This document shows, piece after piece, positions 1 to 64,000 of a DNA stretch of 64,000 nt. Under the pieces are notes generated by a model. That model searched no databases, was not told the DNA's origin, and saw nothing but the letters and a program-made list of their open reading frames with translations. The DNA is taken from positions 1-64,000 of the forward strand of contig JAJDBF010000011.1 in assembly GCA_029261535.1 (NCBI GenBank). The letters are read 5' to 3'. Position numbers and translations under genes: made by a program. Within the stretch, counting starts at the first letter, position 1. Each line of letters begins with the position of its first letter. The stretch comes from Nitrospinaceae bacterium (GTDB lineage Bacteria; Nitrospinota; Nitrospinia; Nitrospinales; Nitrospinaceae).

Positions 1-100
1 AAACCCTGGCCATGAGGAGAAAACTCTACCTCAAATTCAGGGTCGCGTAACGCATTGTTGAACTTTTATCAGCAAGAAGATAGAATCAACGTGTCTCTAA

Positions 101-418
101 CTTAAATCCACATCCGGTACACATTCGTCTGACGACATACACGTCCAAGCAAAACGGTATGCTGAAGGAAATAATATTGGTGCTGGTGCAATCCGCGATT
201 TCTTTGGTGCTCTTAATCTGAAAAAGGCTCAAAAAGGTATTTTCTTCACAACTTCAGCATTTAGCCAGCCGGCAATAGAGACAGCAAGAGACTTGGGGAT
301 GAGGATCGTTTTAATAGATGGACTTCGTCTTGCTGAGTTGATGATTCGCTATAACATTGGTTGCCGAGACGAAGAAGTATTACACCTGAAAAAAGTGGAT
401 GAAGATTTTTTTGAGTAA
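101..418 (+). pseudogene. Mrr-type restriction endonuclease, C-terminal remnant
   Basis: The plus-strand frame between a stop at 98-100 and TAA at 416-418 encodes about 105 residues. From about 125 onward it reads like the C-terminal catalytic domain of Mrr-family type IV restriction endonucleases: a DDIHVQAKRYA segment (the D..QxK motif), then GAIRDFFGAL, GIFFTTSAFS, RIVLIDGLRLAELMIRYNIG and a terminal LKKVDEDFFE. Mrr proteins are normally about 300 residues with an N-terminal winged helix. Here the N-terminal half is missing and a stop lies just upstream, so this is a decayed copy. No plausible start codon with a ribosome binding site was seen. Identification is from motif memory, not from a search. 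Confidence 0.72.
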
Positions 419-545
419 AGAAAGTAAAAGGATTCGTATCGGTTGTAAATTGAATCAATCTATTATACGCAGGGAAGGAGGACGAGTCTTACCTGACCGA
501 AAGTTGATATGATTTTTTTGGATAATAGCCTATTGTAAGTTTTCT
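419..545. other. short intergenic stretch between the mrr remnant and the TPR gene
   Basis: Nothing recognised. A minus-strand open frame at 261-458 overlaps the mrr remnant antisense and has no family features. Confidence 0.4.
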
Positions 546-2297
546 TTACTCCCCTCCATCCCCATATTTTATCTCAAGGTTGCTCAGGCTTTTTTGCGCC
601 ATACGCGCGAGGTCTTTCCTGCTTGCCGCCTGAAACAGGCGATGCGCCCCCCGCGTGTGCGAGATCGCTTTTGTCCCCTCTTCAATCTGATCGTACATCA
701 GGCCGAGCCCAAGGTGCGCTTCGGCGTAGTCCGGATTGATTTCCACGGCTCTCGAAAAACTCTGAACCGCGTCGCTGGCTTTCCCGAGTGAGGCTTGCGT
801 GCGCCCGAGGTTGTACCAGGCGCCGGCGGCGAGAGGCGACAACTCGACCACCCGTTCAAATGCTTCGAGGGCTTTTTCGGGCCGACCCAGCATTTCAAGC
901 AGGACACCCAGATTCATGTGCGCTTCGGCATTTTTCGGCTCGGCTTTAACCGCCGCTGAATACGCCTTGCCCGCTTCTTCCAGTTTTCCGGCAGACTCCA
1001 GTTGCTTCCCTTCCGCCAACCAGTCGCGCTGTGGGGAAGTCGGAGACGTCTTGCTTTTTTCGGCTAAGGTGGCAACCTGCGGATGCCCGCTGGCAATAGG
1101 TTTTTTCGGTGCTTTTGTTATGAGTTTAGATTTTACCGGGCTGGGTGGGTTGAACGATGTGACCTCTGATACTTGCGATTTGTCTTTGGTATTTACAGCA
1201 TCTGCCGGAATTTTTTTCTGCACTGTCAGCGTTTTTTGCGCTCCGCTTGTCAGCAAACCTTGTGCGGTTGCCAGCCCCTTTTTTGCGTCCGGCAGGCTCG
1301 GGTTCAATTGCAGGGCTTTTTCAAAAGCGTCGGTCGCAAGTTGCGGGTTCTTTCCTTGAAGAAAAGTTTCGCCCAGTTTGCTATGCGCTTCCGGCAACGC
1401 GGGTTCCATTTCAATGATCGCCTGAAATTCCTTCGCCGCTCGCACCAGTTGTTTTTGATCCAGCAGAAGACTGCCGAGGTTGTAGCGTGCCAGCAGATTT
1501 TTGGGGTTGAGCCTCACAGCTTTGGAGAAGGCTTCCACTGCGGCACCTTTATGATTCAGTTGACGATGGGCAAGACCGAGGTTGTTGAACGCCAGATCGT
1601 ATTCGGGGTTGATACTGACCGCGCGTTGGGCGTGGTGCACCGCTTCTTCATAGCGTTTGAGCATGACGTTGGCGACGCTAAGATTGTAGTGGGCCGCGGC
1701 GGAGTCAGGTGTCTGGATGACGGCGCGTTTAAAGGCAGAGGCGGCTTTTTCGTGGTCTCCGGATTTGCCATAGGCTTGCCCGAGAGCCTCCTGCAATCCC
1801 GGTCGTTCCGGTTCCAGCGCGGAGGCTTTTTCCAAGGCGATGAGCCCGGCTATTATATTGCCCGAATGGACATAGCTTTCTCCCTGGCCCTGCCAGGCTT
1901 CGGAAGAGGTCGGGAGCAGTCGTGTGGCCTGTTCAAATTCATTGACTGCTTCCTCGAAACGATTGAGTCCGTTCAGCAGTTCACCGAGCTTGAGGTGGGC
2001 GATGGGGTTATCCGGTTCAATACTGAGGGCTTCCTTCAAAACGCTGACCGCATCCCCGTTGGCGTTGAGTGCTTTGTAGGCCGTGCTCATGTGCACACGT
2101 GCAGAAACGTTGTAGGGGTCGGCACTGAGTGCCCGATTGAATTCATCCAGTGCCTGTCTGTTTTTTCCTTGCGCAATAAACTGAGCCCCTTTGTCTACCA
2201 ATAGCCGCGCTTTTTTTTCTGAGGATTCTGCTATCGCTAAGGCCGGTGGGAGCAGGAGGGCCAGGCACAATGCAGTGAGCAAGGTTCGAGGAGTCAT
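546..2297 (-). CDS. secreted tetratricopeptide repeat (TPR) protein
   Basis: 583 residues with an N-terminal signal peptide (MTPRTLLTALCLALLLPPALA) and two blocks of TPR motifs. About ten repeats span residues 28-345, followed by a low-complexity Lys/Ser/Pro linker (about 350-425) and four more repeats (about 428-570). Recurrent NPDYAEAHLGLG-like helix signatures are clear. Such proteins act as periplasmic or outer-membrane scaffolds for protein complexes; the partner cannot be inferred. It is the last gene before the mrr remnant and is transcribed in the same direction as recN. A repeat element (2408-2503) lies in the gap before recN. Confidence 0.85.
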   Translation of the reverse strand: MTPRTLLTALCLALLLPPALAIAESSEKKARLLVDKGAQFIAQGKNRQALDEFNRALSADPYNVSARVHMSTAYKALNANGDAVSVLKEALSIEPDNPIAHLKLGELLNGLNRFEEAVNEFEQATRLLPTSSEAWQGQGESYVHSGNIIAGLIALEKASALEPERPGLQEALGQAYGKSGDHEKAASAFKRAVIQTPDSAAAHYNLSVANVMLKRYEEAVHHAQRAVSINPEYDLAFNNLGLAHRQLNHKGAAVEAFSKAVRLNPKNLLARYNLGSLLLDQKQLVRAAKEFQAIIEMEPALPEAHSKLGETFLQGKNPQLATDAFEKALQLNPSLPDAKKGLATAQGLLTSGAQKTLTVQKKIPADAVNTKDKSQVSEVTSFNPPSPVKSKLITKAPKKPIASGHPQVATLAEKSKTSPTSPQRDWLAEGKQLESAGKLEEAGKAYSAAVKAEPKNAEAHMNLGVLLEMLGRPEKALEAFERVVELSPLAAGAWYNLGRTQASLGKASDAVQSFSRAVEINPDYAEAHLGLGLMYDQIEEGTKAISHTRGAHRLFQAASRKDLARMAQKSLSNLEIKYGDGGE

Positions 2298-2407
2298 GAG
2301 GGAGTTTCTCCTTGGAGGAGGGGGTTTTGAAATCAGATCAAGATGGGGTGGCTCACAAATTTCGGAACCAGTCAGATCGTGCAGATGTTAAGGGCAGGGC
2401 AACTTAA

Positions 2408-2503
2408 GGGCACCTCTAAAAATCGCGTTTGGTCGCGAGCCTCCCTCGGTTTTAAAGGGGGAGCGAGTTGCCAGAACAGAAAAATTCGAATTATTAGAGG
2501 TCC
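2408..2503 (+). repeat. MITE-like ~96-bp element, copy A
   Basis: Begins GGGCACCTCTAAAAATC and ends ATTATTAGAGGTCC, which are imperfect terminal inverted repeats. Inside are the conserved blocks GGTCGCGAGC and GCGAGTTGCC around a variable stem. It matches the copies at 15931, 16701, 20240 (inverted) and 24230. Confidence 0.75.
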
Positions 2504-2538
2504 TTTTAAAAACTTGGTGCCGTCTTCAAACGACAAGG

Positions 2539-4230
2539 TCATTTTATCATCTCTTTGGCGTGTTCCAACGTGGCTTTGGTGATTTTTTCTCCGCCGGACA
2601 TGCGGGCGATTTCTTCAACGCGTTGATCGTAGCTCAATTCCTGTATGGTCGAATGCGTTCTTTTGCCTTCGACTGCTTTGTGGACGCGAAAATGAGTTTT
2701 ACCCAACCCGGCTATTTGCGGCAGATGGGTGATGCAGAACACTTGCCGGTCCTGCGAGATTTTTTTAAGTTTGGCTCCGACTTTTTCCGCCACCTTGCCG
2801 CTGATACCCGCGTCCACTTCATCGAACACCATCACCGGTACCCGACTCTGCTTTTGTAGGATAGACTTCAGAGCGAGCATGACCCGGCTGATTTCTCCGC
2901 CCGAGGCAATTTTCGCCAGCGGCTTGGGCGACTCTCCAGGGTTGGGCGAGAACATGAACTCGAGCGTGCCCAGCCCGGTCGGGGTCAGGCGTACCGGTTT
3001 TTTTCTGAACTCAACGAAACTGCCAGCGTCGCTCGGGTAATCGAAGCGAACCTCAAACACGACATTTTTCATTTCCAGATCCTTGAGTTCTTTTTCCGCG
3101 CCCTTTTTGAGTTTGACGCTGGCGTGCTCCCGTTCTTCGGCTAGCTTGCAGGCGATGTTGGCCAGCACAGTTTCCGCCTGCTCCAATTCTTTTTTGAGAT
3201 CGCCGACCTGTTCTTCCGACAGGCACAAGCCGTCGAGTTCTTCACCAATGGTGGTGCGGTATTCTAGGATAGTCGGAATGTCGCTACCGTATTTGCGTTT
3301 GAGTCCATTGATCTCCGCCAGCCGGTCTTCAATTTCTTCCAGGTGCTCGGGATTGAACTCGATGTTTTTCAAATAGTCCCGCACCTCTTCGGCGAGGGCT
3401 TCCGTTTCGAAGAAGGCGTTGTTGCTACGCTCTTCCAGGCTGGACAGTTGCGGATCAATTTCCGGCAGGGGTTCGAGATCGCGGCGCACCTGCCCCAGAG
3501 TCTCCAGAACGGAACCGGGAGTGTCGGACAAGGCGTTCAGGGCCTGCTCCATCGCGCGGTGGAGAGTTTCGGCGTGGCGCAGTTTGTTTTTCTCGACTTG
3601 CTGAGTCTCTTCTTCATCGGGGAGGAGCCCGGCGGAATCAATTTCCTTGATCTGAAACGCCAGCAGGTCCTGCCGTTGCAGGCGGTCGCTTTGGTTTTTT
3701 TCGATCTGACGCAGTTTGCGTGCCAGTTCCTGGTGGGCATGATAGGCCTGATCAAACTGACTGCGGGTTTTATCGAGGCCACCAAAGCGGTCGAGCAATT
3801 CAACGTGGGTTTCGGAATGAAACAGCGATTGGTGATCGTGTTGACCATGGATGTCGACCAGTCGCCGACCCAGTTCCGCCAGTTGCGAAACGGTGATGGA
3901 GATGCCATTCAGGAACACGCGGTTCTTGTCTTTTTGCGACAGCACGCGCCGGACGATCCATCTGCCTTCCTCGGCTTCAATGCCGAGGGCCTGTGCCCAC
4001 GCCGTTATTTCCGGATCGTCAATTTTGAACACCGCTTCCACCGTGGCGGAGTCCTTGCCGGTGCGGATGCTGTCTGTATCGGCGCGACCCCCGACGACCA
4101 GATTGAGCGCACCGATGATGATCGATTTGCCGGCTCCGGTTTCACCCGTCAGCACATTGAGGCCAGGGTGAAACCGGACTTCGAGTTTGTCGATAATGGC
4201 AAAATGTTGGATGCGGATTTCTTCGAGCAT
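2539..4230 (-). CDS. recN: DNA repair protein RecN
   Basis: 563 residues, SMC-like ATPase that acts at double-strand breaks during recombinational repair in the cytoplasm. Visible parts are an N-terminal MLEEIRIQHFAIIDKLEV, Walker A GETGAGKS (about residues 29-36), a long central coiled coil (about 150-370), an LASGGEISRVMLALK signature and Walker B MVFDEVDAGISG near the C-terminus. Length matches the family. It starts 5 nt after the end of the upstream TPR/TatT-like gene, so the two are probably co-transcribed. Confidence 0.95.
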   Translation of the reverse strand: MLEEIRIQHFAIIDKLEVRFHPGLNVLTGETGAGKSIIIGALNLVVGGRADTDSIRTGKDSATVEAVFKIDDPEITAWAQALGIEAEEGRWIVRRVLSQKDKNRVFLNGISITVSQLAELGRRLVDIHGQHDHQSLFHSETHVELLDRFGGLDKTRSQFDQAYHAHQELARKLRQIEKNQSDRLQRQDLLAFQIKEIDSAGLLPDEEETQQVEKNKLRHAETLHRAMEQALNALSDTPGSVLETLGQVRRDLEPLPEIDPQLSSLEERSNNAFFETEALAEEVRDYLKNIEFNPEHLEEIEDRLAEINGLKRKYGSDIPTILEYRTTIGEELDGLCLSEEQVGDLKKELEQAETVLANIACKLAEEREHASVKLKKGAEKELKDLEMKNVVFEVRFDYPSDAGSFVEFRKKPVRLTPTGLGTLEFMFSPNPGESPKPLAKIASGGEISRVMLALKSILQKQSRVPVMVFDEVDAGISGKVAEKVGAKLKKISQDRQVFCITHLPQIAGLGKTHFRVHKAVEGKRTHSTIQELSYDQRVEEIARMSGGEKITKATLEHAKEMIK

Positions 4231-4235
4231 CGGGG

Positions 4236-4988
4236 TCAGGGGGAGCTGGTTTCTTCCTGGATTTCCTGGATGAGTTTTTGTGCTTGTTCGCGGTCAGCCA
4301 TAATTTTTGGCTCGTCGGTACGTGAACGGGTGACTCGCATTAACCGGAACAGCAGGGGACGGGCTTTCAGGTAGCGGTCGTCTTCCATATACGCTTCGCT
4401 GAGGAACAGCAGGTTCTCCCAGTTTTCCGGATCATAAGTCATGGCTTTTTCCAGGTTCTTGATGGCATCTTTCAGACTGCCTCCCAGCAGGCCGGGGAGT
4501 TCGAAATAAAATCGTCCGAGGGCGCGATAGGGTCCGCCGCCGTCGAGACTGGGGTACAGTTCCACGGCGCGCTTCATGTTGGATTCAAAATCATCCAGCA
4601 TCCTGAGGCTGGACCAAATGCCATTCAATTCACCGCGCTTGCCGAGACAAAGAGCTTTCATAAAATAGGCCGCGCCTGCCTTGGGGTTACGGCGAATCGC
4701 CGCATCGGCGTAGTCGATGCATTTTACGTACTCGGTATCCTGAAATTTCTCGTTAACTTTTCCGGCAATTTTGTAGTGGATATGCGAGAGCTGGCAGTAA
4801 GATTTTATGTCTTCTGGAGATTGTTTGATCACCTGCAAAAACTGGTTTTTGTGGTCTTGCAAAGCGACCAGGCTGGATTTACCCTGATAAAGATTGCATA
4901 ACATGGCCTCGGCAGTTGCGGGAGTTGTCAGGAAAAGGGTCCCGAAACCGACCAACAGGAGTAAGTTTGTGTGGAAGGACAGTCGCAT
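4236..4988 (-). CDS. TPR protein resembling the TatT (TRAP T-component) family
   Basis: 250 residues from the ATG at 4988. An in-frame extension to 5054 lacks a good start, and the signal peptide (MRLSFHTNLLLLVGFGTLFL..) begins exactly here. The mature part is helical with TPR-like repeats. The stretch FYFELPGLLGGSLKDAIKNL followed by AMTYDPEN resembles TatT, a periplasmic TPR protein associated with some TRAP transporters. No TRAP transporter gene is nearby, so the functional link is untested. It lies immediately upstream of recN in the same operon. Confidence 0.7.
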   Translation of the reverse strand: MRLSFHTNLLLLVGFGTLFLTTPATAEAMLCNLYQGKSSLVALQDHKNQFLQVIKQSPEDIKSYCQLSHIHYKIAGKVNEKFQDTEYVKCIDYADAAIRRNPKAGAAYFMKALCLGKRGELNGIWSSLRMLDDFESNMKRAVELYPSLDGGGPYRALGRFYFELPGLLGGSLKDAIKNLEKAMTYDPENWENLLFLSEAYMEDDRYLKARPLLFRLMRVTRSRTDEPKIMADREQAQKLIQEIQEETSSP

Positions 4989-5159
4989 AAATAAGTGTGA
5001 TTGCTGGAAACGGTTATTTTTGAGGGATTTAAACTGGGTTGACCCCCGGTCCAAATCAAAAGTAAACTGGGTTATAATAACTACATGAGTTTGATGTTAC
5101 CTGAAAAAACATCGCTTCGTAAACCGGAAAGTCACCTTTAATCTAACACACCCCAAGCT

Positions 5160-5777
5160 ATGACACTGATCCGATTTTTGCTCCCCGCTCTCCTTTTGCT
5201 GATCCTTTCAACCGTGCCTGCTGTGGGATGGGCGAAGAGCGATGTTCTTTCTCCACTGGAAACGGTCAAGACACTCCTCAACGCAATCAAGAAGATTGAA
5301 AATGGCGAGCAACTGACGAAGTTGCAACAGACGACCAACCGGAAATATTCCGGGAAGGCGGTGACCTTTCTTGATGTGGAACTGGTGAGTCAGAAAACTC
5401 TTGGCAAATACTGGGAAAAAAGGACCGAGCAGGAGCAAGGGAAATTTATCACCATGTTCGGAGAACTGTTCGAGTGGGTGGCATTTCCAAACTCTGCCAA
5501 ATTCTTTAACGAACTGAACCTGGAGTATGGCAAGACAAAAAGTAAAAAAGGTCTTGCGACGGTTCCGCTAAAAGTGGTTCACAAGGAAGAGGGCGAGGTC
5601 CTGATCGATTTCATCCTGAAACAAAACAGTGAGCATTGGCGTGTGGTGGACGTGGTGCTCGACGGGGTTTCCATGCGAAGCAATCTGCGTTCGCAGTTTT
5701 ACAAGGTCATTAAAAAGAAAAACTTTCCGGATCTGGTGCGGCGTATGCTGAAAAAACTCACAGCCGCCAAGGGATAA
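5160..5777 (+). CDS. MlaC/Ttg2D-family periplasmic phospholipid-binding protein
   Basis: 205 residues with a signal peptide (cleavage near VGWAKS). The rest matches the MlaC (Tol_Tol_Ttg2) fold: VKTLLNAIKKIENGE, a central FITMFGELFEWVAF helix, and the C-terminal HWRVVDVVLDGVSMRSNLRSQF motif typical of the family. MlaC shuttles phospholipids between the outer-membrane lipoprotein MlaA and the inner-membrane MlaFEDB complex. The gene stands alone here, without other mla genes, and diverges from the recN operon. Confidence 0.85.
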   Translation: MTLIRFLLPALLLLILSTVPAVGWAKSDVLSPLETVKTLLNAIKKIENGEQLTKLQQTTNRKYSGKAVTFLDVELVSQKTLGKYWEKRTEQEQGKFITMFGELFEWVAFPNSAKFFNELNLEYGKTKSKKGLATVPLKVVHKEEGEVLIDFILKQNSEHWRVVDVVLDGVSMRSNLRSQFYKVIKKKNFPDLVRRMLKKLTAAKG

Positions 5778-5792
5778 ATTTCGTTTTTCCCA

Positions 5793-8147
5793 TTATTTAG
5801 AAGTCATCTGGAATACGCCGTCCCAGTCCTCTGGCAGGGCGCGGGATTTGTCTTCAGCCCGCCGTGCGATTTTGGGTGTCGAGTTGAATTCACTGCAACG
5901 GTCGATGAATGTCTGGGCCGGTCGATCCCCCGGAATGAGGTCGATCACCTGTTGAAAATTGTCGAGTGCCCTCTCCCATTCCATTTTTCTGTAATTGGCG
6001 AGTCCTTCGCTGAATAGAGAAATCCCCTTCATAAAATTTGAATCGAGCGAACCCTTTTCACCCAGCACTTCATAGATGGCGACAGGCTCGGCTTTGCCCA
6101 CCACGCGGATGAGATCAAGCTCGCGGCATACGAGATGATCCTTGATGTCTTCGTAGGTGAATTGGCTGACCATGATGTCGGTGCCGTACACCTTGTTGAC
6201 GCCTTCCAGCCTTGACGCGAGATTCACCGAATCCCCCATGATGGTGTAATCCATGCGATTGGAGGAGCCCATGTTGCCGACGACCATGCGTCCGGTGTTG
6301 AGGCCGATGCGCACGGTGAGTTCATCGCGATTTTCTTCGCGCCATTTTATGCGCATGTCTGCAAGTGTCGATTGCATATCGAGGGAAGCGCGGCAGGCCA
6401 GTAGCGCGTGGTCCGGCCTTGTGATCGGTGCGCCCCAGAACGCGATGATGGCATCGCCTTCATATTTGTCGATGATGCCTTCATAACGTTCGATGATGCC
6501 TTCCATGGCTGACAGGTATTCGTTGAGTAGTTCGACCAGTTGTTGCGGCGTGAGGTGTTCGGAGATACCGGAAAAGCCCGCGACATCGGAAAAAAACGCC
6601 GTCATGCGCCTCTGGTCGCCGCCCAGCTTGAGCAGATTCGGATCGTCCACCAGTCGCTTGACCACGGTGGGTGACAGGTACTGACCAAACGCTCCGCGGA
6701 TGAATTGTTTCTGTTTACTTTCGCGAAAATAATTGACCGCAGTCATGGAGAGATACACCATGACAATTTCAAACGAGGGGTAAACCAGGTTCAGCAGATA
6801 ACCTCTGTCGATGAACTGGTATTCAACAAAATGTCCGGCGACCTGGTTGATGAGCGGTGAGCCCATGAAGAACTGCAGGTTGATAAAGTAGTAACCAGCA
6901 AGGAACCCCAGCATCAGGAAGAATCCGCCCACCGCCCGGAGCCGGGCCAGCAGGGGGGTGAGGAGGATGCCAAGCAATAGAATGACGGCAAAGGTAAAAG
7001 TTTTGCCCCAGGGAGGTGGCTCCAGAAAGTTTCTCTGGATGATGTTGTCGATGATGGTGGCATTGATCTCGACCCCCGGATACACGCGCTCAAAGGGCGT
7101 GGCGCGCAAATCAAAAATGCCCTTGCCGGTGGCACCGATGAGTACGATCTTGCTGTCGATGTCATCCGGCGAAACCTTGCCTTCCAGAAAATCTGAAATG
7201 GGGTAATGCTTAAAAGTCTGCGCCCCACCATAATAATTGACGAGAAATCTTCCACGACTGTCTACTGGGATTTTGAGGTCCCCCGCAGTAATTTTCAGGA
7301 CCCCGTTCTCATCGTCGAAAAATTTTGGATTGGGTTTTTCGAGATAATTGGCGATCATGTGCAACCAGAACGGCGCGTAATAGTGGTCGCCCGATTTCAG
7401 GATCAGCGGATAGTGGCGCATGATGCCATCGTCATCTGGACTCAAGTTGAAATAGCCTGCCTGATAGGCCGCCTTGGCAAACATGGGGAGGTTACCTTCC
7501 ACTGCCGGGCGAGACATCTCCGTGTTAATTTTTTCCAGGCCCTGGGGATTGTTGACTTCATAATCCTTGTAACTGAAACGCTCAACATTCTTTAGTCCCT
7601 CTTCAATCTGTTCCTTTGAGAGATGCTGGATGTCTACAGGGTCGTGGAAGAGCATACCCAGCACGACGTTGCCATGGTTCTTGATTGATTCGGCAAACAG
7701 TTCGTCACCGGTTTTCTGGTTCTCAAAGTTTTTTCGCAGATCGGCTGAGGCTTCGAGGCTCAGTCCACCTTCCTTCACTTGCTGATCAATCAGGCGGACC
7801 GCCTGGTTATAAATATCGTCTCCACTCTCAGAGAACACCATATCAAACCCGATGGTGAAGGCGTTGTACTCGGTGAGCTTGTTGATCAGCTTGGCTATGG
7901 TGGAGCGAGGCCACGGCCATCGACCGAGAGTGTCCTGACTTTTTTCATCGACCACCGCGATAACAACTTCCGGTCCGGGTTTCAAGGGGCCGCGCGTTTT
8001 GAAACGCAGGTCGATCATCTGTAACTCAAGGATTTCCAATGCGTATGGTTTGGTGTAGACCAGTGAGCACATCAGCAGGGTGATGAGCAGTCCCACTTTG
8101 GCGGGAGTCAGTTCCAAAAAACTTTGCAATCGTTCGGGAATTTGCAT
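5793..8147 (-). CDS. CHASE2-domain class III adenylate cyclase
   Basis: 784 residues. Order: N-terminal membrane helix (about 17-35), extracytoplasmic CHASE2 sensor (about 40-365), three transmembrane helices (about 370-460), class III nucleotide cyclase domain (about 505-690) and a TPR-like tail. The metal-binding aspartates are present in FFSDVAGFS and KYEGDAIIAFWG. Base-recognition positions are Lys (DKYEGD) and Thr (YTIMGDSVN), the pair seen in cyanobacterial CyaC-type adenylate cyclases. It would make cAMP in response to an unknown periplasmic signal. It diverges from the FecR-domain gene at 8323, a common genomic partner of CHASE2 cyclases. Confidence 0.92.
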   Translation of the reverse strand: MQIPERLQSFLELTPAKVGLLITLLMCSLVYTKPYALEILELQMIDLRFKTRGPLKPGPEVVIAVVDEKSQDTLGRWPWPRSTIAKLINKLTEYNAFTIGFDMVFSESGDDIYNQAVRLIDQQVKEGGLSLEASADLRKNFENQKTGDELFAESIKNHGNVVLGMLFHDPVDIQHLSKEQIEEGLKNVERFSYKDYEVNNPQGLEKINTEMSRPAVEGNLPMFAKAAYQAGYFNLSPDDDGIMRHYPLILKSGDHYYAPFWLHMIANYLEKPNPKFFDDENGVLKITAGDLKIPVDSRGRFLVNYYGGAQTFKHYPISDFLEGKVSPDDIDSKIVLIGATGKGIFDLRATPFERVYPGVEINATIIDNIIQRNFLEPPPWGKTFTFAVILLLGILLTPLLARLRAVGGFFLMLGFLAGYYFINLQFFMGSPLINQVAGHFVEYQFIDRGYLLNLVYPSFEIVMVYLSMTAVNYFRESKQKQFIRGAFGQYLSPTVVKRLVDDPNLLKLGGDQRRMTAFFSDVAGFSGISEHLTPQQLVELLNEYLSAMEGIIERYEGIIDKYEGDAIIAFWGAPITRPDHALLACRASLDMQSTLADMRIKWREENRDELTVRIGLNTGRMVVGNMGSSNRMDYTIMGDSVNLASRLEGVNKVYGTDIMVSQFTYEDIKDHLVCRELDLIRVVGKAEPVAIYEVLGEKGSLDSNFMKGISLFSEGLANYRKMEWERALDNFQQVIDLIPGDRPAQTFIDRCSEFNSTPKIARRAEDKSRALPEDWDGVFQMTSK

Positions 8148-8322
8148 AGTCTAGTAAAGAGAGTTGGAATTCAGAGGCCGAAAAAATTGTATTCAAGGGC
8201 CTGCTGGAAATTGCCGTTCAGTAAATTGAGTGTGGAACATCCGCACCCTGCGGCGCGAATAACTCGAAGGGCACTGTAGAGATTATTAGCTCAAATTGAT
8301 TAACCATTCAACCGTTGAAATT
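8148..8322. promoter_or_regulatory. divergent intergenic region between the CHASE2 cyclase and fecR-like genes
   Basis: 175 bp between two divergent starts, so promoters for both genes should lie here. No sigma-70 pair was convincing by eye. Confidence 0.4.
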
Positions 8323-9072
8323 ATGAGACCCTATTCTAAAGCAATCCGCAACCGGTTTTGGTCACTCGCTGTATTTCCTTTTCTCGTGCTGAGTTTTTTC
8401 CTGATTCAGGAAGGAGCCGCGTTCGCGCAGAAGGTCGCTACCCTGAGTAAAGTTCAGGGGAATGTGCGTATTTTTGAATCGGGTTCCAATCGGGGCAAAA
8501 AAGGCCGCGATGGCATGGCTCTTTTTGTTCAGTCCAGAATTCAGGCCATAGGTGCCAATTCCAGAGCGGATATCATTTATATCAGAGGCGACGTGGTGCG
8601 TGTCATGCCGGATTCCGATGTCACGTTGGGGGATACTCTTCTTGAGGAAAAGAAGAGCGTGACGAAGATAAAACTGGCCGCCGGGAAAATTTTCAACGTG
8701 GTGAACAAGCTCACCGAGGGGTCGGTCTATGAAGTGCAGACGCGGACCGCCACGGCGGGTGTCAAGGGCACCACCTGGTCGGCAGAGACCAGTGCCCGGA
8801 GCGACACGTTTATGGTTAAAGAAGGTACTGTGGAAGTCGATGCCGCGCAGAAAAAGGTGCTGGTCGCTGACTTGAAAAAGAGCACGGTGCAGGGAGGCCA
8901 GGCTCCGGGCGCGCCGCAGGATTTATCACCTGAAGAAATCGCGATGTTTGATATCCTCGATGACCTTCGGGAGTCGATCAAAACGGATATCAAGGAAGAG
9001 GTGATGGAATCGATCAAGGAAGACATCATCCAGGACGCCATTGAAAGCGATATGGGCATGGACATGCACTAG
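8323..9072 (+). CDS. secreted FecR-domain protein
   Basis: 249 residues from ATG 8323; an upstream extension to 8296 is less likely because the signal peptide begins at MRPYSKAIRNRF. After a cleavage site near AFAQ comes a FecR-type beta domain (about 40-180): VRIFESGSN, RADIIYIRGDVVRVMPDSDV, ATAGVKGTTW and VKEGTVEVDA. The last 40 residues form an acidic amphipathic repeat (IKTDIKEEVMESIKEDIIQD). Unlike true FecR it has no anti-sigma region and is not next to a sigma factor. It lies divergent to the CHASE2 cyclase and upstream of a strong terminator. Confidence 0.85.
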   Translation: MRPYSKAIRNRFWSLAVFPFLVLSFFLIQEGAAFAQKVATLSKVQGNVRIFESGSNRGKKGRDGMALFVQSRIQAIGANSRADIIYIRGDVVRVMPDSDVTLGDTLLEEKKSVTKIKLAAGKIFNVVNKLTEGSVYEVQTRTATAGVKGTTWSAETSARSDTFMVKEGTVEVDAAQKKVLVADLKKSTVQGGQAPGAPQDLSPEEIAMFDILDDLRESIKTDIKEEVMESIKEDIIQDAIESDMGMDMH

Positions 9073-9101
9073 ATCGAAACCGGTTGAATTTCAAAGCAAT
9101 G

Positions 9102-9145
9102 AAAAGGCCCGTCGCCCTCCAAGGAGGGCACGGGCCTTTTTCTTT
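9102..9145. terminator. rho-independent terminator after the fecR-like gene
   Basis: Stem AAAGGCCCGT..ACGGGCCTTT with an inner GCCCTCC/GGAGGGC pair, followed by T-rich TTTTCTTTTT. It lies between convergent genes ending at 9072 (+) and 9194 (-) and has A-rich sequence on the other side, so it may work in both directions. Confidence 0.9.
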
Positions 9146-9193
9146 TTCCAGTGAGATCAATTTTGTTGAGGATAACGACAGGTTGGGGAGGGC

Positions 9194-9760
9194 TTAAAGT
9201 CCGATGACATCGAACACGGCAATGCCGCTACTCGCGGCTAACATCTGGTTGCCTGTTGTGGTTCCCAGCGAGGTAAAGGCTCCGCCTGAGTTGATGGTAA
9301 CGTTAAAGTCGCAGGCAATTACAGAAAGGCACTTAACCACTAGCTTAAAGATCACGCCTCGAAAAATATTGATATTCCGGGTGACGCTGGCACCATCCAG
9401 TCCACTGACCAGAACAGGGCCGGAAATTCCGGCACCGATATCTGCCGGAAAAATGACCTGGAGGTTATTGCCTGCGGGGGCACCAAGCTCCGCTATGGTA
9501 AAAGAAATATTGCCGCTGGCGGAGTTCAGGATTTGAATGTCTTCGCGCAATTGTTCATTAACAGACCGCATCTGGCTTCGTTTGAAATCTTCCTTGCCAC
9601 CAAACTGGAAATCAGAATCCAACTCCTCCATGACCGAATCGATATCGTCACCCCAATCGGCCAGAGCTTCGCGGTAGGGTAAGGTCCCCGCCATGCCGAA
9701 GGTCATGGAAAGGGCCAGCAGGCCGGTAATCAGTTTGCGTTTAAATGTCCGTGTTTTCAT
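9194..9760 (-). CDS. small secreted protein, 'FGGK' paralogue 1
   Basis: 188 residues with a signal peptide (cleavage near REALAD). It is one of four consecutive paralogues sharing a ~40-residue module right after the signal peptide, here DDIDSVMEELDSDFQFGGKE and then VNEQLREDIQI. The remaining 120 residues look beta-rich and contain one CLSVIAC cysteine pair where the other paralogues also have a close pair. It is the last and most divergent member of the operon headed by the barrel protein at 12730. I recognise no family and cannot assign a function. Confidence 0.8.
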   Translation of the reverse strand: MKTRTFKRKLITGLLALSMTFGMAGTLPYREALADWGDDIDSVMEELDSDFQFGGKEDFKRSQMRSVNEQLREDIQILNSASGNISFTIAELGAPAGNNLQVIFPADIGAGISGPVLVSGLDGASVTRNINIFRGVIFKLVVKCLSVIACDFNVTINSGGAFTSLGTTTGNQMLAASSGIAVFDVIGL

Positions 9761-9773
9761 TATTCACCTTTTC

Positions 9774-10421
9774 TTACATCGCGTTACTTGGAGGGGGTGT
9801 TGGGATCGGTCTGGCAGGCGCAGAGTTGTCTGCGCTGACTTTAAACTGGAAGGTTGCCATATTACCAACCCCGAGGAATGGTGGCACGTTTCCTGTATCT
9901 GCCAGTTGAGATGGAATGAAGATAGCCCCCTTGATAATAAAAATATAAAACTCACATCCCCCAAACATAACACCCTGGCATGTGACTTTAAGCGTGTGGG
10001 TGGAATTGGGCTCCAACTGTATGGATCCTGTAGTCGTTGTCCCATTGACCATGGAGGCGATAGTGCCTTGGCCAACAACTTCCACGAGGATACTTTCGGT
10101 ATCAATGTCGTATTCTTTGATAAAAAACTCGACATCCACGAGCCCCGGTGTGGTGGACCGGGTAATGGAATTGTCTTCGCGCAGGGCTTCGTTGGTATTG
10201 GAAAGGTTTTTTTGTTTGATGTCTTCCTTGCCACCAAATACAAAATCCCGATCGAGCCCACCAATGACATCGTCAATGTCCTGAGCATAAGCAGGAACGA
10301 CAAACAGGAGCAATCCTGTGAGGAAAGTTAATGTCAGGAATTGAATGAGCCCAACCCATTTAAAACGGCGGGGAGGAGTTTGCCATGAAGGCGGGAAAGC
10401 GCGCATCTTTTTTTGTAACAT
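9774..10421 (-). CDS. small secreted protein, 'FGGK' paralogue 2
   Basis: 215 residues from ATG 10421; the frame stays open to a TTG at 10442, and another ATG at 10406 is possible. A hydrophobic signal segment ends in VVPAYAQ. The shared module follows: DIDDVIGGLDRDFVFGGKED, then NEALRED. The C-terminal domain is beta-rich with a CQGVMFGGC hairpin and a proline-rich end (ARPIPTPPP). It sits 13 nt upstream of paralogue 1. Function unknown. Confidence 0.8.
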   Translation of the reverse strand: MLQKKMRAFPPSWQTPPRRFKWVGLIQFLTLTFLTGLLLFVVPAYAQDIDDVIGGLDRDFVFGGKEDIKQKNLSNTNEALREDNSITRSTTPGLVDVEFFIKEYDIDTESILVEVVGQGTIASMVNGTTTTGSIQLEPNSTHTLKVTCQGVMFGGCEFYIFIIKGAIFIPSQLADTGNVPPFLGVGNMATFQFKVSADNSAPARPIPTPPPSNAM

Positions 10422-10483
10422 TTGTTTTGGTTCAGCTATCAACCTGAGAAAAAAGAAAAATAATTTTTTTATTCAGGGGATGC

Positions 10484-11050
10484 CTAGGTTGAACAGGTGG
10501 CCATAAAATTCTGGGTGGAACCAAACGCAAAGGGTCCGGTAGTGACGAGAGGACAAGTGACGCCACCTCCTACCGAGAAACTCACATTGCAGTTCGGGCT
10601 GGTGTTACAAGTCAGGCTCAGAAATAACGGAGTATTGGTCAATCCGGGGTTAATCGCTGTCACGATGGTTCCGCCAACAACTCCAGCACCCATTACATTT
10701 ATGATTTCACCAACGGGAATGGTAACTATTCCATCCGAAATAGAGTCGAGCGTAATATTACTGGGATTAATGATCGCATTGTAGGTAATAATAACATTAG
10801 CAGTCGGGGCCGCTGCGTCCAACATGGCCTTTTCCTCAATCTTGATGTCTTCACGGTTTTGTTCATTAGCGGCTGCAATATTGTTCCGTTTGATTTCCTG
10901 TTTACCGCCGAAGCTAAAATCCTGCTCAAGGCCGTCGATGGCATCATCGATATCCTGGGCGGGCAGTTGAGAAGGAAGAACGGTGAGGACAGCCCACAGG
11001 GCGATCAGCAGACAACTAACAAGAGACAGCTTCGTGTTTGAAAACTTCAT
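10484..11050 (-). CDS. small secreted protein, 'FGGK' paralogue 3
   Basis: 188 residues from ATG 11050; an in-frame TTG at 11065 gives a slightly longer form. The signal peptide ends near SQLPAQ. The shared module reads DIDDAIDGLEQDFSFGGKQE, then ANEQNREDIKIEE, nearly the same as paralogue 4. The C-terminal part is rich in Asn, Thr, Ile and Val, predicted beta, with a CNTSPNC pair and two further cysteines near the end. Function unknown. Confidence 0.8.
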   Translation of the reverse strand: MKFSNTKLSLVSCLLIALWAVLTVLPSQLPAQDIDDAIDGLEQDFSFGGKQEIKRNNIAAANEQNREDIKIEEKAMLDAAAPTANVIITYNAIINPSNITLDSISDGIVTIPVGEIINVMGAGVVGGTIVTAINPGLTNTPLFLSLTCNTSPNCNVSFSVGGGVTCPLVTTGPFAFGSTQNFMATCST

Positions 11051-11158
11051 AGAATTATTTTTCAATTGGGTGAGAAATTATTTTAATAAATTGGGGAGGC
11101 TAAAGTGAGAGATCCGGGCATTCAAACCTTCAAATACATTTCCCCTGGACCATCCAGT

Positions 11159-11731
11159 TTAGGAAGTTGTACAAGTGCTTGGTCCTGCTAACACAGTGTT
11201 AGGTGCCATAAACATCCCGGTGGAGATGGTGGTGCAATTGATGTTAACGCCATTGATTACACCGCTCAGGGATGCAGAGACTTCACAATTGCCCGTCAGG
11301 CAGGTCACACTGACAAAGAGTGGGAAGGTTAGCCCAGCTTGAAGATTGGCTGAAGGAAACAGAAAAGTTGCTGTCTCCGTTCCCATACCAGTGACCACTT
11401 CTGCTTCATTGATATTGATTTGCTGGCCCAGAACAGAGATAAAGTTAGTGCGGATATGACTCGTTACCATAGCCGAATAAGTTATCGTAAGGAGTTGGCC
11501 AGCGGCTACACCTTCCTCAATCTTGATGTCTTCCCGGTTTTGCTCGTTGGCCGTGTCCAGATTGCCCCGTTTGATTTCTTCTTTACCGCCGAAACTGAAA
11601 TCCTGTTCGAGGCCGCCGATCGCATCGTCAATGTCAACAGCCGGAAGTTGCGCTGGAATAATCAGGGCAAGAGCTAATACCAAAGCGAATAAAACGCGAA
11701 CTACAGTTGATTTTTTATTCAATGATTTCAT
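11159..11731 (-). CDS. small secreted protein, 'FGGK' paralogue 4
   Basis: 190 residues; the signal peptide is followed immediately by DIDDAIGGLEQDFSFGGKEE and ANEQNREDIKIEEG. The C-terminal domain is beta-rich with a CLTGNC pair and two more cysteines, one close to the terminus. It starts 33 nt downstream of the outer-membrane barrel gene, so it is the first of the four paralogues in the operon. Function unknown. Confidence 0.82.
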   Translation of the reverse strand: MKSLNKKSTVVRVLFALVLALALIIPAQLPAVDIDDAIGGLEQDFSFGGKEEIKRGNLDTANEQNREDIKIEEGVAAGQLLTITYSAMVTSHIRTNFISVLGQQININEAEVVTGMGTETATFLFPSANLQAGLTFPLFVSVTCLTGNCEVSASLSGVINGVNINCTTISTGMFMAPNTVLAGPSTCTTS

Positions 11732-11764
11732 TATCCGACTTTCAGGTTTTTTTGTGAGAGACGA

Positions 11765-12730
11765 TTAGAATCGGGCTTCGACACCACCCATGAACCGATT
11801 GCTGTGGTAGTCACGCACCAGGAAATTCGATTCATTGTTCTGGTGGTGAAAATCAATTCTAGCGGTCACCTTGTTCAGCATACCTAGAGTGTCCCACAGT
11901 ACCTTGCGGAAGCGGAAACGGAAGTTGTGTTGTTCATCGTCACGAATCGAACCTACGGTGGTTGCGGCAAACGTGTCGTACGTGCGGAAAGAGAACTTAT
12001 ATTCGCCGTTGACCTCGATATCCATGGGGAGCATCAAACGTCCCAATACCTTGAAGTCATGAACTGTCCGGTCAAAACGCCCGGTAGTGTCTTCGTCTGA
12101 AATCTGATAGCCCGCGCCAATATAGTTTCTGCTGTCGGGAATCAGGTAAATGTGGGTGATCCCACCGCCATGCTGGTCGCCGTCACGCGCCTGATTCACA
12201 AAATTGTCGGTGTTCTTGTAGAAATAATGAACACGGGTCAGGCCGAATTTCTTGTGCAAGTGGTTGAAGCTGGGATTGAGGTAGTTAATACCGCTGAAAT
12301 CATTGCCCCCGGCAATATTTCGAATATAGAAATACTGCATGTCAACAAACATGCTTTCACTAAACTTGTACTTGGGCTTGATTCCCCCCATAAAGGAAAT
12401 CAAGTCAAACTGTCCCAAATCAGAATAAATGGTGGCATCGACATCAACATCTCCCGCGAGACTGATTTTGTTGTTAAATTTGTGCGTGTAGTTAAACCCC
12501 GCACTGCCGTTCCAACCACTGTCGGAGTCAGGTGAAGCCAGAACCGGCGGTGTGTCCGGGTTCTGCGCTACGTTATCATCGTGGAGAAATTGGGATTTCA
12601 ACTGAAGCTTCCAGGTTTTTCCTCCCTTGTTGACAGAAACCTGTCCCAAAACCTGAGACGGCAGGAGAAGAAAAGCAATTGCTAGAACTAAAAGGTAATA
12701 CGGGCCGGAGGTGAGCTTCTTTTTGCGCAT
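11765..12730 (-). CDS. outer-membrane beta-barrel protein
   Basis: 321 residues with a signal peptide (cleavage near VLGQ). Alternating hydrophobic/polar strands run throughout (GSAGFNYTHKFNNKISLAGD, RFRFRKVLWDTLGMLNKVTA, RIDFHHQNNE), and it ends in an aromatic residue (..MGGVEARF). All of this is typical of an outer-membrane barrel. It is the first gene of the operon containing the four FGGK paralogues and may be their export, anchoring or surface partner; this is inferred only from order. No named family is recognised. Confidence 0.8.
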   Translation of the reverse strand: MRKKKLTSGPYYLLVLAIAFLLLPSQVLGQVSVNKGGKTWKLQLKSQFLHDDNVAQNPDTPPVLASPDSDSGWNGSAGFNYTHKFNNKISLAGDVDVDATIYSDLGQFDLISFMGGIKPKYKFSESMFVDMQYFYIRNIAGGNDFSGINYLNPSFNHLHKKFGLTRVHYFYKNTDNFVNQARDGDQHGGGITHIYLIPDSRNYIGAGYQISDEDTTGRFDRTVHDFKVLGRLMLPMDIEVNGEYKFSFRTYDTFAATTVGSIRDDEQHNFRFRFRKVLWDTLGMLNKVTARIDFHHQNNESNFLVRDYHSNRFMGGVEARF

Positions 12731-12773
12731 AGCTTAGTTTAATCCTCTTCATCCATAATATTAAAGTGCTCCT

Positions 12774-12801
12774 ATTGTCCAAATATAAGACGATAAGTCA
12801 A
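12774..12801 (-). promoter_or_regulatory. candidate sigma-70 promoter of the barrel/FGGK operon
   Basis: On the minus strand TTGACT (12801-12796), 16-nt spacer, GACAAT (12779-12774), about 45 nt upstream of the barrel start. The -35 matches consensus at 5 of 6 positions, the -10 at 4 of 6. Confidence 0.45.
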
Positions 12802-12959
12802 GGGAATTCTGACAATTCAGGCGATTTTTCGATTAGGCGAAATAGCCTTTTTCTCTTTGTTTAAAAAGGACTCGCCAGTTTCAGCTTTAGGAGTCTTTGG
12901 TGTATGATTGAGCCTCTGAGTGCGAAAATTTTCAACGAAATGGATTGGGTGCGGAATTC

Positions 12960-14309
12960 ATGAAAAAAATCGGAATGGTCAGCCTCGGTTGCCCTAAAAA
13001 CCTGGTGGACACCGAATCACTTCTGGGAGACCTGGCACTGAACGGATATGAACTGACGCCGGAGCAGGCCGAGGCCGAAGTCCTGATAATCAATACTTGC
13101 GGATTTTTACAGGCTTCGGTCAAGGAATCCATCGAAACCATTCTGGAGATGGCGGATTATAAGGAGAACGGTTCTTGCCAAAAACTCATCGTCACCGGCT
13201 GTCTGGCGGAACGCCATCCGGAAGAACTGCTCAAGGAAATCCCCGAAATCGACCACCTGCTCGGCACCAAACAATATCCTTTGCTCAAAAATCTGCTCAA
13301 CGGTGCTGGCGGTCAGCGCAATCTGACCCACGAACCGGCAGAATATTTTGAAAATTACGGGCAAAGGGTCCTGACCACCCCAGATTACACGGCCTATGTC
13401 AAAATTGCGGAAGGGTGCTCTAACCTGTGCGCCTTCTGCATCATCCCGCAATTGCGCGGACCCATACAAAGCCGTACGCCGGAATCTATCCTCAAAGAAG
13501 TCGGGCAATTGGCTGAAGGGGGAGTGCGCGAGATCAATCTGGTTTCGCAGGACACCACCCTGTATGGCTACGACCTGAGACTCAAGGAAGGGTTGATCGA
13601 TCTGCTGGAGCAAATCAATGAGGTTGAGGGTGTGGATTGGATTCGCCTGTTTTATTGCTACCCGACCATGGTGACCGAACGCTTGATGGACGCAGTGGCT
13701 GGCATTGAAAAAGTTGTCCCTTATATGGACATCCCCCTGCAACACACACACGACTTCATGCTGAAGCACATGAAGCGGCAGGAACGCGAAGCCGGTGTGC
13801 GCCAAATGCTCGAGCAATTGCGCAAGCGTATTCCCGGAGTCGCACTCCGCACCACCTTCATCACCGGGTTCCCCGGCGAGACCGAAGAGCATTTCCAGCA
13901 CATGCACGAATTTATCCAGGAATACTTTTTCGATCACCTCGGAGTGTTTGTTTACTCGGATGAAGAAGGCACCACGGCGTTTGATTACGCTGATCGCGTC
14001 CCCAAAGAAATTGCCGAGGAGAGACGCGACATTCTGATGGCAACGCAATTGTCCTCGATCAAAAAACTAAACGCCAAAAAAATCGGGACGGTCGAGCCGG
14101 TCCTGATCCAAGGTCTCGATGGCGACAGCCTCCTCACCGGTCGTCTGCCAACGCAGGGACCGGATATCGATGGGCAGGTGATTGTCGAAAACTGTGACGC
14201 GGAACCGGGAAGCATCGTTCCGCTAAAAATCACCGGCACTCTGGACTACGATTTCATTTCCTCACCTCCACCTTGCGGTGGGGCCGATGAGCAACTTGAC
14301 AGGCGATAG
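12960..14309 (+). CDS. rimO: ribosomal protein S12 methylthiotransferase RimO
   Basis: 449 residues from ATG 12960 (MKKIGMVSLGCPKNLVDTES). It is a radical-SAM enzyme that methylthiolates an aspartate of ribosomal protein S12. Seen: the UPF0004 domain with three Fe-S cysteines (GCPKN, NTCGF, TGCLAE), the radical SAM triad in EGCSNLCAFCIIP, and a C-terminal TRAM domain. RimO rather than MiaB is indicated by the MVSLGCPKNLVDTE start and the LRGPIQSR segment. It diverges from the barrel operon. Confidence 0.93.
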   Translation: MKKIGMVSLGCPKNLVDTESLLGDLALNGYELTPEQAEAEVLIINTCGFLQASVKESIETILEMADYKENGSCQKLIVTGCLAERHPEELLKEIPEIDHLLGTKQYPLLKNLLNGAGGQRNLTHEPAEYFENYGQRVLTTPDYTAYVKIAEGCSNLCAFCIIPQLRGPIQSRTPESILKEVGQLAEGGVREINLVSQDTTLYGYDLRLKEGLIDLLEQINEVEGVDWIRLFYCYPTMVTERLMDAVAGIEKVVPYMDIPLQHTHDFMLKHMKRQEREAGVRQMLEQLRKRIPGVALRTTFITGFPGETEEHFQHMHEFIQEYFFDHLGVFVYSDEEGTTAFDYADRVPKEIAEERRDILMATQLSSIKKLNAKKIGTVEPVLIQGLDGDSLLTGRLPTQGPDIDGQVIVENCDAEPGSIVPLKITGTLDYDFISSPPPCGGADEQLDRR

Positions 14310-14630
14310 CACGGGTATTTATATATGCCCTCAACTTGCACCACCTTGCGGGTGCTCCGCGCACGGCGAATATTCAAGAACGCGAATAGCGATTCTTGAA
14401 AGAAAACCACCGCATGTCATTCTGAACCGAAGGTGAAGAATCTCGCCTTTGCTTTTGTTTATTGAGTTATGCAAAGCTCCCCCTTGTAAAGGGGGATGGG
14501 GGGATTTATAAAGTGTAGAGTTCTCAGGCGTTGGATTCTTAAAACAGTTTTGACGCTGACAGAGCGTAACAGTCATCTATTACGAAGAACAAAAAAAATC
14601 TCGCTTTTGATTTTTAAGTAAGGATTAAAT
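14310..14630. repeat. repeat-rich intergenic region upstream of pfk
   Basis: No gene. Contains TGCGGGTGCTCCGCGCACGG (also at about 30007 and 62206), an ATTCAAGAACGCG../..CGATTCTTGAA inverted repeat, a TCATTCTGA repeat (14416-14449) and a TTATGCAAAGCTCCCCC block (also near 23823). Confidence 0.65.
14416..14449 (+). repeat. TCATTCTGA dispersed repeat, copy 1
   Basis: GTCATTCTGA followed by GAAGAATCTCGCCTT; same family as copies at 15888, 16346, 16467, 16660, 17115, 23644, 30127, 43360, 58794 and 62270. Confidence 0.75.
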
Positions 14631-15728
14631 ATGTCTCTTAAACGTGTTGGCATTCTGACTGGTGGCGGTGATTGTTGCGGACTCAACGCGGTCATCCGCG
14701 CTGTTACGCGGGCCGCTATTATCGAATATAACTGTGAAGTGGTCGGTATTGAAGGCGGTTTCGAAGGCCTCATAGAAAACAATACCCAGCGCCTCACTAT
14801 TCGCGCCACCCGCGACATCCTGCCTTTGGGTGGCACCCTGCTCGGCACCACCAACAAGGGCGATCCCTTCGCCTACCGGCAGGTGCGGGACGATGGCACG
14901 ATAGAAATTCTCGACCGTTCCGCCGAAGCCATCGAAAATTTTCATACACTGGGGCTCGATTGCCTGTTCGTTGTCGGCGGTGAAGGCAGTCAGGAAATCG
15001 GCTACAAATTGCATGAGAAAGGATGCCCCATCATCGGCATCCCCAAAACCATCGACAACGATCTCGAAGGAACGGATTACACCTTCGGATTCCAGACCGC
15101 CGTGCAGGTGGCGGTAGACGCGCTCGACCGATTGACCACCACCGGCAAAAGTCATCAGCGTGTGATGATCCTCGAAGTCATGGGGCGCAATGCGGGGTGG
15201 ATCGCGCTGGAGGCGGGTATCTCTGGCGGAGCTCACATCATACTCATACCGGAAATCCCCTACGACCTTGCCGAAGTAGAAAAGAAAATCCGCTTGCGTG
15301 CTGAAGGCGGCAGTTCGTTTTCCATCGTTGTGGTGGGGGAGGGTGCGCGGGAAAAAGGCGGTGAACAAATCGTTTCCGAGGCCGCCGCTACACGTTTGCA
15401 AGGAGTCGCCCAATTGGGCGGAGTGGGCAACTACCTCGCAAGTCGTCTCGGACAAAACACCGACCTTGAAGTGCGTTGCACCGTGCTCGGTCACGTTCAA
15501 CGTGGCGGCACACCGACCTCCTTCGATCGCCTGCTCGGCACCCGCCTGGGACACCATGCGGTGGAAGCCGCCGCCAACGGCGACTTCGGTAAACTGGTCG
15601 TGCTCAATTGCCTGAATATCAGTCTGATTCCACTAGAAGACATCGCCGGTAAAGTCCGCACCGTTCCCGCCGATCATCAACTCGTGCGCTGCGCCGAAGC
15701 CATCGGCATCTCCCTCGGCCGGTGCTAG
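14631..15728 (+). CDS. pfkA: 6-phosphofructokinase (group III, ATP-type residues)
   Basis: 365 residues; phosphorylates fructose-6-phosphate in glycolysis. Motifs: GILTGGGDCCGLNAVIR (phosphate binding), LGGTLLGTTNKG, FVVGGEGSQ, GIPKTIDNDLEGTDYTFGF with the catalytic TIDND, and ILEVMGRNAGW. At the two positions that separate ATP from PPi enzymes (E. coli 104 and 124) this protein has Gly and Lys. This mix is known from actinobacterial ATP-dependent enzymes of the same group. ATP dependence is therefore likely but not certain. A purine-rich AAGGA lies upstream of ATG 14631. Confidence 0.92.
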   Translation: MSLKRVGILTGGGDCCGLNAVIRAVTRAAIIEYNCEVVGIEGGFEGLIENNTQRLTIRATRDILPLGGTLLGTTNKGDPFAYRQVRDDGTIEILDRSAEAIENFHTLGLDCLFVVGGEGSQEIGYKLHEKGCPIIGIPKTIDNDLEGTDYTFGFQTAVQVAVDALDRLTTTGKSHQRVMILEVMGRNAGWIALEAGISGGAHIILIPEIPYDLAEVEKKIRLRAEGGSSFSIVVVGEGAREKGGEQIVSEAAATRLQGVAQLGGVGNYLASRLGQNTDLEVRCTVLGHVQRGGTPTSFDRLLGTRLGHHAVEAAANGDFGKLVVLNCLNISLIPLEDIAGKVRTVPADHQLVRCAEAIGISLGRC

Positions 15729-15930
15729 CGGACGGGTGCTAGCCGCACGGGCGACTGGAAACACATCAACGTGCACTTTAAAAAGGGTGCCCGCGCAAAA
15801 AAATAAGCCAGTAAGTCCTACCGGGCCTTGCGGTCAGCAAACAAAATACAAAAGCGATTAGTTAACAACAATGGAAACCACTGCCACGTCATTCTGAGCC
15901 GCAGGCGAAGAATCTCGCCTTGGACTTTAA
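15729..15930. repeat. repeat-rich intergenic region downstream of pfk
   Basis: No gene. GC-rich GGACGGGTGCTAGCCGCACGG follows the stop codon and could form a hairpin; then a TCATTCTGA repeat at 15888-15922. Confidence 0.5.
15888..15922 (+). repeat. TCATTCTGA dispersed repeat, copy 2
   Basis: GTCATTCTGAGCCGCAGGCG followed by AAGAATCTCGCCTTGG; left flank of GIY-YIG unit 1. GCCGCAGGC gives it an internal palindrome. Confidence 0.8.
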
Positions 15931-16026
15931 GGGCATCTTTAAGAATTGTATCTTGCCGCGAGCGATCCTTGTGAAACAAGGGGAAGTGAGTTGCTGGAAT
16001 AGAAAATATTAATTTATTTGAGGTCC
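15931..16026 (+). repeat. MITE-like ~96-bp element, copy B
   Basis: Starts GGGCATCTTTAAGAATTG, ends TTATTTGAGGTCC; inner blocks GCCGCGAGCG and GTGAGTTGC around a CCTTGTG..CAAGG stem. It ends 12 nt before the GIY-YIG start codon, so it forms that gene's 5' leader. Confidence 0.75.
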
Positions 16027-16038
16027 TCTAAAATTGTT

Positions 16039-16323
16039 ATGAAAGAATATTTTGTTTATATCCTGACCAACGCTTCCGGTACGCTGTACACCGGAATGAC
16101 CAATAACCTCGAAAGACGTATGCGCGAGCACAAACTTGGTGAGGTGCCAGGATTCGCTCGACGCTTTCGTCTGGCCCGACTGGTTTATTTTGAAAAGACG
16201 GGAGAGGTGAAGCCGACGATTGCCCGTGAAAAGCAAATCAAGGGATGGTTGCGGAAGAGAAAGATAGAATTGATCGAATCGGTGAATCCTGATTGGCGAG
16301 ATTTGAGTGAAGACTGGTTTTAA
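16039..16323 (+). CDS. single-domain GIY-YIG nuclease, copy 1
   Basis: 94 residues from ATG 16039; an in-frame TTG at 16018 lies inside repeat copy B and is unlikely. The GIY-YIG core is complete: FVYILTN (residues 5-11), TLYTGMT (15-21), the catalytic-arginine helix NNLERRMREH and the metal-binding glutamate in AREKQIKGW. It belongs to the small stand-alone UPF0213/YhbQ-like group of GIY-YIG proteins. The copy at 16809 is the same length and nearly identical. Its position inside inverted repeats suggests a role in repeat processing or mobility, which is inference. Confidence 0.88.
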   Translation: MKEYFVYILTNASGTLYTGMTNNLERRMREHKLGEVPGFARRFRLARLVYFEKTGEVKPTIAREKQIKGWLRKRKIELIESVNPDWRDLSEDWF

Positions 16324-16345
16324 ATCGAATAACCTTATTTAAAAT

Positions 16346-16388
16346 CCAAGGCGAGATTCTTCGTCACCTATCGGCTTCTCAGAATGAC
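16346..16388 (-). repeat. TCATTCTGA dispersed repeat, copy 3 (inverted)
   Basis: CCAAGGCGAGATTCTTCGTC ... CTCAGAATGAC: the right flank of GIY-YIG unit 1, inverted relative to copy 2. Confidence 0.78.
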
Positions 16389-16659
16389 ATGCGATGGTTT
16401 TCGGATTTTTAAAAAAGCAACGGGTTGCCCTTCTGCCTCCTTCGACCACGCTCAGGGTGATGAAGTCCAAGGCGAGATTCTTCGTCGCCTATCGGCTCCT
16501 CAGAATGACATTCGATAGTTTTGAAGGTTTTTTAAAAAAGCAACGGGTTGCCCTTCTGCCTCCTTCGGGTTTCTCAGGATATTATATGAAGGTCATGGGG
16601 TTTCTCTGAATATCATGCGACGATCATGTGGGTTTTTAGAAAAACAAAAATTATAAATT
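16389..16659. repeat. spacer between the two GIY-YIG units, with tandem repeat blocks
   Basis: No gene. A block AAGCAACGGGTTGCCCTTCT plus GCCTCCTTCG occurs twice (about 16417 and 16541), separated by another inverted TCATTCTGA repeat (16467-16509), so part of the spacer is itself duplicated. Confidence 0.6.
16467..16509 (-). repeat. TCATTCTGA dispersed repeat, copy 4 (inverted)
   Basis: CCAAGGCGAGATTCTTCGTC ... CTCAGAATGAC, nearly the same as copy 3, 121 bp further on. Confidence 0.78.
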
Positions 16660-16693
16660 GTCATTCTGAACGAAGTGAAGAATCTAGCCTTGG
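16660..16693 (+). repeat. TCATTCTGA dispersed repeat, copy 5
   Basis: GTCATTCTGAACGAAGTGAA followed by GAATCTAGCCTTGG; left flank of GIY-YIG unit 2. Confidence 0.75.
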
Positions 16694-16700
16694 ATTTAAA

Positions 16701-16797
16701 GGGCATCTCTAAAAATTACATCTGGCCGCGAGCGTCTCTTGTGAAACAAGAGGAAGGGAGTTGCCGGAACAGGAAATATTGAATTATTAGAGGTCCC
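16701..16797 (+). repeat. MITE-like ~96-bp element, copy C
   Basis: Starts GGGCATCTCTAAAAATTAC, ends GAATTATTAGAGGTCCC, the best preserved terminal inverted repeats in the window. Inner blocks GGCCGCGAGCG and GGAGTTGCCGG flank a CTCTTGTG..CAAGAG stem. It ends 11 nt before the second GIY-YIG gene. Confidence 0.78.
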
Positions 16798-16808
16798 GTG
16801 AAATTGTT

Positions 16809-17093
16809 ATGAAAGAATACTTCGTTTATATCCTGACCAATGCTTCTGGCACGTTGTACACCGGAATGACTAATAATCTCGAAAGGCGTATGCGCGAGCA
16901 CAAATTTGGTGAGGTGCCAGGATTCGCCCGACGCTTTCGCCTGGCCCGACTGGTTTATTTTGAAAAGGGCGGTGAGGTGGAGTCGGCGATTGCCCGTGAA
17001 AAACAGATCAAGGGATGGTTGCGGAAGAGAAAGATAGAATTGATTGAATCGGTGAACCCTGATTGGCGTGATTTGAGTGAAGACTGGTTTTAA
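16809..17093 (+). CDS. single-domain GIY-YIG nuclease, copy 2
   Basis: 94 residues, same length as copy 1 and nearly identical. The visible changes are HKL to HKF, and a short patch around residues 54-60 (KTGEVKPT versus KGGEVESA). All GIY-YIG core residues are retained: FVYILTN, TLYTGMT, NNLERRMREH and AREKQIKGW. Retention of the active site in both copies argues that they are functional or recently duplicated. It is followed 21 nt later by an inverted repeat copy. Confidence 0.88.
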   Translation: MKEYFVYILTNASGTLYTGMTNNLERRMREHKFGEVPGFARRFRLARLVYFEKGGEVESAIAREKQIKGWLRKRKIELIESVNPDWRDLSEDWF

Positions 17094-17114
17094 GTCGAAT
17101 AACCTTTTTTAAAT

Positions 17115-17157
17115 CCAAGGCGAGATTCTTCGTCACCTGACGGTTCCTCAGAATGAC
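17115..17157 (-). repeat. TCATTCTGA dispersed repeat, copy 6 (inverted)
   Basis: CCAAGGCGAGATTCTTCGTC ... CTCAGAATGAC; right flank of GIY-YIG unit 2. Confidence 0.78.
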
Positions 17158-17241
17158 ATGGCTATATTGCTGTCTGTTTTCTTGAGGGTGTCTCTGTTCA
17201 TAAAGGGTAAAATGTCGTCCCTCCAGACTAAATTAAGGTGT

Positions 17242-17769
17242 TTATTCTCGAGGCGAAATGTCTGGCATCATTTTGAAAAATTGAGCGCAACGTAATCGCA
17301 CTTCATCGATTGATTCCGCTCGAAATACCTCTGTGTGAAGACGCTCGCAACCATAAGAAACACAGTCGATGACGGTTTTCTCCCAGAGTTGTTTGCATGG
17401 CCACGTTTTTATAATTTCAGAAAATGGTGCCGCTGTTTTATGTGATCGTAATCTTTCTTCAATGTTGATAGTAAATCCTAATTTGAATCTGCCAGAATCA
17501 TGGCTAGGTTCTAACTGGATTAAATAAAAAAGACCACCTATATCGGCTTGGATTGTTGAGGGTTCGGAGTCGTTTACGATTTCGGCAAGATGTTCTTTGA
17601 CTCGAGATAATTCATCAGACGTTATGTAGGCAATCTTCTGGCCTCTTGAGTTGCTATTTTTCTCCTTCCTTGTTTCGATGCCCAACCGACTTAATACTTT
17701 AAAAATATAAGCTTTATGTTTGCCAAGAGTTTTAGCAACGTCTATTACTGAAATTAGTTCGTTTTTCAT
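17242..17769 (-). CDS. HTH plus T5orf172/Mug113-type GIY-YIG protein
   Basis: 175 residues. The N-terminal ~65 residues look like a helix-turn-helix (SVIDVAKTLGKHKAYIFKVL, then YITSDELSRVKEHL). Residues about 78-165 match the T5orf172/Mug113 branch of the GIY-YIG superfamily: GGLFYLIQLE, GRFKLGFTINIEERLRSH and a distal HTEVFRAESIDEV. This architecture occurs in phage-derived and accessory proteins. It is close to the two stand-alone GIY-YIG genes. A DNA-binding or nuclease role is likely, the target unknown. Confidence 0.72.
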   Translation of the reverse strand: MKNELISVIDVAKTLGKHKAYIFKVLSRLGIETRKEKNSNSRGQKIAYITSDELSRVKEHLAEIVNDSEPSTIQADIGGLFYLIQLEPSHDSGRFKLGFTINIEERLRSHKTAAPFSEIIKTWPCKQLWEKTVIDCVSYGCERLHTEVFRAESIDEVRLRCAQFFKMMPDISPRE

Positions 17770-17796
17770 ATTCGTTTGGGTTATTGCTAACCTTAG

Positions 17797-19656
17797 TCAG
17801 TGGCTACTGTGGTCCATAGCGCCGTGGTCATCATGACCGCCATGGCCTCCATGCTCGCCGTGCCCGCCTGCGGGTGGTTTTTTGGCGAGGGCTTCGGCTT
17901 CGGTCATGCCTTCCTTTAACACGCGCAGTCTTTGCCACACGCTGATGACCTTGCGTCCGTTCCGGTCTTCCTGGGCCCCATCCCACACGGCGAAGGCGAT
18001 CAATGCCGGGTCGGTGCGGTCGACGAAATTGGCATCCCACCGGCTGGTGGTTTCCATTTGACGGGTGAAGACCACTGTCCATTCGCCATCTTTCCATTCG
18101 CCAAAACCTTCGACGTTTTGTAGTTCAGGACGTTGTGGCGTGATGGTGCCGAAGCCTTCGGAGTTGAGTTCTTCCACCTGTGTTTCGGAGGTGCTGTTGA
18201 GCCGGTAGACCGGATTCGACATGACACCGCCGAAAATGAGCGCGTCCATATCGACTCCGCCGGTGGAGTATTCTGAATCCTCCGATGCTTCCAGCGTTTC
18301 TTCGAGTCCCGCTTTCCAGTGCCAGATGTTGACCGGCTTGCCGCGATTGCCCATCCCGAAAAATGGTTCGTTGTGTCCGTGCGTGTGCAGGGTCACCGCG
18401 CCCAACGCGACTTGCACGGCCACGCCATCGCGAAACACGTCGCCCCGGTTTTCGACGAAGCCGTCTTTGGTCGGGTCTTTCCATTTCAGACGGAAGGCGA
18501 TGGTGTCGCCGTTGTTGATCGAAGAGACGTTGATGATCTCCACCGCACCGCGCCTGGCCGATAGCGGCCTCAAGTGCAGGTCGGTACTCTTGACCCCATC
18601 CCATATTTTGCTACCCGGCTCCGGTACAATTTGTTGGTCGACATAATGACTGAACAGATCGGTTTCGTAGCCGGCAGTCTGATAGTTTTTCTGGAATTTT
18701 GAACGCACGTAATGCACCAGTGCCCAGCGGTCTTCAACCGGTATATGAGAGAAGGATTCCATCGGAGTGCCATCGAGGCCGGTGCTCAGGGTGCGGAACA
18801 ATGCTTCCGCCGAGTGTCCGGATTTGATGGTGTTGGGTTGCGTCAGATCGTGCACGAACACGGCGTGTTTCCACGCGTCCATCAAGGATGCGGCGTGTTT
18901 GCCATCGCCGGTGAGCGACTCGCCGTGGCAGTCGACGCATTTGTGTTTGGTGAACAGGGCCTTGCCGCGTTCGATCAACTTTGGACTGGAGGGGACGGGC
19001 GCAACTTCCACTGCTTTACCTGCCGCCTCGTTGCGGAAGCGGGTCGAAAAACTTTTGACCAGATTGACCAGTGCCCAGGTGTCCTGCGGTGACAATGCGT
19101 CTTTCCAAGCGGGCATCGAGGTGCCGGGAACGCCCTGAACGATAGTGCGATAGATGTCCTCATCGCGTGGCAGGGTGCCGGTGGGTGTTGAGCGGAACTT
19201 GAAAATGCCTTTACGAAAATCACGCGGCCACGGGTAGAGGTAATCGGTTGCCGAGCCGCCGCCGTTGCCATCTTTGCCGTGACAGTAAACGCACATGTGG
19301 AGAAAGATATTACGTCCGCGTGCGAGCAGGGCCTGTCCCTTGGTCATGGGTTTGATTTTCACGCCCTGTTCATGGGCACCACGAGTGAAGAACGCGTCGT
19401 CCAGGTGCAATCCCTGCGACAGGTCGGGGCCGGTGTCTTCTTTCTGGTCGGCGCTGTACTCGGAGCCGGGGGCTTTATCTTGAAAATCAATCATGCCCTC
19501 GGGCTTGGCCTCGAGTTTTTTAAGATCGTGTTTGCCGCCGCCTTCACCATGCGCGAAAACGCTGATGGGCAAGAGGAAGAGAAGGAGAAAAAGCATGGCG
19601 AGAAGAACCAGCCCGAAGTGTCCTTTTGTAGAGAGGTTGTGCGGCAGGGTGATCAT
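17797..19656 (-). CDS. diheme c-type cytochrome with ethylbenzene-dehydrogenase-gamma-like haem domain
   Basis: 619 residues, signal peptide (MITLPHNLST..ISVFA). Two cytochrome c modules carry CVYCH (about 122-126) and CVDCH (about 240-244), with likely Met ligands in GTSMPAW and GTPMESF. Residues about 350-590 resemble the EB_dh domain, the haem b-binding gamma subunit of the ethylbenzene dehydrogenase/DMSO-reductase type II group. The C-terminus is His-rich (GGHGEHGGHGGHDDHG). Proteins of this kind have been proposed as gamma subunits of nitrite oxidoreductase in Nitrospira and Nitrospina. No nxrA or nxrB is in the window. A periplasmic electron-transfer role is likely. Confidence 0.82.
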   Translation of the reverse strand: MITLPHNLSTKGHFGLVLLAMLFLLLFLLPISVFAHGEGGGKHDLKKLEAKPEGMIDFQDKAPGSEYSADQKEDTGPDLSQGLHLDDAFFTRGAHEQGVKIKPMTKGQALLARGRNIFLHMCVYCHGKDGNGGGSATDYLYPWPRDFRKGIFKFRSTPTGTLPRDEDIYRTIVQGVPGTSMPAWKDALSPQDTWALVNLVKSFSTRFRNEAAGKAVEVAPVPSSPKLIERGKALFTKHKCVDCHGESLTGDGKHAASLMDAWKHAVFVHDLTQPNTIKSGHSAEALFRTLSTGLDGTPMESFSHIPVEDRWALVHYVRSKFQKNYQTAGYETDLFSHYVDQQIVPEPGSKIWDGVKSTDLHLRPLSARRGAVEIINVSSINNGDTIAFRLKWKDPTKDGFVENRGDVFRDGVAVQVALGAVTLHTHGHNEPFFGMGNRGKPVNIWHWKAGLEETLEASEDSEYSTGGVDMDALIFGGVMSNPVYRLNSTSETQVEELNSEGFGTITPQRPELQNVEGFGEWKDGEWTVVFTRQMETTSRWDANFVDRTDPALIAFAVWDGAQEDRNGRKVISVWQRLRVLKEGMTEAEALAKKPPAGGHGEHGGHGGHDDHGAMDHSSH

Positions 19657-19703
19657 TTCAGCTTCCTATGGTAGATGCCGGAGTGTATGAAATCCCCCGA
19701 ACA

Positions 19704-20204
19704 TTATTTTTTGATATCTCGAACCATTTTCACACCCTGGTCGAGGTCGCCCAGTTCTTTAAGATTGAAGTAATCCTCTCGCTGACCGAGGCCGAAGTAC
19801 CAGACATTGTCGAGGTTGCGTTCGTCGCCAGACCAAAGGTAGTAACTGCCGCCGGAGGTGAAGGCTTGCGGTAGGCCGATAGGTTCGCCGTCCTTGCTCA
19901 GGCCGGGTCGCCGCTTATCCCAGAGAGTGGAGAGTTCCTGCATCTGGGGCAGTCGCCAATCGGAATGACCGCCAAATTTCCCGGTATTTTTTTTGTCGAC
20001 GTATTCGAGAGCATCGTACCAGGTCATCCCCTTTTTGAGTTCATGGAAGGAGTCGGCTTTCTGCCACATTAAATGTGTTTGCTGATCGATAACAGTTTCG
20101 CCTGCAACTGTGAAACGGTCTGATGACGTGGCTGAGACAGCCAAAGTGACAGGCGTTCCGATGAGTGTTATGAGGAGCAGGATCAAGATGCTGGGTGAGC
20201 GCAT
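19704..20204 (-). CDS. secreted DUF1566 (Lcl C-terminal-like) protein
   Basis: 166 residues from ATG 20204 (an in-frame TTG lies 9 nt upstream), with signal peptide MRSPSILILLLITLIGTPVT. The mature part matches DUF1566: VIDQQTHLMWQKAD, MTWYDALEYVDKK, WRLPQMQELSTLWD and YLWSGDERNLDNVWYFGLG. This domain is common in surface-exposed proteins; its biochemical role is unknown. It lies 47 nt upstream of the diheme cytochrome in the same direction and may be co-expressed with it. Confidence 0.82.
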   Translation of the reverse strand: MRSPSILILLLITLIGTPVTLAVSATSSDRFTVAGETVIDQQTHLMWQKADSFHELKKGMTWYDALEYVDKKNTGKFGGHSDWRLPQMQELSTLWDKRRPGLSKDGEPIGLPQAFTSGGSYYLWSGDERNLDNVWYFGLGQREDYFNLKELGDLDQGVKMVRDIKK

Positions 20205-20239
20205 GGTGTTCAACTTATAGTGTAGGGAATGTTCTAATG

Positions 20240-20335
20240 AGGCCTCTGAAGATTCAAAAACTTCTGTTCCGGTAACTCGCTTTTCCTTGTTTCACAAGGG
20301 GTGCTCGCGACCAGATACAATGTTTAAAGGTGCCC
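20240..20335 (-). repeat. MITE-like ~96-bp element, copy E (inverted)
   Basis: Minus-strand copy: GGGCACCTTTAAACATTGTA ... CAGAGGCC. Contains GGTCGCGAGCACC and GCGAGTTACCGGAACAG around a CCTTGTG..CAAGG stem. Lies between divergent genes (20204 - and 20425 +). Confidence 0.75.
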
Positions 20336-20424
20336 CCATTTCACTTAGCTTGTACCTTAGTATACTAAAAGCGGAAACAGCGTTCCAACCGCTTTTTGTC
20401 CTCTTTTTTTAAGGAGTATTTTGT

Positions 20425-21180
20425 ATGCGTGTGGTGATTTTGGGCTCCGGCACGGCCTACCCAAACCTTGAACGTAATTCGGCGGGTGTCCTCATTCAAC
20501 ATGAGGGGGTCAACTCTGTGGTCGATTTTGGTTACGGCAATGTGCACCAGTTGTTGCGGCTGGGCCTGACCTATCACGATGTGGACCGTATCTTTTTCAC
20601 ACACAATCACCCGGATCATATATGCGATCTGATCTATTTCCTGTTCAGTACACGTTATCCGCCCGATGCACGGACGAAGGACCTTGAGATTGTGTCAGCA
20701 CCCGGTTTCCGCACTTTCTTTGACGGCCTGATGAAGGCCTTCGGCACCTGGCTGGTGCCAAAAACGTACAATATCAAAATTATCGAGCAGGATGAAGAGA
20801 CCCGCCAATACGATGGATTAAAGGTGACCTCGCGCCGGGTCAATCATATCGAGCTCAGCCGAGCCTTTCGTTTTGAAGGTGAACAGGGCCATTCGCTGGT
20901 CATTTCCGGTGACACTGACTACTGTGACGGCATCGTGGAGCTGGGCCGCCATGCGGATCTCCTGATTCTGGAATGCAGTACCCCGGATGACAGCAAGATC
21001 GTCGGCCATCTGACCCCGACCCTGTGTGCTCGTATCGCCAAAGAAGCGGACTGCAAGACCCTCTGTCTCACCCATTTTTATCCGCCTATGGAAAAAATCG
21101 ACCCCAAGCCCCTCATTTATGCTCAATTTAAGGGAAATCTGGTGCTGGCTGACGATTTAATGGAATTTTTCCTGCTATAA
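20425..21180 (+). CDS. metallo-beta-lactamase-fold hydrolase (RNase Z-like subgroup)
   Basis: 251 residues. Metal-binding motifs are THNHPDHICDL (HxHxDH form), SGDTDYCDGI and a distal LTHFYPP histidine; the start MRVVILGSGTAYPNLERNSA is typical of the RNase Z/AtsA-like subgroup. It lacks the long exosite of tRNA-processing RNase Z, and length is below that of RNase Z, so a small-molecule hydrolase role is possible. AAGGAG precedes the ATG by 10 nt. It stands alone. Confidence 0.85.
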   Translation: MRVVILGSGTAYPNLERNSAGVLIQHEGVNSVVDFGYGNVHQLLRLGLTYHDVDRIFFTHNHPDHICDLIYFLFSTRYPPDARTKDLEIVSAPGFRTFFDGLMKAFGTWLVPKTYNIKIIEQDEETRQYDGLKVTSRRVNHIELSRAFRFEGEQGHSLVISGDTDYCDGIVELGRHADLLILECSTPDDSKIVGHLTPTLCARIAKEADCKTLCLTHFYPPMEKIDPKPLIYAQFKGNLVLADDLMEFFLL

Positions 21181-21289
21181 TTGATCTATAAATGTAAGGC
21201 TAACTATGGGATGGGGTAGGGATGCCCGGATGTTCCATCATAAGGCGATTTTTTTTAATAGTTTACGAGTTTTTTCAGGGGGAAGGCAT

Positions 21290-22213
21290 ATGAGGAGGAG
21301 ATTTTTAGCGGCGGGAGCCACATTGTTAATGTTGTTTATGGGTGCAGGCTCCGCCAGCGCATTTGATTTCGATCTGCATGGGTCATTGAAGGAGGGCGGG
21401 CCGGGTCATTATTCGCCCCCTATTTCCAATCCACTGTTTAACGAGACCCCTTATATCACCACGGAGCTGAGGCCGATATTTATCCATCATGATATTGCCG
21501 ACTCCTTTCTCACCGGCGGCGGGACAATCACCGCAGTTGCCGCTGAAGTTCGAGTGGCACTGAATGACCGAATTGGGATCATTGCGACCAAGGACGGCTA
21601 CTTCAATTTTGAATTCAATAATGGTTTGCAGGACGAAGACGGCTTCGCCAATATTTCCCTGGGTGTTAAATACGCCCTCATCAGCAATCCGGCTGAAAAC
21701 CGGGTTGTTACTGTTGGGCTTGAGTACGAGCCGCCTTCAGGAAACCTCATCACCAGCGGAATTCGCATGCAGGGCACAGCCTCCGGCTTCTTGGATATGT
21801 TTCTCGCCGCGGCAGAAACCTGGGGAAAGATTGGGCTGGAAGGCAATGTCGGGCTCAACCTGGCTATGGACCCGGACCGCAATTCCTCGCTGATCCATGC
21901 ATCTGCGCATGTGGATTATGAAGTCATGCCAGGTCTGTATCCGATGGTGGAGTTCAATTTGCTGTCTGTTGTGGATGACGGCGCGCGGACCCCGGTTGGG
22001 TTTGAAGGGCTGGACATCGTCAACTTTGGTAGCGGACCCACCACCCCCGGCACATCTCAGGCAGGTGGCGGAACCGTGACCACGATGGCTTTTGGTGGAC
22101 GCTATAAAATCATGGATCACATCATCTTCGGAGCCGCCTATGAAATCCCGGTCTCAGACAGGGTGGACCTGTTTGGCTGGAGAATGACGTCCGATCTCGT
22201 TATCTATTACTAA
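21290..22213 (+). CDS. predicted outer-membrane beta-barrel protein
   Basis: 307 residues from ATG 21290, preceded by GGGGAAGG; the frame is open to 21206 but the signal peptide starts here (MRRRFLAAGATLLMLFMGAG..SASA). The mature part has many amphipathic strands: ITAVAAEVRVALNDRIGIIA, ISLGVKYALI and VVTVGLEYEPP. It ends in alternating residues with terminal aromatics (SDLVIYY), typical of an outer-membrane barrel. Glycine-rich loops occur near 275. No specific family is recognised. A strong terminator follows. Confidence 0.75.
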   Translation: MRRRFLAAGATLLMLFMGAGSASAFDFDLHGSLKEGGPGHYSPPISNPLFNETPYITTELRPIFIHHDIADSFLTGGGTITAVAAEVRVALNDRIGIIATKDGYFNFEFNNGLQDEDGFANISLGVKYALISNPAENRVVTVGLEYEPPSGNLITSGIRMQGTASGFLDMFLAAAETWGKIGLEGNVGLNLAMDPDRNSSLIHASAHVDYEVMPGLYPMVEFNLLSVVDDGARTPVGFEGLDIVNFGSGPTTPGTSQAGGGTVTTMAFGGRYKIMDHIIFGAAYEIPVSDRVDLFGWRMTSDLVIYY

Positions 22214-22298
22214 GGGAGTGCTTTTTTGAAAAGAAGGGGTAAATTACACTGAGCAACGATTTCCCCCTCCCCCTCAAATTCATCTAAATTTTGGAATT

Positions 22299-22335
22299 GC
22301 CCCCGAGGCCTTATAGGCTTCGGGGGCTTTTTTTG
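22299..22335 (+). terminator. rho-independent terminator
   Basis: GCCCCCGAGGCC..GGCTTCGGGGGC hairpin followed by T7, 86 bp after the barrel gene stop. Confidence 0.92.
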
Positions 22336-22622
22336 TTCCGCTCCCTGCTTCTGCTTACTCCCCTGGCGGTCGTTAGATTTACATAAAAGTTATCCAATTT
22401 ATAAAAAAATGGACAGTTCAGTTTTCCGTTAAAGCTTGAATTTAGCCCCTGAAAAAATAAATTAATATTTTTTTTGACAGTCGCTGTGCCGAAAAATGCT
22501 TTAAAAACAATATGTTAATTTTTTAAAAGCAGAGCTTGATCGAAAGGTTGTAGGGGTGAGGCTGATTTTGGAACGGGTATTGCTTTATACAGGTTGAACT
22601 TCACTGAGGAGCTTGAAACACG
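22336..22622. promoter_or_regulatory. AT-rich upstream region of the 138-residue membrane protein
   Basis: Strongly AT-rich. A perfect TTGACA lies at 22474-22479, but no good -10 is found 16-18 nt downstream (TTTAAA is 20 nt away). A GAGGAG precedes the start codon at 22623. Confidence 0.35.
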
Positions 22623-23039
22623 ATGACCCCGCAATCGATGATAAATAAAATGTTCTGGATCGGACTTTTCAGCTGGATGTTTTCCGGCACGGCGAAAGCC
22701 CAGTGCGTCCATTCAGCCGGTGCGGGTGGAGCGTTCACCGTGTTCCAAGTTCCAACGCAGGGCGACTTGCTGGTATTCGGGCTCACTGTTCTCCTTCTTT
22801 GGGGATTTACCGCCTGGATGATGAACCGGTTTTTCCCCTACGGTCGGGTGCTGGATAGCGTGACCACGATGCAGAACGACGAGTTGTCCTTCCTGCAGGC
22901 AAAAACAGATTCAGCTCTGCATGAAGTAGAAACAGAATACGAAGAGATGATCCTGAATCGGATGGATCAGGTGACAGATAACAAGACCTCGCATGAAGAG
23001 GCCAAGGAATTCCGAAGCCAACGGGCGGCTTCGGTTTGA
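22623..23039 (+). CDS. small membrane protein, unknown
   Basis: 138 residues. An N-terminal hydrophobic segment (MFWIGLFSWMFSGTAKA) may be a signal peptide. A clear transmembrane helix follows (LLVFGLTVLLLWGFTAWMM, about residues 49-67), then a charged cytosolic helix of about 65 residues with coiled-coil character (ALHEVETEYEEMILNRMDQV). No family is recognised. The gene is flanked by a terminator upstream and a repeat-rich region downstream. Confidence 0.65.
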   Translation: MTPQSMINKMFWIGLFSWMFSGTAKAQCVHSAGAGGAFTVFQVPTQGDLLVFGLTVLLLWGFTAWMMNRFFPYGRVLDSVTTMQNDELSFLQAKTDSALHEVETEYEEMILNRMDQVTDNKTSHEEAKEFRSQRAASV

Positions 23040-23951
23040 TCGTAGGACGATTCAAGTATTGGCATTAGATTTACGCTTTACCTCAAGGAAGGAAGCACCC
23101 CCCTCATTTTCCTTCCTTTACCTCCCAAAAGGGGGGAGCGGCTTGGCAGAGCCCCTCCCCCCTCCTCCTTTTTTACTCCCTGATATTTCCGAAATTTCAA
23201 ACGTTGTAGACCTAGAGTGTCGGAGCTTTGGATTTTAGCTTTATCGTTGTCACCTTGAGCCCAGTCGAAAGGCGGTAACGGGAACCTGCGGGTGCTTGCG
23301 CGGAGCCTGTCCTGAGCAAGGCCGAAGGGAAGAGGGACGCGGACCTTGCGGTCGGCTATCGCCAAATATTTTGTCCTGCGCTCAGAAATTATTGTCTGCT
23401 CTTGCAGGGCCAGCCCATTGACTCCACCGCAAGGTGGGTGCTGGCGCACAGCCAGCAGAGAGCAGGGTGATTCTCAACCTATAGTCAATAAAGGACTCGA
23501 CCCCTTTCTAGTCCTTTCCCTTTCCCCCTTTCCCCTTTCCTTTCCAGTCAGCAGACAGTGAAAAGAAAACCACCGCATGTCATTCTGACCCACTTACGTA
23601 GGCACTAACGGACTTTGCCGTCAGCTAACGAAAATCATCGCATGTCATTCTGATGAACCCGAAGGGTGAGGAAGAATCTCGCCTTGGAATTTTATTTTTG
23701 CTTTTTCACTGTCACCCTGAGCTATGTCGAAGGGCGGCAGTGACACAAGATAAAATTCCCTATTTGTTTCGACAGGCCCAGGATAAACTCCGAATCTCGC
23801 TTTTACTTTTGCTTTTTTGAATTATGCAAAGCTCTCCCTGCCAATAGGGTTTTTGGTTCCCTGCGTTTAACATCTGGCCTGGAACATGGGGGTAAGTCAC
23901 ACCAAGAAGCCAAGGCTTGACAAGTGACAATTTACACTTTACATTTGATGA
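23040..23951. repeat. repeat-rich, gene-poor region of ~0.9 kb
   Basis: No convincing gene on either strand. Contains AGCGGCTTGGCAGAGCCCCT (again at about 24668), TGCGGGTGCTTGCGCGGAGC, two TCATTCTGA repeats (partial at 23578, full at 23644-23687), and a TTATGCAAAGCTCTCCC block near 23823. The open frames here have repeat-derived, low-complexity translations. Confidence 0.65.
23644..23687 (+). repeat. TCATTCTGA dispersed repeat, copy 8
   Basis: GTCATTCTGATGAACCCGAA ... GAAGAATCTCGCCTTGG; a truncated copy 7 precedes it near 23578. Confidence 0.72.
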
Positions 23952-24230
23952 ATGATAACGAGTTTTAAGGATCGAAGGCTTAAGCGTTTCTACGAAACAG
24001 GGGAGCGGGGGAAAATACAGCCCAAGCTTATCGACCGAGTAGAATTTATTCTTTCTCTTTTAGATATAGCGGAAACTCTGGAGGATATAAATGTTCATAG
24101 CCTTCATTTGCATCCGCTCAAAGGAGATAAAAAAGGAATTTGGAGCGTGACGGTCAGAGCCAATTGGCGGATTATTTTCCGCTTTGAAAATGGAAAAGCT
24201 TCTGACGTTGAAATGACTGACTATCATTAG
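23952..24230 (+). CDS. higB: HigB-type toxin (RelE/ParE superfamily)
   Basis: 92 residues. Typical HigB features: FKDRRLKRFYETG at the N-terminus, LHLHPLKGDKKGIWSVTVRA in the middle and NWRIIFRFENGKASDVEMTD at the end. Family members cleave mRNA at the ribosome and are neutralised by an XRE-type antitoxin, which is encoded downstream here (24359). The order toxin-antitoxin is that of higBA. The stop codon's last base is the first base of MITE-like copy D, which separates the pair. Confidence 0.88.
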   Translation: MITSFKDRRLKRFYETGERGKIQPKLIDRVEFILSLLDIAETLEDINVHSLHLHPLKGDKKGIWSVTVRANWRIIFRFENGKASDVEMTDYH

Positions 24231-24326
24231 GGCACCTCTAAAAATTACTTTTGGCCGCGAGCAGACCTTGATCTTAGGGGGTCTGCGAGTTGCCGGAACA
24301 GAACATATCGAATTAATAGAGGTCCC
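24230..24326 (+). repeat. MITE-like ~96-bp element, copy D, between toxin and antitoxin
   Basis: Starts GGGCACCTCTAAAAATTAC at the toxin stop codon and ends AATTAATAGAGGTCCC, 32 nt before the antitoxin start. Inner blocks GGCCGCGAGCAGACC and GGTCTGCGAGTTGCCGG pair over an extended stem. Confidence 0.78.
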
Positions 24327-24358
24327 CATTAAAAGGAATTAAGTAAGGAAAATTTAAA

Positions 24359-24664
24359 ATGCCTATGAAAAAACCACAGCACCCAGGAAAAGCAATCCGC
24401 ATTTCTTGTTTGGAACCAAATAACCTGACCGTTACAGAAGGCGCAAAGATTCTTGGCGTGACCCGTCAGAACTTAAATAATATCGTCAATGAAAAAAGTG
24501 CTGTTTCTCCAGAAATGGCCATTAGGGTTGCCAAGGCTTTTGGCGGAACCCCGGACGCATGGTACAGAATGCAATCTGCTTATGATATTGCCCAGGCCAA
24601 AAAGAAAGCTGGAAAAATTAAAGTCAAAACATATAAACCTAAAAATATACATGCTGGAGTTTAA
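24359..24664 (+). CDS. higA: HigA-type antitoxin, XRE-family helix-turn-helix
   Basis: 101 residues. It has the HigA pattern: HPGKAIRISCLEPNNLTVTE, then GAKILGVTRQNLNNIVNEKS (helix-turn-helix, about residues 23-55), AVSPEMAIRVAKAFGGTPDA and WYRMQSAYDIAQAKK. HigA binds and blocks HigB and represses its own operon. Here it is 128 bp downstream of the toxin because a repeat element lies between them, so it may have its own promoter or depend on the same transcript. Confidence 0.88.
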   Translation: MPMKKPQHPGKAIRISCLEPNNLTVTEGAKILGVTRQNLNNIVNEKSAVSPEMAIRVAKAFGGTPDAWYRMQSAYDIAQAKKKAGKIKVKTYKPKNIHAGV

Positions 24665-24795
24665 GGAAAGCGGCTTGGCAGAGCCCCTCCTCCTCCTTTT
24701 GACCTCCTGATAAAATTTAAAGAATATTGATCGCTCACCCGCAGGGTGGGGGACTATAAATTTTTCGGGTCCAATAGCCAGGTTGTTTTTATATA

Positions 24796-26270
24796 GTCGT
24801 CCCTGAAAAAGGGTGGTTTTTCGGGTCTTGGGTGATATGTGAGTCTATTTTTTCATGCGGCGATGGGTCGATAACGGTTTTTGAACAGCCACGAAAAAAG
24901 AAACAATAAGAAAGCTCGTAAGAGCTTCCTGATATTGTGCCCGGCACCGCACAGGATCCATCCGGTCGCCTTCCTGACCAAGCAGGTAGTTTCTATCCAG
25001 CCGTCCGTCGTTTTTCATGTGCCCGATCACAGGCTCTATCGCCGACCGTCTTTTCAACCATCGCCTGAGTGACACCTTAACTTTTCTCAATCCGCTTCGG
25101 GCAACATGCACTTTTGCCGCGCCGTTATAGTTGTGACCGCGATAGCCCCGGTCCACGAAGATGGCTTGCGTTGCAAAGTCGCCCAGCCACTCGGCCTGTT
25201 CTACCGCCTGCTTCAACGTGTGTCCATCATACGGGTTGCCGTGGAACGCCTGCGCTCCCACAACAAAATTATCTTTCGACGTGGTCGCAATGCTCACCTT
25301 GCAACCAAACTCATACGGCTTGTGTGCTTTGCCTTTAGCAATGCACTCCACTTCCGATGCGTGCAAACTGTATAATTTGTTTTTGTCCGTCCGTTGTTGT
25401 TTCAGCAAACGATTCGCCATCTCCAACCGAGACGCAAAACGTTTTTCAAGCTCGACATTCCCGGAAACTTTTCGCTCGATATCCCGCGTCACACGACCCA
25501 GATACACCTTCAATTTCTTCAATGATTTTCTTGCACGCTTCATCTGACGCGCATGACGATAACGGCCCTGCATCACCAACGCCTGTTTCGATTTGCGCGT
25601 GTACGATTGACGAAGCTCAACTCCAAAAGCCTTCGCATCAGCTACCAGATTTACTCTCAGACGGTGATACAATTTTGCATCGGTCGGAAACGTGATGGCT
25701 TTTTCTTGAACAGTTGTATCCACGTTCAAACGATTCAAACTTGTTCGCTTCAAAACTTTCGTCTTCAAACCCGCCGCAATCGTCTCCGCAAGCAACGTCT
25801 CCAGACCCTCACTTTCCACACGCTTGCGCCAGCGCGTCATCGAACTCGGATCAATCGGAAGCTCGTGTTGAAAAAACTCTTCGCCGCAAAACAATTGCCA
25901 GTAAGGATTTTCCGCCCATTGCACAACGACTTCCTCGTCGCTCAAATCAAACGCGTGTTTCAAATAATGCAAACCCACCATCAAGCGCGTTGGTTTCGCC
26001 GGGCGACCTTGACCTTCCGCATAAAGCGCACCAAACGTTTCATCAAACTGCCACCAGTCGATCACCTTCGACAAACGAGTCAACGGATGACTTTCCTTGC
26101 ACAAAAATTCCAGCCGCACTGAATACAGTTCACCCTGAGTATCGCGAGGTTTTGCCTGCATAAATCCTCCAGCTTTTGAGCATTGCAAACAACTTCCTTG
26201 CAATTCTACAACACTCAAAAACTCCCTTCACCCTTTAGTTATAGGCGATGAAGACTTTTTCAGGGACGAC
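24796..26270 (-). mobile_element. IS5-family insertion sequence (1475 bp)
   Basis: Terminal inverted repeats AGTCGTCCCTGAAAAAG (left, from 24795) and its complement CTTTTTCAGGGACGACT (right, to 26271) bound a single transposase gene. A TATA sequence is present on both sides (24792-24795 and 26271-26274) and may be the target duplication. Because TATA is palindromic, the exact ends are uncertain by a few bases. The transposase appears intact, so the element may still be active. Confidence 0.88.
24845..26161 (-). CDS. IS5-family transposase
   Basis: 438 residues from ATG 26161, which has GGAGGA 5 nt upstream; the frame is open to 26218. An N-terminal DUF772-like domain (PLTRLSKVIDWWQFDETFGA, DLSDEEVVVQWAENPYWQLF) precedes the DDE catalytic domain: first Asp in LNVDTTVQEKAI, second in AIFVDRGYRGHNY, Glu in SAIEPVIGHMKNDGRLDRN. 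The Y-(2)-R-(3)-E-like region IEPVIGHMK is typical of IS5. It looks full length and undisrupted. Confidence 0.9.
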   Translation of the reverse strand: MQAKPRDTQGELYSVRLEFLCKESHPLTRLSKVIDWWQFDETFGALYAEGQGRPAKPTRLMVGLHYLKHAFDLSDEEVVVQWAENPYWQLFCGEEFFQHELPIDPSSMTRWRKRVESEGLETLLAETIAAGLKTKVLKRTSLNRLNVDTTVQEKAITFPTDAKLYHRLRVNLVADAKAFGVELRQSYTRKSKQALVMQGRYRHARQMKRARKSLKKLKVYLGRVTRDIERKVSGNVELEKRFASRLEMANRLLKQQRTDKNKLYSLHASEVECIAKGKAHKPYEFGCKVSIATTSKDNFVVGAQAFHGNPYDGHTLKQAVEQAEWLGDFATQAIFVDRGYRGHNYNGAAKVHVARSGLRKVKVSLRRWLKRRSAIEPVIGHMKNDGRLDRNYLLGQEGDRMDPVRCRAQYQEALTSFLIVSFFVAVQKPLSTHRRMKK

Positions 26271-26278
26271 TATATAGC

Positions 26279-27676
26279 CTACGGCAATTCGGATAAGTCT
26301 TGAATGGAATGCTCAGAAGGGCTGTCTGACGGCTGTTTCAGACTTATTGTTTCACGATATTCTTTCGCTTCAGCGAGTTGGGTAAACTCTATTTTTCCGT
26401 GCAGGTTGGTTACTTTAAGCTCAATTTCTTTTAAGGAGATTTCAAAGAACTCCTTTCTAGAATTTATTTTATTCACTCTTAGGTGGTCGAACTCACGGTG
26501 CAGGTCTGCCTCAAGTTTCGGGGCGTTCTCTGAGAAAATCAGTGCATGAATATCGAAGGAAAAAGGAACAGACGCATCGCCAAGTTCTTTTACCCGGTCC
26601 AGCGGGTCGAGTCTTCTTGTCATGCCAATTTTATAGACCTGGTCACCAAAAGAACCAACGTTGGAAATCACATATACGTGACCACATTTTGTTTGCTGGG
26701 CTCTTGAAATTGCCCGTTCTTTATTGGCATGCGCCTCATTGAGCTGTTCTTGTAGAAGCCTGATTTTTTCCTCGAATTTATTGGCTTCTTCACCATGAGC
26801 TTCTTCCATATCGGCGCGAGCTTTGTTGAGGGCCAGTTGATATTGATCTTCTTCCTTTTCTGCTTTATTTCGGGCAGTTTCAATTTCGCGTCGGGCTTTT
26901 TCTTCTTCCCTCATTTGGGCTTTGATTTGCTTTTGTTCTTCTTTCTCTTCATATAGCTTTTCCTGATATTCTCGCGTCAGTCTTAGCTCGGCTAGCTTTA
27001 ATTTTAGGTACGTGTTTTGAATAATGATTTTATTGGGTTCCCCAAGGTCATTAATGATTTCAAATGATTTGATAATCCTGTTTTCAAGTTGAGCGGCGTT
27101 ATTCCACTTTACTTTCAAAACTGCGGAATCGCATTCATTGTTAAAGGCACGCATCATCAATTTCATATTCCTCTTGGTCATTTTCGCCCCTTCTTTCTTG
27201 CTACCCTCCAGCGTCCATTCGGTGCTACATGTTATAGCTTTTGCATCTTTAATTAAGGTTTTTTGCGTGGTCCGGACTTTTGACATTTCCATTTTGTAGG
27301 CTTCGGAGGTATCAAAATCGTAATGAGGTTGGTACAAACCAAAAGAGTTGATTTCCAGATCCTCTTCAAGGGCAGATATTTTATTTTGTAGTTTGTCGAG
27401 TATCCCCCTTTTTTTCTGATAATCGTCTTTCAACGCCAAAATCTTTTTATTGTATTGAATGGCCAGTTTTTTTCTTTTCAGAACCTCGACATCAATTTTA
27501 ATTATGTCTTTGTATTTGATTTGGAGATGAGTGGCGATTTTCGATTTTTTCTTAAAGGCTATGGAAGCGTCTCTTAATTCGCGCCTCAATCGGGCGATGG
27601 TTTTTCGACCGGAAAAAAATATAAAAAGCAGAATAAAAATTAGGATTAAAATAGTGAATTCTAGTCCGCCAGTCAT
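26279..27676 (-). CDS. DUF4041-like coiled-coil protein with T5orf172/Mug113 GIY-YIG domain
   Basis: 465 residues preceded by GGAGG. An N-terminal transmembrane helix (FTILILIFILLFIFF, about 6-20) is followed by coiled coils, a DUF4041-like middle (about 130-245: VRTTQKTLIKDAKAITCSTE, KWNNAAQLENRIIKSFEIIN), a second long coiled coil (about 245-345) and a GIY-YIG domain (about 345-435: GHVYVISNVGSFGDQVYKIG, MTRRLDPLDRVKELG, EADLHREF). Such proteins occur in phage and accessory or defence regions. Base composition is low GC. It ends next to the IS element, which may have inserted beside it. Confidence 0.75.
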   Translation of the reverse strand: MTGGLEFTILILIFILLFIFFSGRKTIARLRRELRDASIAFKKKSKIATHLQIKYKDIIKIDVEVLKRKKLAIQYNKKILALKDDYQKKRGILDKLQNKISALEEDLEINSFGLYQPHYDFDTSEAYKMEMSKVRTTQKTLIKDAKAITCSTEWTLEGSKKEGAKMTKRNMKLMMRAFNNECDSAVLKVKWNNAAQLENRIIKSFEIINDLGEPNKIIIQNTYLKLKLAELRLTREYQEKLYEEKEEQKQIKAQMREEEKARREIETARNKAEKEEDQYQLALNKARADMEEAHGEEANKFEEKIRLLQEQLNEAHANKERAISRAQQTKCGHVYVISNVGSFGDQVYKIGMTRRLDPLDRVKELGDASVPFSFDIHALIFSENAPKLEADLHREFDHLRVNKINSRKEFFEISLKEIELKVTNLHGKIEFTQLAEAKEYRETISLKQPSDSPSEHSIQDLSELP

Positions 27677-27845
27677 ACCAGGGTACCTCCATCATCGGGG
27701 AAAATATTTTGGTTTTCGGATATTTTAATGAATTTAAAATGATTAAGCAATAGCTTGATAAATAATCGTGCTAATAATGAAATGAGTTTGGGGTGATGAT
27801 TAATCTTGGAAAAGCCTGTTGATCAAACTTAAAAAAGGGAAAGCG

Positions 27846-28997
27846 ATGTTGAGAAAACGAGTGTATGAAATCCTTGAAGTTTCTGAAGGGGATCGATTGA
27901 GTCGGGGATTCGATATTTTTATTATTAGTCTGATTGTCCTCAATATTGTTGCTTTGGTTCTGGAAACTGTAGAGCCGGTTTATAAGGCTAGTCCTTCATT
28001 TTTTAAAACTTTTGAATGGATATCCATGATCATTTTTTCAGCTGAATATATATTGAGGATTTGGTGTTCGGTTGAAAGCCCGGACCATGAGGGTGCGGTT
28101 AAAACCAGATTTCAATACATGATTTCGTTTTACGGGCTGATTGATCTAATGGCGATTCTTCCTTTTTACTTACCTTTCATCGGAGGAGATTTCCGGTTTC
28201 TCCGTGCCGTCCGGTTATTCCGGTTGTTCCGGGTATTAAAACTTGCGCGCTATACATTTGCCTTGTCCGGATTAAAAAAAGTTCTTCAAAGGAAAAAGGA
28301 GGAGTTGGTCTGTGTGGGTTTTTTGCTAACCCTGTTGCTGGTGATTGCCTCGTCGTCCATGTTTTTTCTGGAGCATGAGGTTCAGCCTGAAACATTTTCC
28401 AGCATTCCCGCAACCATGTGGTGGGGCATTGTGACTCTCACCACCGTTGGATACGGTGATGTCTATCCAATTACTTTTATGGGGAAAATACTGGGCGCGG
28501 TCATTGCGATTCTTGGGATCGGCTTGTTTGCTTTGCCAGCCGGGTTGATCGGCAGTGCGTACCTTGAAGAATTGGAAGAGCGAAAAAACACAAAAAAATT
28601 GATGCAGAAAGTTTCAGACGACCTTCAAGAGGGAGACGCGAGATCTGTCTCAAAACATTTGATGCTCGATATCTGGCTGAAAGAAACCCCGGTGGAGGCT
28701 CATGTTCACGTGGTCTGTGTATTTTTTTACAGAAATTTTTCTGGATTTCATGATGTGGATTCGTATAGCCCGAGCAGAGGTTTTCAAAGTTTAGTGTCTT
28801 CAGATCATACTGTTATGGTTATAGCGAAGAATAAAAAAGAGAACCTGTTTTATGTGGACTGGGTGACGAAGGATTCGAATTTTGACTTTGAATCTTACAA
28901 GGAAAGTTTATTGAGCGAACTGCCAGTAGAACATGTTTCGGAAACCCTGTTGTTACGCGGGGTTCGTAACCTTAAAAAAGAGTCGTCTGAAAAATAA
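27846..28997 (+). CDS. voltage-gated potassium channel, Kv type
   Basis: 383 residues from ATG 27846 (AAAGGGAAAG upstream); an in-frame TTG at 27819 is possible. Six transmembrane segments occupy about residues 20-245. An S4-like sensor has spaced arginines (RFLRAVRLFRLFRVLKLARY), and the pore loop is MWWGIVTLTTVGYGDVYP, with TVGYGD giving K+ selectivity. About 120 C-terminal residues form a soluble domain of unknown fold (HVHVVCVFFYRNFSGFHDVD, NLFYVDWVTKDSNFDFESYK). Low GC suggests acquisition. Confidence 0.88.
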   Translation: MLRKRVYEILEVSEGDRLSRGFDIFIISLIVLNIVALVLETVEPVYKASPSFFKTFEWISMIIFSAEYILRIWCSVESPDHEGAVKTRFQYMISFYGLIDLMAILPFYLPFIGGDFRFLRAVRLFRLFRVLKLARYTFALSGLKKVLQRKKEELVCVGFLLTLLLVIASSSMFFLEHEVQPETFSSIPATMWWGIVTLTTVGYGDVYPITFMGKILGAVIAILGIGLFALPAGLIGSAYLEELEERKNTKKLMQKVSDDLQEGDARSVSKHLMLDIWLKETPVEAHVHVVCVFFYRNFSGFHDVDSYSPSRGFQSLVSSDHTVMVIAKNKKENLFYVDWVTKDSNFDFESYKESLLSELPVEHVSETLLLRGVRNLKKESSEK

Positions 28998-29055
28998 GAA
29001 AGTATGGGTTTAGTTTTGGCTACAGCCAGAGAGCAGTTCCAATATAATATTAAGA

Positions 29056-29916
29056 TCAGGAAGTGCGGAGGGTGGTGAGGCGGGTCTGATATTTTTGGTT
29101 GGTGGGGCTGATCTTGACGGCTTGCTCCAGTGACTGGAGTGCCGATGTTTTGTCTTTCACTTGAAGCTGTGCCTCGGCAAGCTGAAAAAATGTTTCGCCC
29201 TGAAACGGGTTCACCTGCCCGGAAGTTTTAAACGCTGAGACGGCCTCCTCCCACTTGTTTTGATCGCGGTAGAGCAGTCCCAGATAAAAATGGGTGAGCA
29301 TGCCTTTGCCGTTCAGTTCGTTACTCTGGTTGAGCAGGTTCCCGGCTTCCTTGAGGTTCCCGTTTTTGCGATAGGTGTCGGCGAGGTTGTTCAGGTACAG
29401 CGTGTTTTGCGGTTCCAGTTTCAGCGCGATTTGATACGCCTCGATGGCTTTATCCAGACGGTCCTGATGTTTGTACAGGTTGGCCAGGTTATTGTGCGCT
29501 TTGGAATCGTTGTCCGCCGGGTTCAGGGCGATAGCCTGCTCCCAGAGGGTTTTGGCGCGGTTCTGGTCGCCGCTGGAAAAGTGCACCATGCCGAGGTTGA
29601 TGTGCGCTTGCAGATGTTTTGGCGACCGGTTGATGACTTCCTCAAACAGGCTTCCGGCCTTGCCATATTCTTTCATGCCGAACAGCACCAGCCCCTTTTT
29701 GTTATACGCTTCGATATTGTCGGGATTGGTTTTGATGGCGAGATCAAATTCTTCGAGCGAGTTCTGGTAGAGCCGGTACTGGGCAAACTCAATGCCGAGG
29801 CGATAGTGTTCCTTCGATGCGTTGACATCGACCGTTCGTTCCTGTGATGAACACGCAGGAAAAAAAAGCGTCAGCACGGATAGCAGGAGAATAAGGGGTC
29901 GGGGATGCAGTGTCAT
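29056..29916 (-). CDS. TPR lipoprotein
   Basis: 286 residues with a lipoprotein signal (LLSVLTLFFPACSS, Cys near 22), so probably attached to the outer or inner membrane. Seven or so TPR repeats fill residues 35-280, e.g. YNKKGLVLFGMKEYGKAGSL, HINLGMVHFSSGDQNRAKTL and LYLNNLADTYRKNGNLKEAG. No catalytic domain. The gene is monocistronic, flanked downstream by the K+ channel gene (convergent). Likely a scaffold; partner unknown. Confidence 0.85.
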   Translation of the reverse strand: MTLHPRPLILLLSVLTLFFPACSSQERTVDVNASKEHYRLGIEFAQYRLYQNSLEEFDLAIKTNPDNIEAYNKKGLVLFGMKEYGKAGSLFEEVINRSPKHLQAHINLGMVHFSSGDQNRAKTLWEQAIALNPADNDSKAHNNLANLYKHQDRLDKAIEAYQIALKLEPQNTLYLNNLADTYRKNGNLKEAGNLLNQSNELNGKGMLTHFYLGLLYRDQNKWEEAVSAFKTSGQVNPFQGETFFQLAEAQLQVKDKTSALQSLEQAVKISPTNQKYQTRLTTLRTS

Positions 29917-29964
29917 ATCTTCTTTTTCGGAAAAATTGAAAAACCTCTTTAGTGAAATTTTAAA

Positions 29965-29997
29965 AGGGAGCCGCTAAAAATTTCTTATGGTCGCGAG
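29965..29997 (+). repeat. MITE-like element, copy F (truncated left half)
   Basis: Left end and GGTCGCGAG block only; the right half is missing. Confidence 0.5.
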
Positions 29998-30126
29998 GTG
30001 CCAGCGGACCTTGCGGGTGCTCCGCGCACGGCGAACGGGAGACAATCTGTCCTGAGCCTGTCGAAGGGGCCAACAAACAGCCTTCTTGTGAAACGAGAGC
30101 TTTGCATAACTCTAAAATCAAAAGCA

Positions 30127-30159
30127 AAGGCGAGATTCTTCACTTCGTTCAGAATGACA
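30127..30159 (-). repeat. TCATTCTGA dispersed repeat, copy 9 (inverted)
   Basis: AAGGCGAGATTCTTCACTTC then GTTCAGAATGAC. Confidence 0.75.
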
Positions 30160-30336
30160 GCTCGTCGATTTTATGTGTCACATTCAAGAACGCGACTAGC
30201 GTTCTTGAACAGAGGTGACTAGTGGTTCTTGAACAGGAGGGCCTGTCCTTACCTTGCGAAGTGCGACTTCCTCTTTTCAGTCTCTCAAAAAGCACTTAGG
30301 CAAAGCTCTCCTGCATAAGGTAGCAGTCTGCGGGGC

Positions 30337-30368
30337 AAAAAAAAAGGCCGGTCCCGAAGGACCGGCCC
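30337..30368 (-). terminator. rho-independent terminator of the 30391 gene
   Basis: On the minus strand GGGCCGGTCCTTCGGGACCG + GCC followed by T9: a long perfect stem with a TTCG loop, 22 bp after the stop codon. Confidence 0.95.
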
Positions 30369-30390
30369 TGGAAAAGCTTGATGTTGGCAA

Positions 30391-31029
30391 TCAGTTGATG
30401 CCCCGACCGGTGGTCAGGTTAACAACATTACCGCCATTGCCAGTCGGAAGCACCGTTGAGTCATGCATATCGCCGATGAATTCCATGGCAAACCCGGCAC
30501 CATTGGCTTCGTGGAAAATAACACCCCACATCGCGATCTGGTTGAGGTTGTTGAACTTGCCTGAAACTGCCACCGTAGGTGTTGTGTTGGTGCTCAACAC
30601 CCGCACATTACCTGCCGGTGCCACAGAAGTGGACGTGGTGATGAAATGATCCCGCGTACCAAAGCTTGCGCTCTGGGTGGTTGGATTTATCGCCACGTGG
30701 TTTGTGGCCACGATGAACAGTTTATGGGTTTCACCCGCGTGGATAGTGAAAGTTTCCGAACGCCCTGCCGTGGTGGCAGGTACAAACGAACTGTCTGCAG
30801 GGCCTTCCATTGAAACGGTGATTTCAATTTGGGAGACCGCAGTCGACAGCGACGGGTGGGTAAAAGCTAGAAATGTGTAAAACGAGCCGGATGCAGGGCC
30901 GCCGGGCACAATCTGTGCGAACGGGGAGACCGCAACACGGCTTCGGTCAATGGTCTGAGCCATGGAAGCTGGAACGAACGCTACCCACGCCACCAGGCCG
31001 ACCAACCATGTCAATACTATCTTTTTCAT
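30391..31029 (-). CDS. secreted protein, 'HPSLS/GFAMEFIGD' paralogue 1
   Basis: 212 residues, AAGGAGAA upstream of the ATG, signal peptide ending near ASMAQ. It is a paralogue of the next gene (31086-31730): both share TF(L/V)A(F/I)THPSLS, AG(E/Q)THKLFI, and near the C-terminus WGVIFHEANGAGFAMEFIGD. The protein lacks cysteines and looks beta-rich, which suggests an extracytoplasmic or surface protein. No family is recognised. A strong terminator follows, so the pair probably ends a transcript. Confidence 0.82.
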   Translation of the reverse strand: MKKIVLTWLVGLVAWVAFVPASMAQTIDRSRVAVSPFAQIVPGGPASGSFYTFLAFTHPSLSTAVSQIEITVSMEGPADSSFVPATTAGRSETFTIHAGETHKLFIVATNHVAINPTTQSASFGTRDHFITTSTSVAPAGNVRVLSTNTTPTVAVSGKFNNLNQIAMWGVIFHEANGAGFAMEFIGDMHDSTVLPTGNGGNVVNLTTGRGIN

Positions 31030-31085
31030 GAGTTGTTCTCCTTATCGTTTCCTAAACATGGATTGTTCAGCTGCATTGGACACCT

Positions 31086-31730
31086 TTAGTTAACACCTGA
31101 TGGAAGGCGACCTGCCGCCATACCAGGGTGAGAAGAGGAGTCCGTTGCATCGCCGATGAATTCCATGGCGAAACCGGTATTACTTCCCTCAAATACCACA
31201 GCACCCCAGAAGGAGAGCATGGTGATATCCTGAAAGCCGTTGCCCGAATTCGTTTTAGGAGCGGTGGCGATGGGATTAAAACGCAGGTAGCCGGTTCCCG
31301 GATTGTCGGTACCGACGATACCGGACACAGTGGCGTCACTGCCTATTAAAGTGTTGATGGCCGGAAAAGCACCACCGGTCTGCGGGGTACCGATGATAAA
31401 GAGCCGGTGAGTTTGACCGGCACTGATCGTAAAATCAGTCGATGTCCCGTAGGTGTTGGTGCTCGACCCGGTTCCGAGATAAGCTGTCGCCGTCACCCCG
31501 ATCTGCGAGTGCATACCCGACAGCGAAGGGTGGGTTATTGCGACAAACGTATAGGTGACTCCAGCCGCTCCGGGCTGTGCCTGCCAAAACGGTACGACAA
31601 CGCCGTTGACGTTATTCACCTCGGAAGACGGGGTATTGATGCTTTGGGCGAAAGCGGGTCCTGCTCCCATGACAAGGGAGGTCAGAACGGCCAACACCGC
31701 AATGTATCGGAAGACCCGTTGTTTATTCAT
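31086..31730 (-). CDS. secreted protein, 'HPSLS/GFAMEFIGD' paralogue 2
   Basis: 214 residues from ATG 31730, preceded by AAGGAGAG; the frame is open to 31766. Signal peptide MNKQRVFRYIAVLAVLTSLV.. ends near AFAQS. It shares with its downstream paralogue the segments YTFVAITHPSLSGMHSQI, ISAGQTHRLFIIGT, and WGAVVFEGSNTGFAMEFIGD. Beta-rich, no cysteines, many Thr/Ser/Gly. The two genes are 56 bp apart and probably co-transcribed. Function unknown. Confidence 0.82.
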   Translation of the reverse strand: MNKQRVFRYIAVLAVLTSLVMGAGPAFAQSINTPSSEVNNVNGVVVPFWQAQPGAAGVTYTFVAITHPSLSGMHSQIGVTATAYLGTGSSTNTYGTSTDFTISAGQTHRLFIIGTPQTGGAFPAINTLIGSDATVSGIVGTDNPGTGYLRFNPIATAPKTNSGNGFQDITMLSFWGAVVFEGSNTGFAMEFIGDATDSSSHPGMAAGRLPSGVN

Positions 31731-31766
31731 TGGTGTACTCTCCTTTATATATACCTTTTCCCCCAA

Positions 31767-32158
31767 TCAAACCGGGGAGATTATTCGCAATTGATGAAAC
31801 AAGAAAAGTTGTCCAGGCAACCTCCTCTCAAAAAAAGACTCAGATTTATGTGAATTAACTTTTATTCTAAGGGAACAAAAAATATCTGTCAAACCGCATA
31901 AAGAGAAAGATATTCCGTTCCAAAAACACTCATTAAATAAACACCAACATGCCCTCGCATCGTCTGAAAGATGACAGTGCTTCGGGATAATGAAGGTGTC
32001 CTGCCGCCCCATCCAGGAGTTCTGAAATCACTGCCTGAAGGTCTGGATAAAACTATCGGCACCTCTTTTATCGGCTGGTTGGCCTTAAACCTTTAGCGAA
32101 AAGTAAGGAAAATTTTCAAATTTTCCAAAGATTGCAGAGGGCCCATCGTCCGTCTCCC
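31767..32158. other. gene-free stretch before the pilus operon
   Basis: No supported gene on either strand; a minus-strand frame at 31767-32012 has no start signal or family features. No dispersed repeat was recognised here. Confidence 0.5.
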
Positions 32159-32186
32159 TTGTATTAATTTAACCTTTTGATATAAT
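32159..32186 (+). promoter_or_regulatory. candidate sigma-70 promoter of the pilus operon
   Basis: TTGTAT (32159-32164), 16-nt spacer, perfect TATAAT (32181-32186), about 40 nt upstream of ATG 32227. Confidence 0.6.
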
Positions 32187-32226
32187 TGCACTAATTTTAT
32201 TTCAGTCACTCCCGATAAGGACTCAC

Positions 32227-33030
32227 ATGGGCAAAATCCTCAACATTCACCGGTGCCTTTACCGATGGGGCCTGACAGGGGTTCTGTTGTTCGGGCTTCT
32301 TGCTACAGGTTGCTCGACAACACCTGGTAAGGAGGAGAGCCAAAACCTGGCCCGGAAAAGCTACGAAGAAGCGATCAGTCTGCAATCCCTCAAGCTTTTT
32401 AAGGAGATGACGGAAAAATTGCGGGAAGCGACCCGGTTTGACCCGGATGAGCCGCTGTACCAGTTGACTCTGGCGGATGCATTATTTTTTCAGGAAAAGC
32501 TGGATGAGGCCGAGCGGCACTACAAAAGGGCGGTCAAACTCAATCCGCAAATGGTCAAGGGCTATCGTCAACTTGGGCGACTTTACATGCACCGCGGCGA
32601 CTGGAAAAATGCCGAAATTTATCTGGAAGACGCAATTGCACGCCCCGGATTGGTTCAGCCCCATGAATTGTATAATTGGTTGGCGGTGACCTATTACGCG
32701 CAAGGGAAATTCAGTGACGCGGAAAAGAAGTGGAAGGATGCCTTGAAGATCAAGGACAATCATGACATTCGGCTCAATCTGGCGCGTGCCTATCGTGATA
32801 ATGAACTGTTTGACCGGGCGCGGGAGTCTCTGGAAGCGGCACTGGAGCTCAAACCAAAATCAGCCCGCGCTCATTATGAACTGGCCCAGCTCTATCTGAA
32901 AAAGCGGGACTTCCCCCAAGCCAGGCAATCGTTCAATCAGGTGATTCGCCTCGACCCTTTAAGTGAGATGTCCAAGTCCTCGCGAAAATATCTGGAATTG
33001 ATGCCGCCGGATCAAAAAAATGGCAGATGA
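32227..33030 (+). CDS. TPR lipoprotein heading the pilus operon
   Basis: 267 residues with a lipobox (LLFGLLATGCSTTP, Cys near 29). Six TPR-like repeats follow, e.g. PLYQLTLADALFFQEKLDEA, QMVKGYRQLGRLYMHRGDWK and SARAHYELAQLYLKKRDFPQ. The position at the head of a type IV pilus operon suggests a PilF/PilW-like role in secretin assembly, although sequence resemblance to PilF is only at the TPR level. Its last 11 bp overlap the start of the RodZ-like gene. Confidence 0.82.
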   Translation: MGKILNIHRCLYRWGLTGVLLFGLLATGCSTTPGKEESQNLARKSYEEAISLQSLKLFKEMTEKLREATRFDPDEPLYQLTLADALFFQEKLDEAERHYKRAVKLNPQMVKGYRQLGRLYMHRGDWKNAEIYLEDAIARPGLVQPHELYNWLAVTYYAQGKFSDAEKKWKDALKIKDNHDIRLNLARAYRDNELFDRARESLEAALELKPKSARAHYELAQLYLKKRDFPQARQSFNQVIRLDPLSEMSKSSRKYLELMPPDQKNGR

Positions 33031-34012
33031 TTTCGGTTCCCATCTCAAGCACCAGCGCGAATTGCGTGGTATATCCCTGGATGAAATATCTTCTATCACC
33101 AAGATTCATCTCCGTTATCTAGAAGCTCTTGAAAGCAATTCCTTTGATGAGCTTCCAGGGGAAGTGTTCATTAAAGGATTTATCCGGTCCTATGGTCGGG
33201 CGATTGGGGCTAATCTTCAGGAACTGATCAGTGCTTATGATGAAACCGTAGGCAATGAGAGGCTGGAGACCCGCGAGCAGGCCCAAAGAGAGGACAACAG
33301 CGAAACCCAGAAGCAGGTTTTTCTGGTCAATGCCATCGTTGGCGGATTCCTCGGTCTTTTTATCCTGTTTGCCATCTGGTATTTATTACAGAATCCACCA
33401 AAAAATGATGAGCCAAATAAGACCCTGGGCAATCAACAGACTGCATCAATGTCATCTACTCCGGCAGGCACCCTGGATGAAATTGAACATCCTGACTTTT
33501 CCGGTGAAAGTGATTCCTCTGGGACTTTGGCGGAAATGCAAACCGAGGAAAATGCTGACGAAATCCAACCGGGAAACGACGAAAAAACAGGAGATGAAAC
33601 AGGCTCCGATTCGGAATCTGAAAATGCCAATTCAGACCCGGCATTGCCCCTCCCGCAAATAGCGGTAGCCGAAAAAGAAAATAGTGCTATAATGGAAAAC
33701 CAAAAAGCCCAACAAGTTCAGGAGGATAGCTCAGAATCATCGGCACCTCAACAAGTCGAAGCCAAACTCAAGCTGGTCATCCGGGTTTCGGAAAACGCAT
33801 GGTTTAACCTGTCAGTCGATGGAGCCCCCAACCGGGATTTCATTTTACCGGCAGGTGAGACAAAGGAATTCAAGGCCCAAAATATGTTGCTGGTGACCAT
33901 TGGTAACCGGCGCGGGACAGAATTGAAACTCAATGGCAAAAAGTTATCGCTCCCCTCAACACCTGATAATGTGGTGCGGAACTTTAAGGTTAACTTAAAA
34001 CTGATCGAGTGA
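33020..34012 (+). CDS. RodZ-like protein (HTH, transmembrane helix, DUF4115)
   Basis: 330 residues. N-terminal XRE-type HTH (about 5-75: LKHQRELRGISLDEISSITK, RYLEALESNSFDELPGEVFI), one transmembrane helix (about 100-124), a long acidic Ser/Glu/Asp linker (about 125-240) and a DUF4115 beta domain (about 245-330). RodZ links MreB to the cell wall machinery, but in this context a role in cell-pole or pilus organisation is also possible. It overlaps the TPR gene and precedes pilT by 4 nt. Confidence 0.88.
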   Translation: MADDFGSHLKHQRELRGISLDEISSITKIHLRYLEALESNSFDELPGEVFIKGFIRSYGRAIGANLQELISAYDETVGNERLETREQAQREDNSETQKQVFLVNAIVGGFLGLFILFAIWYLLQNPPKNDEPNKTLGNQQTASMSSTPAGTLDEIEHPDFSGESDSSGTLAEMQTEENADEIQPGNDEKTGDETGSDSESENANSDPALPLPQIAVAEKENSAIMENQKAQQVQEDSSESSAPQQVEAKLKLVIRVSENAWFNLSVDGAPNRDFILPAGETKEFKAQNMLLVTIGNRRGTELKLNGKKLSLPSTPDNVVRNFKVNLKLIE

Positions 34013-34016
34013 CCTC

Positions 34017-35090
34017 ATGGCGAAAATTGATGCATTTTTCAAATTAATGAACGAACAGGGAGCGTCAGATCTTCATCTGGTGGCAGGCTCCCAACCGGTC
34101 CTCCGGGTTCATGGTGATATAGAGCGGGTTAAATTCAAGGTCCTTGAAAACGATGAACTCAAGGCCATGTTGTATGAAATTGCGCCGGAAGACAAAATCA
34201 AGGTTTTTGAAGAATGCGGTGACATCGATTTTGCTTATGAGATTCCCGGTTTGGCCCGTTACCGTGCCAATTATTTTCAGCAGAAATGGGGCGTTGGTGC
34301 CGTTTTTCGCGAAATTCCAAGTGTCATTTTGACCGCAGAGCAGTTGGGTTTGCCACCGGTATTGACCAAGCTGTCCATGTTGCATAAGGGTATGGTGTTG
34401 GTTACGGGGCCAACAGGTTCCGGTAAATCCACCACGCTTGCGGCGATGATGGATTTTGTGAACAAGAACAAGAAGAGCCACATCATAACCGTTGAAGACC
34501 CGGTCGAGTTTGTTCATAAAAGTGCCAGTTGTGTGGTCAACCACCGCGAGGTGGGTATCCACACCAAAAGTTTTAAAGCGGCATTGCGCGGGGCTCTGCG
34601 CGAAGACCCGGACATTATTCTGGTCGGCGAAATGCGTGATCTGGAAACCATTGAGCTTGCACTGGAAGCGGCATCCACCGGGCATCTCGTGTTCGGTACC
34701 CTGCACACCCAGAGCGCGGCCAAAACAGTGGATCGTGTGATCGACGTGTTTCCCGCCAACCAACAGGCGCAGATTCGCACCACCCTTTCTGAAAGTTTGA
34801 AAGGGGTGATTGCGCAGAACCTCTTCAAGCGCATCGATAAAAAAGGACGGATGGCCGTACTGGAAGTGCTGGTGGTGACCCCGGCAACCTCCAACCTGAT
34901 TCGCGAAGGCAAAACTTTCCAGATTCCGTCCGTGATCCAGACCGGGAAAAAATACGGCATGCAATCTCTGGACGATGCCATTCTGGAAGCCATGCAGGCG
35001 AAGAAAATCAGCCCGGAAGACGCTTATGACAAGTGCATTGTGAAAGAACGCTTTGTGCAGTACTTGAAAACACCGCCGGAATTTATTTGA
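34017..35090 (+). CDS. pilT: type IV pilus retraction ATPase PilT
   Basis: 357 residues. Walker A GPTGSGKSTT at about 131-140, Asp box ITVEDPVEFVH, Walker B ILVGEMRDLETIELALEAAS and His box TGHLVFGTLHT. The PilT hallmark is present in the form ATSNLIREGKTFQIPSVIQT, although AIRNLIR is changed to ATSNLIR. It powers pilus retraction at the inner membrane. It starts 4 nt after the RodZ-like gene. Confidence 0.92.
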   Translation: MAKIDAFFKLMNEQGASDLHLVAGSQPVLRVHGDIERVKFKVLENDELKAMLYEIAPEDKIKVFEECGDIDFAYEIPGLARYRANYFQQKWGVGAVFREIPSVILTAEQLGLPPVLTKLSMLHKGMVLVTGPTGSGKSTTLAAMMDFVNKNKKSHIITVEDPVEFVHKSASCVVNHREVGIHTKSFKAALRGALREDPDIILVGEMRDLETIELALEAASTGHLVFGTLHTQSAAKTVDRVIDVFPANQQAQIRTTLSESLKGVIAQNLFKRIDKKGRMAVLEVLVVTPATSNLIREGKTFQIPSVIQTGKKYGMQSLDDAILEAMQAKKISPEDAYDKCIVKERFVQYLKTPPEFI

Positions 35091-35200
35091 TTTTGAAATA
35101 TCCTTTGCAAAAGGCGGGTTACATCTGTTAGCCATTATGTAAAGGGAAACTGGGGAAATATTTTCCTCAACACGTTGAATGACGACAGGGCAAGGTAAGA

Positions 35201-36397
35201 ATGCGAAAAGCTGAGATTGACTACATCCTGACCAGCATGCTGGAAGCGCACGGCAATATATCCGATCTGAACATCACCGTGGGTCGGCCTTTTCAGGTGG
35301 AAACTTCAGGGACGTTGGGCGGCGTGGAGATGGTTCCTCCCATGAAAGAGATCACCCCGTTCCAGTCTGAAATTTTTGCGATGAATCTGATCAATATGGA
35401 TCGTCGCCTGACGGATATGCTCATCACCCAGGGGTCTTGTGACTGCTCGTATTTTGTGCCGGGCAAAGCCCGCTTTCGTGTGAATATTTTTTCCCAGCGC
35501 TCTAATTACAGTGTTGTCCTCAGGAAACTGGAAACCCGCATCCCAACCATTGCGGAGCTTAAATTACCACCTTCATTTGCCAAAGCGGCTGAAGAGAAAA
35601 ACGGACTGGTGCTGGTCACCGGGGCCACCGGCAGTGGTAAAACCACCACGCTCGCCGCCTTGCTCAGCAAGATCAATGATGAAAAGTCCATACACATTAT
35701 CACCCTGGAAGACCCGGTAGAATTCGTTCACCCGCACCGCAAAGCCACATTCAACCAGCGTGAACTCGGGCAGGACTTTGATCGTTTTTCTACCGGCCTG
35801 CGGGCGGCACTGCGTCAGGCACCCAAAGTCATTCTGGTCGGGGAAATGCGCGATCAGGAAACTGTGGAAATTGGCATGTCCGCCTCCGAAACCGGTCATC
35901 TGGTGCTGAGCACCCTGCATACCGTCGATGCCGGTCAGACCATCAACCGTATTCTTGGCATGTTTCCCAAGGACGAGGAAATGCAGATACGACTGCGTTT
36001 GGCCGACACCCTGCGTTGGATCATCAGTCAGCGGCTGGTGCCAAAAAAGGGGGGAGGGCGCATTGCCCTGCTCGAAATCATGAACAACAACATGCGAGTC
36101 AAGGACGCCATCATCAACGGGGAAGAAGAAGGCAAAACATTCTATGAAATCATCACCGATGGCGATGCCTACGGCATGTGGACCTTTGACCAGCACATCA
36201 TGAAGCTATTCAGAGAGGGGAAAATCACGGAAGAAACTGCCATGATGTACGCATCACGCAAAGCGGTTGTGGGCCGGGGCATCGATACCATTAAGTCGGG
36301 ACGTGGAGAAAAGACCACCGACATTGATGATTTGGGAATGGACGAATCATTTAAGGATGTCGGGTCGCCTTTTGCCCGGCGCAAGAAGCGCGGCTAG
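35201..36397 (+). CDS. pilU: PilT/PilU-type retraction ATPase
   Basis: 398 residues. Walker A GATGSGKTTT at about 141-150, ITLEDPVEFVHPHRKATFNQ, VILVGEMRDQETVEIGMSAS and TGHLVLSTLHTVDAGQTINR. It differs from the canonical PilT in the C-terminal half: MNNNMRVKDAIINGEEEGKT replaces the NLIREGK motif, as in PilU and PilT2. A long C-terminal tail ends in FARRKKRG. It lies 110 bp after pilT. The second ATPase probably modulates retraction force. Confidence 0.87.
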   Translation: MRKAEIDYILTSMLEAHGNISDLNITVGRPFQVETSGTLGGVEMVPPMKEITPFQSEIFAMNLINMDRRLTDMLITQGSCDCSYFVPGKARFRVNIFSQRSNYSVVLRKLETRIPTIAELKLPPSFAKAAEEKNGLVLVTGATGSGKTTTLAALLSKINDEKSIHIITLEDPVEFVHPHRKATFNQRELGQDFDRFSTGLRAALRQAPKVILVGEMRDQETVEIGMSASETGHLVLSTLHTVDAGQTINRILGMFPKDEEMQIRLRLADTLRWIISQRLVPKKGGGRIALLEIMNNNMRVKDAIINGEEEGKTFYEIITDGDAYGMWTFDQHIMKLFREGKITEETAMMYASRKAVVGRGIDTIKSGRGEKTTDIDDLGMDESFKDVGSPFARRKKRG

Positions 36398-36428
36398 CTA
36401 CACCTTCACCTGATACCAGGAACTGTTT

Positions 36429-37073
36429 ATGAAAGTCAATTGTAGTGCGTGCCAACATGAAGTCAACATACCCGACGACAAGGTTCCGGCGGGGCAGGTC
36501 TTTAATCTGACTTGCCCGAATTGTAAGGAAAAAATGCGGGTCGACCAGCATTTGAAACAGGAAGAGCCGGAAGAGACCATCGATGCTTTTAATTTTGCCA
36601 CGTCGGATGATTTCAATGATGATGAAGTCCTTGAAATATACGATGAAGACGATAAGGTCGCGCTGGTATTAGACCAGGACAACGGGGATTTCTGGGTCGA
36701 CACTCTCAACGAGATGGGTTTTAAAATTCAGACCGCCACCTCCGAAGATCATGCGATTCATAAAATCAAATTCACGGAGTTTGACCTGGTCATCCTGCAC
36801 GAAAATTTCCAGTCAACGCCTTTTCGTGACAGCTCGGTTTACAAATACCTGACCAGCATCCCCATGATGATCAGACGCCACATCTTTTTTGTTCTGGTCG
36901 GGGCAGAGTTTAAATCGATGAACAATATGGAAGCGTTTTCGCTCAGTGCGAATGTGTTGGTCAATGAAAAAGATTTTGAAAAGGCCAAGGTCATTCTGAA
37001 GAAATCGATGACCGACAACGAACATTTTTATAAAGTATTCCGCGAATCCCTTGCCGCTCACGGGAAGGTTTAA
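36429..37073 (+). CDS. zinc-ribbon protein with degenerate receiver-like domain
   Basis: 214 residues. An MJ0042-type zinc ribbon (CSACQHEVNIP .. LTCPNCKEKM, about 4-38) is followed by an acidic linker and a domain (about 70-200) that resembles a response-regulator receiver (VALVLDQDNGDFWVDTLNEM, FDLVILHENF). The phosphorylatable aspartate is replaced (VILHENF instead of VILDxxM), so phosphorylation is unlikely. It lies between the retraction ATPases and the cyclic-nucleotide-binding gene, suggesting a regulatory role in pili. Confidence 0.72.
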   Translation: MKVNCSACQHEVNIPDDKVPAGQVFNLTCPNCKEKMRVDQHLKQEEPEETIDAFNFATSDDFNDDEVLEIYDEDDKVALVLDQDNGDFWVDTLNEMGFKIQTATSEDHAIHKIKFTEFDLVILHENFQSTPFRDSSVYKYLTSIPMMIRRHIFFVLVGAEFKSMNNMEAFSLSANVLVNEKDFEKAKVILKKSMTDNEHFYKVFRESLAAHGKV

Positions 37074-37092
37074 ACAATACTAAAGGGTCCTT

Positions 37093-37515
37093 ATGAAATT
37101 CAGTGAAACGCCAATTATTCAGCGGTACTCAGATGGGGATGTGGTCATATCCGAAGGCATTGTCAGCAATAATGTTTTTATCATTATCGAGGGCGAGGTG
37201 GCCATCACCAAAAAGATGGATAAAAAAAATGTGCTCGTGGCTCAGCTCAAAGAGGGGGATGTGTTTGGCGAGATGGGGTTGATCTCCGGCAAGGTCCGGA
37301 GTGCAAACTGTACCGCCGTGGGCAACGTCACCATCGGAGTTATTGACAAGGAAAAATTTGGTGCGCTGATCGATACTCTACCGGAGGACTTGCAGACGGT
37401 AGTTCTGGCACTGGTGAGCCGTTTACGGTTCACAACAGAACAGCTTTCACGGATTGGAACGGAGTTGGATAAAACCCGGGCAGTGCTTTCCTCCTTTTCG
37501 ATCGACATAGGATAG
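37093..37515 (+). CDS. cyclic nucleotide-binding domain protein
   Basis: 140 residues, essentially one cNMP-binding domain (about 5-120). The phosphate-binding cassette reads FGEMGLISGKVRSANCTAVG, with the Glu and Arg that contact the cyclic nucleotide ribose and phosphate in Crp. There is no helix-turn-helix, so it is not a transcription factor of the Crp type; it probably works by protein contact. It starts 20 nt after the zinc-ribbon gene. A cAMP source is encoded at 5793-8147. Confidence 0.85.
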   Translation: MKFSETPIIQRYSDGDVVISEGIVSNNVFIIIEGEVAITKKMDKKNVLVAQLKEGDVFGEMGLISGKVRSANCTAVGNVTIGVIDKEKFGALIDTLPEDLQTVVLALVSRLRFTTEQLSRIGTELDKTRAVLSSFSIDIG

Positions 37516-37735
37516 CGACACAAGAGTTTTATTGTTTTTTTATGGAAACAGGAGTTTGTTGAAGCGGTGATTCGGACTCTTTAATGCAAAGCACTTCATC
37601 ATGCCTTCGGGTTATGGTAACAACTTGAGGTCTCAAAATTTCTGGAATGTTCCAAAAATTTTGACCCCCAGCAACCGCGAAATATGGGGCGGGAAGACAA
37701 ACTTTAAAGGCACCCCTCACATTGGGAAATGAGTC
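37516..37735. repeat. intergenic region with a degenerate inverted MITE-like element
   Basis: 220 bp. From about 37626 (GAGGTCTCAAAATTT) to 37718 (TTTAAAGGCACCCC) the ends resemble the inverted MITE-like element, but the centre (AGCAACCGCGAAAT) is only weakly similar. It separates the cNMP gene and pilC within the operon. Confidence 0.4.
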
Positions 37736-38932
37736 ATGACAACCTATACTTATAAAACCACAGTCAACGGCAGGACCACCAAGGGCGAAATTGATGCAGA
37801 AACAGAAGAAGGCGCTCTTGCCAAGCTGAAACAAAAGAAAATCAATGTTGATTCTTTGAAGAAGAAACAACCGCGCCCCTTCAGTAGTGAGGGAAAAGAG
37901 AAAATTGACGAGCGCGATATTGTTATTTTCACCCGGCAGTTTTCCACCATGATTGACGCAGGTCTGCCCCTGGTCCAATGCCTGGATATTCTGGGCAAGC
38001 AGTCGGATAAAAAATCATTCTCCATCATAATTCTGGACGTCAAGAGTAATATTGAAGTGGGCGGAAATTTGTCTGACTCCATGCGCAAGCATCCCAAGGT
38101 GTTCGATTCCCTTTATTGCAACCTGGTGGAGGCGGGGGAAGTCGGCGGTATTCTTGACATCATTCTCCAGCGTCTTGCGGCCTACATTGAAAAAGCCCTT
38201 GCCCTGAAAAAGAAGGTCAAGTCGGCCATGGTTTACCCAGGGGCCATCGTTTCCATTGCCTTCCTGGTGGTGGCGTTTTTGATGGTGTTTGTTATTCCCA
38301 CGTTTGCAGAAATGTTCAGCGGTCCCGGGATGGAACTGCCCTTGCCAACGGCTATTGTTATGGGAGTCAGTAATTTTTTCCGAGAGCAATGGTATTTCAT
38401 CATTGGCGGTCCCATTGCCTTTTTCTTCCTGTTTAAAAAGGTTTACGCTACTGAAAAAGGACGCGTTGAGGTTGACCGGTTTGCCTTGAAGATTCCGGTT
38501 GTGGGTATTTTGATTCGAAAAGTTTCTGTTGCCAAGTTCACCCGGACGCTCGGCACCCTGCTTTCAAGTGGTGTGCCCCTGATCGAAGGAATGGATATTT
38601 GCGCACGCACCTCCGGTAATAAAATTATGGAGTTTGCCATCCTGAATACCATTGAGTCGATCAAGGAAGGTGAAACGATCGCGGCACCGCTGGGTCGGGA
38701 ATCCGTGTTCCCCCCCATGGTGATTCAGATGATCGACGTGGGTGAATCTTCCGGTTCCCTGGACAACATGCTGATGAAAATCGCCGATTTTTATGACGAA
38801 GAAGTGGACACGGCGGTGGATGCGTTGACCGCTCTGCTCGAACCCATGTTGATGGTGTTTCTGGGAGTGATCGTAGGTTTCATTGTTGTCGCTATGTATC
38901 TGCCCATTTTCAAAATGGGAGAGACCATCTAA
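37736..38932 (+). CDS. pilC: type IV pilus inner-membrane platform protein PilC
   Basis: 398 residues, GspF/PilC family with two T2SSF domains (about 65-190 and 270-390) and three transmembrane helices (about 165-195, 218-240, 370-395). Diagnostic stretches are RDIVIFTRQFSTMIDAGLPL, LVEAGEVGGILDIILQRLA, KFTRTLGTLLSSGVPLIEGM and QMIDVGESSGSLDNMLMKIA. It couples the motor ATPases to pilus assembly. No extension ATPase pilB is present in the window. Confidence 0.93.
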   Translation: MTTYTYKTTVNGRTTKGEIDAETEEGALAKLKQKKINVDSLKKKQPRPFSSEGKEKIDERDIVIFTRQFSTMIDAGLPLVQCLDILGKQSDKKSFSIIILDVKSNIEVGGNLSDSMRKHPKVFDSLYCNLVEAGEVGGILDIILQRLAAYIEKALALKKKVKSAMVYPGAIVSIAFLVVAFLMVFVIPTFAEMFSGPGMELPLPTAIVMGVSNFFREQWYFIIGGPIAFFFLFKKVYATEKGRVEVDRFALKIPVVGILIRKVSVAKFTRTLGTLLSSGVPLIEGMDICARTSGNKIMEFAILNTIESIKEGETIAAPLGRESVFPPMVIQMIDVGESSGSLDNMLMKIADFYDEEVDTAVDALTALLEPMLMVFLGVIVGFIVVAMYLPIFKMGETI

Positions 38933-39033
38933 AAGAGCTGGATTATTATTCCGGATCAGGGCGCATCCGATATTAATGCGGGTTCTGCCATTTCCCCCAA
39001 CATTGAACCGGGCGCCTGCCCGGAGAGCGGCCC

Positions 39034-40776
39034 TTGACCATGCCGCAGGTTGATAAAAAACAAGATACCGAGCTCTTTCTCCGCTTCAAAACACTGATGG
39101 TGTTGCGGTTGATTTTCCTCACCGGGTTTGTGGTTCTGCTCTTCACCTTTGAGCAGAATGCGGTTCGGTCCATCCCTGTTCTCCCCTTAAGTTTTGTACT
39201 GTGCACCGCCTATTTAATGGCACTCAGCTATGCCTTGTTTTTTCGCATCGGGATGCGCCTCAGCATTTTGGGCTGGATGCAAGTGGTGGGCGATTTGATT
39301 ATCGTCGGTGGACTTATTTTCACCACCGGAGGAATCGACAGTCCGCTCTCCTTCATGTTCCTCTTTGTCGTCATTGAAACCAGCGTTATTCTTCCCCGGT
39401 CTGCGTGCTACAAAGCCGCGGCAGGTGCCAGCATTATTTATGGATTGCTGGTCGATCTGGAATACTTCAATTTTATTCAACCCGTTTATTTTTTTCCCAA
39501 GCCAACAGCACCCTTTCAAGGGGCCTACCTGTTTTACACAGTGGTGATGAATCTGGCCTCGTATTTTGGCGTAGCCTACCTGAGTAGTATCCTCACTCAC
39601 CGTTTGCGTTTGATAAAGGAAGAGCTGGAAGCCAAAAATATTGAGATGGGAATTCTCGAAGCCTTCCATCATCGGGTGGTTCAGCAAATGGGAAACGGCT
39701 TGATGACTACCGATTCTCAAGGCAGGATCACATCCGCCAATACCGCTTTCGAAAAAATATGTGGAAGCAAGGAAGCTGAATTGAAAAACCGGTTTTGTTA
39801 TGATGTCCTCGACATCAATTTACTTCGGGAGTTTTTCCGAACGGTTGATCAACAAACACTGCCCCACCATATTGAAGGTGAGTGTCGGGACCGCAATGGC
39901 GAACCTCTCAGGTTGAGTGCGAAAATCAGCGGACTCAGCCGTACAGAATCCGGGTATCAAGGTTACATCTGTGTGTTCGAGGATCTCACCGAGATGAGGA
40001 AGATGGAAGAAAAGGTGTTGCAGAGCGAACAACTGGCCGCCGTCGGTCGCTTCTCTGCTGGTCTGGCGCACGAAATACGCAATCCCCTCGCCTCGCTCAG
40101 TGGGTCCATTCAGTTCCTCAAGGAAGGCCTTCAACTGAATGGGACTCACCAGCGCCTGATGGAAATCGTTCTCAATGAAACCGAACGACTGAATGAGATT
40201 GTCAGCGGATTTTTAAACTTTTCCTTGCCCAGGAAAAAAAACCTACAGGAAGTGGACCTGACCCGGCTACTGGAAGACCTTGTTCTGCTGATGAAAAACA
40301 GTAACGAATATCATTCCTCTATCAAGCTGGAATTGAATTTGCCGCCGGACCGGGTGCTGATTGAAAGTGACGAGGAGCAATTGAAACAGATGATCTGGAA
40401 CCTGTGCATCAATGGAATTCAGGCTATGGACAAGGAAGGCTCCCTCACCATTTCTTTGAATCCAGTCAAAGGGTTTCAGCATCCAATGTTCACCACGGCG
40501 CGGAAAGGTCTGGTGCTTCGGATACAGGACGAAGGCCGTGGAATTTCCGAAGAAAAAATTGATCTCATTTTTGATCCGTTTTTTACAACGCGGGAAGAAG
40601 GCGTGGGGCTGGGCCTGGCCACGGTCAAGAAAATTGTCGATCAACTGGGGGGGCATATCGGACTCACCAGTCGTCAAGGACAGGGCACGGTATTTGACGT
40701 GTTTTTGCCGCAGGACCGTACCCTCCTCGACACCACCCAGGCCGATAAGGAACAGCGACAAACAGCCGCATCCTGA
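39034..40776 (+). CDS. PilS-like membrane sensor histidine kinase
   Basis: 580 residues from TTG 39034 (GGAGAG 6 nt upstream); ATG 39040 is the alternative. Six transmembrane helices (about 22-185), a PAS domain (about 215-330), dimerisation/His box AVGRFSAGLAHEIRNPLASL (His near 351) and HATPase domain with N (WNLCINGIQAM), G1 (IQDEGRGIS) and G2 (GVGLGLATVKKI) boxes. Membrane layout and location after pilC match PilS, the sensor controlling pilin transcription. No pilR-type response regulator gene follows directly. Confidence 0.9.
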   Translation: MTMPQVDKKQDTELFLRFKTLMVLRLIFLTGFVVLLFTFEQNAVRSIPVLPLSFVLCTAYLMALSYALFFRIGMRLSILGWMQVVGDLIIVGGLIFTTGGIDSPLSFMFLFVVIETSVILPRSACYKAAAGASIIYGLLVDLEYFNFIQPVYFFPKPTAPFQGAYLFYTVVMNLASYFGVAYLSSILTHRLRLIKEELEAKNIEMGILEAFHHRVVQQMGNGLMTTDSQGRITSANTAFEKICGSKEAELKNRFCYDVLDINLLREFFRTVDQQTLPHHIEGECRDRNGEPLRLSAKISGLSRTESGYQGYICVFEDLTEMRKMEEKVLQSEQLAAVGRFSAGLAHEIRNPLASLSGSIQFLKEGLQLNGTHQRLMEIVLNETERLNEIVSGFLNFSLPRKKNLQEVDLTRLLEDLVLLMKNSNEYHSSIKLELNLPPDRVLIESDEEQLKQMIWNLCINGIQAMDKEGSLTISLNPVKGFQHPMFTTARKGLVLRIQDEGRGISEEKIDLIFDPFFTTREEGVGLGLATVKKIVDQLGGHIGLTSRQGQGTVFDVFLPQDRTLLDTTQADKEQRQTAAS

Positions 40777-40791
40777 GAGGACAGGAATAGT

Positions 40792-41016
40792 ATGAAACCA
40801 AAAAATGAACCCATGGTCATTAAGGGAGAAGAGGAACTGGCCATTTGCATTTGTGGTCAAAGTGGGCATTGGCCCCTCTGCGATGCCTCGCACCACACAC
40901 TGGGGGGCGAGGGGCCGGAGATCATCTCCCTGGATAAAGAAAAAACCTATCTGTTGTGCCAGTGTCATCGAACGAACAACCCGCCCTATTGCGATGGCTC
41001 CCATAACCGAACGTAA
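40792..41016 (+). CDS. tandem CDGSH iron-sulfur protein
   Basis: 74 residues containing two CDGSH-type [2Fe-2S] motifs: CICGQSGHWPLCDASH (about 19-34) and CQCHRTNNPPYCDGSH (about 56-71). Each has the C-x-C...C...H ligand set. Small bacterial proteins of this type are soluble electron-transfer or Fe-S proteins with no defined pathway. It lies 15 nt after the histidine kinase and 24 nt before the FGE-like gene. Confidence 0.88.
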   Translation: MKPKNEPMVIKGEEELAICICGQSGHWPLCDASHHTLGGEGPEIISLDKEKTYLLCQCHRTNNPPYCDGSHNRT

Positions 41017-41040
41017 CCCCTTTCCCCTCACCGTGCACCC

Positions 41041-41880
41041 ATGAAAAATTATTTCCGTTCAATCTTCATTGTTCTCCTGCTGATCCCCTTTCTGTCCGCT
41101 TGCGCCTTCTGGAAAGAAAAAGAAATTGTCCGCGACCTTATGGTCGAAGTTCCTGCGGGTTCTTTTTCCATGGGAGTGGTGATCGACAACCCCAATGAAT
41201 GGGGCGATACCGATGAAGAGCCGGTCCATCAGGTTTATCTGGATACTTTTTATATCGATAAATACGAGGCTACGGCGGAAGAGTTCGCAGAATTTTTAAA
41301 CGATAACTTTCACTATGCCCAGGCGTTTCTCGAAACAGGAACGGCAGTGACCGTTGAATTGAAAGAGGGTGTCTATCAGCCGCGCCAGGGTCTTGCAACC
41401 TATCCTGCCAACCGGATTTCCTGGTTCGGGGCCGATCTCTATTGCCAATGGAAAGGCAAGCGGCTTCCAACAGAAGCGGAGTGGGAAAAAGCCGCACGCG
41501 GTACGGACGAGAGAACTTTTCCCTGGGGTAATCAATATCCGGACAACTCTATCGTTACCTTTCGTCGTCCGTTTGATAAACATGGGTTTGAGGCGATGGA
41601 GCCGGTCGACTCCATGCCGCAGGGGGCTTCCCCCTATGGCGCGCATCACATGGCTGGTAACGTGTGGGAGTGGGTGAGCGACTGGTATGAAGATATTTAT
41701 TATGAATACTCGCCGAAAAACAATCCGCAAGGCCCCGACACCGGCGACCATAAGGTCCTGCGCGGCGGCAACTGGTATTACAAAGCGTACTACATGCGCA
41801 CGACCTATCGCTTCAACGATCCACCCGAGACGTTCAAAGTCTGGCAGGGTGTGCGATGCGCCCGCTCTTCAAAAAATTAA
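41041..41880 (+). CDS. FGE/sulfatase-modifying-factor-fold lipoprotein
   Basis: 279 residues, lipobox LIPFLSACAF (Cys near 21). The FGE-sulfatase domain (about 35-275) is clear: MVEVPAGSFSMGVV, TEAEWEKAARG, YGAHHMAGNVWEWVSDWYED, VLRGGNWYYKAYYMRTTYR and QGVRCARS. True formylglycine-generating enzymes use two cysteines near the C-terminus; only one Cys is present in that stretch here. Oxidase activity is therefore doubtful, and a carbohydrate- or protein-binding role is possible. Confidence 0.85.
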   Translation: MKNYFRSIFIVLLLIPFLSACAFWKEKEIVRDLMVEVPAGSFSMGVVIDNPNEWGDTDEEPVHQVYLDTFYIDKYEATAEEFAEFLNDNFHYAQAFLETGTAVTVELKEGVYQPRQGLATYPANRISWFGADLYCQWKGKRLPTEAEWEKAARGTDERTFPWGNQYPDNSIVTFRRPFDKHGFEAMEPVDSMPQGASPYGAHHMAGNVWEWVSDWYEDIYYEYSPKNNPQGPDTGDHKVLRGGNWYYKAYYMRTTYRFNDPPETFKVWQGVRCARSSKN

Positions 41881-41927
41881 ATTAAGATTGGAAAAATTTG
41901 GAGGGATGCCCTGAAAGTAAAATGCGA

Positions 41928-42947
41928 TCATCGCCCGGCATAGTGAAACATGCGGTCGACGCAGGCGAGAGCGCGTTGCTGGACTTCGGGGGCAATGTTA
42001 ACGATGTTCTCCGGTAGCGGTTGCTCGAGGGTGCTGGCAATATGGGTCAGACAATTCGATTTCATATAGCGGCACATGGTGCAGGACCCGACGAATTGTT
42101 TTTCAGGGTACTCAGTCTGCAAAATTCCAGTGAGTCCGCACTCGGTCAAAAGAAAAAACGAATCGCTTTTTGATTCGCGCACATGCTCCAGCATGCCGGT
42201 GGTGCTACCAACATAATCGGCCTTTCCCACCACGGGTGGTGAGCATTCCGGATGCACCAGAATTTCAACGCCCTCATTATTTTTCCGGATAAAATCAATC
42301 GATCCCGCCTCATACTCCTCGTGGACATAACAGGTGCCATCGTAAAAATCGATCTGCTTGCTCGAACCTTTTTCCTTTAGAAAGTCGATGACATTTTGCG
42401 CCATGAGTTTGTCCGGCAGGAAATAGATTTTGTCGTTCTCAATGGCTTCGATGATCTTGTAGACGTTGGACGAAGTCACGCACACGTCGCACTCGGCTTT
42501 AACATCTGCCGTCGTGTTGATGTAGCAGACGAAGGTGTGGTCAGGGTATTCGCGGCGCAGTTGCTTGACGATTCCGGCGTTGATGCTGTCCGCCAGTGAA
42601 CAACCGCCGTTGGGATTGGGGTCCAGAACGGTTTTTTCCGGATTAAGAATTTTAGCCGTCTCCGCCATGAAACGAACCGCAACGAACACGATCACATCCG
42701 CATCGGATTGCCGCGCTTTTTTTGACAGCCCGTAAGAGTCGCCAGTGTAATCAGCAACGCTGAACAGAACTTCCGGAGCGACATAATTGTGTGCGAGGAT
42801 GATCGCGTTCTTTTCCTGTTTGAGCTGTTCGATTTTTTCTATGTAGGGGAGCATGCGGGCGCAATGCTCTTCGGTGAATTCACAAAGAGGACTGCCGACG
42901 CGGTAGTGCCGAAGTTTTTCGTAAAGTGATTGCGCAGTGATTGTCAT
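41928..42947 (-). CDS. nadA: quinolinate synthase NadA
   Basis: 339 residues. It condenses iminoaspartate with dihydroxyacetone phosphate to quinolinate in NAD biosynthesis, using a [4Fe-4S] cluster. Cluster cysteines are seen in NGGCSLADS, VHPECSPPV and GSCTMCRYMK. Other family marks are AIILAHNYVAPEV and YVGSTTGMLEH. Length matches the ~340-residue form. It follows the HIT gene with a 3-nt gap, so the two are co-transcribed. No other nad genes are in the window. Confidence 0.94.
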   Translation of the reverse strand: MTITAQSLYEKLRHYRVGSPLCEFTEEHCARMLPYIEKIEQLKQEKNAIILAHNYVAPEVLFSVADYTGDSYGLSKKARQSDADVIVFVAVRFMAETAKILNPEKTVLDPNPNGGCSLADSINAGIVKQLRREYPDHTFVCYINTTADVKAECDVCVTSSNVYKIIEAIENDKIYFLPDKLMAQNVIDFLKEKGSSKQIDFYDGTCYVHEEYEAGSIDFIRKNNEGVEILVHPECSPPVVGKADYVGSTTGMLEHVRESKSDSFFLLTECGLTGILQTEYPEKQFVGSCTMCRYMKSNCLTHIASTLEQPLPENIVNIAPEVQQRALACVDRMFHYAGR

Positions 42948-42950
42948 GGT

Positions 42951-43295
42951 TCATCCGGGAGGCCATTGCATGGCCCGTCCCGCCAGTAAATGAAAATGAA
43001 TGTGAAACACGGATTGACCCGCCCCGGCACCGCAATTGACCACTACGCGGAAGCCCGATTGATCAAACCCACCATCGCACGCAAGTTTGCCCGCCACCTC
43101 GTGAACCCGACTCATCACCGACCGGTCTTGCTCCTCCAGTTCCAGCAGGGTGGGGATGTGACGTTTGGGGATGATGAGCAGATGCGTTGGCGCCTGCGGG
43201 TTGACATCCTTGATGACAAACAATCCCTCGTCTTCAAAAACTTTTTCCGCAGGGATTTCGCCCTGGTCTATTTTGCAGAAAATACAGTCTGACAT
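42951..43295 (-). CDS. HIT-family (HinT) nucleotide phosphoramidase
   Basis: 114 residues. N-terminal CIFCKIDQGEIPAEKVFEDE is typical of HinT, and the histidine triad HIHFHLLAGR is near the C-terminus. HinT-type proteins hydrolyse adenosine phosphoramidates. The gene lies directly upstream of nadA. Confidence 0.92.
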   Translation of the reverse strand: MSDCIFCKIDQGEIPAEKVFEDEGLFVIKDVNPQAPTHLLIIPKRHIPTLLELEEQDRSVMSRVHEVAGKLACDGGFDQSGFRVVVNCGAGAGQSVFHIHFHLLAGRAMQWPPG

Positions 43296-43572
43296 TTTGG
43301 TAGCCGGGTAAAGTTTTTAAAATTAAGGAGACCTCTGCATAACCCAAAAACCAAAAGCAAAGGCGAGATTCTTCACTTCACTACGTTTCGCTCAGAATGA
43401 CATGCGGTGGTTTTTGTTGCCACTCCGCCGACCGCTAGGTCCAGCAAGGAGTCTGAATGACAGTTCGTTGATTTTATGTGTCACATTCAAGAGAGCGAGT
43501 AGCGTTCTTGAAAGGGAATAAAAATCCTGCCGAAAAAGTTTTCTGTCGGCCCTCCGCAAGGAGCGGCTAGCA
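43296..43572. repeat. repeat-rich intergenic region after the proteasome operon
   Basis: No gene. Contains an inverted TCATTCTGA repeat (43360-43399) and CAAGAGAGCGAGTAGCGTTC near 43489, a relative of the block at about 30186. Confidence 0.6.
43360..43399 (-). repeat. TCATTCTGA dispersed repeat, copy 10 (inverted)
   Basis: AAGGCGAGATTCTTCACTTC ... GCTCAGAATGAC. Confidence 0.75.
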
Positions 43573-45030
43573 TTAGCGGAAGAAGGAGTCGCGATCGTAA
43601 GGTTGTTGCAGGTCGAGATTGTTCAGGTAATCGCGGATTTCCTTCTTGTACGAAATAAACGGATCCAGCATTAAAAAAGGTTCTTCTTTATTGAGGCGAA
43701 AACCGATCCAGTCGATCAGGTAACCCGTTTGGCTTTGCGCCAGCGTTTTTACCAACTCGCCACGACCATCGGCGCGCGTGCCTTTCGGTGCCGTGCCCTT
43801 GGCGTGTTCGACTGCCGAATCCGTTGTCCGTCGCCAAGCATCACCTGTTTCCTCCAATCCCCAGTATAAACCTTTTTGCCGGTTGAGATTATGGTATTCG
43901 AGGTCGAGACTTTTGATCCAAGGATCCTGCCAGGACAAATCCTGCGCCTTCATGAACTCGGTCAGCATCCAGTATTTACTGGCCCAGTCGACTCTGCCGA
44001 GCAAGGCTTCCGGGCCTTTCGGGATATCGGTCAATACCGATTCCCAGGCCTCAATCACCCAGTCCGTGTCGGTCGAGCTTCCTTTGAGATGTTCTTTCGC
44101 GCAATTCACCATTTCCCATTGCAACTCCAGAGCCGTCGAGCGTTTGCCGTCACGCAAAGTGACTTCCCATTTAAAATCCGGATCGCGCGAGATGTCGCGC
44201 ATGGTGGAAACCGAATCGGCTAAAATCCAGTCTGGGTCGGAGACACCCAGCTCGATCAGTTCCATCAGCACCGCCGTGGACCCCATCTTCAGGGCGGTGG
44301 CGAATTCGCTCATATTGGAATCGCCTACCAGCAGATGGATGCGGCGGTACTTGCTCGGGTCGGACAGCGGTTCATCGCGCGTGTTGACGATGGCGCGGTT
44401 GTACTGCACCCAGCGATAAAATTCGTTGGGGATGTGATCGGCGCGCTGGGAAATCTGAAAATCGACTTGTTCCTGCTCTTTGCGCGTGTGGTTCACTTCA
44501 TCCCAGTCGCGGAAAGGTTGCGGGTTGCAGGCACCGGTTCGCCCGGCACCGGCATAGATTTGCCGCGTGACCAGGAAGGAGGCCAGCATGCGCAGGTTCT
44601 CGCGATTATCAAACTGGAAGGCGCGACTGACCAGGTAATTTTCATGGCAACCAAAAGTCGCGTTGGTTTCCAGATCGACGTTGTTCTTGATGATGGACAC
44701 CTGATCGCCCCAACCCATTTCCTCGACCGCATCCTGCACCACCATGTCGCCGGCGCGATCGTAGGTGACAAGGTCCGTCAGGTTGGAGCATTCCGGCGAC
44801 GCGTATTCGAGGTGACCCATATCAAGGTAGACGCGACCACCGTTGACCAGAAACCCGCCGTTGCCCGGCGGCTCGTCGTTGGCCCGGTAATGCAAATCGA
44901 GCACGCCGGTTTTTTTATCGAAGATGTGATTCTTGAGGCGCACCGCTACATCAACTGAGCCGTATTTAAAGTCGTCACCATTTATTAAAAGACCGTATTC
45001 AGTCTCAATCCCGTAGATGCGTCTTTTCAT
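43573..45030 (-). CDS. pafA: Pup--protein ligase PafA
   Basis: 485 residues. PafA attaches the C-terminal glutamate of Pup to substrate lysines (glutamine-synthetase-like fold). Marks: RRIYGIETEYGL at the start, VNGGRVYLDMGHLEYASPEC with the catalytic Asp near 70, NTRDEPLSDPSKYRRIHLLV and GDSNMSEFATALKMGS. It lacks the extra N-terminal loop found in Dop, which separates the two paralogues. Its start overlaps the prcA stop by 4 nt, making it the last gene of the proteasome operon. Confidence 0.93.
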   Translation of the reverse strand: MKRRIYGIETEYGLLINGDDFKYGSVDVAVRLKNHIFDKKTGVLDLHYRANDEPPGNGGFLVNGGRVYLDMGHLEYASPECSNLTDLVTYDRAGDMVVQDAVEEMGWGDQVSIIKNNVDLETNATFGCHENYLVSRAFQFDNRENLRMLASFLVTRQIYAGAGRTGACNPQPFRDWDEVNHTRKEQEQVDFQISQRADHIPNEFYRWVQYNRAIVNTRDEPLSDPSKYRRIHLLVGDSNMSEFATALKMGSTAVLMELIELGVSDPDWILADSVSTMRDISRDPDFKWEVTLRDGKRSTALELQWEMVNCAKEHLKGSSTDTDWVIEAWESVLTDIPKGPEALLGRVDWASKYWMLTEFMKAQDLSWQDPWIKSLDLEYHNLNRQKGLYWGLEETGDAWRRTTDSAVEHAKGTAPKGTRADGRGELVKTLAQSQTGYLIDWIGFRLNKEEPFLMLDPFISYKKEIRDYLNNLDLQQPYDRDSFFR

Positions 45031-45782
45031 GAAAGGCAGGCCGATTTTAATTTTTCGATTTCATCGGGTGCGAGGGCGCGGTACAAGGCCTTGCGCTCGG
45101 TGTCGGTGGAAAGAACACCGACTTCCAGTGTCCATTTATCGAAGGCTTCTTTTAAAGTTGGGGCCGGGTCGTCCGACTCTTCATTGGACTCTTTATCAGC
45201 GACATCGCGTTTGCCTTCTTCCCAGATGTTGCACGCCTTTTTGAGTGCGTCTTCAAGGGGCATGGAGGCGAAGTCGGTGGCCTCGATTTTTTCTTGAACG
45301 GCATCGGAAAGTTTTGAGTCCCCAGAAATGACAACACCTTTTTTGAAGGTTTCCCAGTGACCGTCGTAATTGACCCGGTAAAACGAGGGGCGGTTGTCGA
45401 AATCGATTTCCATCAGCAGGAGCTGGATCAGATAAGGCGCGCGCACAATTTCTTCAAAATTTTGTTTGAGAGACGGGGCGATGCCAAATTGCAGGAGCCG
45501 CGCAATGGTCACATCTTTTTCTGAGCGGTTGAAGCCTTCCAGATGCGCCATGTCGAGCAGAGTCATGCGAAGCCGTTCGACATCTGCCGGGTGACCCAGT
45601 CCGCCTAAGGCGATGCGGTCGTACAGTTCAAAAATTTTCCCCGGTTGCGGTGAAAACCCCAGCATGAGGGTGCCGTCCTTATAGGGCACGGCAATCACCG
45701 GTTGTCCTTTTTTCAGTTTTTCCTGAACGTAACTGTGCCGGGTGGAGATGGCTTCCAGCCAGCGAAATGGTTCTTCAAACAT
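45027..45782 (-). CDS. prcA: 20S proteasome alpha subunit PrcA
   Basis: 251 residues. Matches the actinobacterial-type alpha subunit: YVQEKLKKGQPVIAVPYKDG, KIFELYDRIALGGLGHPADV and ERLRMTLLDMAHLEGFNRSE. Alpha rings gate the core and dock the ATPase. The C-terminal ~60 residues form a charged tail (KRDVADKESNEESDDPA) before a final helix. It lies 14 nt downstream of prcB and overlaps pafA by 4 nt. Confidence 0.92.
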   Translation of the reverse strand: MFEEPFRWLEAISTRHSYVQEKLKKGQPVIAVPYKDGTLMLGFSPQPGKIFELYDRIALGGLGHPADVERLRMTLLDMAHLEGFNRSEKDVTIARLLQFGIAPSLKQNFEEIVRAPYLIQLLLMEIDFDNRPSFYRVNYDGHWETFKKGVVISGDSKLSDAVQEKIEATDFASMPLEDALKKACNIWEEGKRDVADKESNEESDDPAPTLKEAFDKWTLEVGVLSTDTERKALYRALAPDEIEKLKSACLS

Positions 45783-45796
45783 GATGGTCTCTTATA

Positions 45797-46594
45797 TCAA
45801 GTGCGTTGAATGGCCTGTTGGAAAAGCGATGCCACTTCTTCTTCTGGAAGAAAGTGATAACCCTTGGTCGTGATGCAGGCGATGATGGGGAAAATGTTGT
45901 CATCCGGCCTTGCTTGCCCGGTGGCAGAATCGAACCGGCCCGCTGTCTGGAGCAGGCGGATAGCCAACTGTGATGCTTCTTCTTTGGAGCGTTGGTTGAG
46001 AGGGCTTTGCCCCCACAGGTCTTCGTATTCCAGAACGCCGCGGATGACCGGCGAGCCCGATCCGGTTGCCGTGTGTGTCCGGATTTCAAACTGCGCCCCG
46101 AGCATGTCGTAAAAATAAATCATCGGGGTGTCGCTCTTTAAATTGTAGGTGGCAAAAATCGGACTGACGGCACCGACACCTTGCAGGGCAAGGCCCATAT
46201 TGTCTTTCAGCAGGCGCGACAAGGCGCGGACTTTGCCTTCGGTCGAAAGCGATTGCAACTGCGACCGTCGGTAGTATTCAAAGTTGTGCGATAGCACGCG
46301 GGCCATTTCAAAAGCGGTGGCGGGAACCCCGGCGATCGCCATCAGCGAGTAGTCGTCGATGGGGATGACCTTGTCGCAACGCTCGTACATGATGGCGTTG
46401 CCCGCGGTGGCACGTCGGTCGCCAGCGATCAGCACGCCATCTTTATAATGGAACGCCAGCACCGTGGTGCCCTGGGTCAACTGCGTCTTGTCAATACCGG
46501 GCATACTGGAGGCATCCGGCCAGGCATAACCCGAACGGTGGAGGAGGTCGATGAAATCACCCTGCTGTTGATTGTCCAAAATCGGATGACTCAT
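45797..46594 (-). CDS. prcB: 20S proteasome beta subunit PrcB
   Basis: 265 residues with a propeptide of about 42 residues. Cleavage at QLTQG|TTVLAFHYKDGVLI would expose Thr43 as the N-terminal nucleophile. The supporting Asp (AGDRRATAG) and Lys (CDKVIPIDDYSL) are present, as is the conserved SGSPVIRGVLE loop. The subunit provides the proteolytic sites of the core particle. It overlaps the pup stop by 4 nt. Confidence 0.95.
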   Translation of the reverse strand: MSHPILDNQQQGDFIDLLHRSGYAWPDASSMPGIDKTQLTQGTTVLAFHYKDGVLIAGDRRATAGNAIMYERCDKVIPIDDYSLMAIAGVPATAFEMARVLSHNFEYYRRSQLQSLSTEGKVRALSRLLKDNMGLALQGVGAVSPIFATYNLKSDTPMIYFYDMLGAQFEIRTHTATGSGSPVIRGVLEYEDLWGQSPLNQRSKEEASQLAIRLLQTAGRFDSATGQARPDDNIFPIIACITTKGYHFLPEEEVASLFQQAIQRT

Positions 46595-46782
46595 TGACCC
46601 GTGCGCTGTTTGTATTTTTCTGATTGTTTCGGGTCGACCTTCTTCATGCGTTTGAGAAGATCATCCCGACCTGGGCGGGAAACATCCGGACGGCTCGGTC
46701 CGGCATCCTTGCGATCCGGCGCAGGGTTATTTTTTTCCTCCCGGCGCAGGGGATCGTTCATTTCAATAGGCTGTGTCGTCAT
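46591..46782 (-). CDS. pup: prokaryotic ubiquitin-like protein Pup (Gln form)
   Basis: 63 residues, highly charged and probably disordered, ending ..KYKQRTGQ. The terminal Gly-Gln means it must be deamidated by Dop before ligation by PafA. The C-terminal half (DDLLKRMKKVDPKQSEKYKQ) would form the helix that binds the ARC coiled coil. It overlaps dop and prcB by 4 nt on each side. Too short and composition-biased to identify without this context, but position and C-terminus are decisive. Confidence 0.93.
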   Translation of the reverse strand: MTTQPIEMNDPLRREEKNNPAPDRKDAGPSRPDVSRPGRDDLLKRMKKVDPKQSEKYKQRTGQ

Positions 46783-48272
46783 GCGAACTGCTCCTTGCGT
46801 GATTGCAGTGTAAGTTCCACGTCATTTTGCGTGATGACGTCCGTCAAGTCCAGCACTTCCCCATCGTCAAATTCGACGCCGGTCCAGTGTATTTTGCTTA
46901 TCCGGTCTTTGTGTAATTGTACCATTTGTCCACGAATTACCGCACGGGTATCCTGCGGTGGGCAGTGGATAGCGTTGTTCACCCGGTCCCGGGGGATCAG
47001 ATTGGTGATTCCCTCCTGCGCTTGCAACGCTGTGTACAGGCCGCGCTCCGGGTTCAGGTTGTGGTATTCCAGGTCCAGACTTTGCAGGACAGGATCATCC
47101 CACCCGATGTTTTCCGATGCCATGAATTCCTTGTACAGACTGCGCTTGATGGCCCAGTCGATGCGGTCGTCCAGTTGGCTCGGGTCCTGATCGAGATCGT
47201 CCAGAGTGCGACCCCATTCGCGCAGGACCCAGTCGTATTCTTCGCGCTGGTTTTCTTCGTCCGCCGGCGGATGCTTGGCAACCTGTTCGAGATAGGCACG
47301 TTGGATTTCCAGGGGAGTGATTTTTCCTGATTGTTTTCGATTGAGAGAAACTTTTCCGGAAAGATCGCGCGACACAGTCCGGCAGTCACTGACCGGGTCT
47401 TGAAGCTCCGGGAAAGCGATCAGCTTTTCTTCACCGATCAGGCGTAACACCTGCCGCGTGGTTCCGACCTTGAGTGCGGTGGCGTAAGACGACATATTTG
47501 CATCACCAAGAATCAGATGAAGTCGGCGGTATTTTGAGGTGTCAGCGTGCGGTTCATCGCGCGTGTTGACGAGGGGCCGTTTGGTCATCGTTTCGATATT
47601 CATGAGTGCTTCCATGAAATCGGAACGCTGGGCCAGTTGCAGGCCGGTGAACCCATCGGCATGTGCACCTTCCGCTCCCACTTTCCCGGCACCGGCGTAC
47701 AACTGCCGCGTCACCAGAAAAGCCAGCAGGCCGTTGGCCCAGGTCTCGAAAGGAAGCGCGCGGGGAATAAGGTAATTGTCGTGCGTGCCGTAACTGTGAC
47801 CGCTGTAATCGGTGTTGTTCTTGAACACCTGCAAGCCATCGGTGCCGATGGCTTCATTACGCAGACGGACGCACTCGCGCACGATGTCTTCGCCCGCCAT
47901 GTCATGCGCGACCAGATCAAACAGGCTGGCGCATTCCGGCGTGCCGTATTCGGGATGGGTGTGATCGTTATAGAAACGGGCACCGTTGGTCAGCACCCGA
48001 TCACTTTTCATATCGAGGTAGGAGTAAGAACGTTTGCGGTCTTCCGCGCAAAACTCGTCTTCTTCTTCATCCTGTGCCAGATGAGTGACCGTGAAGCCGC
48101 GCATGTCGAGGTGCGTGCGTTCCTTGCGATAATTCCATTTTTGAAACACGCTGGTCTGCTGGCAGACGCGCAACAGTTCCATCGATTCCTCGACCGGGTC
48201 GGAGCTCTCGATATCTTCGCGGATGATGCCGTACTCGGTTTCGATGCCAAGCAATGGGACTTGCTGGTTCAT
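46779..48272 (-). CDS. dop: Pup deamidase/depupylase Dop
   Basis: 497 residues, paralogue of PafA. It converts the Pup terminal Gln to Glu and removes Pup from proteins. The Dop-specific insertion is present (about 40-92: KWNYRKERTHLDMRGF then an acidic loop), before LTNGARFYNDHTHPEYGTPE with the catalytic Asp near 103. Further marks are FKNNTDYSGHSYGTHDNYL, RPLVNTRDEPHADTSKYRRL and GDANMSSYATALKVGT. It overlaps the ARC gene and pup by 4 nt each. Confidence 0.93.
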   Translation of the reverse strand: MNQQVPLLGIETEYGIIREDIESSDPVEESMELLRVCQQTSVFQKWNYRKERTHLDMRGFTVTHLAQDEEEDEFCAEDRKRSYSYLDMKSDRVLTNGARFYNDHTHPEYGTPECASLFDLVAHDMAGEDIVRECVRLRNEAIGTDGLQVFKNNTDYSGHSYGTHDNYLIPRALPFETWANGLLAFLVTRQLYAGAGKVGAEGAHADGFTGLQLAQRSDFMEALMNIETMTKRPLVNTRDEPHADTSKYRRLHLILGDANMSSYATALKVGTTRQVLRLIGEEKLIAFPELQDPVSDCRTVSRDLSGKVSLNRKQSGKITPLEIQRAYLEQVAKHPPADEENQREEYDWVLREWGRTLDDLDQDPSQLDDRIDWAIKRSLYKEFMASENIGWDDPVLQSLDLEYHNLNPERGLYTALQAQEGITNLIPRDRVNNAIHCPPQDTRAVIRGQMVQLHKDRISKIHWTGVEFDDGEVLDLTDVITQNDVELTLQSRKEQFA

Positions 48273-49897
48273 ATAATGGACCGGCGCATCGTATGCTGGG
48301 CGGCATTGTCGGAGTCATCGGGCCGTCGGACGCGCGCCACCTGCTTCGGATCAAAGTCGAGCAGTTGCAACCAGTCTTCCATGTTGGAATCGGCGGGGAG
48401 GACGCTGTTGTCGGTGAACTCAACCCGCAGGGCGTCGACAAGATCATCGACTTTCATCACCAGATCTTCACCGTTGATGGCGCGTTCGATGGCGGTTTCC
48501 TTGGCGCGGCTGACGATTCCTTCGAGGATGGCACCGGAGATGAAATCTTTCCAGTACAGTTTTTTGAAATCACCACTTTTGAGCGTTAGCACCAGCGCAA
48601 CCTGTTCCTGGGTTCGAGCGAACAGTTTATCGAGGAACGGCTCGGTGGTTTTTTCCAGACTGCCTTCCAGCGGCAGGTTGGGTTTCAGATAAACCTTGAG
48701 GATGGCGGAGCAGTCATCGCGGCTGGGTCGACCCACTTTTATTTTTTTATCAATGCGACCGGGCCGCAAAATTGCCGGGTCGATGAGGTCGGGTCGATTG
48801 GTGGCGAGGATCACCACCATGTCGCGCACCGACTGGATGCCGTCCATCTCCGCACAGAACATGGGCACCAGCGTGTTGGAGATGTTGTGTCCGCGCCAGG
48901 CTTGCCGCGTGCCGAGAACCGATTCCGCCTCGTCAATAAAGATGAAAGGGAAATGCCCTTTCTCTTTATAGTCGCGTGCCTTCTGAAAAATTTCGCGGAC
49001 TTTGCGTTCGGATTCACCGAGCCACATGTTGAGGATTTCCGGACCCTTGACGTGAATGAAGCGGCCTTCGAGTTCCTGACCGTTTTCTTCCAGACTCTGT
49101 TCACTTTTTAATTTTTCGATGATGTCCGAAAGAATGGCTTTGCCAATGAGGGTTTTACCGCAACCGGGCGGCCCGTAAAACAGAAACCCTTTGGGCATCT
49201 TGTATTCCATCTTTTGCAGGATTTCAGAATGCAGGATGGGATACTCGATGACCTTGCGCACTTCTTCGACCACGTGTTGCTGTCCGCCGACCTGATTCCA
49301 GGTGACGGGGACGAAATCATCATCGATGGCATTTTTGGATTTGCGTTTGGGAAGCCGCGCGACCATCACTTTTTGCGTGGGGTCGAGGATGACTTCATCG
49401 CCTTCGCGCAAACCTTCCGTGTCAAAATCATCGGCAGGCTTTACCATGTTCTCGGCGGTGCCGGTGCCGCTGGCGATCATCCATTGTCCGTCTGCGAGGC
49501 GCGAGGCAATACGACCGACCGGACCCATATCGGGCTTCGGCAATTTTTGAATGGCAACAAAGGCTTCGTTGACGGCGACAATGTCGCCCACTTTAAGAGG
49601 ACCTTCTTCGAGAATTTCTGGAGATGCCGCCGCCTGGTATTCGGTGCCACCGACATTGAGGCGGTACAGGTCGTCAAGACCCTCGCCCATGATCGTGCCA
49701 ATGCGGTGCGCCGGTTGCTTCAGTTTCTGGATGGTCTCTTCCAGCGTGCGGGCCTTCAACGCATATTGCTGAGCCGTCTGTTGGGCCTGCATAAGAGCAT
49801 CGCGCAGGTCGAACACTTTTTGTTGCAGGTCCGGCTGATCGGTTGTTTCTTCCAGAATCTGATCGATCAGTTCTGTGATGTGACTGGGGTCTCCCAT
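48269..49897 (-). CDS. arc: proteasome-associated AAA+ ATPase ARC (Mpa)
   Basis: 542 residues, first gene of the operon. Order: N-terminal coiled coil (about 25-62) that captures Pup, two OB folds (about 65-180), AAA+ domain with Walker A GPPGCGKT (about 242-249), pore region, Walker B FIFIDEAESV and sensor ATNRPDLIDPAILRPGRID. It unfolds pupylated proteins and feeds them to the 20S core. The C-terminus is ..MRRSII, without the Gln-Tyr-Leu end by which mycobacterial Mpa docks to the alpha ring. Confidence 0.94.
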   Translation of the reverse strand: MGDPSHITELIDQILEETTDQPDLQQKVFDLRDALMQAQQTAQQYALKARTLEETIQKLKQPAHRIGTIMGEGLDDLYRLNVGGTEYQAAASPEILEEGPLKVGDIVAVNEAFVAIQKLPKPDMGPVGRIASRLADGQWMIASGTGTAENMVKPADDFDTEGLREGDEVILDPTQKVMVARLPKRKSKNAIDDDFVPVTWNQVGGQQHVVEEVRKVIEYPILHSEILQKMEYKMPKGFLFYGPPGCGKTLIGKAILSDIIEKLKSEQSLEENGQELEGRFIHVKGPEILNMWLGESERKVREIFQKARDYKEKGHFPFIFIDEAESVLGTRQAWRGHNISNTLVPMFCAEMDGIQSVRDMVVILATNRPDLIDPAILRPGRIDKKIKVGRPSRDDCSAILKVYLKPNLPLEGSLEKTTEPFLDKLFARTQEQVALVLTLKSGDFKKLYWKDFISGAILEGIVSRAKETAIERAINGEDLVMKVDDLVDALRVEFTDNSVLPADSNMEDWLQLLDFDPKQVARVRRPDDSDNAAQHTMRRSII

Positions 49898-49987
49898 TTT
49901 GGCTCCGTCAGGACTGAATGCGTGGCCTCGACCTCCACAGGCTGTTGCGTGCGGAGGTGGCTCTCTCTATTGAATGCCTGTTATTTT

Positions 49988-50015
49988 ATTATGTTGGAAA
50001 AACTGAGTATTTCAA
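49988..50015 (-). promoter_or_regulatory. candidate sigma-70 promoter of the proteasome operon
   Basis: On the minus strand TTGAAA (50015-50010), 16-nt spacer, CATAAT (49993-49988), about 90 nt upstream of the ARC start. Confidence 0.45.
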
Positions 50016-50086
50016 CCCTTTTCGCACTTTCGGAGGACTGGGGCTAAAACAATGGTTTTTTTGCCTTTACATCTCATCCGCAAGCC

Positions 50087-50114
50087 TTGCCCTTTAGTGC
50101 GATAAGTCTATAAT
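50087..50114 (+). promoter_or_regulatory. candidate sigma-70 promoter of the nucleotidyltransferase-like gene
   Basis: TTGCCC (50087-50092), 16-nt spacer, perfect TATAAT (50109-50114), about 65 nt before the start. It diverges from the proteasome promoter across a 70-bp gap. Confidence 0.55.
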
Positions 50115-50178
50115 ATTCTATACGTTTCCAGAAAGTTTTACAAAATCTCACGATTTTTCATTGAGAAGGTCCACTCCA

Positions 50179-51459
50179 TTGCGCAACCGCCCTGCTATCG
50201 AAAAGTGCATTCTCAGTTTCAGCCACAACCGGTATCAATCCCGGAACGAGGCCGACCGTGTTGGGCTCGGCAAGGCGCGGCGCGAAATTGCCCAAGGCAA
50301 ACGCGGCATCAGTCACCTGATCCTGCGAGCGGAAGATGATCGCATCGACCGCCTCAAATTTCTGTTCCTGATCAATGGCATCCCGCTGATGTGCTATGCC
50401 CTCGGCAATGTATTGTTGTCCAGTGTGCGGGAGATCGCGGTGGTGGGCTCGCCGGAAGTGAAAGCGGTGCTCGATCTTTTTAAGGAAACCCTCGACTGTC
50501 GCGGCAAGACCATTCATTTTGTTCCCGAGGACCCGGACAACCTGATGTTGATCAGCACCCTTTTGCGCGGAAGGGACGCGTTGACCCTCGAGAAAAATGA
50601 ACTGGTGTTGTTCCAGCCGGGGGACCTGCCGTTTCTCTACGAGCTGGAAAAAGTGGTGCAGGATCGCGACATCCGCTCGAACAATCTCATCATGTGGCTC
50701 AATTCGCGCTCTGCAATGTTCAACGACTATGAACGCCACCCGGAAACAGAATTTGTCCAGCGCAACTACCACTACCGTTGCATCGACGAAAAGGAAGGCC
50801 GACTGCACGATGTGAAGGAACCCAACGTGTACCCGATCAACCTGACGGCGATTGAGGGGGACATCATTGAACTGCTCCACGAAACGCGCAAGGACGGCAG
50901 AATATTAAACGCGTTTCTGAGCAAGGCCCTGCGCGAGCCGAAACGGATGCTGAAAATGTTGCCAGTGGTGGCAACGCATTTTCGTAAGTTCGACAAGGAA
51001 CTCAAAAAATTTCGTCAGGAAGACGAGTTTAAATTTGGCATGCACCTCAAGAATTTTAACCGGGGAATGTCGACCTTGCTCAATACACAAGCCACGTCAA
51101 AATTTCACGACGACCCGGCGTTCGTTGCCGATGTCGATGCGCTGGAAGATTGGGAAGATTACGAATCGCTGGTGCAGGTCGCGGAGTTGAAACACGGGGC
51201 GGAGGGATTGCTGAAGATTCATCCCTTTGGCAAGGAACTGCTGGCGTTTCGCCAGCAAGCCATGCCGCGCTTGAAATTAAAACTTCCCATGTACGCCGAT
51301 TTCGAGGGCTACCTCAACGAAGTTTACCGGACACAAGAAATGGGCTACATGCCGTTCGACAAGGAAGGCCGCTACGACACCCCCAACCTCCACACTCCAA
51401 TGATAGAGCAGGCCTATAGCTGGTATCGCACCCGCGCCGCCAGGTTTGAACGGAGATAA
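50179..51459 (+). CDS. nucleotidyltransferase-like protein, divergent from the proteasome operon
   Basis: 426 residues from TTG 50179 (AGAAGG 9 nt upstream); TTG 50161 is also in frame and no early ATG exists. Residues about 45-110 resemble a MobA/GlmU-type nucleotidyltransferase (LILRAEDDRIDRLKFLFLIN, GIPLMCYALGNVLLSSVREI, AVVGSPEVKAVLDL), but the usual GGxxxR loop is not evident. The C-terminal 200 residues are helical and charged (LREPKRMLKMLPVVATHFRK). I know no named family for the whole protein. Context suggests possible co-regulation with pupylation. Confidence 0.7.
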   Translation: MRNRPAIEKCILSFSHNRYQSRNEADRVGLGKARREIAQGKRGISHLILRAEDDRIDRLKFLFLINGIPLMCYALGNVLLSSVREIAVVGSPEVKAVLDLFKETLDCRGKTIHFVPEDPDNLMLISTLLRGRDALTLEKNELVLFQPGDLPFLYELEKVVQDRDIRSNNLIMWLNSRSAMFNDYERHPETEFVQRNYHYRCIDEKEGRLHDVKEPNVYPINLTAIEGDIIELLHETRKDGRILNAFLSKALREPKRMLKMLPVVATHFRKFDKELKKFRQEDEFKFGMHLKNFNRGMSTLLNTQATSKFHDDPAFVADVDALEDWEDYESLVQVAELKHGAEGLLKIHPFGKELLAFRQQAMPRLKLKLPMYADFEGYLNEVYRTQEMGYMPFDKEGRYDTPNLHTPMIEQAYSWYRTRAARFERR

Positions 51460-51590
51460 TGAAGCAGAGGTGTTAGCAATTCTTCTTGTAGCCCTTTTCA
51501 GTTCTCCGCGCATTCGCCTATAACAAAAATGGATTATTTTTTGTTATACTTGGAAAGGTCCTTATTATTTTGAAGGAGAGGTTTTTTTGT

Positions 51591-51833
51591 ATGAATATTT
51601 CCCTCAACAGACATTTTGATGAGTTTGTAGGCGAGGCGGTCAAATCGGGCCGATACAAATCGTCGAGTGAGGTGGTTCGTGAAGGTCTCAGACTTTTAGA
51701 GGAGCGCGAAACCCGTCTGGTAGCTCTGCGAAACGAGATTGATCGCGGCAAAGCAAGTGGAAAGCCGGTCTTATATAATTCGGCGAAAATTAAAAAGAGT
51801 GCCCGCAAACGCCTGAAAACCTCCCCTAAATAA
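51591..51833 (+). CDS. ParD-like antitoxin (ribbon-helix-helix)
   Basis: 80 residues from ATG 51591, with GAAGGAGAGG upstream. The ParD/CC2985-type pattern is clear: MNISLNRHFDEFVGEAVKSG (RHH strand and helix), RYKSSSEVVREGLRLLEERE, then a basic C-terminal tail that would wrap the toxin. ParD binds ParE and represses the operon. Its TAA stop overlaps the toxin ATG (TAATG). Confidence 0.9.
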   Translation: MNISLNRHFDEFVGEAVKSGRYKSSSEVVREGLRLLEERETRLVALRNEIDRGKASGKPVLYNSAKIKKSARKRLKTSPK

Positions 51834-52120
51834 TGCGGCTGGTTATTCGCCCCCTGGCCATTCAGGATATCGAAGATATCTGGCTTTATATTGCGGATGA
51901 CAGTCCCGGTTCAGCCGATACCATGATCGACACATTCACCGACCGTTTTACATTTTTGCAGGAACAGTCGCACCTGGGTCATGCCTGCCCGGAACTGGGT
52001 GAAAATTTGAGACGGCTGGTCGTTCAAAGTTACTGTGTATTTTATACGGTCACTCCAGGCTCTATAGTGATCGAACGTGTTTTACATAGTTCGCGCGACA
52101 TGGATTCTTTATTCAGCTAG
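51833..52120 (+). CDS. ParE-type toxin
   Basis: 95 residues, RelE/ParE superfamily: VIRPLAIQDIEDIWLYIADD at the N-terminus, GHACPELGENLRRLVVQSYC in the middle, and FYTVTPGSIVIERVLHSSRD at the end. ParE toxins inhibit DNA gyrase. Translationally coupled to the antitoxin by a TAATG overlap. Confidence 0.9.
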   Translation: MRLVIRPLAIQDIEDIWLYIADDSPGSADTMIDTFTDRFTFLQEQSHLGHACPELGENLRRLVVQSYCVFYTVTPGSIVIERVLHSSRDMDSLFS

Positions 52121-52358
52121 CGATATTAAATTTTCGAGTTTTTCCAATAAAAGGATGTTGTCTCTCGTTCGGTGAGGACTCTGGATTGAAAAGTCTTGCC
52201 CGAGTGCAGTTCCAGCGGTACCATGAAGGGTCGATTCTCTTGAATTTAAAAGGGAATCCTGCAATTATTTTTGTGAAAAGGTTGCCCGGGTAGCAAGCTT
52301 GAACTTTTGTGGTTCTTCATTAATTTCCCTTTAACGGTTAAGCAGGTAAAGTCCGAAG
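52121..52358. other. intergenic region between parDE and the tonB-like gene
   Basis: 238 bp with no gene and no recognised repeat or terminator. Confidence 0.45.
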
Positions 52359-53354
52359 ATGGCCCAAACTGCCAGTCCATTCATGTTGCAGGAGGATTTT
52401 CAGCGCAGGAACGATTTGACTCGTTTCATCGTCATCTCGGTTGTTCTTCATGCCCTGGTAATTATCATGCATGGCATCATGCCGGCGAAACTTTCGGACC
52501 CAGAGGTCAAGCCGCCGATCAAGGTGAAATACATTCAGCCGGAAAAAAAACCGGAGCCTGCGAAAAAGCGCAGTACCCTCATTGATGCGCCGGAACCGGC
52601 AAAGGTGGAGGCACCGCGATCCACCGAATTGCTGGCAAGCCACGACAGTCGCGCCCATTCCAACAACCGGACCAAAAAAGCCAAAAAGTATCGGGCGAAG
52701 AAAACGGTGGTGCCAAAATTTGACGGTCAGCGTACCGTCAAACGCAATCCGGTAAAAACGCCGGTGTCCAAGCCGATAGCCAGACCAAAGCCGCAGAAAA
52801 AACAGATGGAAAAAACGCCGAACTATCCCTTGGCGGACCGGGGGTTCATCACCCGGGAAGAAAATAAATCTGTACCGGCACCCTCCACGCCTAACCAGCA
52901 GACGAAATCGGGCAGTACCATGGCACTTCTGGATGGGTTTGATCCTTCAAAGTACGCTGCTCTGGATACGGATTCGTCTGTTGATGAAGATGATGATGAG
53001 CCGATTTCTCTCGACACGAAAGAGACAAAATACGCGTCCTACTTTGCCCGCATCAAGCATCAGATCGAGCGGGTGTGGGCTTATCCGGAGGAGGCGGCAC
53101 GGCGCGGTATTTCAGGCGAGCTCACGCTCCGCTTTCAGATTCAGCGCGACGGAGATTTGATGGATGTGCGTTTGATTGAAGGGTCGGGATCGGAACTGCT
53201 GGATTTTGCCGCCCTGCGTGCCATCAAAAGTGCGGCACCGTTTTATCCGTTTCCGGTGACCATCGAAAAAAAGAAGATTTCCATTCTCGCCACGTTTATT
53301 TACAGTCCAAGCTACGGTGCTTCCCGCCGTGCCGGAGGACCGGGTGTTCGTTAG
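52359..53354 (+). CDS. TonB-family energy transducer
   Basis: 331 residues. An N-terminal membrane helix (TRFIVISVVLHALVIIMHGI, about 21-40) precedes a Lys/Pro-rich periplasmic spacer (about 45-200) with many KP pairs. The C-terminal TonB domain (about 225-315) reads YFARIKHQIERVWAYPEEAA, GELTLRFQIQRDGDLMDVRL and LDFAALRAIKSAAPFYPFP. It transmits proton-motive force to outer-membrane receptors. No exbB, exbD or receptor gene is adjacent. Confidence 0.9.
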   Translation: MAQTASPFMLQEDFQRRNDLTRFIVISVVLHALVIIMHGIMPAKLSDPEVKPPIKVKYIQPEKKPEPAKKRSTLIDAPEPAKVEAPRSTELLASHDSRAHSNNRTKKAKKYRAKKTVVPKFDGQRTVKRNPVKTPVSKPIARPKPQKKQMEKTPNYPLADRGFITREENKSVPAPSTPNQQTKSGSTMALLDGFDPSKYAALDTDSSVDEDDDEPISLDTKETKYASYFARIKHQIERVWAYPEEAARRGISGELTLRFQIQRDGDLMDVRLIEGSGSELLDFAALRAIKSAAPFYPFPVTIEKKKISILATFIYSPSYGASRRAGGPGVR

Positions 53355-53403
53355 CCCTCGCCACCACGATTAATAAATCACCACAGGAGACCAAAGAAAT
53401 AAT

Positions 53404-54312
53404 ATGAGTGCCGGAGGTTCCACCAAAGTCATTGTCATCGCCATGATGGCGAATCTGGGAATTGCCATAGGCAAATTTTTCGGCGCATTTGTTTCCGGCA
53501 GTTCGTCCATGCTGGCGGAAGGCATCCACAGCCTTGTCGATACCACCAATCAGGTATTACTGCTGGTGGGGGAGAAGTCGGCAAGAAAAAAACCGTCCGA
53601 TCAGCATCCTCTAGGCTACGGACGCGAATCTTTTTTCTGGTCATTTGTTGTTACGGTTTTGCTGTTCTCTCTCGGCGGATTGTTTGCCATCTATGAAGGT
53701 GTGCATAAATTATCCGATCCTGAACCGCTGAAGAATTACAATATCGTCATCGGCATTCTTCTCGCCGGGGTTTTACTGGAAGGCTATTCGTTTCTGATGG
53801 CCCTGAAAGAAATCCGGGTGCAGAATAGATTTGGAAAGCTCAGTACCTGGTTCCGCAAAACCACTTCTGCCGGATTGTTGGTGATATTCACGGAAGATGC
53901 CGGCGCGCTCATTGGTTTGACCATCGCGGCCTTTTGCGTGACCATGGCGAAGGTGCTGGACAATCCAGTATGGGATGCCTACGGTTCGATTGCGATCGGT
54001 GTTCTGCTGGTGGTGCTGGCCGGTTTTTTAGCAGTCGAAATCAAATCGCTCATCATTGGCGAGGCACCTTCAAAGGACTACCGACCGGATGTTGAAAAAA
54101 TTTTAGGGGAACGTATGCCCTCGGCAAAACTATTGCGGTTCCTGGCGTTGTCGATTGGCGATCGTGAAGTGATGTTGAGCTACAAGATTCATCCCGGCGA
54201 AGAAAATGATGTCAACAGCCTGATCGAAGATATCAATAAGGTCGAAGCCGAGGTGCGCAACCAGTTCCCGGAAGTCAAATGGCAGTTCGTCGAACCGGAT
54301 TATAAGGCGTAG
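53404..54312 (+). CDS. cation diffusion facilitator (CDF) transporter
   Basis: 302 residues with about six transmembrane helices. The metal site in helix 2 is HSLVDTTNQVLLL (HxxxD) and in helix 5 FTEDAGALIGL. The C-terminal cytoplasmic domain (about 205-300) is of CDF type. The motif set and the FWSFVVTVLLFSLGGLFAIY helix resemble the ZnT9-like branch. It would export Zn2+ or a similar divalent cation from the cytoplasm. GGAGA lies upstream of the ATG. Confidence 0.9.
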   Translation: MSAGGSTKVIVIAMMANLGIAIGKFFGAFVSGSSSMLAEGIHSLVDTTNQVLLLVGEKSARKKPSDQHPLGYGRESFFWSFVVTVLLFSLGGLFAIYEGVHKLSDPEPLKNYNIVIGILLAGVLLEGYSFLMALKEIRVQNRFGKLSTWFRKTTSAGLLVIFTEDAGALIGLTIAAFCVTMAKVLDNPVWDAYGSIAIGVLLVVLAGFLAVEIKSLIIGEAPSKDYRPDVEKILGERMPSAKLLRFLALSIGDREVMLSYKIHPGEENDVNSLIEDINKVEAEVRNQFPEVKWQFVEPDYKA

Positions 54313-54344
54313 CCGGACCACTCACAATCCAAGGGTAAAAAAAA

Positions 54345-55481
54345 ATGCCAACCAGCACGGAAAAAGCCTTGCAGGGAATTGAGCTTGCCGAAGGCAGGCG
54401 CGACCACTACGCGCGCAAATTGAACCAGTGCATGGCATTGAAGCGACAGCAGATTGATTCTGCATTGTCGTTAAGCGCACACAGCAAGGGCATTCGGCAT
54501 CGAGATGAAAAAACGCTGAGGCGAAAATACCTTCGCGGCATTCTGCTGGTCAGGATATTAGACAAGGGGTTGGCTCTCACCGATGTTCCGGTTCACGTGA
54601 CTCCAAGGATCAACAAACCCTTCGCCGAACTTCAACGAGAGTTAAAAGGTTTGTTGCCACTCGCCATCGATCTTGCCAAACGCGATTCCTGGGCACCGAG
54701 CAATTTTACCCGGCCCAGCCACCACGATTCATCAAGCTACAAATACATCATCCACGGATTGCAGGGCAATTCGGTCAAAATTTATAACGATGCCTCCACG
54801 CTCGATTCAGTTTTCCAGCGTTTGCAAGCGGACTACGCCGGTGTGCAGGTCCCGTTTGGAACCCGGATGGTCAACGCGATCGGCGGCGATGGATCGATCC
54901 GGTTTTTGCCTTACCGCGAATACCTCCGGCGTCCCAACCTTCTGCATACGGACGTGATCAGTTGCAGTGTGATCAGCCATCAGGTGCCAGACACTTACAC
55001 GGACTTTGGCCTGATCCTGAAGGTGCCCAAGGAGTGTGTGATGTTGACCGGCAACCGGGATCTCAATATCAAGAATCGATCAACAGATATGCTGGCAGAA
55101 TTTGCCAGTTACGGAGTCGATGACAGATCGCGCGATATGATGACACCCAATGAAATCCTGCAACTCTGCATCAACCGAATAGCCGCAGTCACCACCCGTG
55201 ATGAAATGAATCGGCAATATAATGAAATCGTTTGCATTGGGACCTCGCCAAATGGCAAGCAGGTTGAGGTTACCGGGATATGGGTCAAGGTAAACGAGGA
55301 CGGCGATTATTATTCGCACTATCACGCTGGCAGTGCCTACAGCACCGTGATCACGGATGACATTGATCGAGAGATGACCCGCGCCAGTCTTGCGCACGGA
55401 ATCCCGATCATCAGAATACTGGCGGCAGGCGGGTTACGCAAACCAGCCCCTGCTCCGCGAAGACATTCTTTTTCCAGATAG
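54345..55481 (+). CDS. conserved-looking protein of unknown function
   Basis: 378 residues, no signal peptide or membrane helix. An N-terminal basic helical part (about 1-70) is followed by a mixed alpha/beta region with GTRMVNAIGGDGSIRFLPYR, DVISCSVISHQVPDTYTDFG and RNQYN-like RQYNEIVCIGTSPNGKQVEV. The stretch TGIWVKVNEDGDYYSHYHAG has several His and Tyr residues that could bind metal or ligand, but no family is recognised. It lies 32 nt after the CDF gene and is convergent with the zinc-finger gene. Confidence 0.78.
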   Translation: MPTSTEKALQGIELAEGRRDHYARKLNQCMALKRQQIDSALSLSAHSKGIRHRDEKTLRRKYLRGILLVRILDKGLALTDVPVHVTPRINKPFAELQRELKGLLPLAIDLAKRDSWAPSNFTRPSHHDSSSYKYIIHGLQGNSVKIYNDASTLDSVFQRLQADYAGVQVPFGTRMVNAIGGDGSIRFLPYREYLRRPNLLHTDVISCSVISHQVPDTYTDFGLILKVPKECVMLTGNRDLNIKNRSTDMLAEFASYGVDDRSRDMMTPNEILQLCINRIAAVTTRDEMNRQYNEIVCIGTSPNGKQVEVTGIWVKVNEDGDYYSHYHAGSAYSTVITDDIDREMTRASLAHGIPIIRILAAGGLRKPAPAPRRHSFSR

Positions 55482-55494
55482 CTGGATGGTTTCT

Positions 55495-55863
55495 TCAAAT
55501 ACGCTGATTTTTCTCGACGCAAGGAACGCACAGGGTGCTTTCCGGCATGAGCATGATCCTGCCATGCGGGATGGGTTCACCGCACCTCAGGCACAGGCCA
55601 AATTCCGGATCATCAATCTTGCTCAGCGCCGTCTCCAGTTTGGATAGTTTGACCTGCGCAGAGTTCAGAGATGCTTCGCTCACCCCCCGGCTGACGATTG
55701 CCTCCATCCGGGTCAGACGCCCGATCGCATTGTCCGGCGCAACCGGTTTGGACGTTTCCTGCAAACTTTTTATGAGGTGTTTTTGCGCTTCAATCTCATC
55801 CCTTATTTTTTGTTTGAGTTGTCCCCGGTTTTCCGATTGCAAGGTGGTCTCCTTCAGGCTCAA
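55495..55863 (-). CDS. DksA/TraR-type zinc-finger protein
   Basis: 122 residues. A coiled-coil N-terminal half (about 5-80) is followed by a C4 zinc finger CLRCGEPIPHGRIMLMPEST + LCVPC near the C-terminus, and IDDPEFGLCLRCGEPI just before it is the usual DksA hallmark. DksA proteins bind the RNA polymerase secondary channel. The coiled-coil tip DxxDxA motif is not obvious, so it may be a DksA-like paralogue rather than DksA itself. Confidence 0.87.
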   Translation of the reverse strand: MSLKETTLQSENRGQLKQKIRDEIEAQKHLIKSLQETSKPVAPDNAIGRLTRMEAIVSRGVSEASLNSAQVKLSKLETALSKIDDPEFGLCLRCGEPIPHGRIMLMPESTLCVPCVEKNQRI

Positions 55864-55892
55864 AAAAAATCTAATAGTAGACGCGCAAATTC

Positions 55893-56711
55893 TTACCAGC
55901 TTTGTCGGCGTGAGCGCAGTTTTTTTTGCGCATTTTTTTCACCCATCCGCGCCGCACGTCGAAAGGATTTGAGCGCCTCAGAATAATCTTTGACGATGCC
56001 ATTGCCCGTTTCGTAAGCCCGGCCCAGATTGTAATGTCCGAGCGCATAATTTTTGGCAACGGCTTTCCGGTACCAGTCGACCGCTGTGGTTGGATTTTTG
56101 GCAACCCCTTGCCCCAGTTCATGCATCACGCCGATGTCGTTGAGGGCTCCGATATGTCCTTTGTCCACCGCATGCTGGAACCATTCCAGTGCTTTGCCAT
56201 AATCTTGCGCGACTTTTTTCCCCTGATAATATTTTGCGCCCATGTTGTAGGTCTCATCGGCAGACAGGGAGGCCCATTTTGGCGGTGCCGGTATTGTTTG
56301 TTTCGGCGAGGCAGGCGGGGGTGCCGGAATAACAGGAGATGCGGCGGGAGCGGTTGGTGTTTCAATCTTTGCCAGGCTCTTGCCCAGCTCAGCATTGGGC
56401 GAACGAATGCGGGCGACCATGTTGACCTCAGCACCACCATTTTTCAGATCAACGAGGATGCCGTCTTCCGTGACTTCACGCACCACTCCTGAACCGATGA
56501 CGATGCGCACCGGATCGCCAACCTGAGGCCGCCACTGGCCTTCCGGCTTTACTTTGAGCGAGTCCATGGTGACATCGACCACCTTGCCGGTGATCTCCAT
56601 TTCGAGATCCCCGCCATCGTCAAGTTCGCCGAGACCACCGAGGTCTTGCGCGAAGTTTATGGAGGGGATCAGCAGGCCAAAAAATATCAGAGCCGTGATT
56701 AAATTTTTCAT
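55893..56711 (-). CDS. secreted SEL1-repeat protein
   Basis: 272 residues with a signal peptide (MKNLITALIFFGLLIPSINF, cleavage near AQDLG). An N-terminal beta region (about 30-105) is followed by a Pro-rich linker (APAASPVIPAPPPASPKQ) and three SEL1 repeats (about 150-265): YNMGAKYYQGKKVAQDYGKA, LNDIGVMHELGQGVAKNPTT and YNLGRAYETGNGIVKDYSEA. SEL1 proteins are periplasmic adaptors. Lies 29 bp upstream of the DksA-type gene. Confidence 0.85.
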   Translation of the reverse strand: MKNLITALIFFGLLIPSINFAQDLGGLGELDDGGDLEMEITGKVVDVTMDSLKVKPEGQWRPQVGDPVRIVIGSGVVREVTEDGILVDLKNGGAEVNMVARIRSPNAELGKSLAKIETPTAPAASPVIPAPPPASPKQTIPAPPKWASLSADETYNMGAKYYQGKKVAQDYGKALEWFQHAVDKGHIGALNDIGVMHELGQGVAKNPTTAVDWYRKAVAKNYALGHYNLGRAYETGNGIVKDYSEALKSFRRAARMGEKNAQKKLRSRRQSW

Positions 56712-56789
56712 GGCGCGTTCCTGAGAAGGTGTTCGTTCCTTTTATTGTACCGCCGAATGTGCGCCGAATGGAAGGGGGGAACTCAGGCT

Positions 56790-56930
56790 CTAGTTTTTCT
56801 TTTCTCGATCGTCATTCCAATCGGCAATTTTGGTGGCGACGAATAGAATGCCAAGGGAAACGATGCCACCGAGGACAATTTGCAAAAGAGGCGGCAGGGC
56901 TCCGACAAAACTCTGAATGGCTTCAAACAC
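56790..56930 (-). CDS. 46-residue single-helix membrane protein
   Basis: From GTG 56930 with AGGAGA 10 nt upstream; a longer frame to 57065 overlaps the next gene and is unlikely. One transmembrane helix (LLQIVLGGIVSLGILFVATK) and a charged C-terminus (DWNDDREKKN). It follows the NHL gene by 17 nt in the same direction. Unknown function. Confidence 0.55.
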   Translation of the reverse strand: MFEAIQSFVGALPPLLQIVLGGIVSLGILFVATKIADWNDDREKKN

Positions 56931-56947
56931 GGTGGGATGTCTCCTGG

Positions 56948-58414
56948 TTATTGTAAAAATATAACGGTTTTTTCCGTATCGAGATTGATCTTGAGGATAC
57001 GGTGATTGTTGGTGTCGGATACGTACAGGTCTTTGTCCAGACACAGCACCCCTGCAGGTTCCCACAGCCGGGTGCAGGACTTATCATCGCAGATGATATC
57101 AGCGGAAGCTTCCACAGTATGAACCTCTTGCGTTTTTAAATCGAGCACCTTGATTTTATGATTATAGGAATCGGCGATGAACAGTGCGCCGTCTGCATAG
57201 TGGACTCCCAGCGGATGTTGCAGATTCGCTTTTTTCCCGGTGCCATCCTTGTCGCCAAAATCGAAGAGCCCGGTGCCAACGTAGGTGGCGGTCAACCCGA
57301 TTTTATCGAGGCGGATGGAACGGATGGCACTGGTTTCACTGTCGGCGAGGTACAGCTTGTCATCGTTGACGGACAACCCGCTGGGTTGGGCGAAGGTGGC
57401 GACCAGACGCGGCGCATCGGTCAGCGACTCTTGCCCGGAACCGGCAAACAGGGCGGCTTCTTTTTCCTGAACATAATACACGCCGATCTGGTGAGTGCCG
57501 GCGTTGGCGAAGTACAGCCAGCCGTCTTTCATCGACACATCCCACGGAGAGGAAATCGAAACTTTCAGAGCAGGTCCGGAGCCTTTCAGGAAACCGCCCT
57601 GTGCTCCCGTGCCGACGACTGTCTCGACCGTATCGTTGGTTAAATCGATTTTTCGGAGCAGATGATTTTCCGTGTCCGCCACCCAGATGTTGCCATCTTC
57701 ATAACACAACCCTTGAGGGCGGAAGAACTCGGCGTCTTCAAAACTGCCATCGCGCTTGCCGATTCTGCCCGTGCCGATTCGGCGTGTGATACGGCCTTCG
57801 TGATCGGTGGTAACGATCTGGTTGTGATTGCTGTCGGCGATGGCAAACTCGCGGTCGCTTTTGCTGTAAGCAATTTTTCCCGGAAAGCTGAGGGTGCCGG
57901 TAACAGTGGCCTGCATCGGGGCGATCAATTCCTCAGCACCGCCTGTGAGGGTGCCGGTTTTTTTCATTTCAGCGACGAGGTGGTCAAGACTTTCTTCCAG
58001 TAACTTCGGGTCGGGCTCACCCGGAAGTTGCCCGAGGATATAGCCGTCCGGCGAGAGGAACATCAAAGTCGGCCAGGCATTGACCGCATAGCGTTTCCAG
58101 ATTCCAAAATCGACATCGTGCACGATGGGGTGCTCGATCTCATAACGCAGGATCGCCTGTTCCAGATTATCGGTTTCTTTCTCGCCACTGAACTTGGGTG
58201 AATGCACACCGATCACCACCAGCTCATCCGGGAATTTGGCTTCGATCCGTTTCAGGGTCGGGATGATGTGAATGCAGTTGATGCAACAGTAGGTCCAGAA
58301 ATCAAGGATAACAATTTTGCCAGCAAGATCATCCAGGTCCAAAGGTCGCGGGACATTGAACCACGGCAGGTCAGCGGCATCGAGCGCGGGGGCTCGCACC
58401 ATTTGATCAGGCAT
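56948..58414 (-). CDS. NHLRC2-like thioredoxin/NHL-repeat protein
   Basis: 488 residues. N-terminal thioredoxin-like domain (about 1-150) with active-site TYCCINCIH (Cys44-x-x-Cys47), then about six NHL beta-propeller blades (about 165-480), e.g. FFRPQGLCYEDGNIWVADTE, LQHPLGVHYADGALFIADSY and LWEPAGVLCLDKDLYVSDTN. This domain order is that of NHLRC2. No signal peptide, so cytoplasmic. It overlaps the NifU-N-like gene by 8 nt; the Trx motif suggests redox work linked to that partner. Confidence 0.9.
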   Translation of the reverse strand: MPDQMVRAPALDAADLPWFNVPRPLDLDDLAGKIVILDFWTYCCINCIHIIPTLKRIEAKFPDELVVIGVHSPKFSGEKETDNLEQAILRYEIEHPIVHDVDFGIWKRYAVNAWPTLMFLSPDGYILGQLPGEPDPKLLEESLDHLVAEMKKTGTLTGGAEELIAPMQATVTGTLSFPGKIAYSKSDREFAIADSNHNQIVTTDHEGRITRRIGTGRIGKRDGSFEDAEFFRPQGLCYEDGNIWVADTENHLLRKIDLTNDTVETVVGTGAQGGFLKGSGPALKVSISSPWDVSMKDGWLYFANAGTHQIGVYYVQEKEAALFAGSGQESLTDAPRLVATFAQPSGLSVNDDKLYLADSETSAIRSIRLDKIGLTATYVGTGLFDFGDKDGTGKKANLQHPLGVHYADGALFIADSYNHKIKVLDLKTQEVHTVEASADIICDDKSCTRLWEPAGVLCLDKDLYVSDTNNHRILKINLDTEKTVIFLQ

Positions 58415-58679
58415 AGGCTGAGGCGATGGCGTCCTTTGCCGCGTCCTTGATGCCGTCCCATTGAGCTTCCGGTTGCTTGACCACTGTCACAAAATCTGCC
58501 ATCAGAAAAACGCTGGTGACCCCTTCGATGCCGAACAGGGCCTGGGCAACCGGGCAATCGCCTGCTTCTTCAGCATTGTTGTAGGTTTTATGACCTTTGT
58601 CGATGACCTGTTTGCCAACGACCGTGTACTTGAGTGCGTTTTCATTGGGGCTTGTATCTACGATAATTTCTACAGTCAT
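58407..58679 (-). CDS. Nfu/NifU N-terminal domain protein
   Basis: 90 residues from ATG 58679, preceded by AGGAGGTGATC; the frame extends to 58688. It matches the Nfu_N domain: NENALKYTVVGKQVIDKG, SVFLMADFVTVVK and a QALFGIEGVTSVF turn. There is no C-terminal NifU CxxC domain, so it is a stand-alone Nfu_N protein, possibly an Fe-S cluster adaptor. It is translationally coupled to the NHLRC2-like gene. Confidence 0.85.
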   Translation of the reverse strand: MTVEIIVDTSPNENALKYTVVGKQVIDKGHKTYNNAEEAGDCPVAQALFGIEGVTSVFLMADFVTVVKQPEAQWDGIKDAAKDAIASAYA

Positions 58680-58920
58680 GCTGATCACCTCCTCTAATAT
58701 TTTTTGAATTTTGATGTGTTTTCTCCAAGACTAGCAGGTCCTCTGCGAACCTTGCGGTCATAGACGGCGGATAGAAAAGAAAACCGTAGTCATGTCATTC
58801 TGAGAAACCCGAAGGGTGCCGAAGAATCTCGCCTTGGATTTTGATTTCGGTTGCATACAATATTCCACTTTCCCATAAGAACGGTTTTTCGCGCTCTCAA
58901 ATACGACCACCATCTCACGG
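58680..58920. repeat. intergenic region with one TCATTCTGA repeat
   Basis: No gene. Repeat copy 11 at 58794-58837; CCTTGCGGTCATAGACGG near 58749 resembles sequence near 23343. Confidence 0.5.
58794..58837 (+). repeat. TCATTCTGA dispersed repeat, copy 11
   Basis: GTCATTCTGAGAAACCCGAA ... GAAGAATCTCGCCTTGG. Confidence 0.75.
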
Positions 58921-60105
58921 CTAGTGGGAAGGCCGGAAGATGCCGAATGAACTGGTGTAACCGTGTAAAAAAGTTGTGTCGCCTACCGGTCCGATTTCCC
59001 CATTGCAGAAAAAACCGCCGAGCGGCACGGTGCCGAGTTTTTCCTTGAACACGTCTGAGTCGTGATTAGGTTTTCCATACAGGTATTCGCCGCGACCGAG
59101 GCAGGAAAATAAAAGCGCACCCGCAGGTTCGGTGCCGCGCGATTGACCGGAGTAGCGGGTCAGCAACATGCTCAGGTCTTCGGCAGACATGACCTTGTCG
59201 CGCAGGTGAAACTGCACCAGTTGTCCCTCGCGCAGAATTGCACCGATCGACAACGTGCCGGAGTCGCGGTCCACACCCATCAGGTTGCGGATCAGAAAAT
59301 CGCCCTGACCAGGGTCGTCCTTGAGCGGATTCATTTCGATGCCGAGGAATAGAGAGGTCTGCATCAGTTTACGATCGTACTCGCTCATGGTCTCGATCAT
59401 TTCTTCGAGAAGAGTCAATGGCGATTTGCCGCCGATGGCGATCAGTTGAGTTTGGTCGCACTCCGTGATCGACATGGGTTCGCCAATCGGTCGGCACCCT
59501 TGAGCCACTATGGTATCGAGTTCGATGTTTCCTGAAAGAGCCACGCCGATCAATCCGGCATTGTGGATTTTTTCTCCGAGGTAGAGCGCGTTGCCTCCCT
59601 GAAAATGCGCACCGGAAGCGAGCCCGCCGACCTTCGCCGATTGCGGGTAGGCGAAATCGATGCCATTTAAAAACTCTTCGCCGCGAAAGGTGAACGGGTC
59701 GGCAAGGAAAATAAACTGCGGATTTTTTTCGATGGGAACACCGATCCATTCCCGCCAGACGCTTGGTGCCGTGTCACCGCCGGGCAGTGTGGTGGTGTCG
59801 GATTGTATCTCCTGTATTTCTACATCAGGGAGGTGAGCGCAGGTGAGGCTGAAGCCGTGTTTTTGTTCGACTTCATTGCCGCCGCCGATGATGCCGCCAC
59901 CACTGCACCCGAGCAGGATGCCCGGTGACAATTGTTCGCGGATCAAATTGGGGATCAGATCATACTGCGTTTTAAAATGTGGCGAAACGAACAGGATCGT
60001 CAGGTGGATGGGCAGGTCGCCCATGTCCTTCCGAATGGCAGAGGTCGCTTCGGCTACCGCTTTATCGATCGTGGTCTCAGTTGAAATACTTGAGGACCAT
60101 TTCAT
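58921..60105 (-). CDS. FIST-domain protein (FIST N and C)
   Basis: 394 residues from ATG 60105 (AGGAGAACAAC upstream); the frame is open to 60168, but only this start has the ribosome site. N-terminal FIST domain (about 30-215: LTILFVSPHFKTQYDLIPNL, GILLGCSGGGIIGGGNEVEQ) and FIST_C (about 230-370: FLGIEMNPLKDDPGQGDFLI, LLFSCLGRGEYLYGKPNHDS, VPLGGFFCNGEIGPVG). FIST domains are thought to sense small molecules such as amino acids. Here it stands without a kinase or cyclase fused. Confidence 0.9.
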   Translation of the reverse strand: MKWSSSISTETTIDKAVAEATSAIRKDMGDLPIHLTILFVSPHFKTQYDLIPNLIREQLSPGILLGCSGGGIIGGGNEVEQKHGFSLTCAHLPDVEIQEIQSDTTTLPGGDTAPSVWREWIGVPIEKNPQFIFLADPFTFRGEEFLNGIDFAYPQSAKVGGLASGAHFQGGNALYLGEKIHNAGLIGVALSGNIELDTIVAQGCRPIGEPMSITECDQTQLIAIGGKSPLTLLEEMIETMSEYDRKLMQTSLFLGIEMNPLKDDPGQGDFLIRNLMGVDRDSGTLSIGAILREGQLVQFHLRDKVMSAEDLSMLLTRYSGQSRGTEPAGALLFSCLGRGEYLYGKPNHDSDVFKEKLGTVPLGGFFCNGEIGPVGDTTFLHGYTSSFGIFRPSH

Positions 60106-60136
60106 GTTGTTCTCCTGACTGGCAACCCGGAGGCTG

Positions 60137-61573
60137 TCAGGGTTTCGTTGTTGGGTCTTGTTGATCAAAGTAAGAAAGAATGTCTTCGGTCACCTGGGTT
60201 CCGTGGGCGATACAATCGGGAATCCCGACCCCTTTGAAGGCACTGCCCGCCATGAAAAGCCCCGGATGGTTTTTCAGACCCTCTTCAATAGAAGCCACCA
60301 TTTCCTGATGGTGAACCGGGTATTGCACGTTGCCTTTTTTATACTGAAAGACATGCTCAAACTCGGGGGCTTCTGTCACGCCCATGATGTCGCGCAGTTC
60401 ATCTTTTACATCGCGCAGGATTTGCTCGGGTATTTGTTCCGCCAGTTCCTGCTTCAAGGCACCGCCGACGAAGGCACGTATCAGAACTTTGTCTTCCGGT
60501 GCGCGGCACGGAAACTTTGAAGACACCCAGGTGCAGGCGGTGATTTTCCGGTTCTCTGTTGCCGGGACGACAAAGCCGAACCCTTTCAGCGGATGTTTGA
60601 ATCCTTCCCGCTTGAATCCCAATACCACCGCCGCTGTGGAAACAAAAGGAATGTGGTTCAGTTTTTCTGAAACCTCCGGCGCGATTGTCTGGGTCAATCG
60701 GGCGGTGACGTTGGCAGGTGTTGCGACCAGCACCGCATCGGCCTCTATTGTTTCACCGGAGTCGAGGGTGACGGTCACCCCGCTTCCATTTTGGGTTAAT
60801 CCGGTGATGGGCGAATCACTTTTAAATTCGATATCCGGGCATTTCTGCATGAGGGTTTCAACCAGTTCACTCATGCCATTTTTAAGAGTCACAAACAGGG
60901 AGTACGGCTGATAGTTTTTTGAGGGTTCCGGTTTGCGCAACAGCATGGCTTTTTTCCCAGCCAGCATGCCGACGATGAGCGAGCCGTATTTTTTTTCGGT
61001 TTCAATGAAGCGCGGAAAGGTGGCCTGCATGCTCATTTTTTCCGGATCGGAAGAATAAATTCCTGACAGGAGGGGTTGCGCCAATCGGTCAACCGCTTCC
61101 TGCCCAAACCTGCGCCGCACAAAACTTGCCAGGCTTTCATCGCGCCCACTGCGCCGACGCGGCAGAATCAAATCCAGCCCCATGCGGATTTTCCCCGGCC
61201 AGGTGAACAGCGATGTCGTGATGAACGGCAAAAATTTGGTCGGCACCATCAGGCTGAGCCCGTCCGGCAGGGTCAACATGCGGCGGTTGAGGTAAATGAA
61301 TGTTTTGTTGTTCTTGCGAGTGCCGACAATGCGATCCCCCAACCCCAGTTTTTTGCACAGGGCAAGGGCCTGCGGTTTTTGGGTGATGAAGGAATCCGGA
61401 CCGCTTTCAATGATGCAGTCGTTTTCCCTGCGGGTATGAATCTTGCCGCCGAAGCGGCTGGAGGCTTCCAAAACGGTACATTTTACCGGGACTCCTTGCC
61501 CGATGGCTTCCTGTACGCGGTGGGCAGATGCCAGACCGGCAATGCCCCCGCCTATGATGATCAAATGACGCAT
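60137..61573 (-). CDS. hemG: oxygen-dependent protoporphyrinogen oxidase (HemY/HemG type)
   Basis: 478 residues from ATG 61573 (MRHLIIIGGGIAGLASAHRV). The FAD Rossmann motif is at the N-terminus. PPO-specific segments are RFGGKIHTRRENDCIIESGP, DSFITQKPQALALCKKLGLG and a C-terminal GVGIPDCIAHGTQVTEDIL. It oxidises protoporphyrinogen IX to protoporphyrin IX in haem synthesis. It lies 31 bp upstream of the FIST gene. No other hem genes are in the window. Confidence 0.92.
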   Translation of the reverse strand: MRHLIIIGGGIAGLASAHRVQEAIGQGVPVKCTVLEASSRFGGKIHTRRENDCIIESGPDSFITQKPQALALCKKLGLGDRIVGTRKNNKTFIYLNRRMLTLPDGLSLMVPTKFLPFITTSLFTWPGKIRMGLDLILPRRRSGRDESLASFVRRRFGQEAVDRLAQPLLSGIYSSDPEKMSMQATFPRFIETEKKYGSLIVGMLAGKKAMLLRKPEPSKNYQPYSLFVTLKNGMSELVETLMQKCPDIEFKSDSPITGLTQNGSGVTVTLDSGETIEADAVLVATPANVTARLTQTIAPEVSEKLNHIPFVSTAAVVLGFKREGFKHPLKGFGFVVPATENRKITACTWVSSKFPCRAPEDKVLIRAFVGGALKQELAEQIPEQILRDVKDELRDIMGVTEAPEFEHVFQYKKGNVQYPVHHQEMVASIEEGLKNHPGLFMAGSAFKGVGIPDCIAHGTQVTEDILSYFDQQDPTTKP

Positions 61574-61843
61574 GGACGCATTATAGTAAGATTTTACCCG
61601 CAGGAACAACCACCGTTATGCAATTCCCTGGATTTGCTGAGGCCAATCCCCTGCGCCAGCTTGTTTTGCCACAGGGGTTTTGATAGTATCGTTAACATTC
61701 AAGACTTTAATGAGGACATCTGGATAATTCGTCAACTTCAATTCCGGCAGTTCGCTCTCTCTGGTAAAATCCTGGGAGGGCTCGAGGAACGAAGTGATTT
61801 TTCATAAATACCCTGAATTTTAAACCCGTTAGGAGAACACAAC

Positions 61844-62173
61844 ATGTCGACTTCCGTCGAAGCCCTGAAGGAAGCGGTTGAACTCGAAAAAACGGCCCTG
61901 GAAAAGGTCCGCACCGCGATTGCATCCGCCAAGCACGATCAAACCAAATCTGTTTTAACAAAATACGCAGAAGACAAAGAGCAAAAAATCGACACCCTGT
62001 CCTGGATGGTCATGGCGGAGTCGGGTGAAATCAAGCCGGAAGAGATGACGGCTGAAGAAGTTGCCGAGTCCAAACCTGCTGGCAAATGCCCCTTCACCGG
62101 GCAGTTGGCTGAAATGGGAATCGACATCACCAAAATGGGCGGCAAGCCCGAAGGCATGCCCGGTCACGAATAG
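61844..62173 (+). CDS. small protein of unknown function, helical
   Basis: 109 residues with AGGAGAACAC upstream of the ATG. The N-terminal two thirds are charged amphipathic helices (AVELEKTALEKVRTAIASAK, VLTKYAEDKEQKIDTLSWMV), resembling a rubrerythrin-like half ferritin but without clear metal-ligand ExxH motifs. The C-terminus is Gly/Pro/Lys-rich (GKCPFTGQ, GGKPEGMPGHE). One Cys. Function unknown. Confidence 0.75.
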   Translation: MSTSVEALKEAVELEKTALEKVRTAIASAKHDQTKSVLTKYAEDKEQKIDTLSWMVMAESGEIKPEEMTAEEVAESKPAGKCPFTGQLAEMGIDITKMGGKPEGMPGHE

Positions 62174-62471
62174 TCCTCGCCGGACGGGCAACAGAAAACA
62201 GATCCTGCGGGTGCTCCGCGCACGGCGAACGGATCCCCTTATGTCGTTGGCCAGTATAAAATTCAACCTGTCATTCTGATGAGCCTATAGGCGAAGAAGA
62301 ATCTCGCCTTTGCTTTTGATTTCAAGGTTGTGTTTTTCTCCCTCATTGTAAAAGGGAAACGCAAAGCGAGGGGGATTTCAGCCTCTCCGCGTAGTTAGGT
62401 AGAGCGCAATAAGTGTAATAAATATTTATAGGCGACCAACACGCCGTCCTTCGCAAGATGGAAGAGAGACT
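62174..62471. repeat. intergenic region with repeats
   Basis: No gene. Contains TGCGGGTGCTCCGCGCACGG near 62206 and TCATTCTGA copy 12 (62270-62310). Confidence 0.6.
62270..62310 (+). repeat. TCATTCTGA dispersed repeat, copy 12
   Basis: GTCATTCTGATGAGCCTATA ... GAAGAATCTCGCCTT. Confidence 0.75.
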
Positions 62472-62900
62472 ATGGCATTTCGCGAACCAAGAGATTTACT
62501 CATTGAATGCGGCGGCTGTGGCATCGAGAACATGTTCACCGATTACACAGCGGCGATGCCTGCTGTCTGCAATCAGTGCCGGGAGCGGCAGATTTGGCCC
62601 AATTTCGACGAAACTCATCACGAGTATTGTTGTCAGGATTGCGGGATTTCGATTTGCCTCAAACAATCGACCAAGATGGATGTGGCCAGCACACCTTGCC
62701 GTTGCGGCAAGTTGAAGATTTCCAAAGTAAGTCCATCGACTATCGCTCAAGAGGCCGAAGCCGCTGGAGCGACCCATCTGGAAGAACCCAACCCGTCGGA
62801 TATTGACCCCGGTTTCGACTGGTTCCGCTCGGAGCCGGAAGCTGATCCTGGTAGGTCCGATTTCAATGAATTGTTTGACCAGGACCCGGGGCACAACTGA
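62472..62900 (+). CDS. zinc-ribbon protein, unknown
   Basis: 142 residues with several CxxC pairs: CGGC (residues 13-16), CNQC (33-36) and CQDC (54-57), plus a CRC pair (74-76), spread over the first 80 residues, consistent with two zinc ribbons. The C-terminal part is acidic (DPGFDWFRSEPEADPGRSDF). No family name is recognised. It lies 44 nt before the DHH phosphoesterase gene and is probably co-transcribed with it. Confidence 0.75.
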   Translation: MAFREPRDLLIECGGCGIENMFTDYTAAMPAVCNQCRERQIWPNFDETHHEYCCQDCGISICLKQSTKMDVASTPCRCGKLKISKVSPSTIAQEAEAAGATHLEEPNPSDIDPGFDWFRSEPEADPGRSDFNELFDQDPGHN

Positions 62901-62944
62901 CTCCCGACTATCCCGCCGGATCGCCTCACCTTGAGGTTTTTCCC

Positions 62945-64000
62945 ATGAAGAAAAAACACGCGGTTTCCAGCGAAAACTGGAAGCCTGCCCTCCATCAAGG
63001 CGCGGTTTTTTTGCGCCGCCATTCCGGATTTGTGTTTTGTGGATACCCGGATGCCGATGCCCTTGGCTCAATGCTGTCGCTTGCCTTGTATCTCAAGGAC
63101 CTGGGCAAGCGGGTCTACATCGTTTGGCCGGGACCTCTCATCGGCAAGACCGATTTTCTGGAGGATATCCTGATGCACAATCGGGTGCCTCTTTTGGACA
63201 CGGCGGAACGGGTACGCGAATGCTCTGGCAAGATCGATGCGCTGGTGGTTTGCGATACCGCCAATCGTAAACTGGTTCCCTTGTTCAGCGAGCTCAGGCA
63301 ATATTTTCTGGATCGGGAATTTCCGGTGCTGGAAATCGATCATCATTTCGGCACGGACAGCGCACCGATCTGCCCCAACGGTCTGCATTTATTCCGGCAG
63401 GCCAACTCGACCACCGAGATCACCGCAGAAATTCTCTCAGCCTATTTTGAAACGGATGCAGACGCACCCGACCCGTTCGAGCAACGCAATATTCTGGTCA
63501 GCTTGCTGACCGGTCTGATCGCCGACACCGGCGGCGGCAACGCGTCCATCCGAAGGCAGGACTACGATTTCTGGGTGAAACGGTTGGGGGATCGCCTCAA
63601 TCAATTTACAAGAGCGACTGAAGAAGAAGAGTTTCCGGACTCGCCATACTTTGCCAGTCCGTTGGAAATTAAAACATTTCTTGCCAAATTGTCGGACGCG
63701 GAAAAACTGGGGGTGGAGCAGTTGCAGGAAAGAATTGTTCACGAGGGCGGAGTCGGAGTTTTGAATCTGCTGGAATCCATCCGCACCGAGCTTGTGGCCT
63801 CTTTGCAATTGAACCCGGCAGGCTGGGCGCAAATCCTGGAGACCATGGCCAATGCCATTCCGGAAGTTGCCGGTGCTGTCGGGATAGTATTTTTTGAAGA
63901 CAAAACCGCCGAAGGCGAGGAATGCTATTTCATCAAACTGAGACGGGCGCAGGAATCGCTGATCGATTTGCGGGAAACTGAAAGCGACATCCGCGCATCG
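62945..64000 (+). CDS. DHH-family phosphoesterase, truncated by the window end
   Basis: The frame from ATG 62945 is open for 352 codons to the last base of the window. N-terminal DHH domain: GYPDADALGSMLSLALYL, VVCDTANRK and the signature LEIDHHFGTDS. The order resembles NrnA/RecJ-like exopolyphosphatase-type enzymes that cleave nanoRNA or pAp. The C-terminal DHHA1 domain would lie beyond the window. It follows the zinc-ribbon gene in the same direction. Confidence 0.88.
   Translation, partial: MKKKHAVSSENWKPALHQGAVFLRRHSGFVFCGYPDADALGSMLSLALYLKDLGKRVYIVWPGPLIGKTDFLEDILMHNRVPLLDTAERVRECSGKIDALVVCDTANRKLVPLFSELRQYFLDREFPVLEIDHHFGTDSAPICPNGLHLFRQANSTTEITAEILSAYFETDADAPDPFEQRNILVSLLTGLIADTGGGNASIRRQDYDFWVKRLGDRLNQFTRATEEEEFPDSPYFASPLEIKTFLAKLSDAEKLGVEQLQERIVHEGGVGVLNLLESIRTELVASLQLNPAGWAQILETMANAIPEVAGAVGIVFFEDKTAEGEECYFIKLRRAQESLIDLRETESDIRAS

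Follow-up and report, generated by a model that had tools for sequence, protein, structure and literature searches.

What does an outer-membrane barrel do with four paralogous secreted proteins encoded directly behind it? This question is raised by positions 9194-12730 of the window, which is the whole stretch of 64,000 nucleotides analysed here (contig JAJDBF010000011.1 of a Nitrospinaceae bacterium). The host, a member of Nitrospinota, is a marine relative of nitrite oxidisers. One outer-membrane barrel gene followed by four genes for secreted paralogs lies there head-to-tail on the minus strand, likely as an operon.

Genes and signals of the locus

The original prediction of a barrel and four paralogs in one operon agrees with the open reading frames, all five of which are present on the minus strand at the coordinates below. 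From the barrel gene to the last paralog the intergenic gaps are 33, 93, 41 and 13 bp. The features of the locus are:

12774..12801, minus strand: weak promoter-like match upstream of the barrel gene (scan; the number of such matches is at chance level)
11765..12730, minus strand: TPR-less SlipAM/DUF560-type outer-membrane beta-barrel, 321 aa (Pfam: PF04575; AlphaFold2 model; 17-member family)
11159..11731, minus strand: secreted partner 1, 190 aa, with signal peptide, FGGK helix module and type A Cys beta-domain (ORF, alignment)
11516..11635, minus strand: FGGK helix module of partner 1 (DIDDAIGGLEQDFSFGGK...NEQNREDIKI; non-FGGK helix model E = 0.00085)
10484..11065, minus strand: secreted partner 2, type A domain, 193 aa from TTG (ORF, alignment, AlphaFold2)
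10835..10954, minus strand: FGGK helix module of partner 2 (non-FGGK helix model E = 2.2e-5)
9774..10442, minus strand: secreted partner 3, type B domain, 222 aa from TTG (ORF, alignment, domain profiles)
10164..10280, minus strand: FGGK helix module of partner 3 (non-FGGK helix model E = 0.0049)
9194..9760, minus strand: secreted partner 4, divergent type A-like domain, 188 aa (ORF, alignment, domain profiles)
9530..9646, minus strand: FGGK helix module of partner 4, variant DIDSVMEELDSDFQFGGK (alignment; not recovered by the non-FGGK helix model at E <= 5)
9102..9141, both strands: terminator-like hairpin between partner 4 and fecR, terminator-like in both directions (sequence scan)
8296..9072, plus strand: FecR-domain secreted protein, a convergent neighbour conserved at the locus (Pfam FecR, E = 4.8e-10)
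5793..8147, minus strand: CHASE2-adenylate/guanylate cyclase, a conserved neighbour of fecR (Pfam CHASE2, E = 1.6e-59; Guanylate_cyc, E = 5e-23)

Partners 2 and 3 probably start at internal ATG codons, at about 11050 and about 10421 respectively, rather than at the called TTG codons. The order of neighbours, with rimO, the barrel gene, two to four FGGK genes, fecR and the CHASE2 cyclase gene, is kept in all three genomes that encode FGGK proteins.

A SlipAM barrel without TPR domain

The barrel had been taken to belong to no recognised family. This part of the prediction has to be dropped, as the protein matches the SlipAM family (Pfam: PF04575, DUF560) above the gathering score, with E = 5e-13 and 49.7 bits (cut-off 22) over residues 40-314, which is nearly the whole profile. 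The AlphaFold2 model (pLDDT 82, pTM 0.73) predicts 14 strands. No TPR domain was matched by profile search in the 321 amino acids of the window barrel, and the predicted barrel strands already start at residue 38. With this model Foldseek returned ordinary porins, e.g. CymA and OmpG. No solved structure was found among the sequence relatives of the window barrel, nor was the barrel found in searches of plasmids and viral contigs.

The FGGK module and its distribution

The four secreted proteins were predicted to have in common a module of about 40 residues after the signal peptide, and their full-length alignment confirms it, with the shared core D-I-D-[DS]-x-[IM]-x-x-L-x-x-D-F-x-F-G-G-K-x-x-x-K...N-E-x-x-R-E-D. 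Any two of the 19 intact FGGK members are on average 62% identical in the module, compared to 22% in the C-terminal region and 24% in the region of the signal peptide, thus the module is conserved far beyond chance. The motif as originally worded needs one correction, as the protein at 9194-9760 carries the variant DIDSVMEELDSDF. The predicted CxnC hairpin (n = 4-7) is likewise present in all four. Cysteines in the mature part are even in number in 19 of 19 FGGK members, which is in keeping with disulfides.

Searches of the four secreted proteins against Pfam, NCBIfam and the PDB matched no family, and a Pfam search of the 19 FGGK members gave no match. This agrees with the claim that these proteins are of no recognised family, and within these databases a named domain for the FGGK module was rejected. 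The AlphaFold2 model of partner 2 (pLDDT 70) has a signal helix, helices at residues 40-46 and 55-84 over the module and then eight strands. A fold search with the secreted-protein model found nothing significant; a remote resemblance to the 8-strand cargo barrel may nevertheless exist.

The FGGK profile matched 3 of 77 Nitrospinota genomes, all three in the genus of the window, so that a widespread FGGK module is ruled out. Seven intact copies are found in genome G000, seven in G002 and five in G001, besides one decayed copy in G002. Nine of the 19 intact genes are part of a barrel operon and ten are located elsewhere, with no barrel gene adjacent. Each of the three FGGK genomes also has the barrel gene by profile search, as expected from the original prediction. 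A 455-aa protein of G046 (E = 0.006) lacks the module, and its match was gone once a better profile was used. One public contig was also matched, from the metagenome-assembled genome Nitrospina sp. HKST-UBA01, and is probably the same as the G001 contig.

Related barrels and their partners

A profile search with the barrel identified 17 members (E < 1e-117), which are spread over 11 genomes from several families across the order; 13 of these barrels have a SlipAM match (the window barrel and 12 of its 16 relatives). A second, weaker SlipAM group, mostly TPR-bearing, was also retrieved. At all 17 loci a gene for a secreted protein lies on the same strand within 2-82 bp of the barrel gene, and for 16 of the 17 barrels an adjoining secreted protein has a helix of about 40 residues ending E-D/E-x-x-I/L.

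The partners themselves are diverse; most often a barrel has a single partner gene. FGGK proteins are the partners at three loci, and coiled-coil proteins of about 355 aa that carry a Cys beta-domain, or else a coil protein of 218 aa, at three further ones; in L061 and L067 a smaller helical protein adjoins the barrel first and the coil protein comes next. Proteins of 99 aa with the helix, proteins in which the helix is combined with an LSGTY domain (encoded upstream of the barrel) and proteins of 132 aa are found at two loci each, short proteins of about 100-200 aa at four loci and a lipase-class protein at one (L070). In L062, L064, L068, L069, L071, L073 and L074 the partners are barely longer than the helix (97-132 aa). 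In the barrel tree, in which 12 of 14 inner branches are starred, the type of partner goes with the clade of the barrel at high support, and in the 'coil' clade the pairing of barrel and partner is kept across three taxonomic families.

A helix common to the partners

The helix immediately precedes the C-terminal domain or, in the short partners, lies close to their end. It is charged and ends in E-[DENT]-x-x-[IL] or a close variant (NREDIKI, NTEDIAI, ITEDIII, LAEEQVI, TENVLI, LEDIIQ). We built helix profiles with one partner group left out each time and searched the held-out group. All four short-partner groups were recovered, most members with E-values of 5.6e-7 to 0.1, which are supportive and no proof of common descent, the helix segments having been hand-picked around the pattern. 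The LSGTY partners were recovered with E = 5.6e-7 and 3e-4, the TEDIII partners with 1.3e-3 and 2.2e-3, the 132-aa partners with 0.004 and 0.095 and the short partners with 0.04-0.1 and a fourth at 0.9. The coil partners were recovered in part (0.02 and 0.2, others poor). A model without any FGGK protein retrieves FGGK proteins, at best with E = 2.2e-5. E-values vary slightly between the two helix-model runs, the inputs of which differed slightly.

Reversed-sequence decoys reached E = 0.5 at best against the helix models. When the whole genome G000 was searched with the non-FGGK model, barrel partners, FGGK proteins and the fecR tail were the only hits at E <= 0.1. Judged from sequence, the handles can be recognised as one and the same element in the partners of divergent barrels, and FGGK is the lineage version of this broader helix element found at related barrels. 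The predicted common handle tied to the barrel is supported by the barrel gene in 3 of 3 FGGK genomes, by the same element at divergent barrels and by a partner type that tracks the clade. The original wording, which placed the proteins next to the barrel, is not fully supported, as roughly every second FGGK copy has no barrel gene anywhere near it.

Two further ideas were rejected. The lipase-class partner of L070 as a clear helix carrier has no statistical support, since it was not recovered when held out (rank 103 in the helix-model search). Amphipathicity as a shared property of the helices is not supported either, as for most of them the hydrophobic moments are no higher than those of shuffled sequences.

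C-terminal domains

The one intact non-FGGK protein that the full FGGK profile retrieved from the 77 genomes is C31 (E = 5.9e-13), which is encoded in another barrel's operon in G000. The profile of the type A FGGK domain finds three L061 proteins (3.5e-8 to 9.7e-7) and one of L067 (0.001), and type C domains, which come from unlinked FGGK proteins, find C26-type barrel partners (1.4e-4 and 2.6e-3). As type A and type C domains recur in the partners of other barrels, the domains are reshuffled behind the helices of different barrels. None of the C-terminal domains of FGGK partners was found at the 18 loci of the other SlipAM group. The C-terminal domains are variable, as had been predicted, in that they are divergent, but they fall into few families, some of which are shared with the partners of other barrels.

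Proposed function and alternatives

We see about an even chance that the operon encodes a T11SS-like unit for surface export or display that lacks the usual TPR and in which the partner helix would dock a cargo or an accessory subunit to the barrel. The 14-strand SlipAM barrel would sit in the outer membrane, and the four partners would cross the inner membrane via Sec by means of their signal peptides. The charged helix of about 40 residues, with the FGGK module as its genus-specific version, would bring the partners to the barrel, which would then pass or anchor the C-terminal beta-domain with its disulfides at the cell surface. The products of FGGK genes at other sites of the genome would be served by this barrel in trans. 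The clade-wise pairing together with the shared helix argues that barrel and partner work together. SlipAM barrels are known to translocate proteins, so that export or display of helix-tagged proteins is the likeliest function. Helix-barrel binding, translocation and surface location are what we infer from this analysis. Of the new secretion or surface-assembly system originally proposed, a candidate TPR-less variant with helix partners is left; the barrel is of the Slam/DUF560 type and thus not of a wholly new kind.

Partners of 97-132 aa are odd as cargo, and an accessory subunit fits them better. The helix proteins could then be a fixed accessory subunit, i.e. a plug, gate or periplasmic adaptor, which does the job of the Slam TPR in trans and which in this genus was duplicated and fused to beta-domains. 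We regard this as rather unlikely but as a serious alternative: orthologous or related barrels in other families have such small partners that end soon after the helix, most often as a single gene per barrel, and the helix, which is present at the TPR-less barrels of this clade, is missing from all 18 loci of the other, mostly TPR-bearing group. On the other hand, barrels of the FGGK genus have two to four divergent partners each and L061 has up to three, which, like the many unlinked copies, resembles cargo more, and the lipase-class partner of L070 looks like an effector. It also counts against export that a cargo-type C-terminal 8-stranded barrel was not detected in the partners by sequence or fold search, and that ten of the 19 intact FGGK genes are without an adjoining barrel.

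Weak EpsL matches and the Wzy_C neighbours of some barrels point away from protein export and towards polysaccharide. The barrel might be an EpsL/PgaA-type polysaccharide-export porin, with partners that serve as matrix or gating proteins in an exopolysaccharide system controlled by cyclic nucleotides, which we consider quite unlikely. The EpsL model matches 8 of the 17 barrels (best 1.9e-6), Wzy_C O-antigen ligase genes are close to 5 of the 17, CHASE2 cyclase and FecR are neighbours and PF04575 covers some PgaA homologs too (PMC8406197). However, the window barrel scores 16 bits against the curated EpsL cut-off of 275 but passes the SlipAM cut-off; neither the window locus nor the surroundings of most barrels showed a Wzy_C gene, and no polysaccharide synthase or OPX gene was noticed in the loci. 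A Wzy_C protein may also be a protein O-oligosaccharyltransferase. It is very improbable, finally, that the genes are unlinked neighbours, i.e. a generic porin and a lineage-specific periplasmic protein family co-transcribed by chance. The roughly equal division of FGGK genes between barrel operons and other sites and the ordinary porins among the Foldseek matches would fit this, but the pairing persists through 17 barrels, which come from 11 genomes belonging to several families, the kind of partner depends on the barrel clade, and helix and C-terminal domains are common to the partners of divergent barrels.

Comparison with known systems

Cargo of the known T11SS is recognised via a C-terminal 8-stranded barrel (TbpBBD or lipoprotein C). 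The window operon resembles a Slam/T11SS locus in its SlipAM-family barrel with 14 predicted strands and in the adjoining genes for secreted proteins, for which a cargo role would be assumed. The partners have SPI-type signal peptides (judged by eye), as in soluble T11SS cargo. At the sequence level, however, they have no C-terminal 8-strand TbpBBD or lipoprotein C domain and share a helix instead. Published Slams are cargo-translocating 14-strand DUF560 barrels (PMC5449769, PMC9090332) that also have a TPR domain; this holds for all 832 Slams listed, with no DUF560-only sequence among them (PMC5449769), whereas the window barrel lacks the N-terminal periplasmic TPR. The host here belongs to Nitrospinota, while the published surveys considered cover Proteobacteria. 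According to a 2025 survey, the neighbours of one T11SS cluster rarely have a C-terminal cargo domain and unknown targeting domains were suggested (PMC12282271).

EpsL (TIGR03014), found in exosortase/PEP-CTERM exopolysaccharide clusters, is similar in being a predicted outer-membrane protein, in its weak match to the barrels mentioned above and in Wzy_C near some of them. It differs in that the barrels score far below its curated cut-off and that their constant neighbour is a small helix protein; no exosortase/PEP-CTERM signature was noticed on reading the barrel neighbourhoods.

The second Nitrospinota SlipAM group (L095-L112) belongs to the same barrel family, and FecR, CHASE2 cyclase or cyclic-nucleotide-binding genes adjoin many of its members. 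It differs in having a TPR in 16 of 18 members (by inspection of the translations), a helix partner at none, and neighbours that are often FecR proteins with long low-complexity tails. One example is L107, in which TPR and SlipAM are found within 475 aa. The two exceptions, L098 and L099, are short SlipAM proteins without TPR and without helix, which counts against the export reading; the rule that a TPR-less barrel always goes with the helix was therefore dropped.

Slam/T11SS work so far concerns proteobacterial barrels with an attached TPR, the cargo of which is read by its C-terminal barrel. Our comparison suggests that the helix-paired TPR-less barrels are an undescribed variant of known surface-export machinery. 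As a clade outside Proteobacteria whose partners share a helix, they provide a tangible candidate for a further element of targeting or gating and make it possible to address the role of the TPR domain. Furthermore, otherwise unannotated marine Nitrospinota proteins gain a hypothesis for their function.

Neighbouring genes with helix-like tails

The C-terminal helix of the FecR protein (ESIKTDIKEEVMESIKEDIIQ) resembles the partner helix (helix model E = 0.001, genome-wide 0.035). The C-terminus of a TPR lipoprotein, which occurs only in the same three genomes of 61, is also matched by the helix model. Both matches are weak (E 0.001-0.2), and the co-occurrence may reflect the genus alone. We consider it improbable, but conceivable, that these proteins are parts of a split Slam-like machine whose common docking tag would be a single short helix, carried by cargo (FGGK, coiled-coil and other domains), by the FecR sensor beside the CHASE2 cyclase and by the TPR lipoprotein as the missing TPR in trans. 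All of these would meet at the TPR-less barrel, and export would thereby be coupled to cyclic-nucleotide signalling. FecR and CHASE2 or cyclic-nucleotide-binding genes adjoin SlipAM genes of both groups, and the gene order of fecR and the CHASE2 cyclase is the same in L023, L027, L069, L073 and L074.

Further genes of note

A TPR lipoprotein is found only in the three genomes with the FGGK module, the helix module of secreted barrel partners, and could be a source of TPR in trans there. Its C-terminal tail, SDLK[ED]QIRQDVREQIAEDI[IL], is matched by the helix model built from the barrel partners.

TPR lipoprotein genes
L114: 3946-4845, minus strand
L115: 4863-5537, plus strand
L119: 1498-2109, minus strand

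The terminal helix of the FecR-domain protein at window 8296-9072, beside the operon, also resembles the barrel-partner helix. This protein is matched by the NCBIfam models of the leptospiral surface adhesins Lsa33 (2e-17), LipL45 and Lsa19, all below the model cut-offs. FecR-domain proteins, several with long Ala/Lys/Ser/Gly-rich repeat tails, likewise adjoin TPR-bearing SlipAM genes at L096, L100, L102, L103, L106, L107, L111 and L112 (domain confirmed by Pfam in L096, L103, L107 and L111), and cyclic-nucleotide-binding, GGDEF/EAL or CHASE2 cyclase genes are further neighbours in this set.

Near the TPR-less barrels, the Wzy_C products could be ligases, polymerases or protein O-oligosaccharyltransferases with the barrel partners as substrates. 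The lipase-like protein has a Cys-bearing C-terminal domain with only weak likeness to type A, a class of Cys beta-domains.

Genes near TPR-less barrels
L062: 8238-9953, Wzy_C O-antigen ligase
L064: 8196-10004, Wzy_C O-antigen ligase
L069: 4729-6831, Wzy_C O-antigen ligase
L073: 5322-7133, Wzy_C O-antigen ligase
L074: 5400-7250, Wzy_C O-antigen ligase
L070 (genome G046): 4969-6138, secreted lipase class 3-like protein, immediately following the barrel

Genome G002 carries a decayed FGGK gene (L113, about 3900-4400; G002:C1:701063), in which damage has divided the module between frames. In the same genome, the barrel operon lies a few kb away from three copies, at 562 bp spacing, of an ORF for a 94-residue GIY-YIG-like protein (L023:2625-4033); residues 1-60 are identical among the copies.
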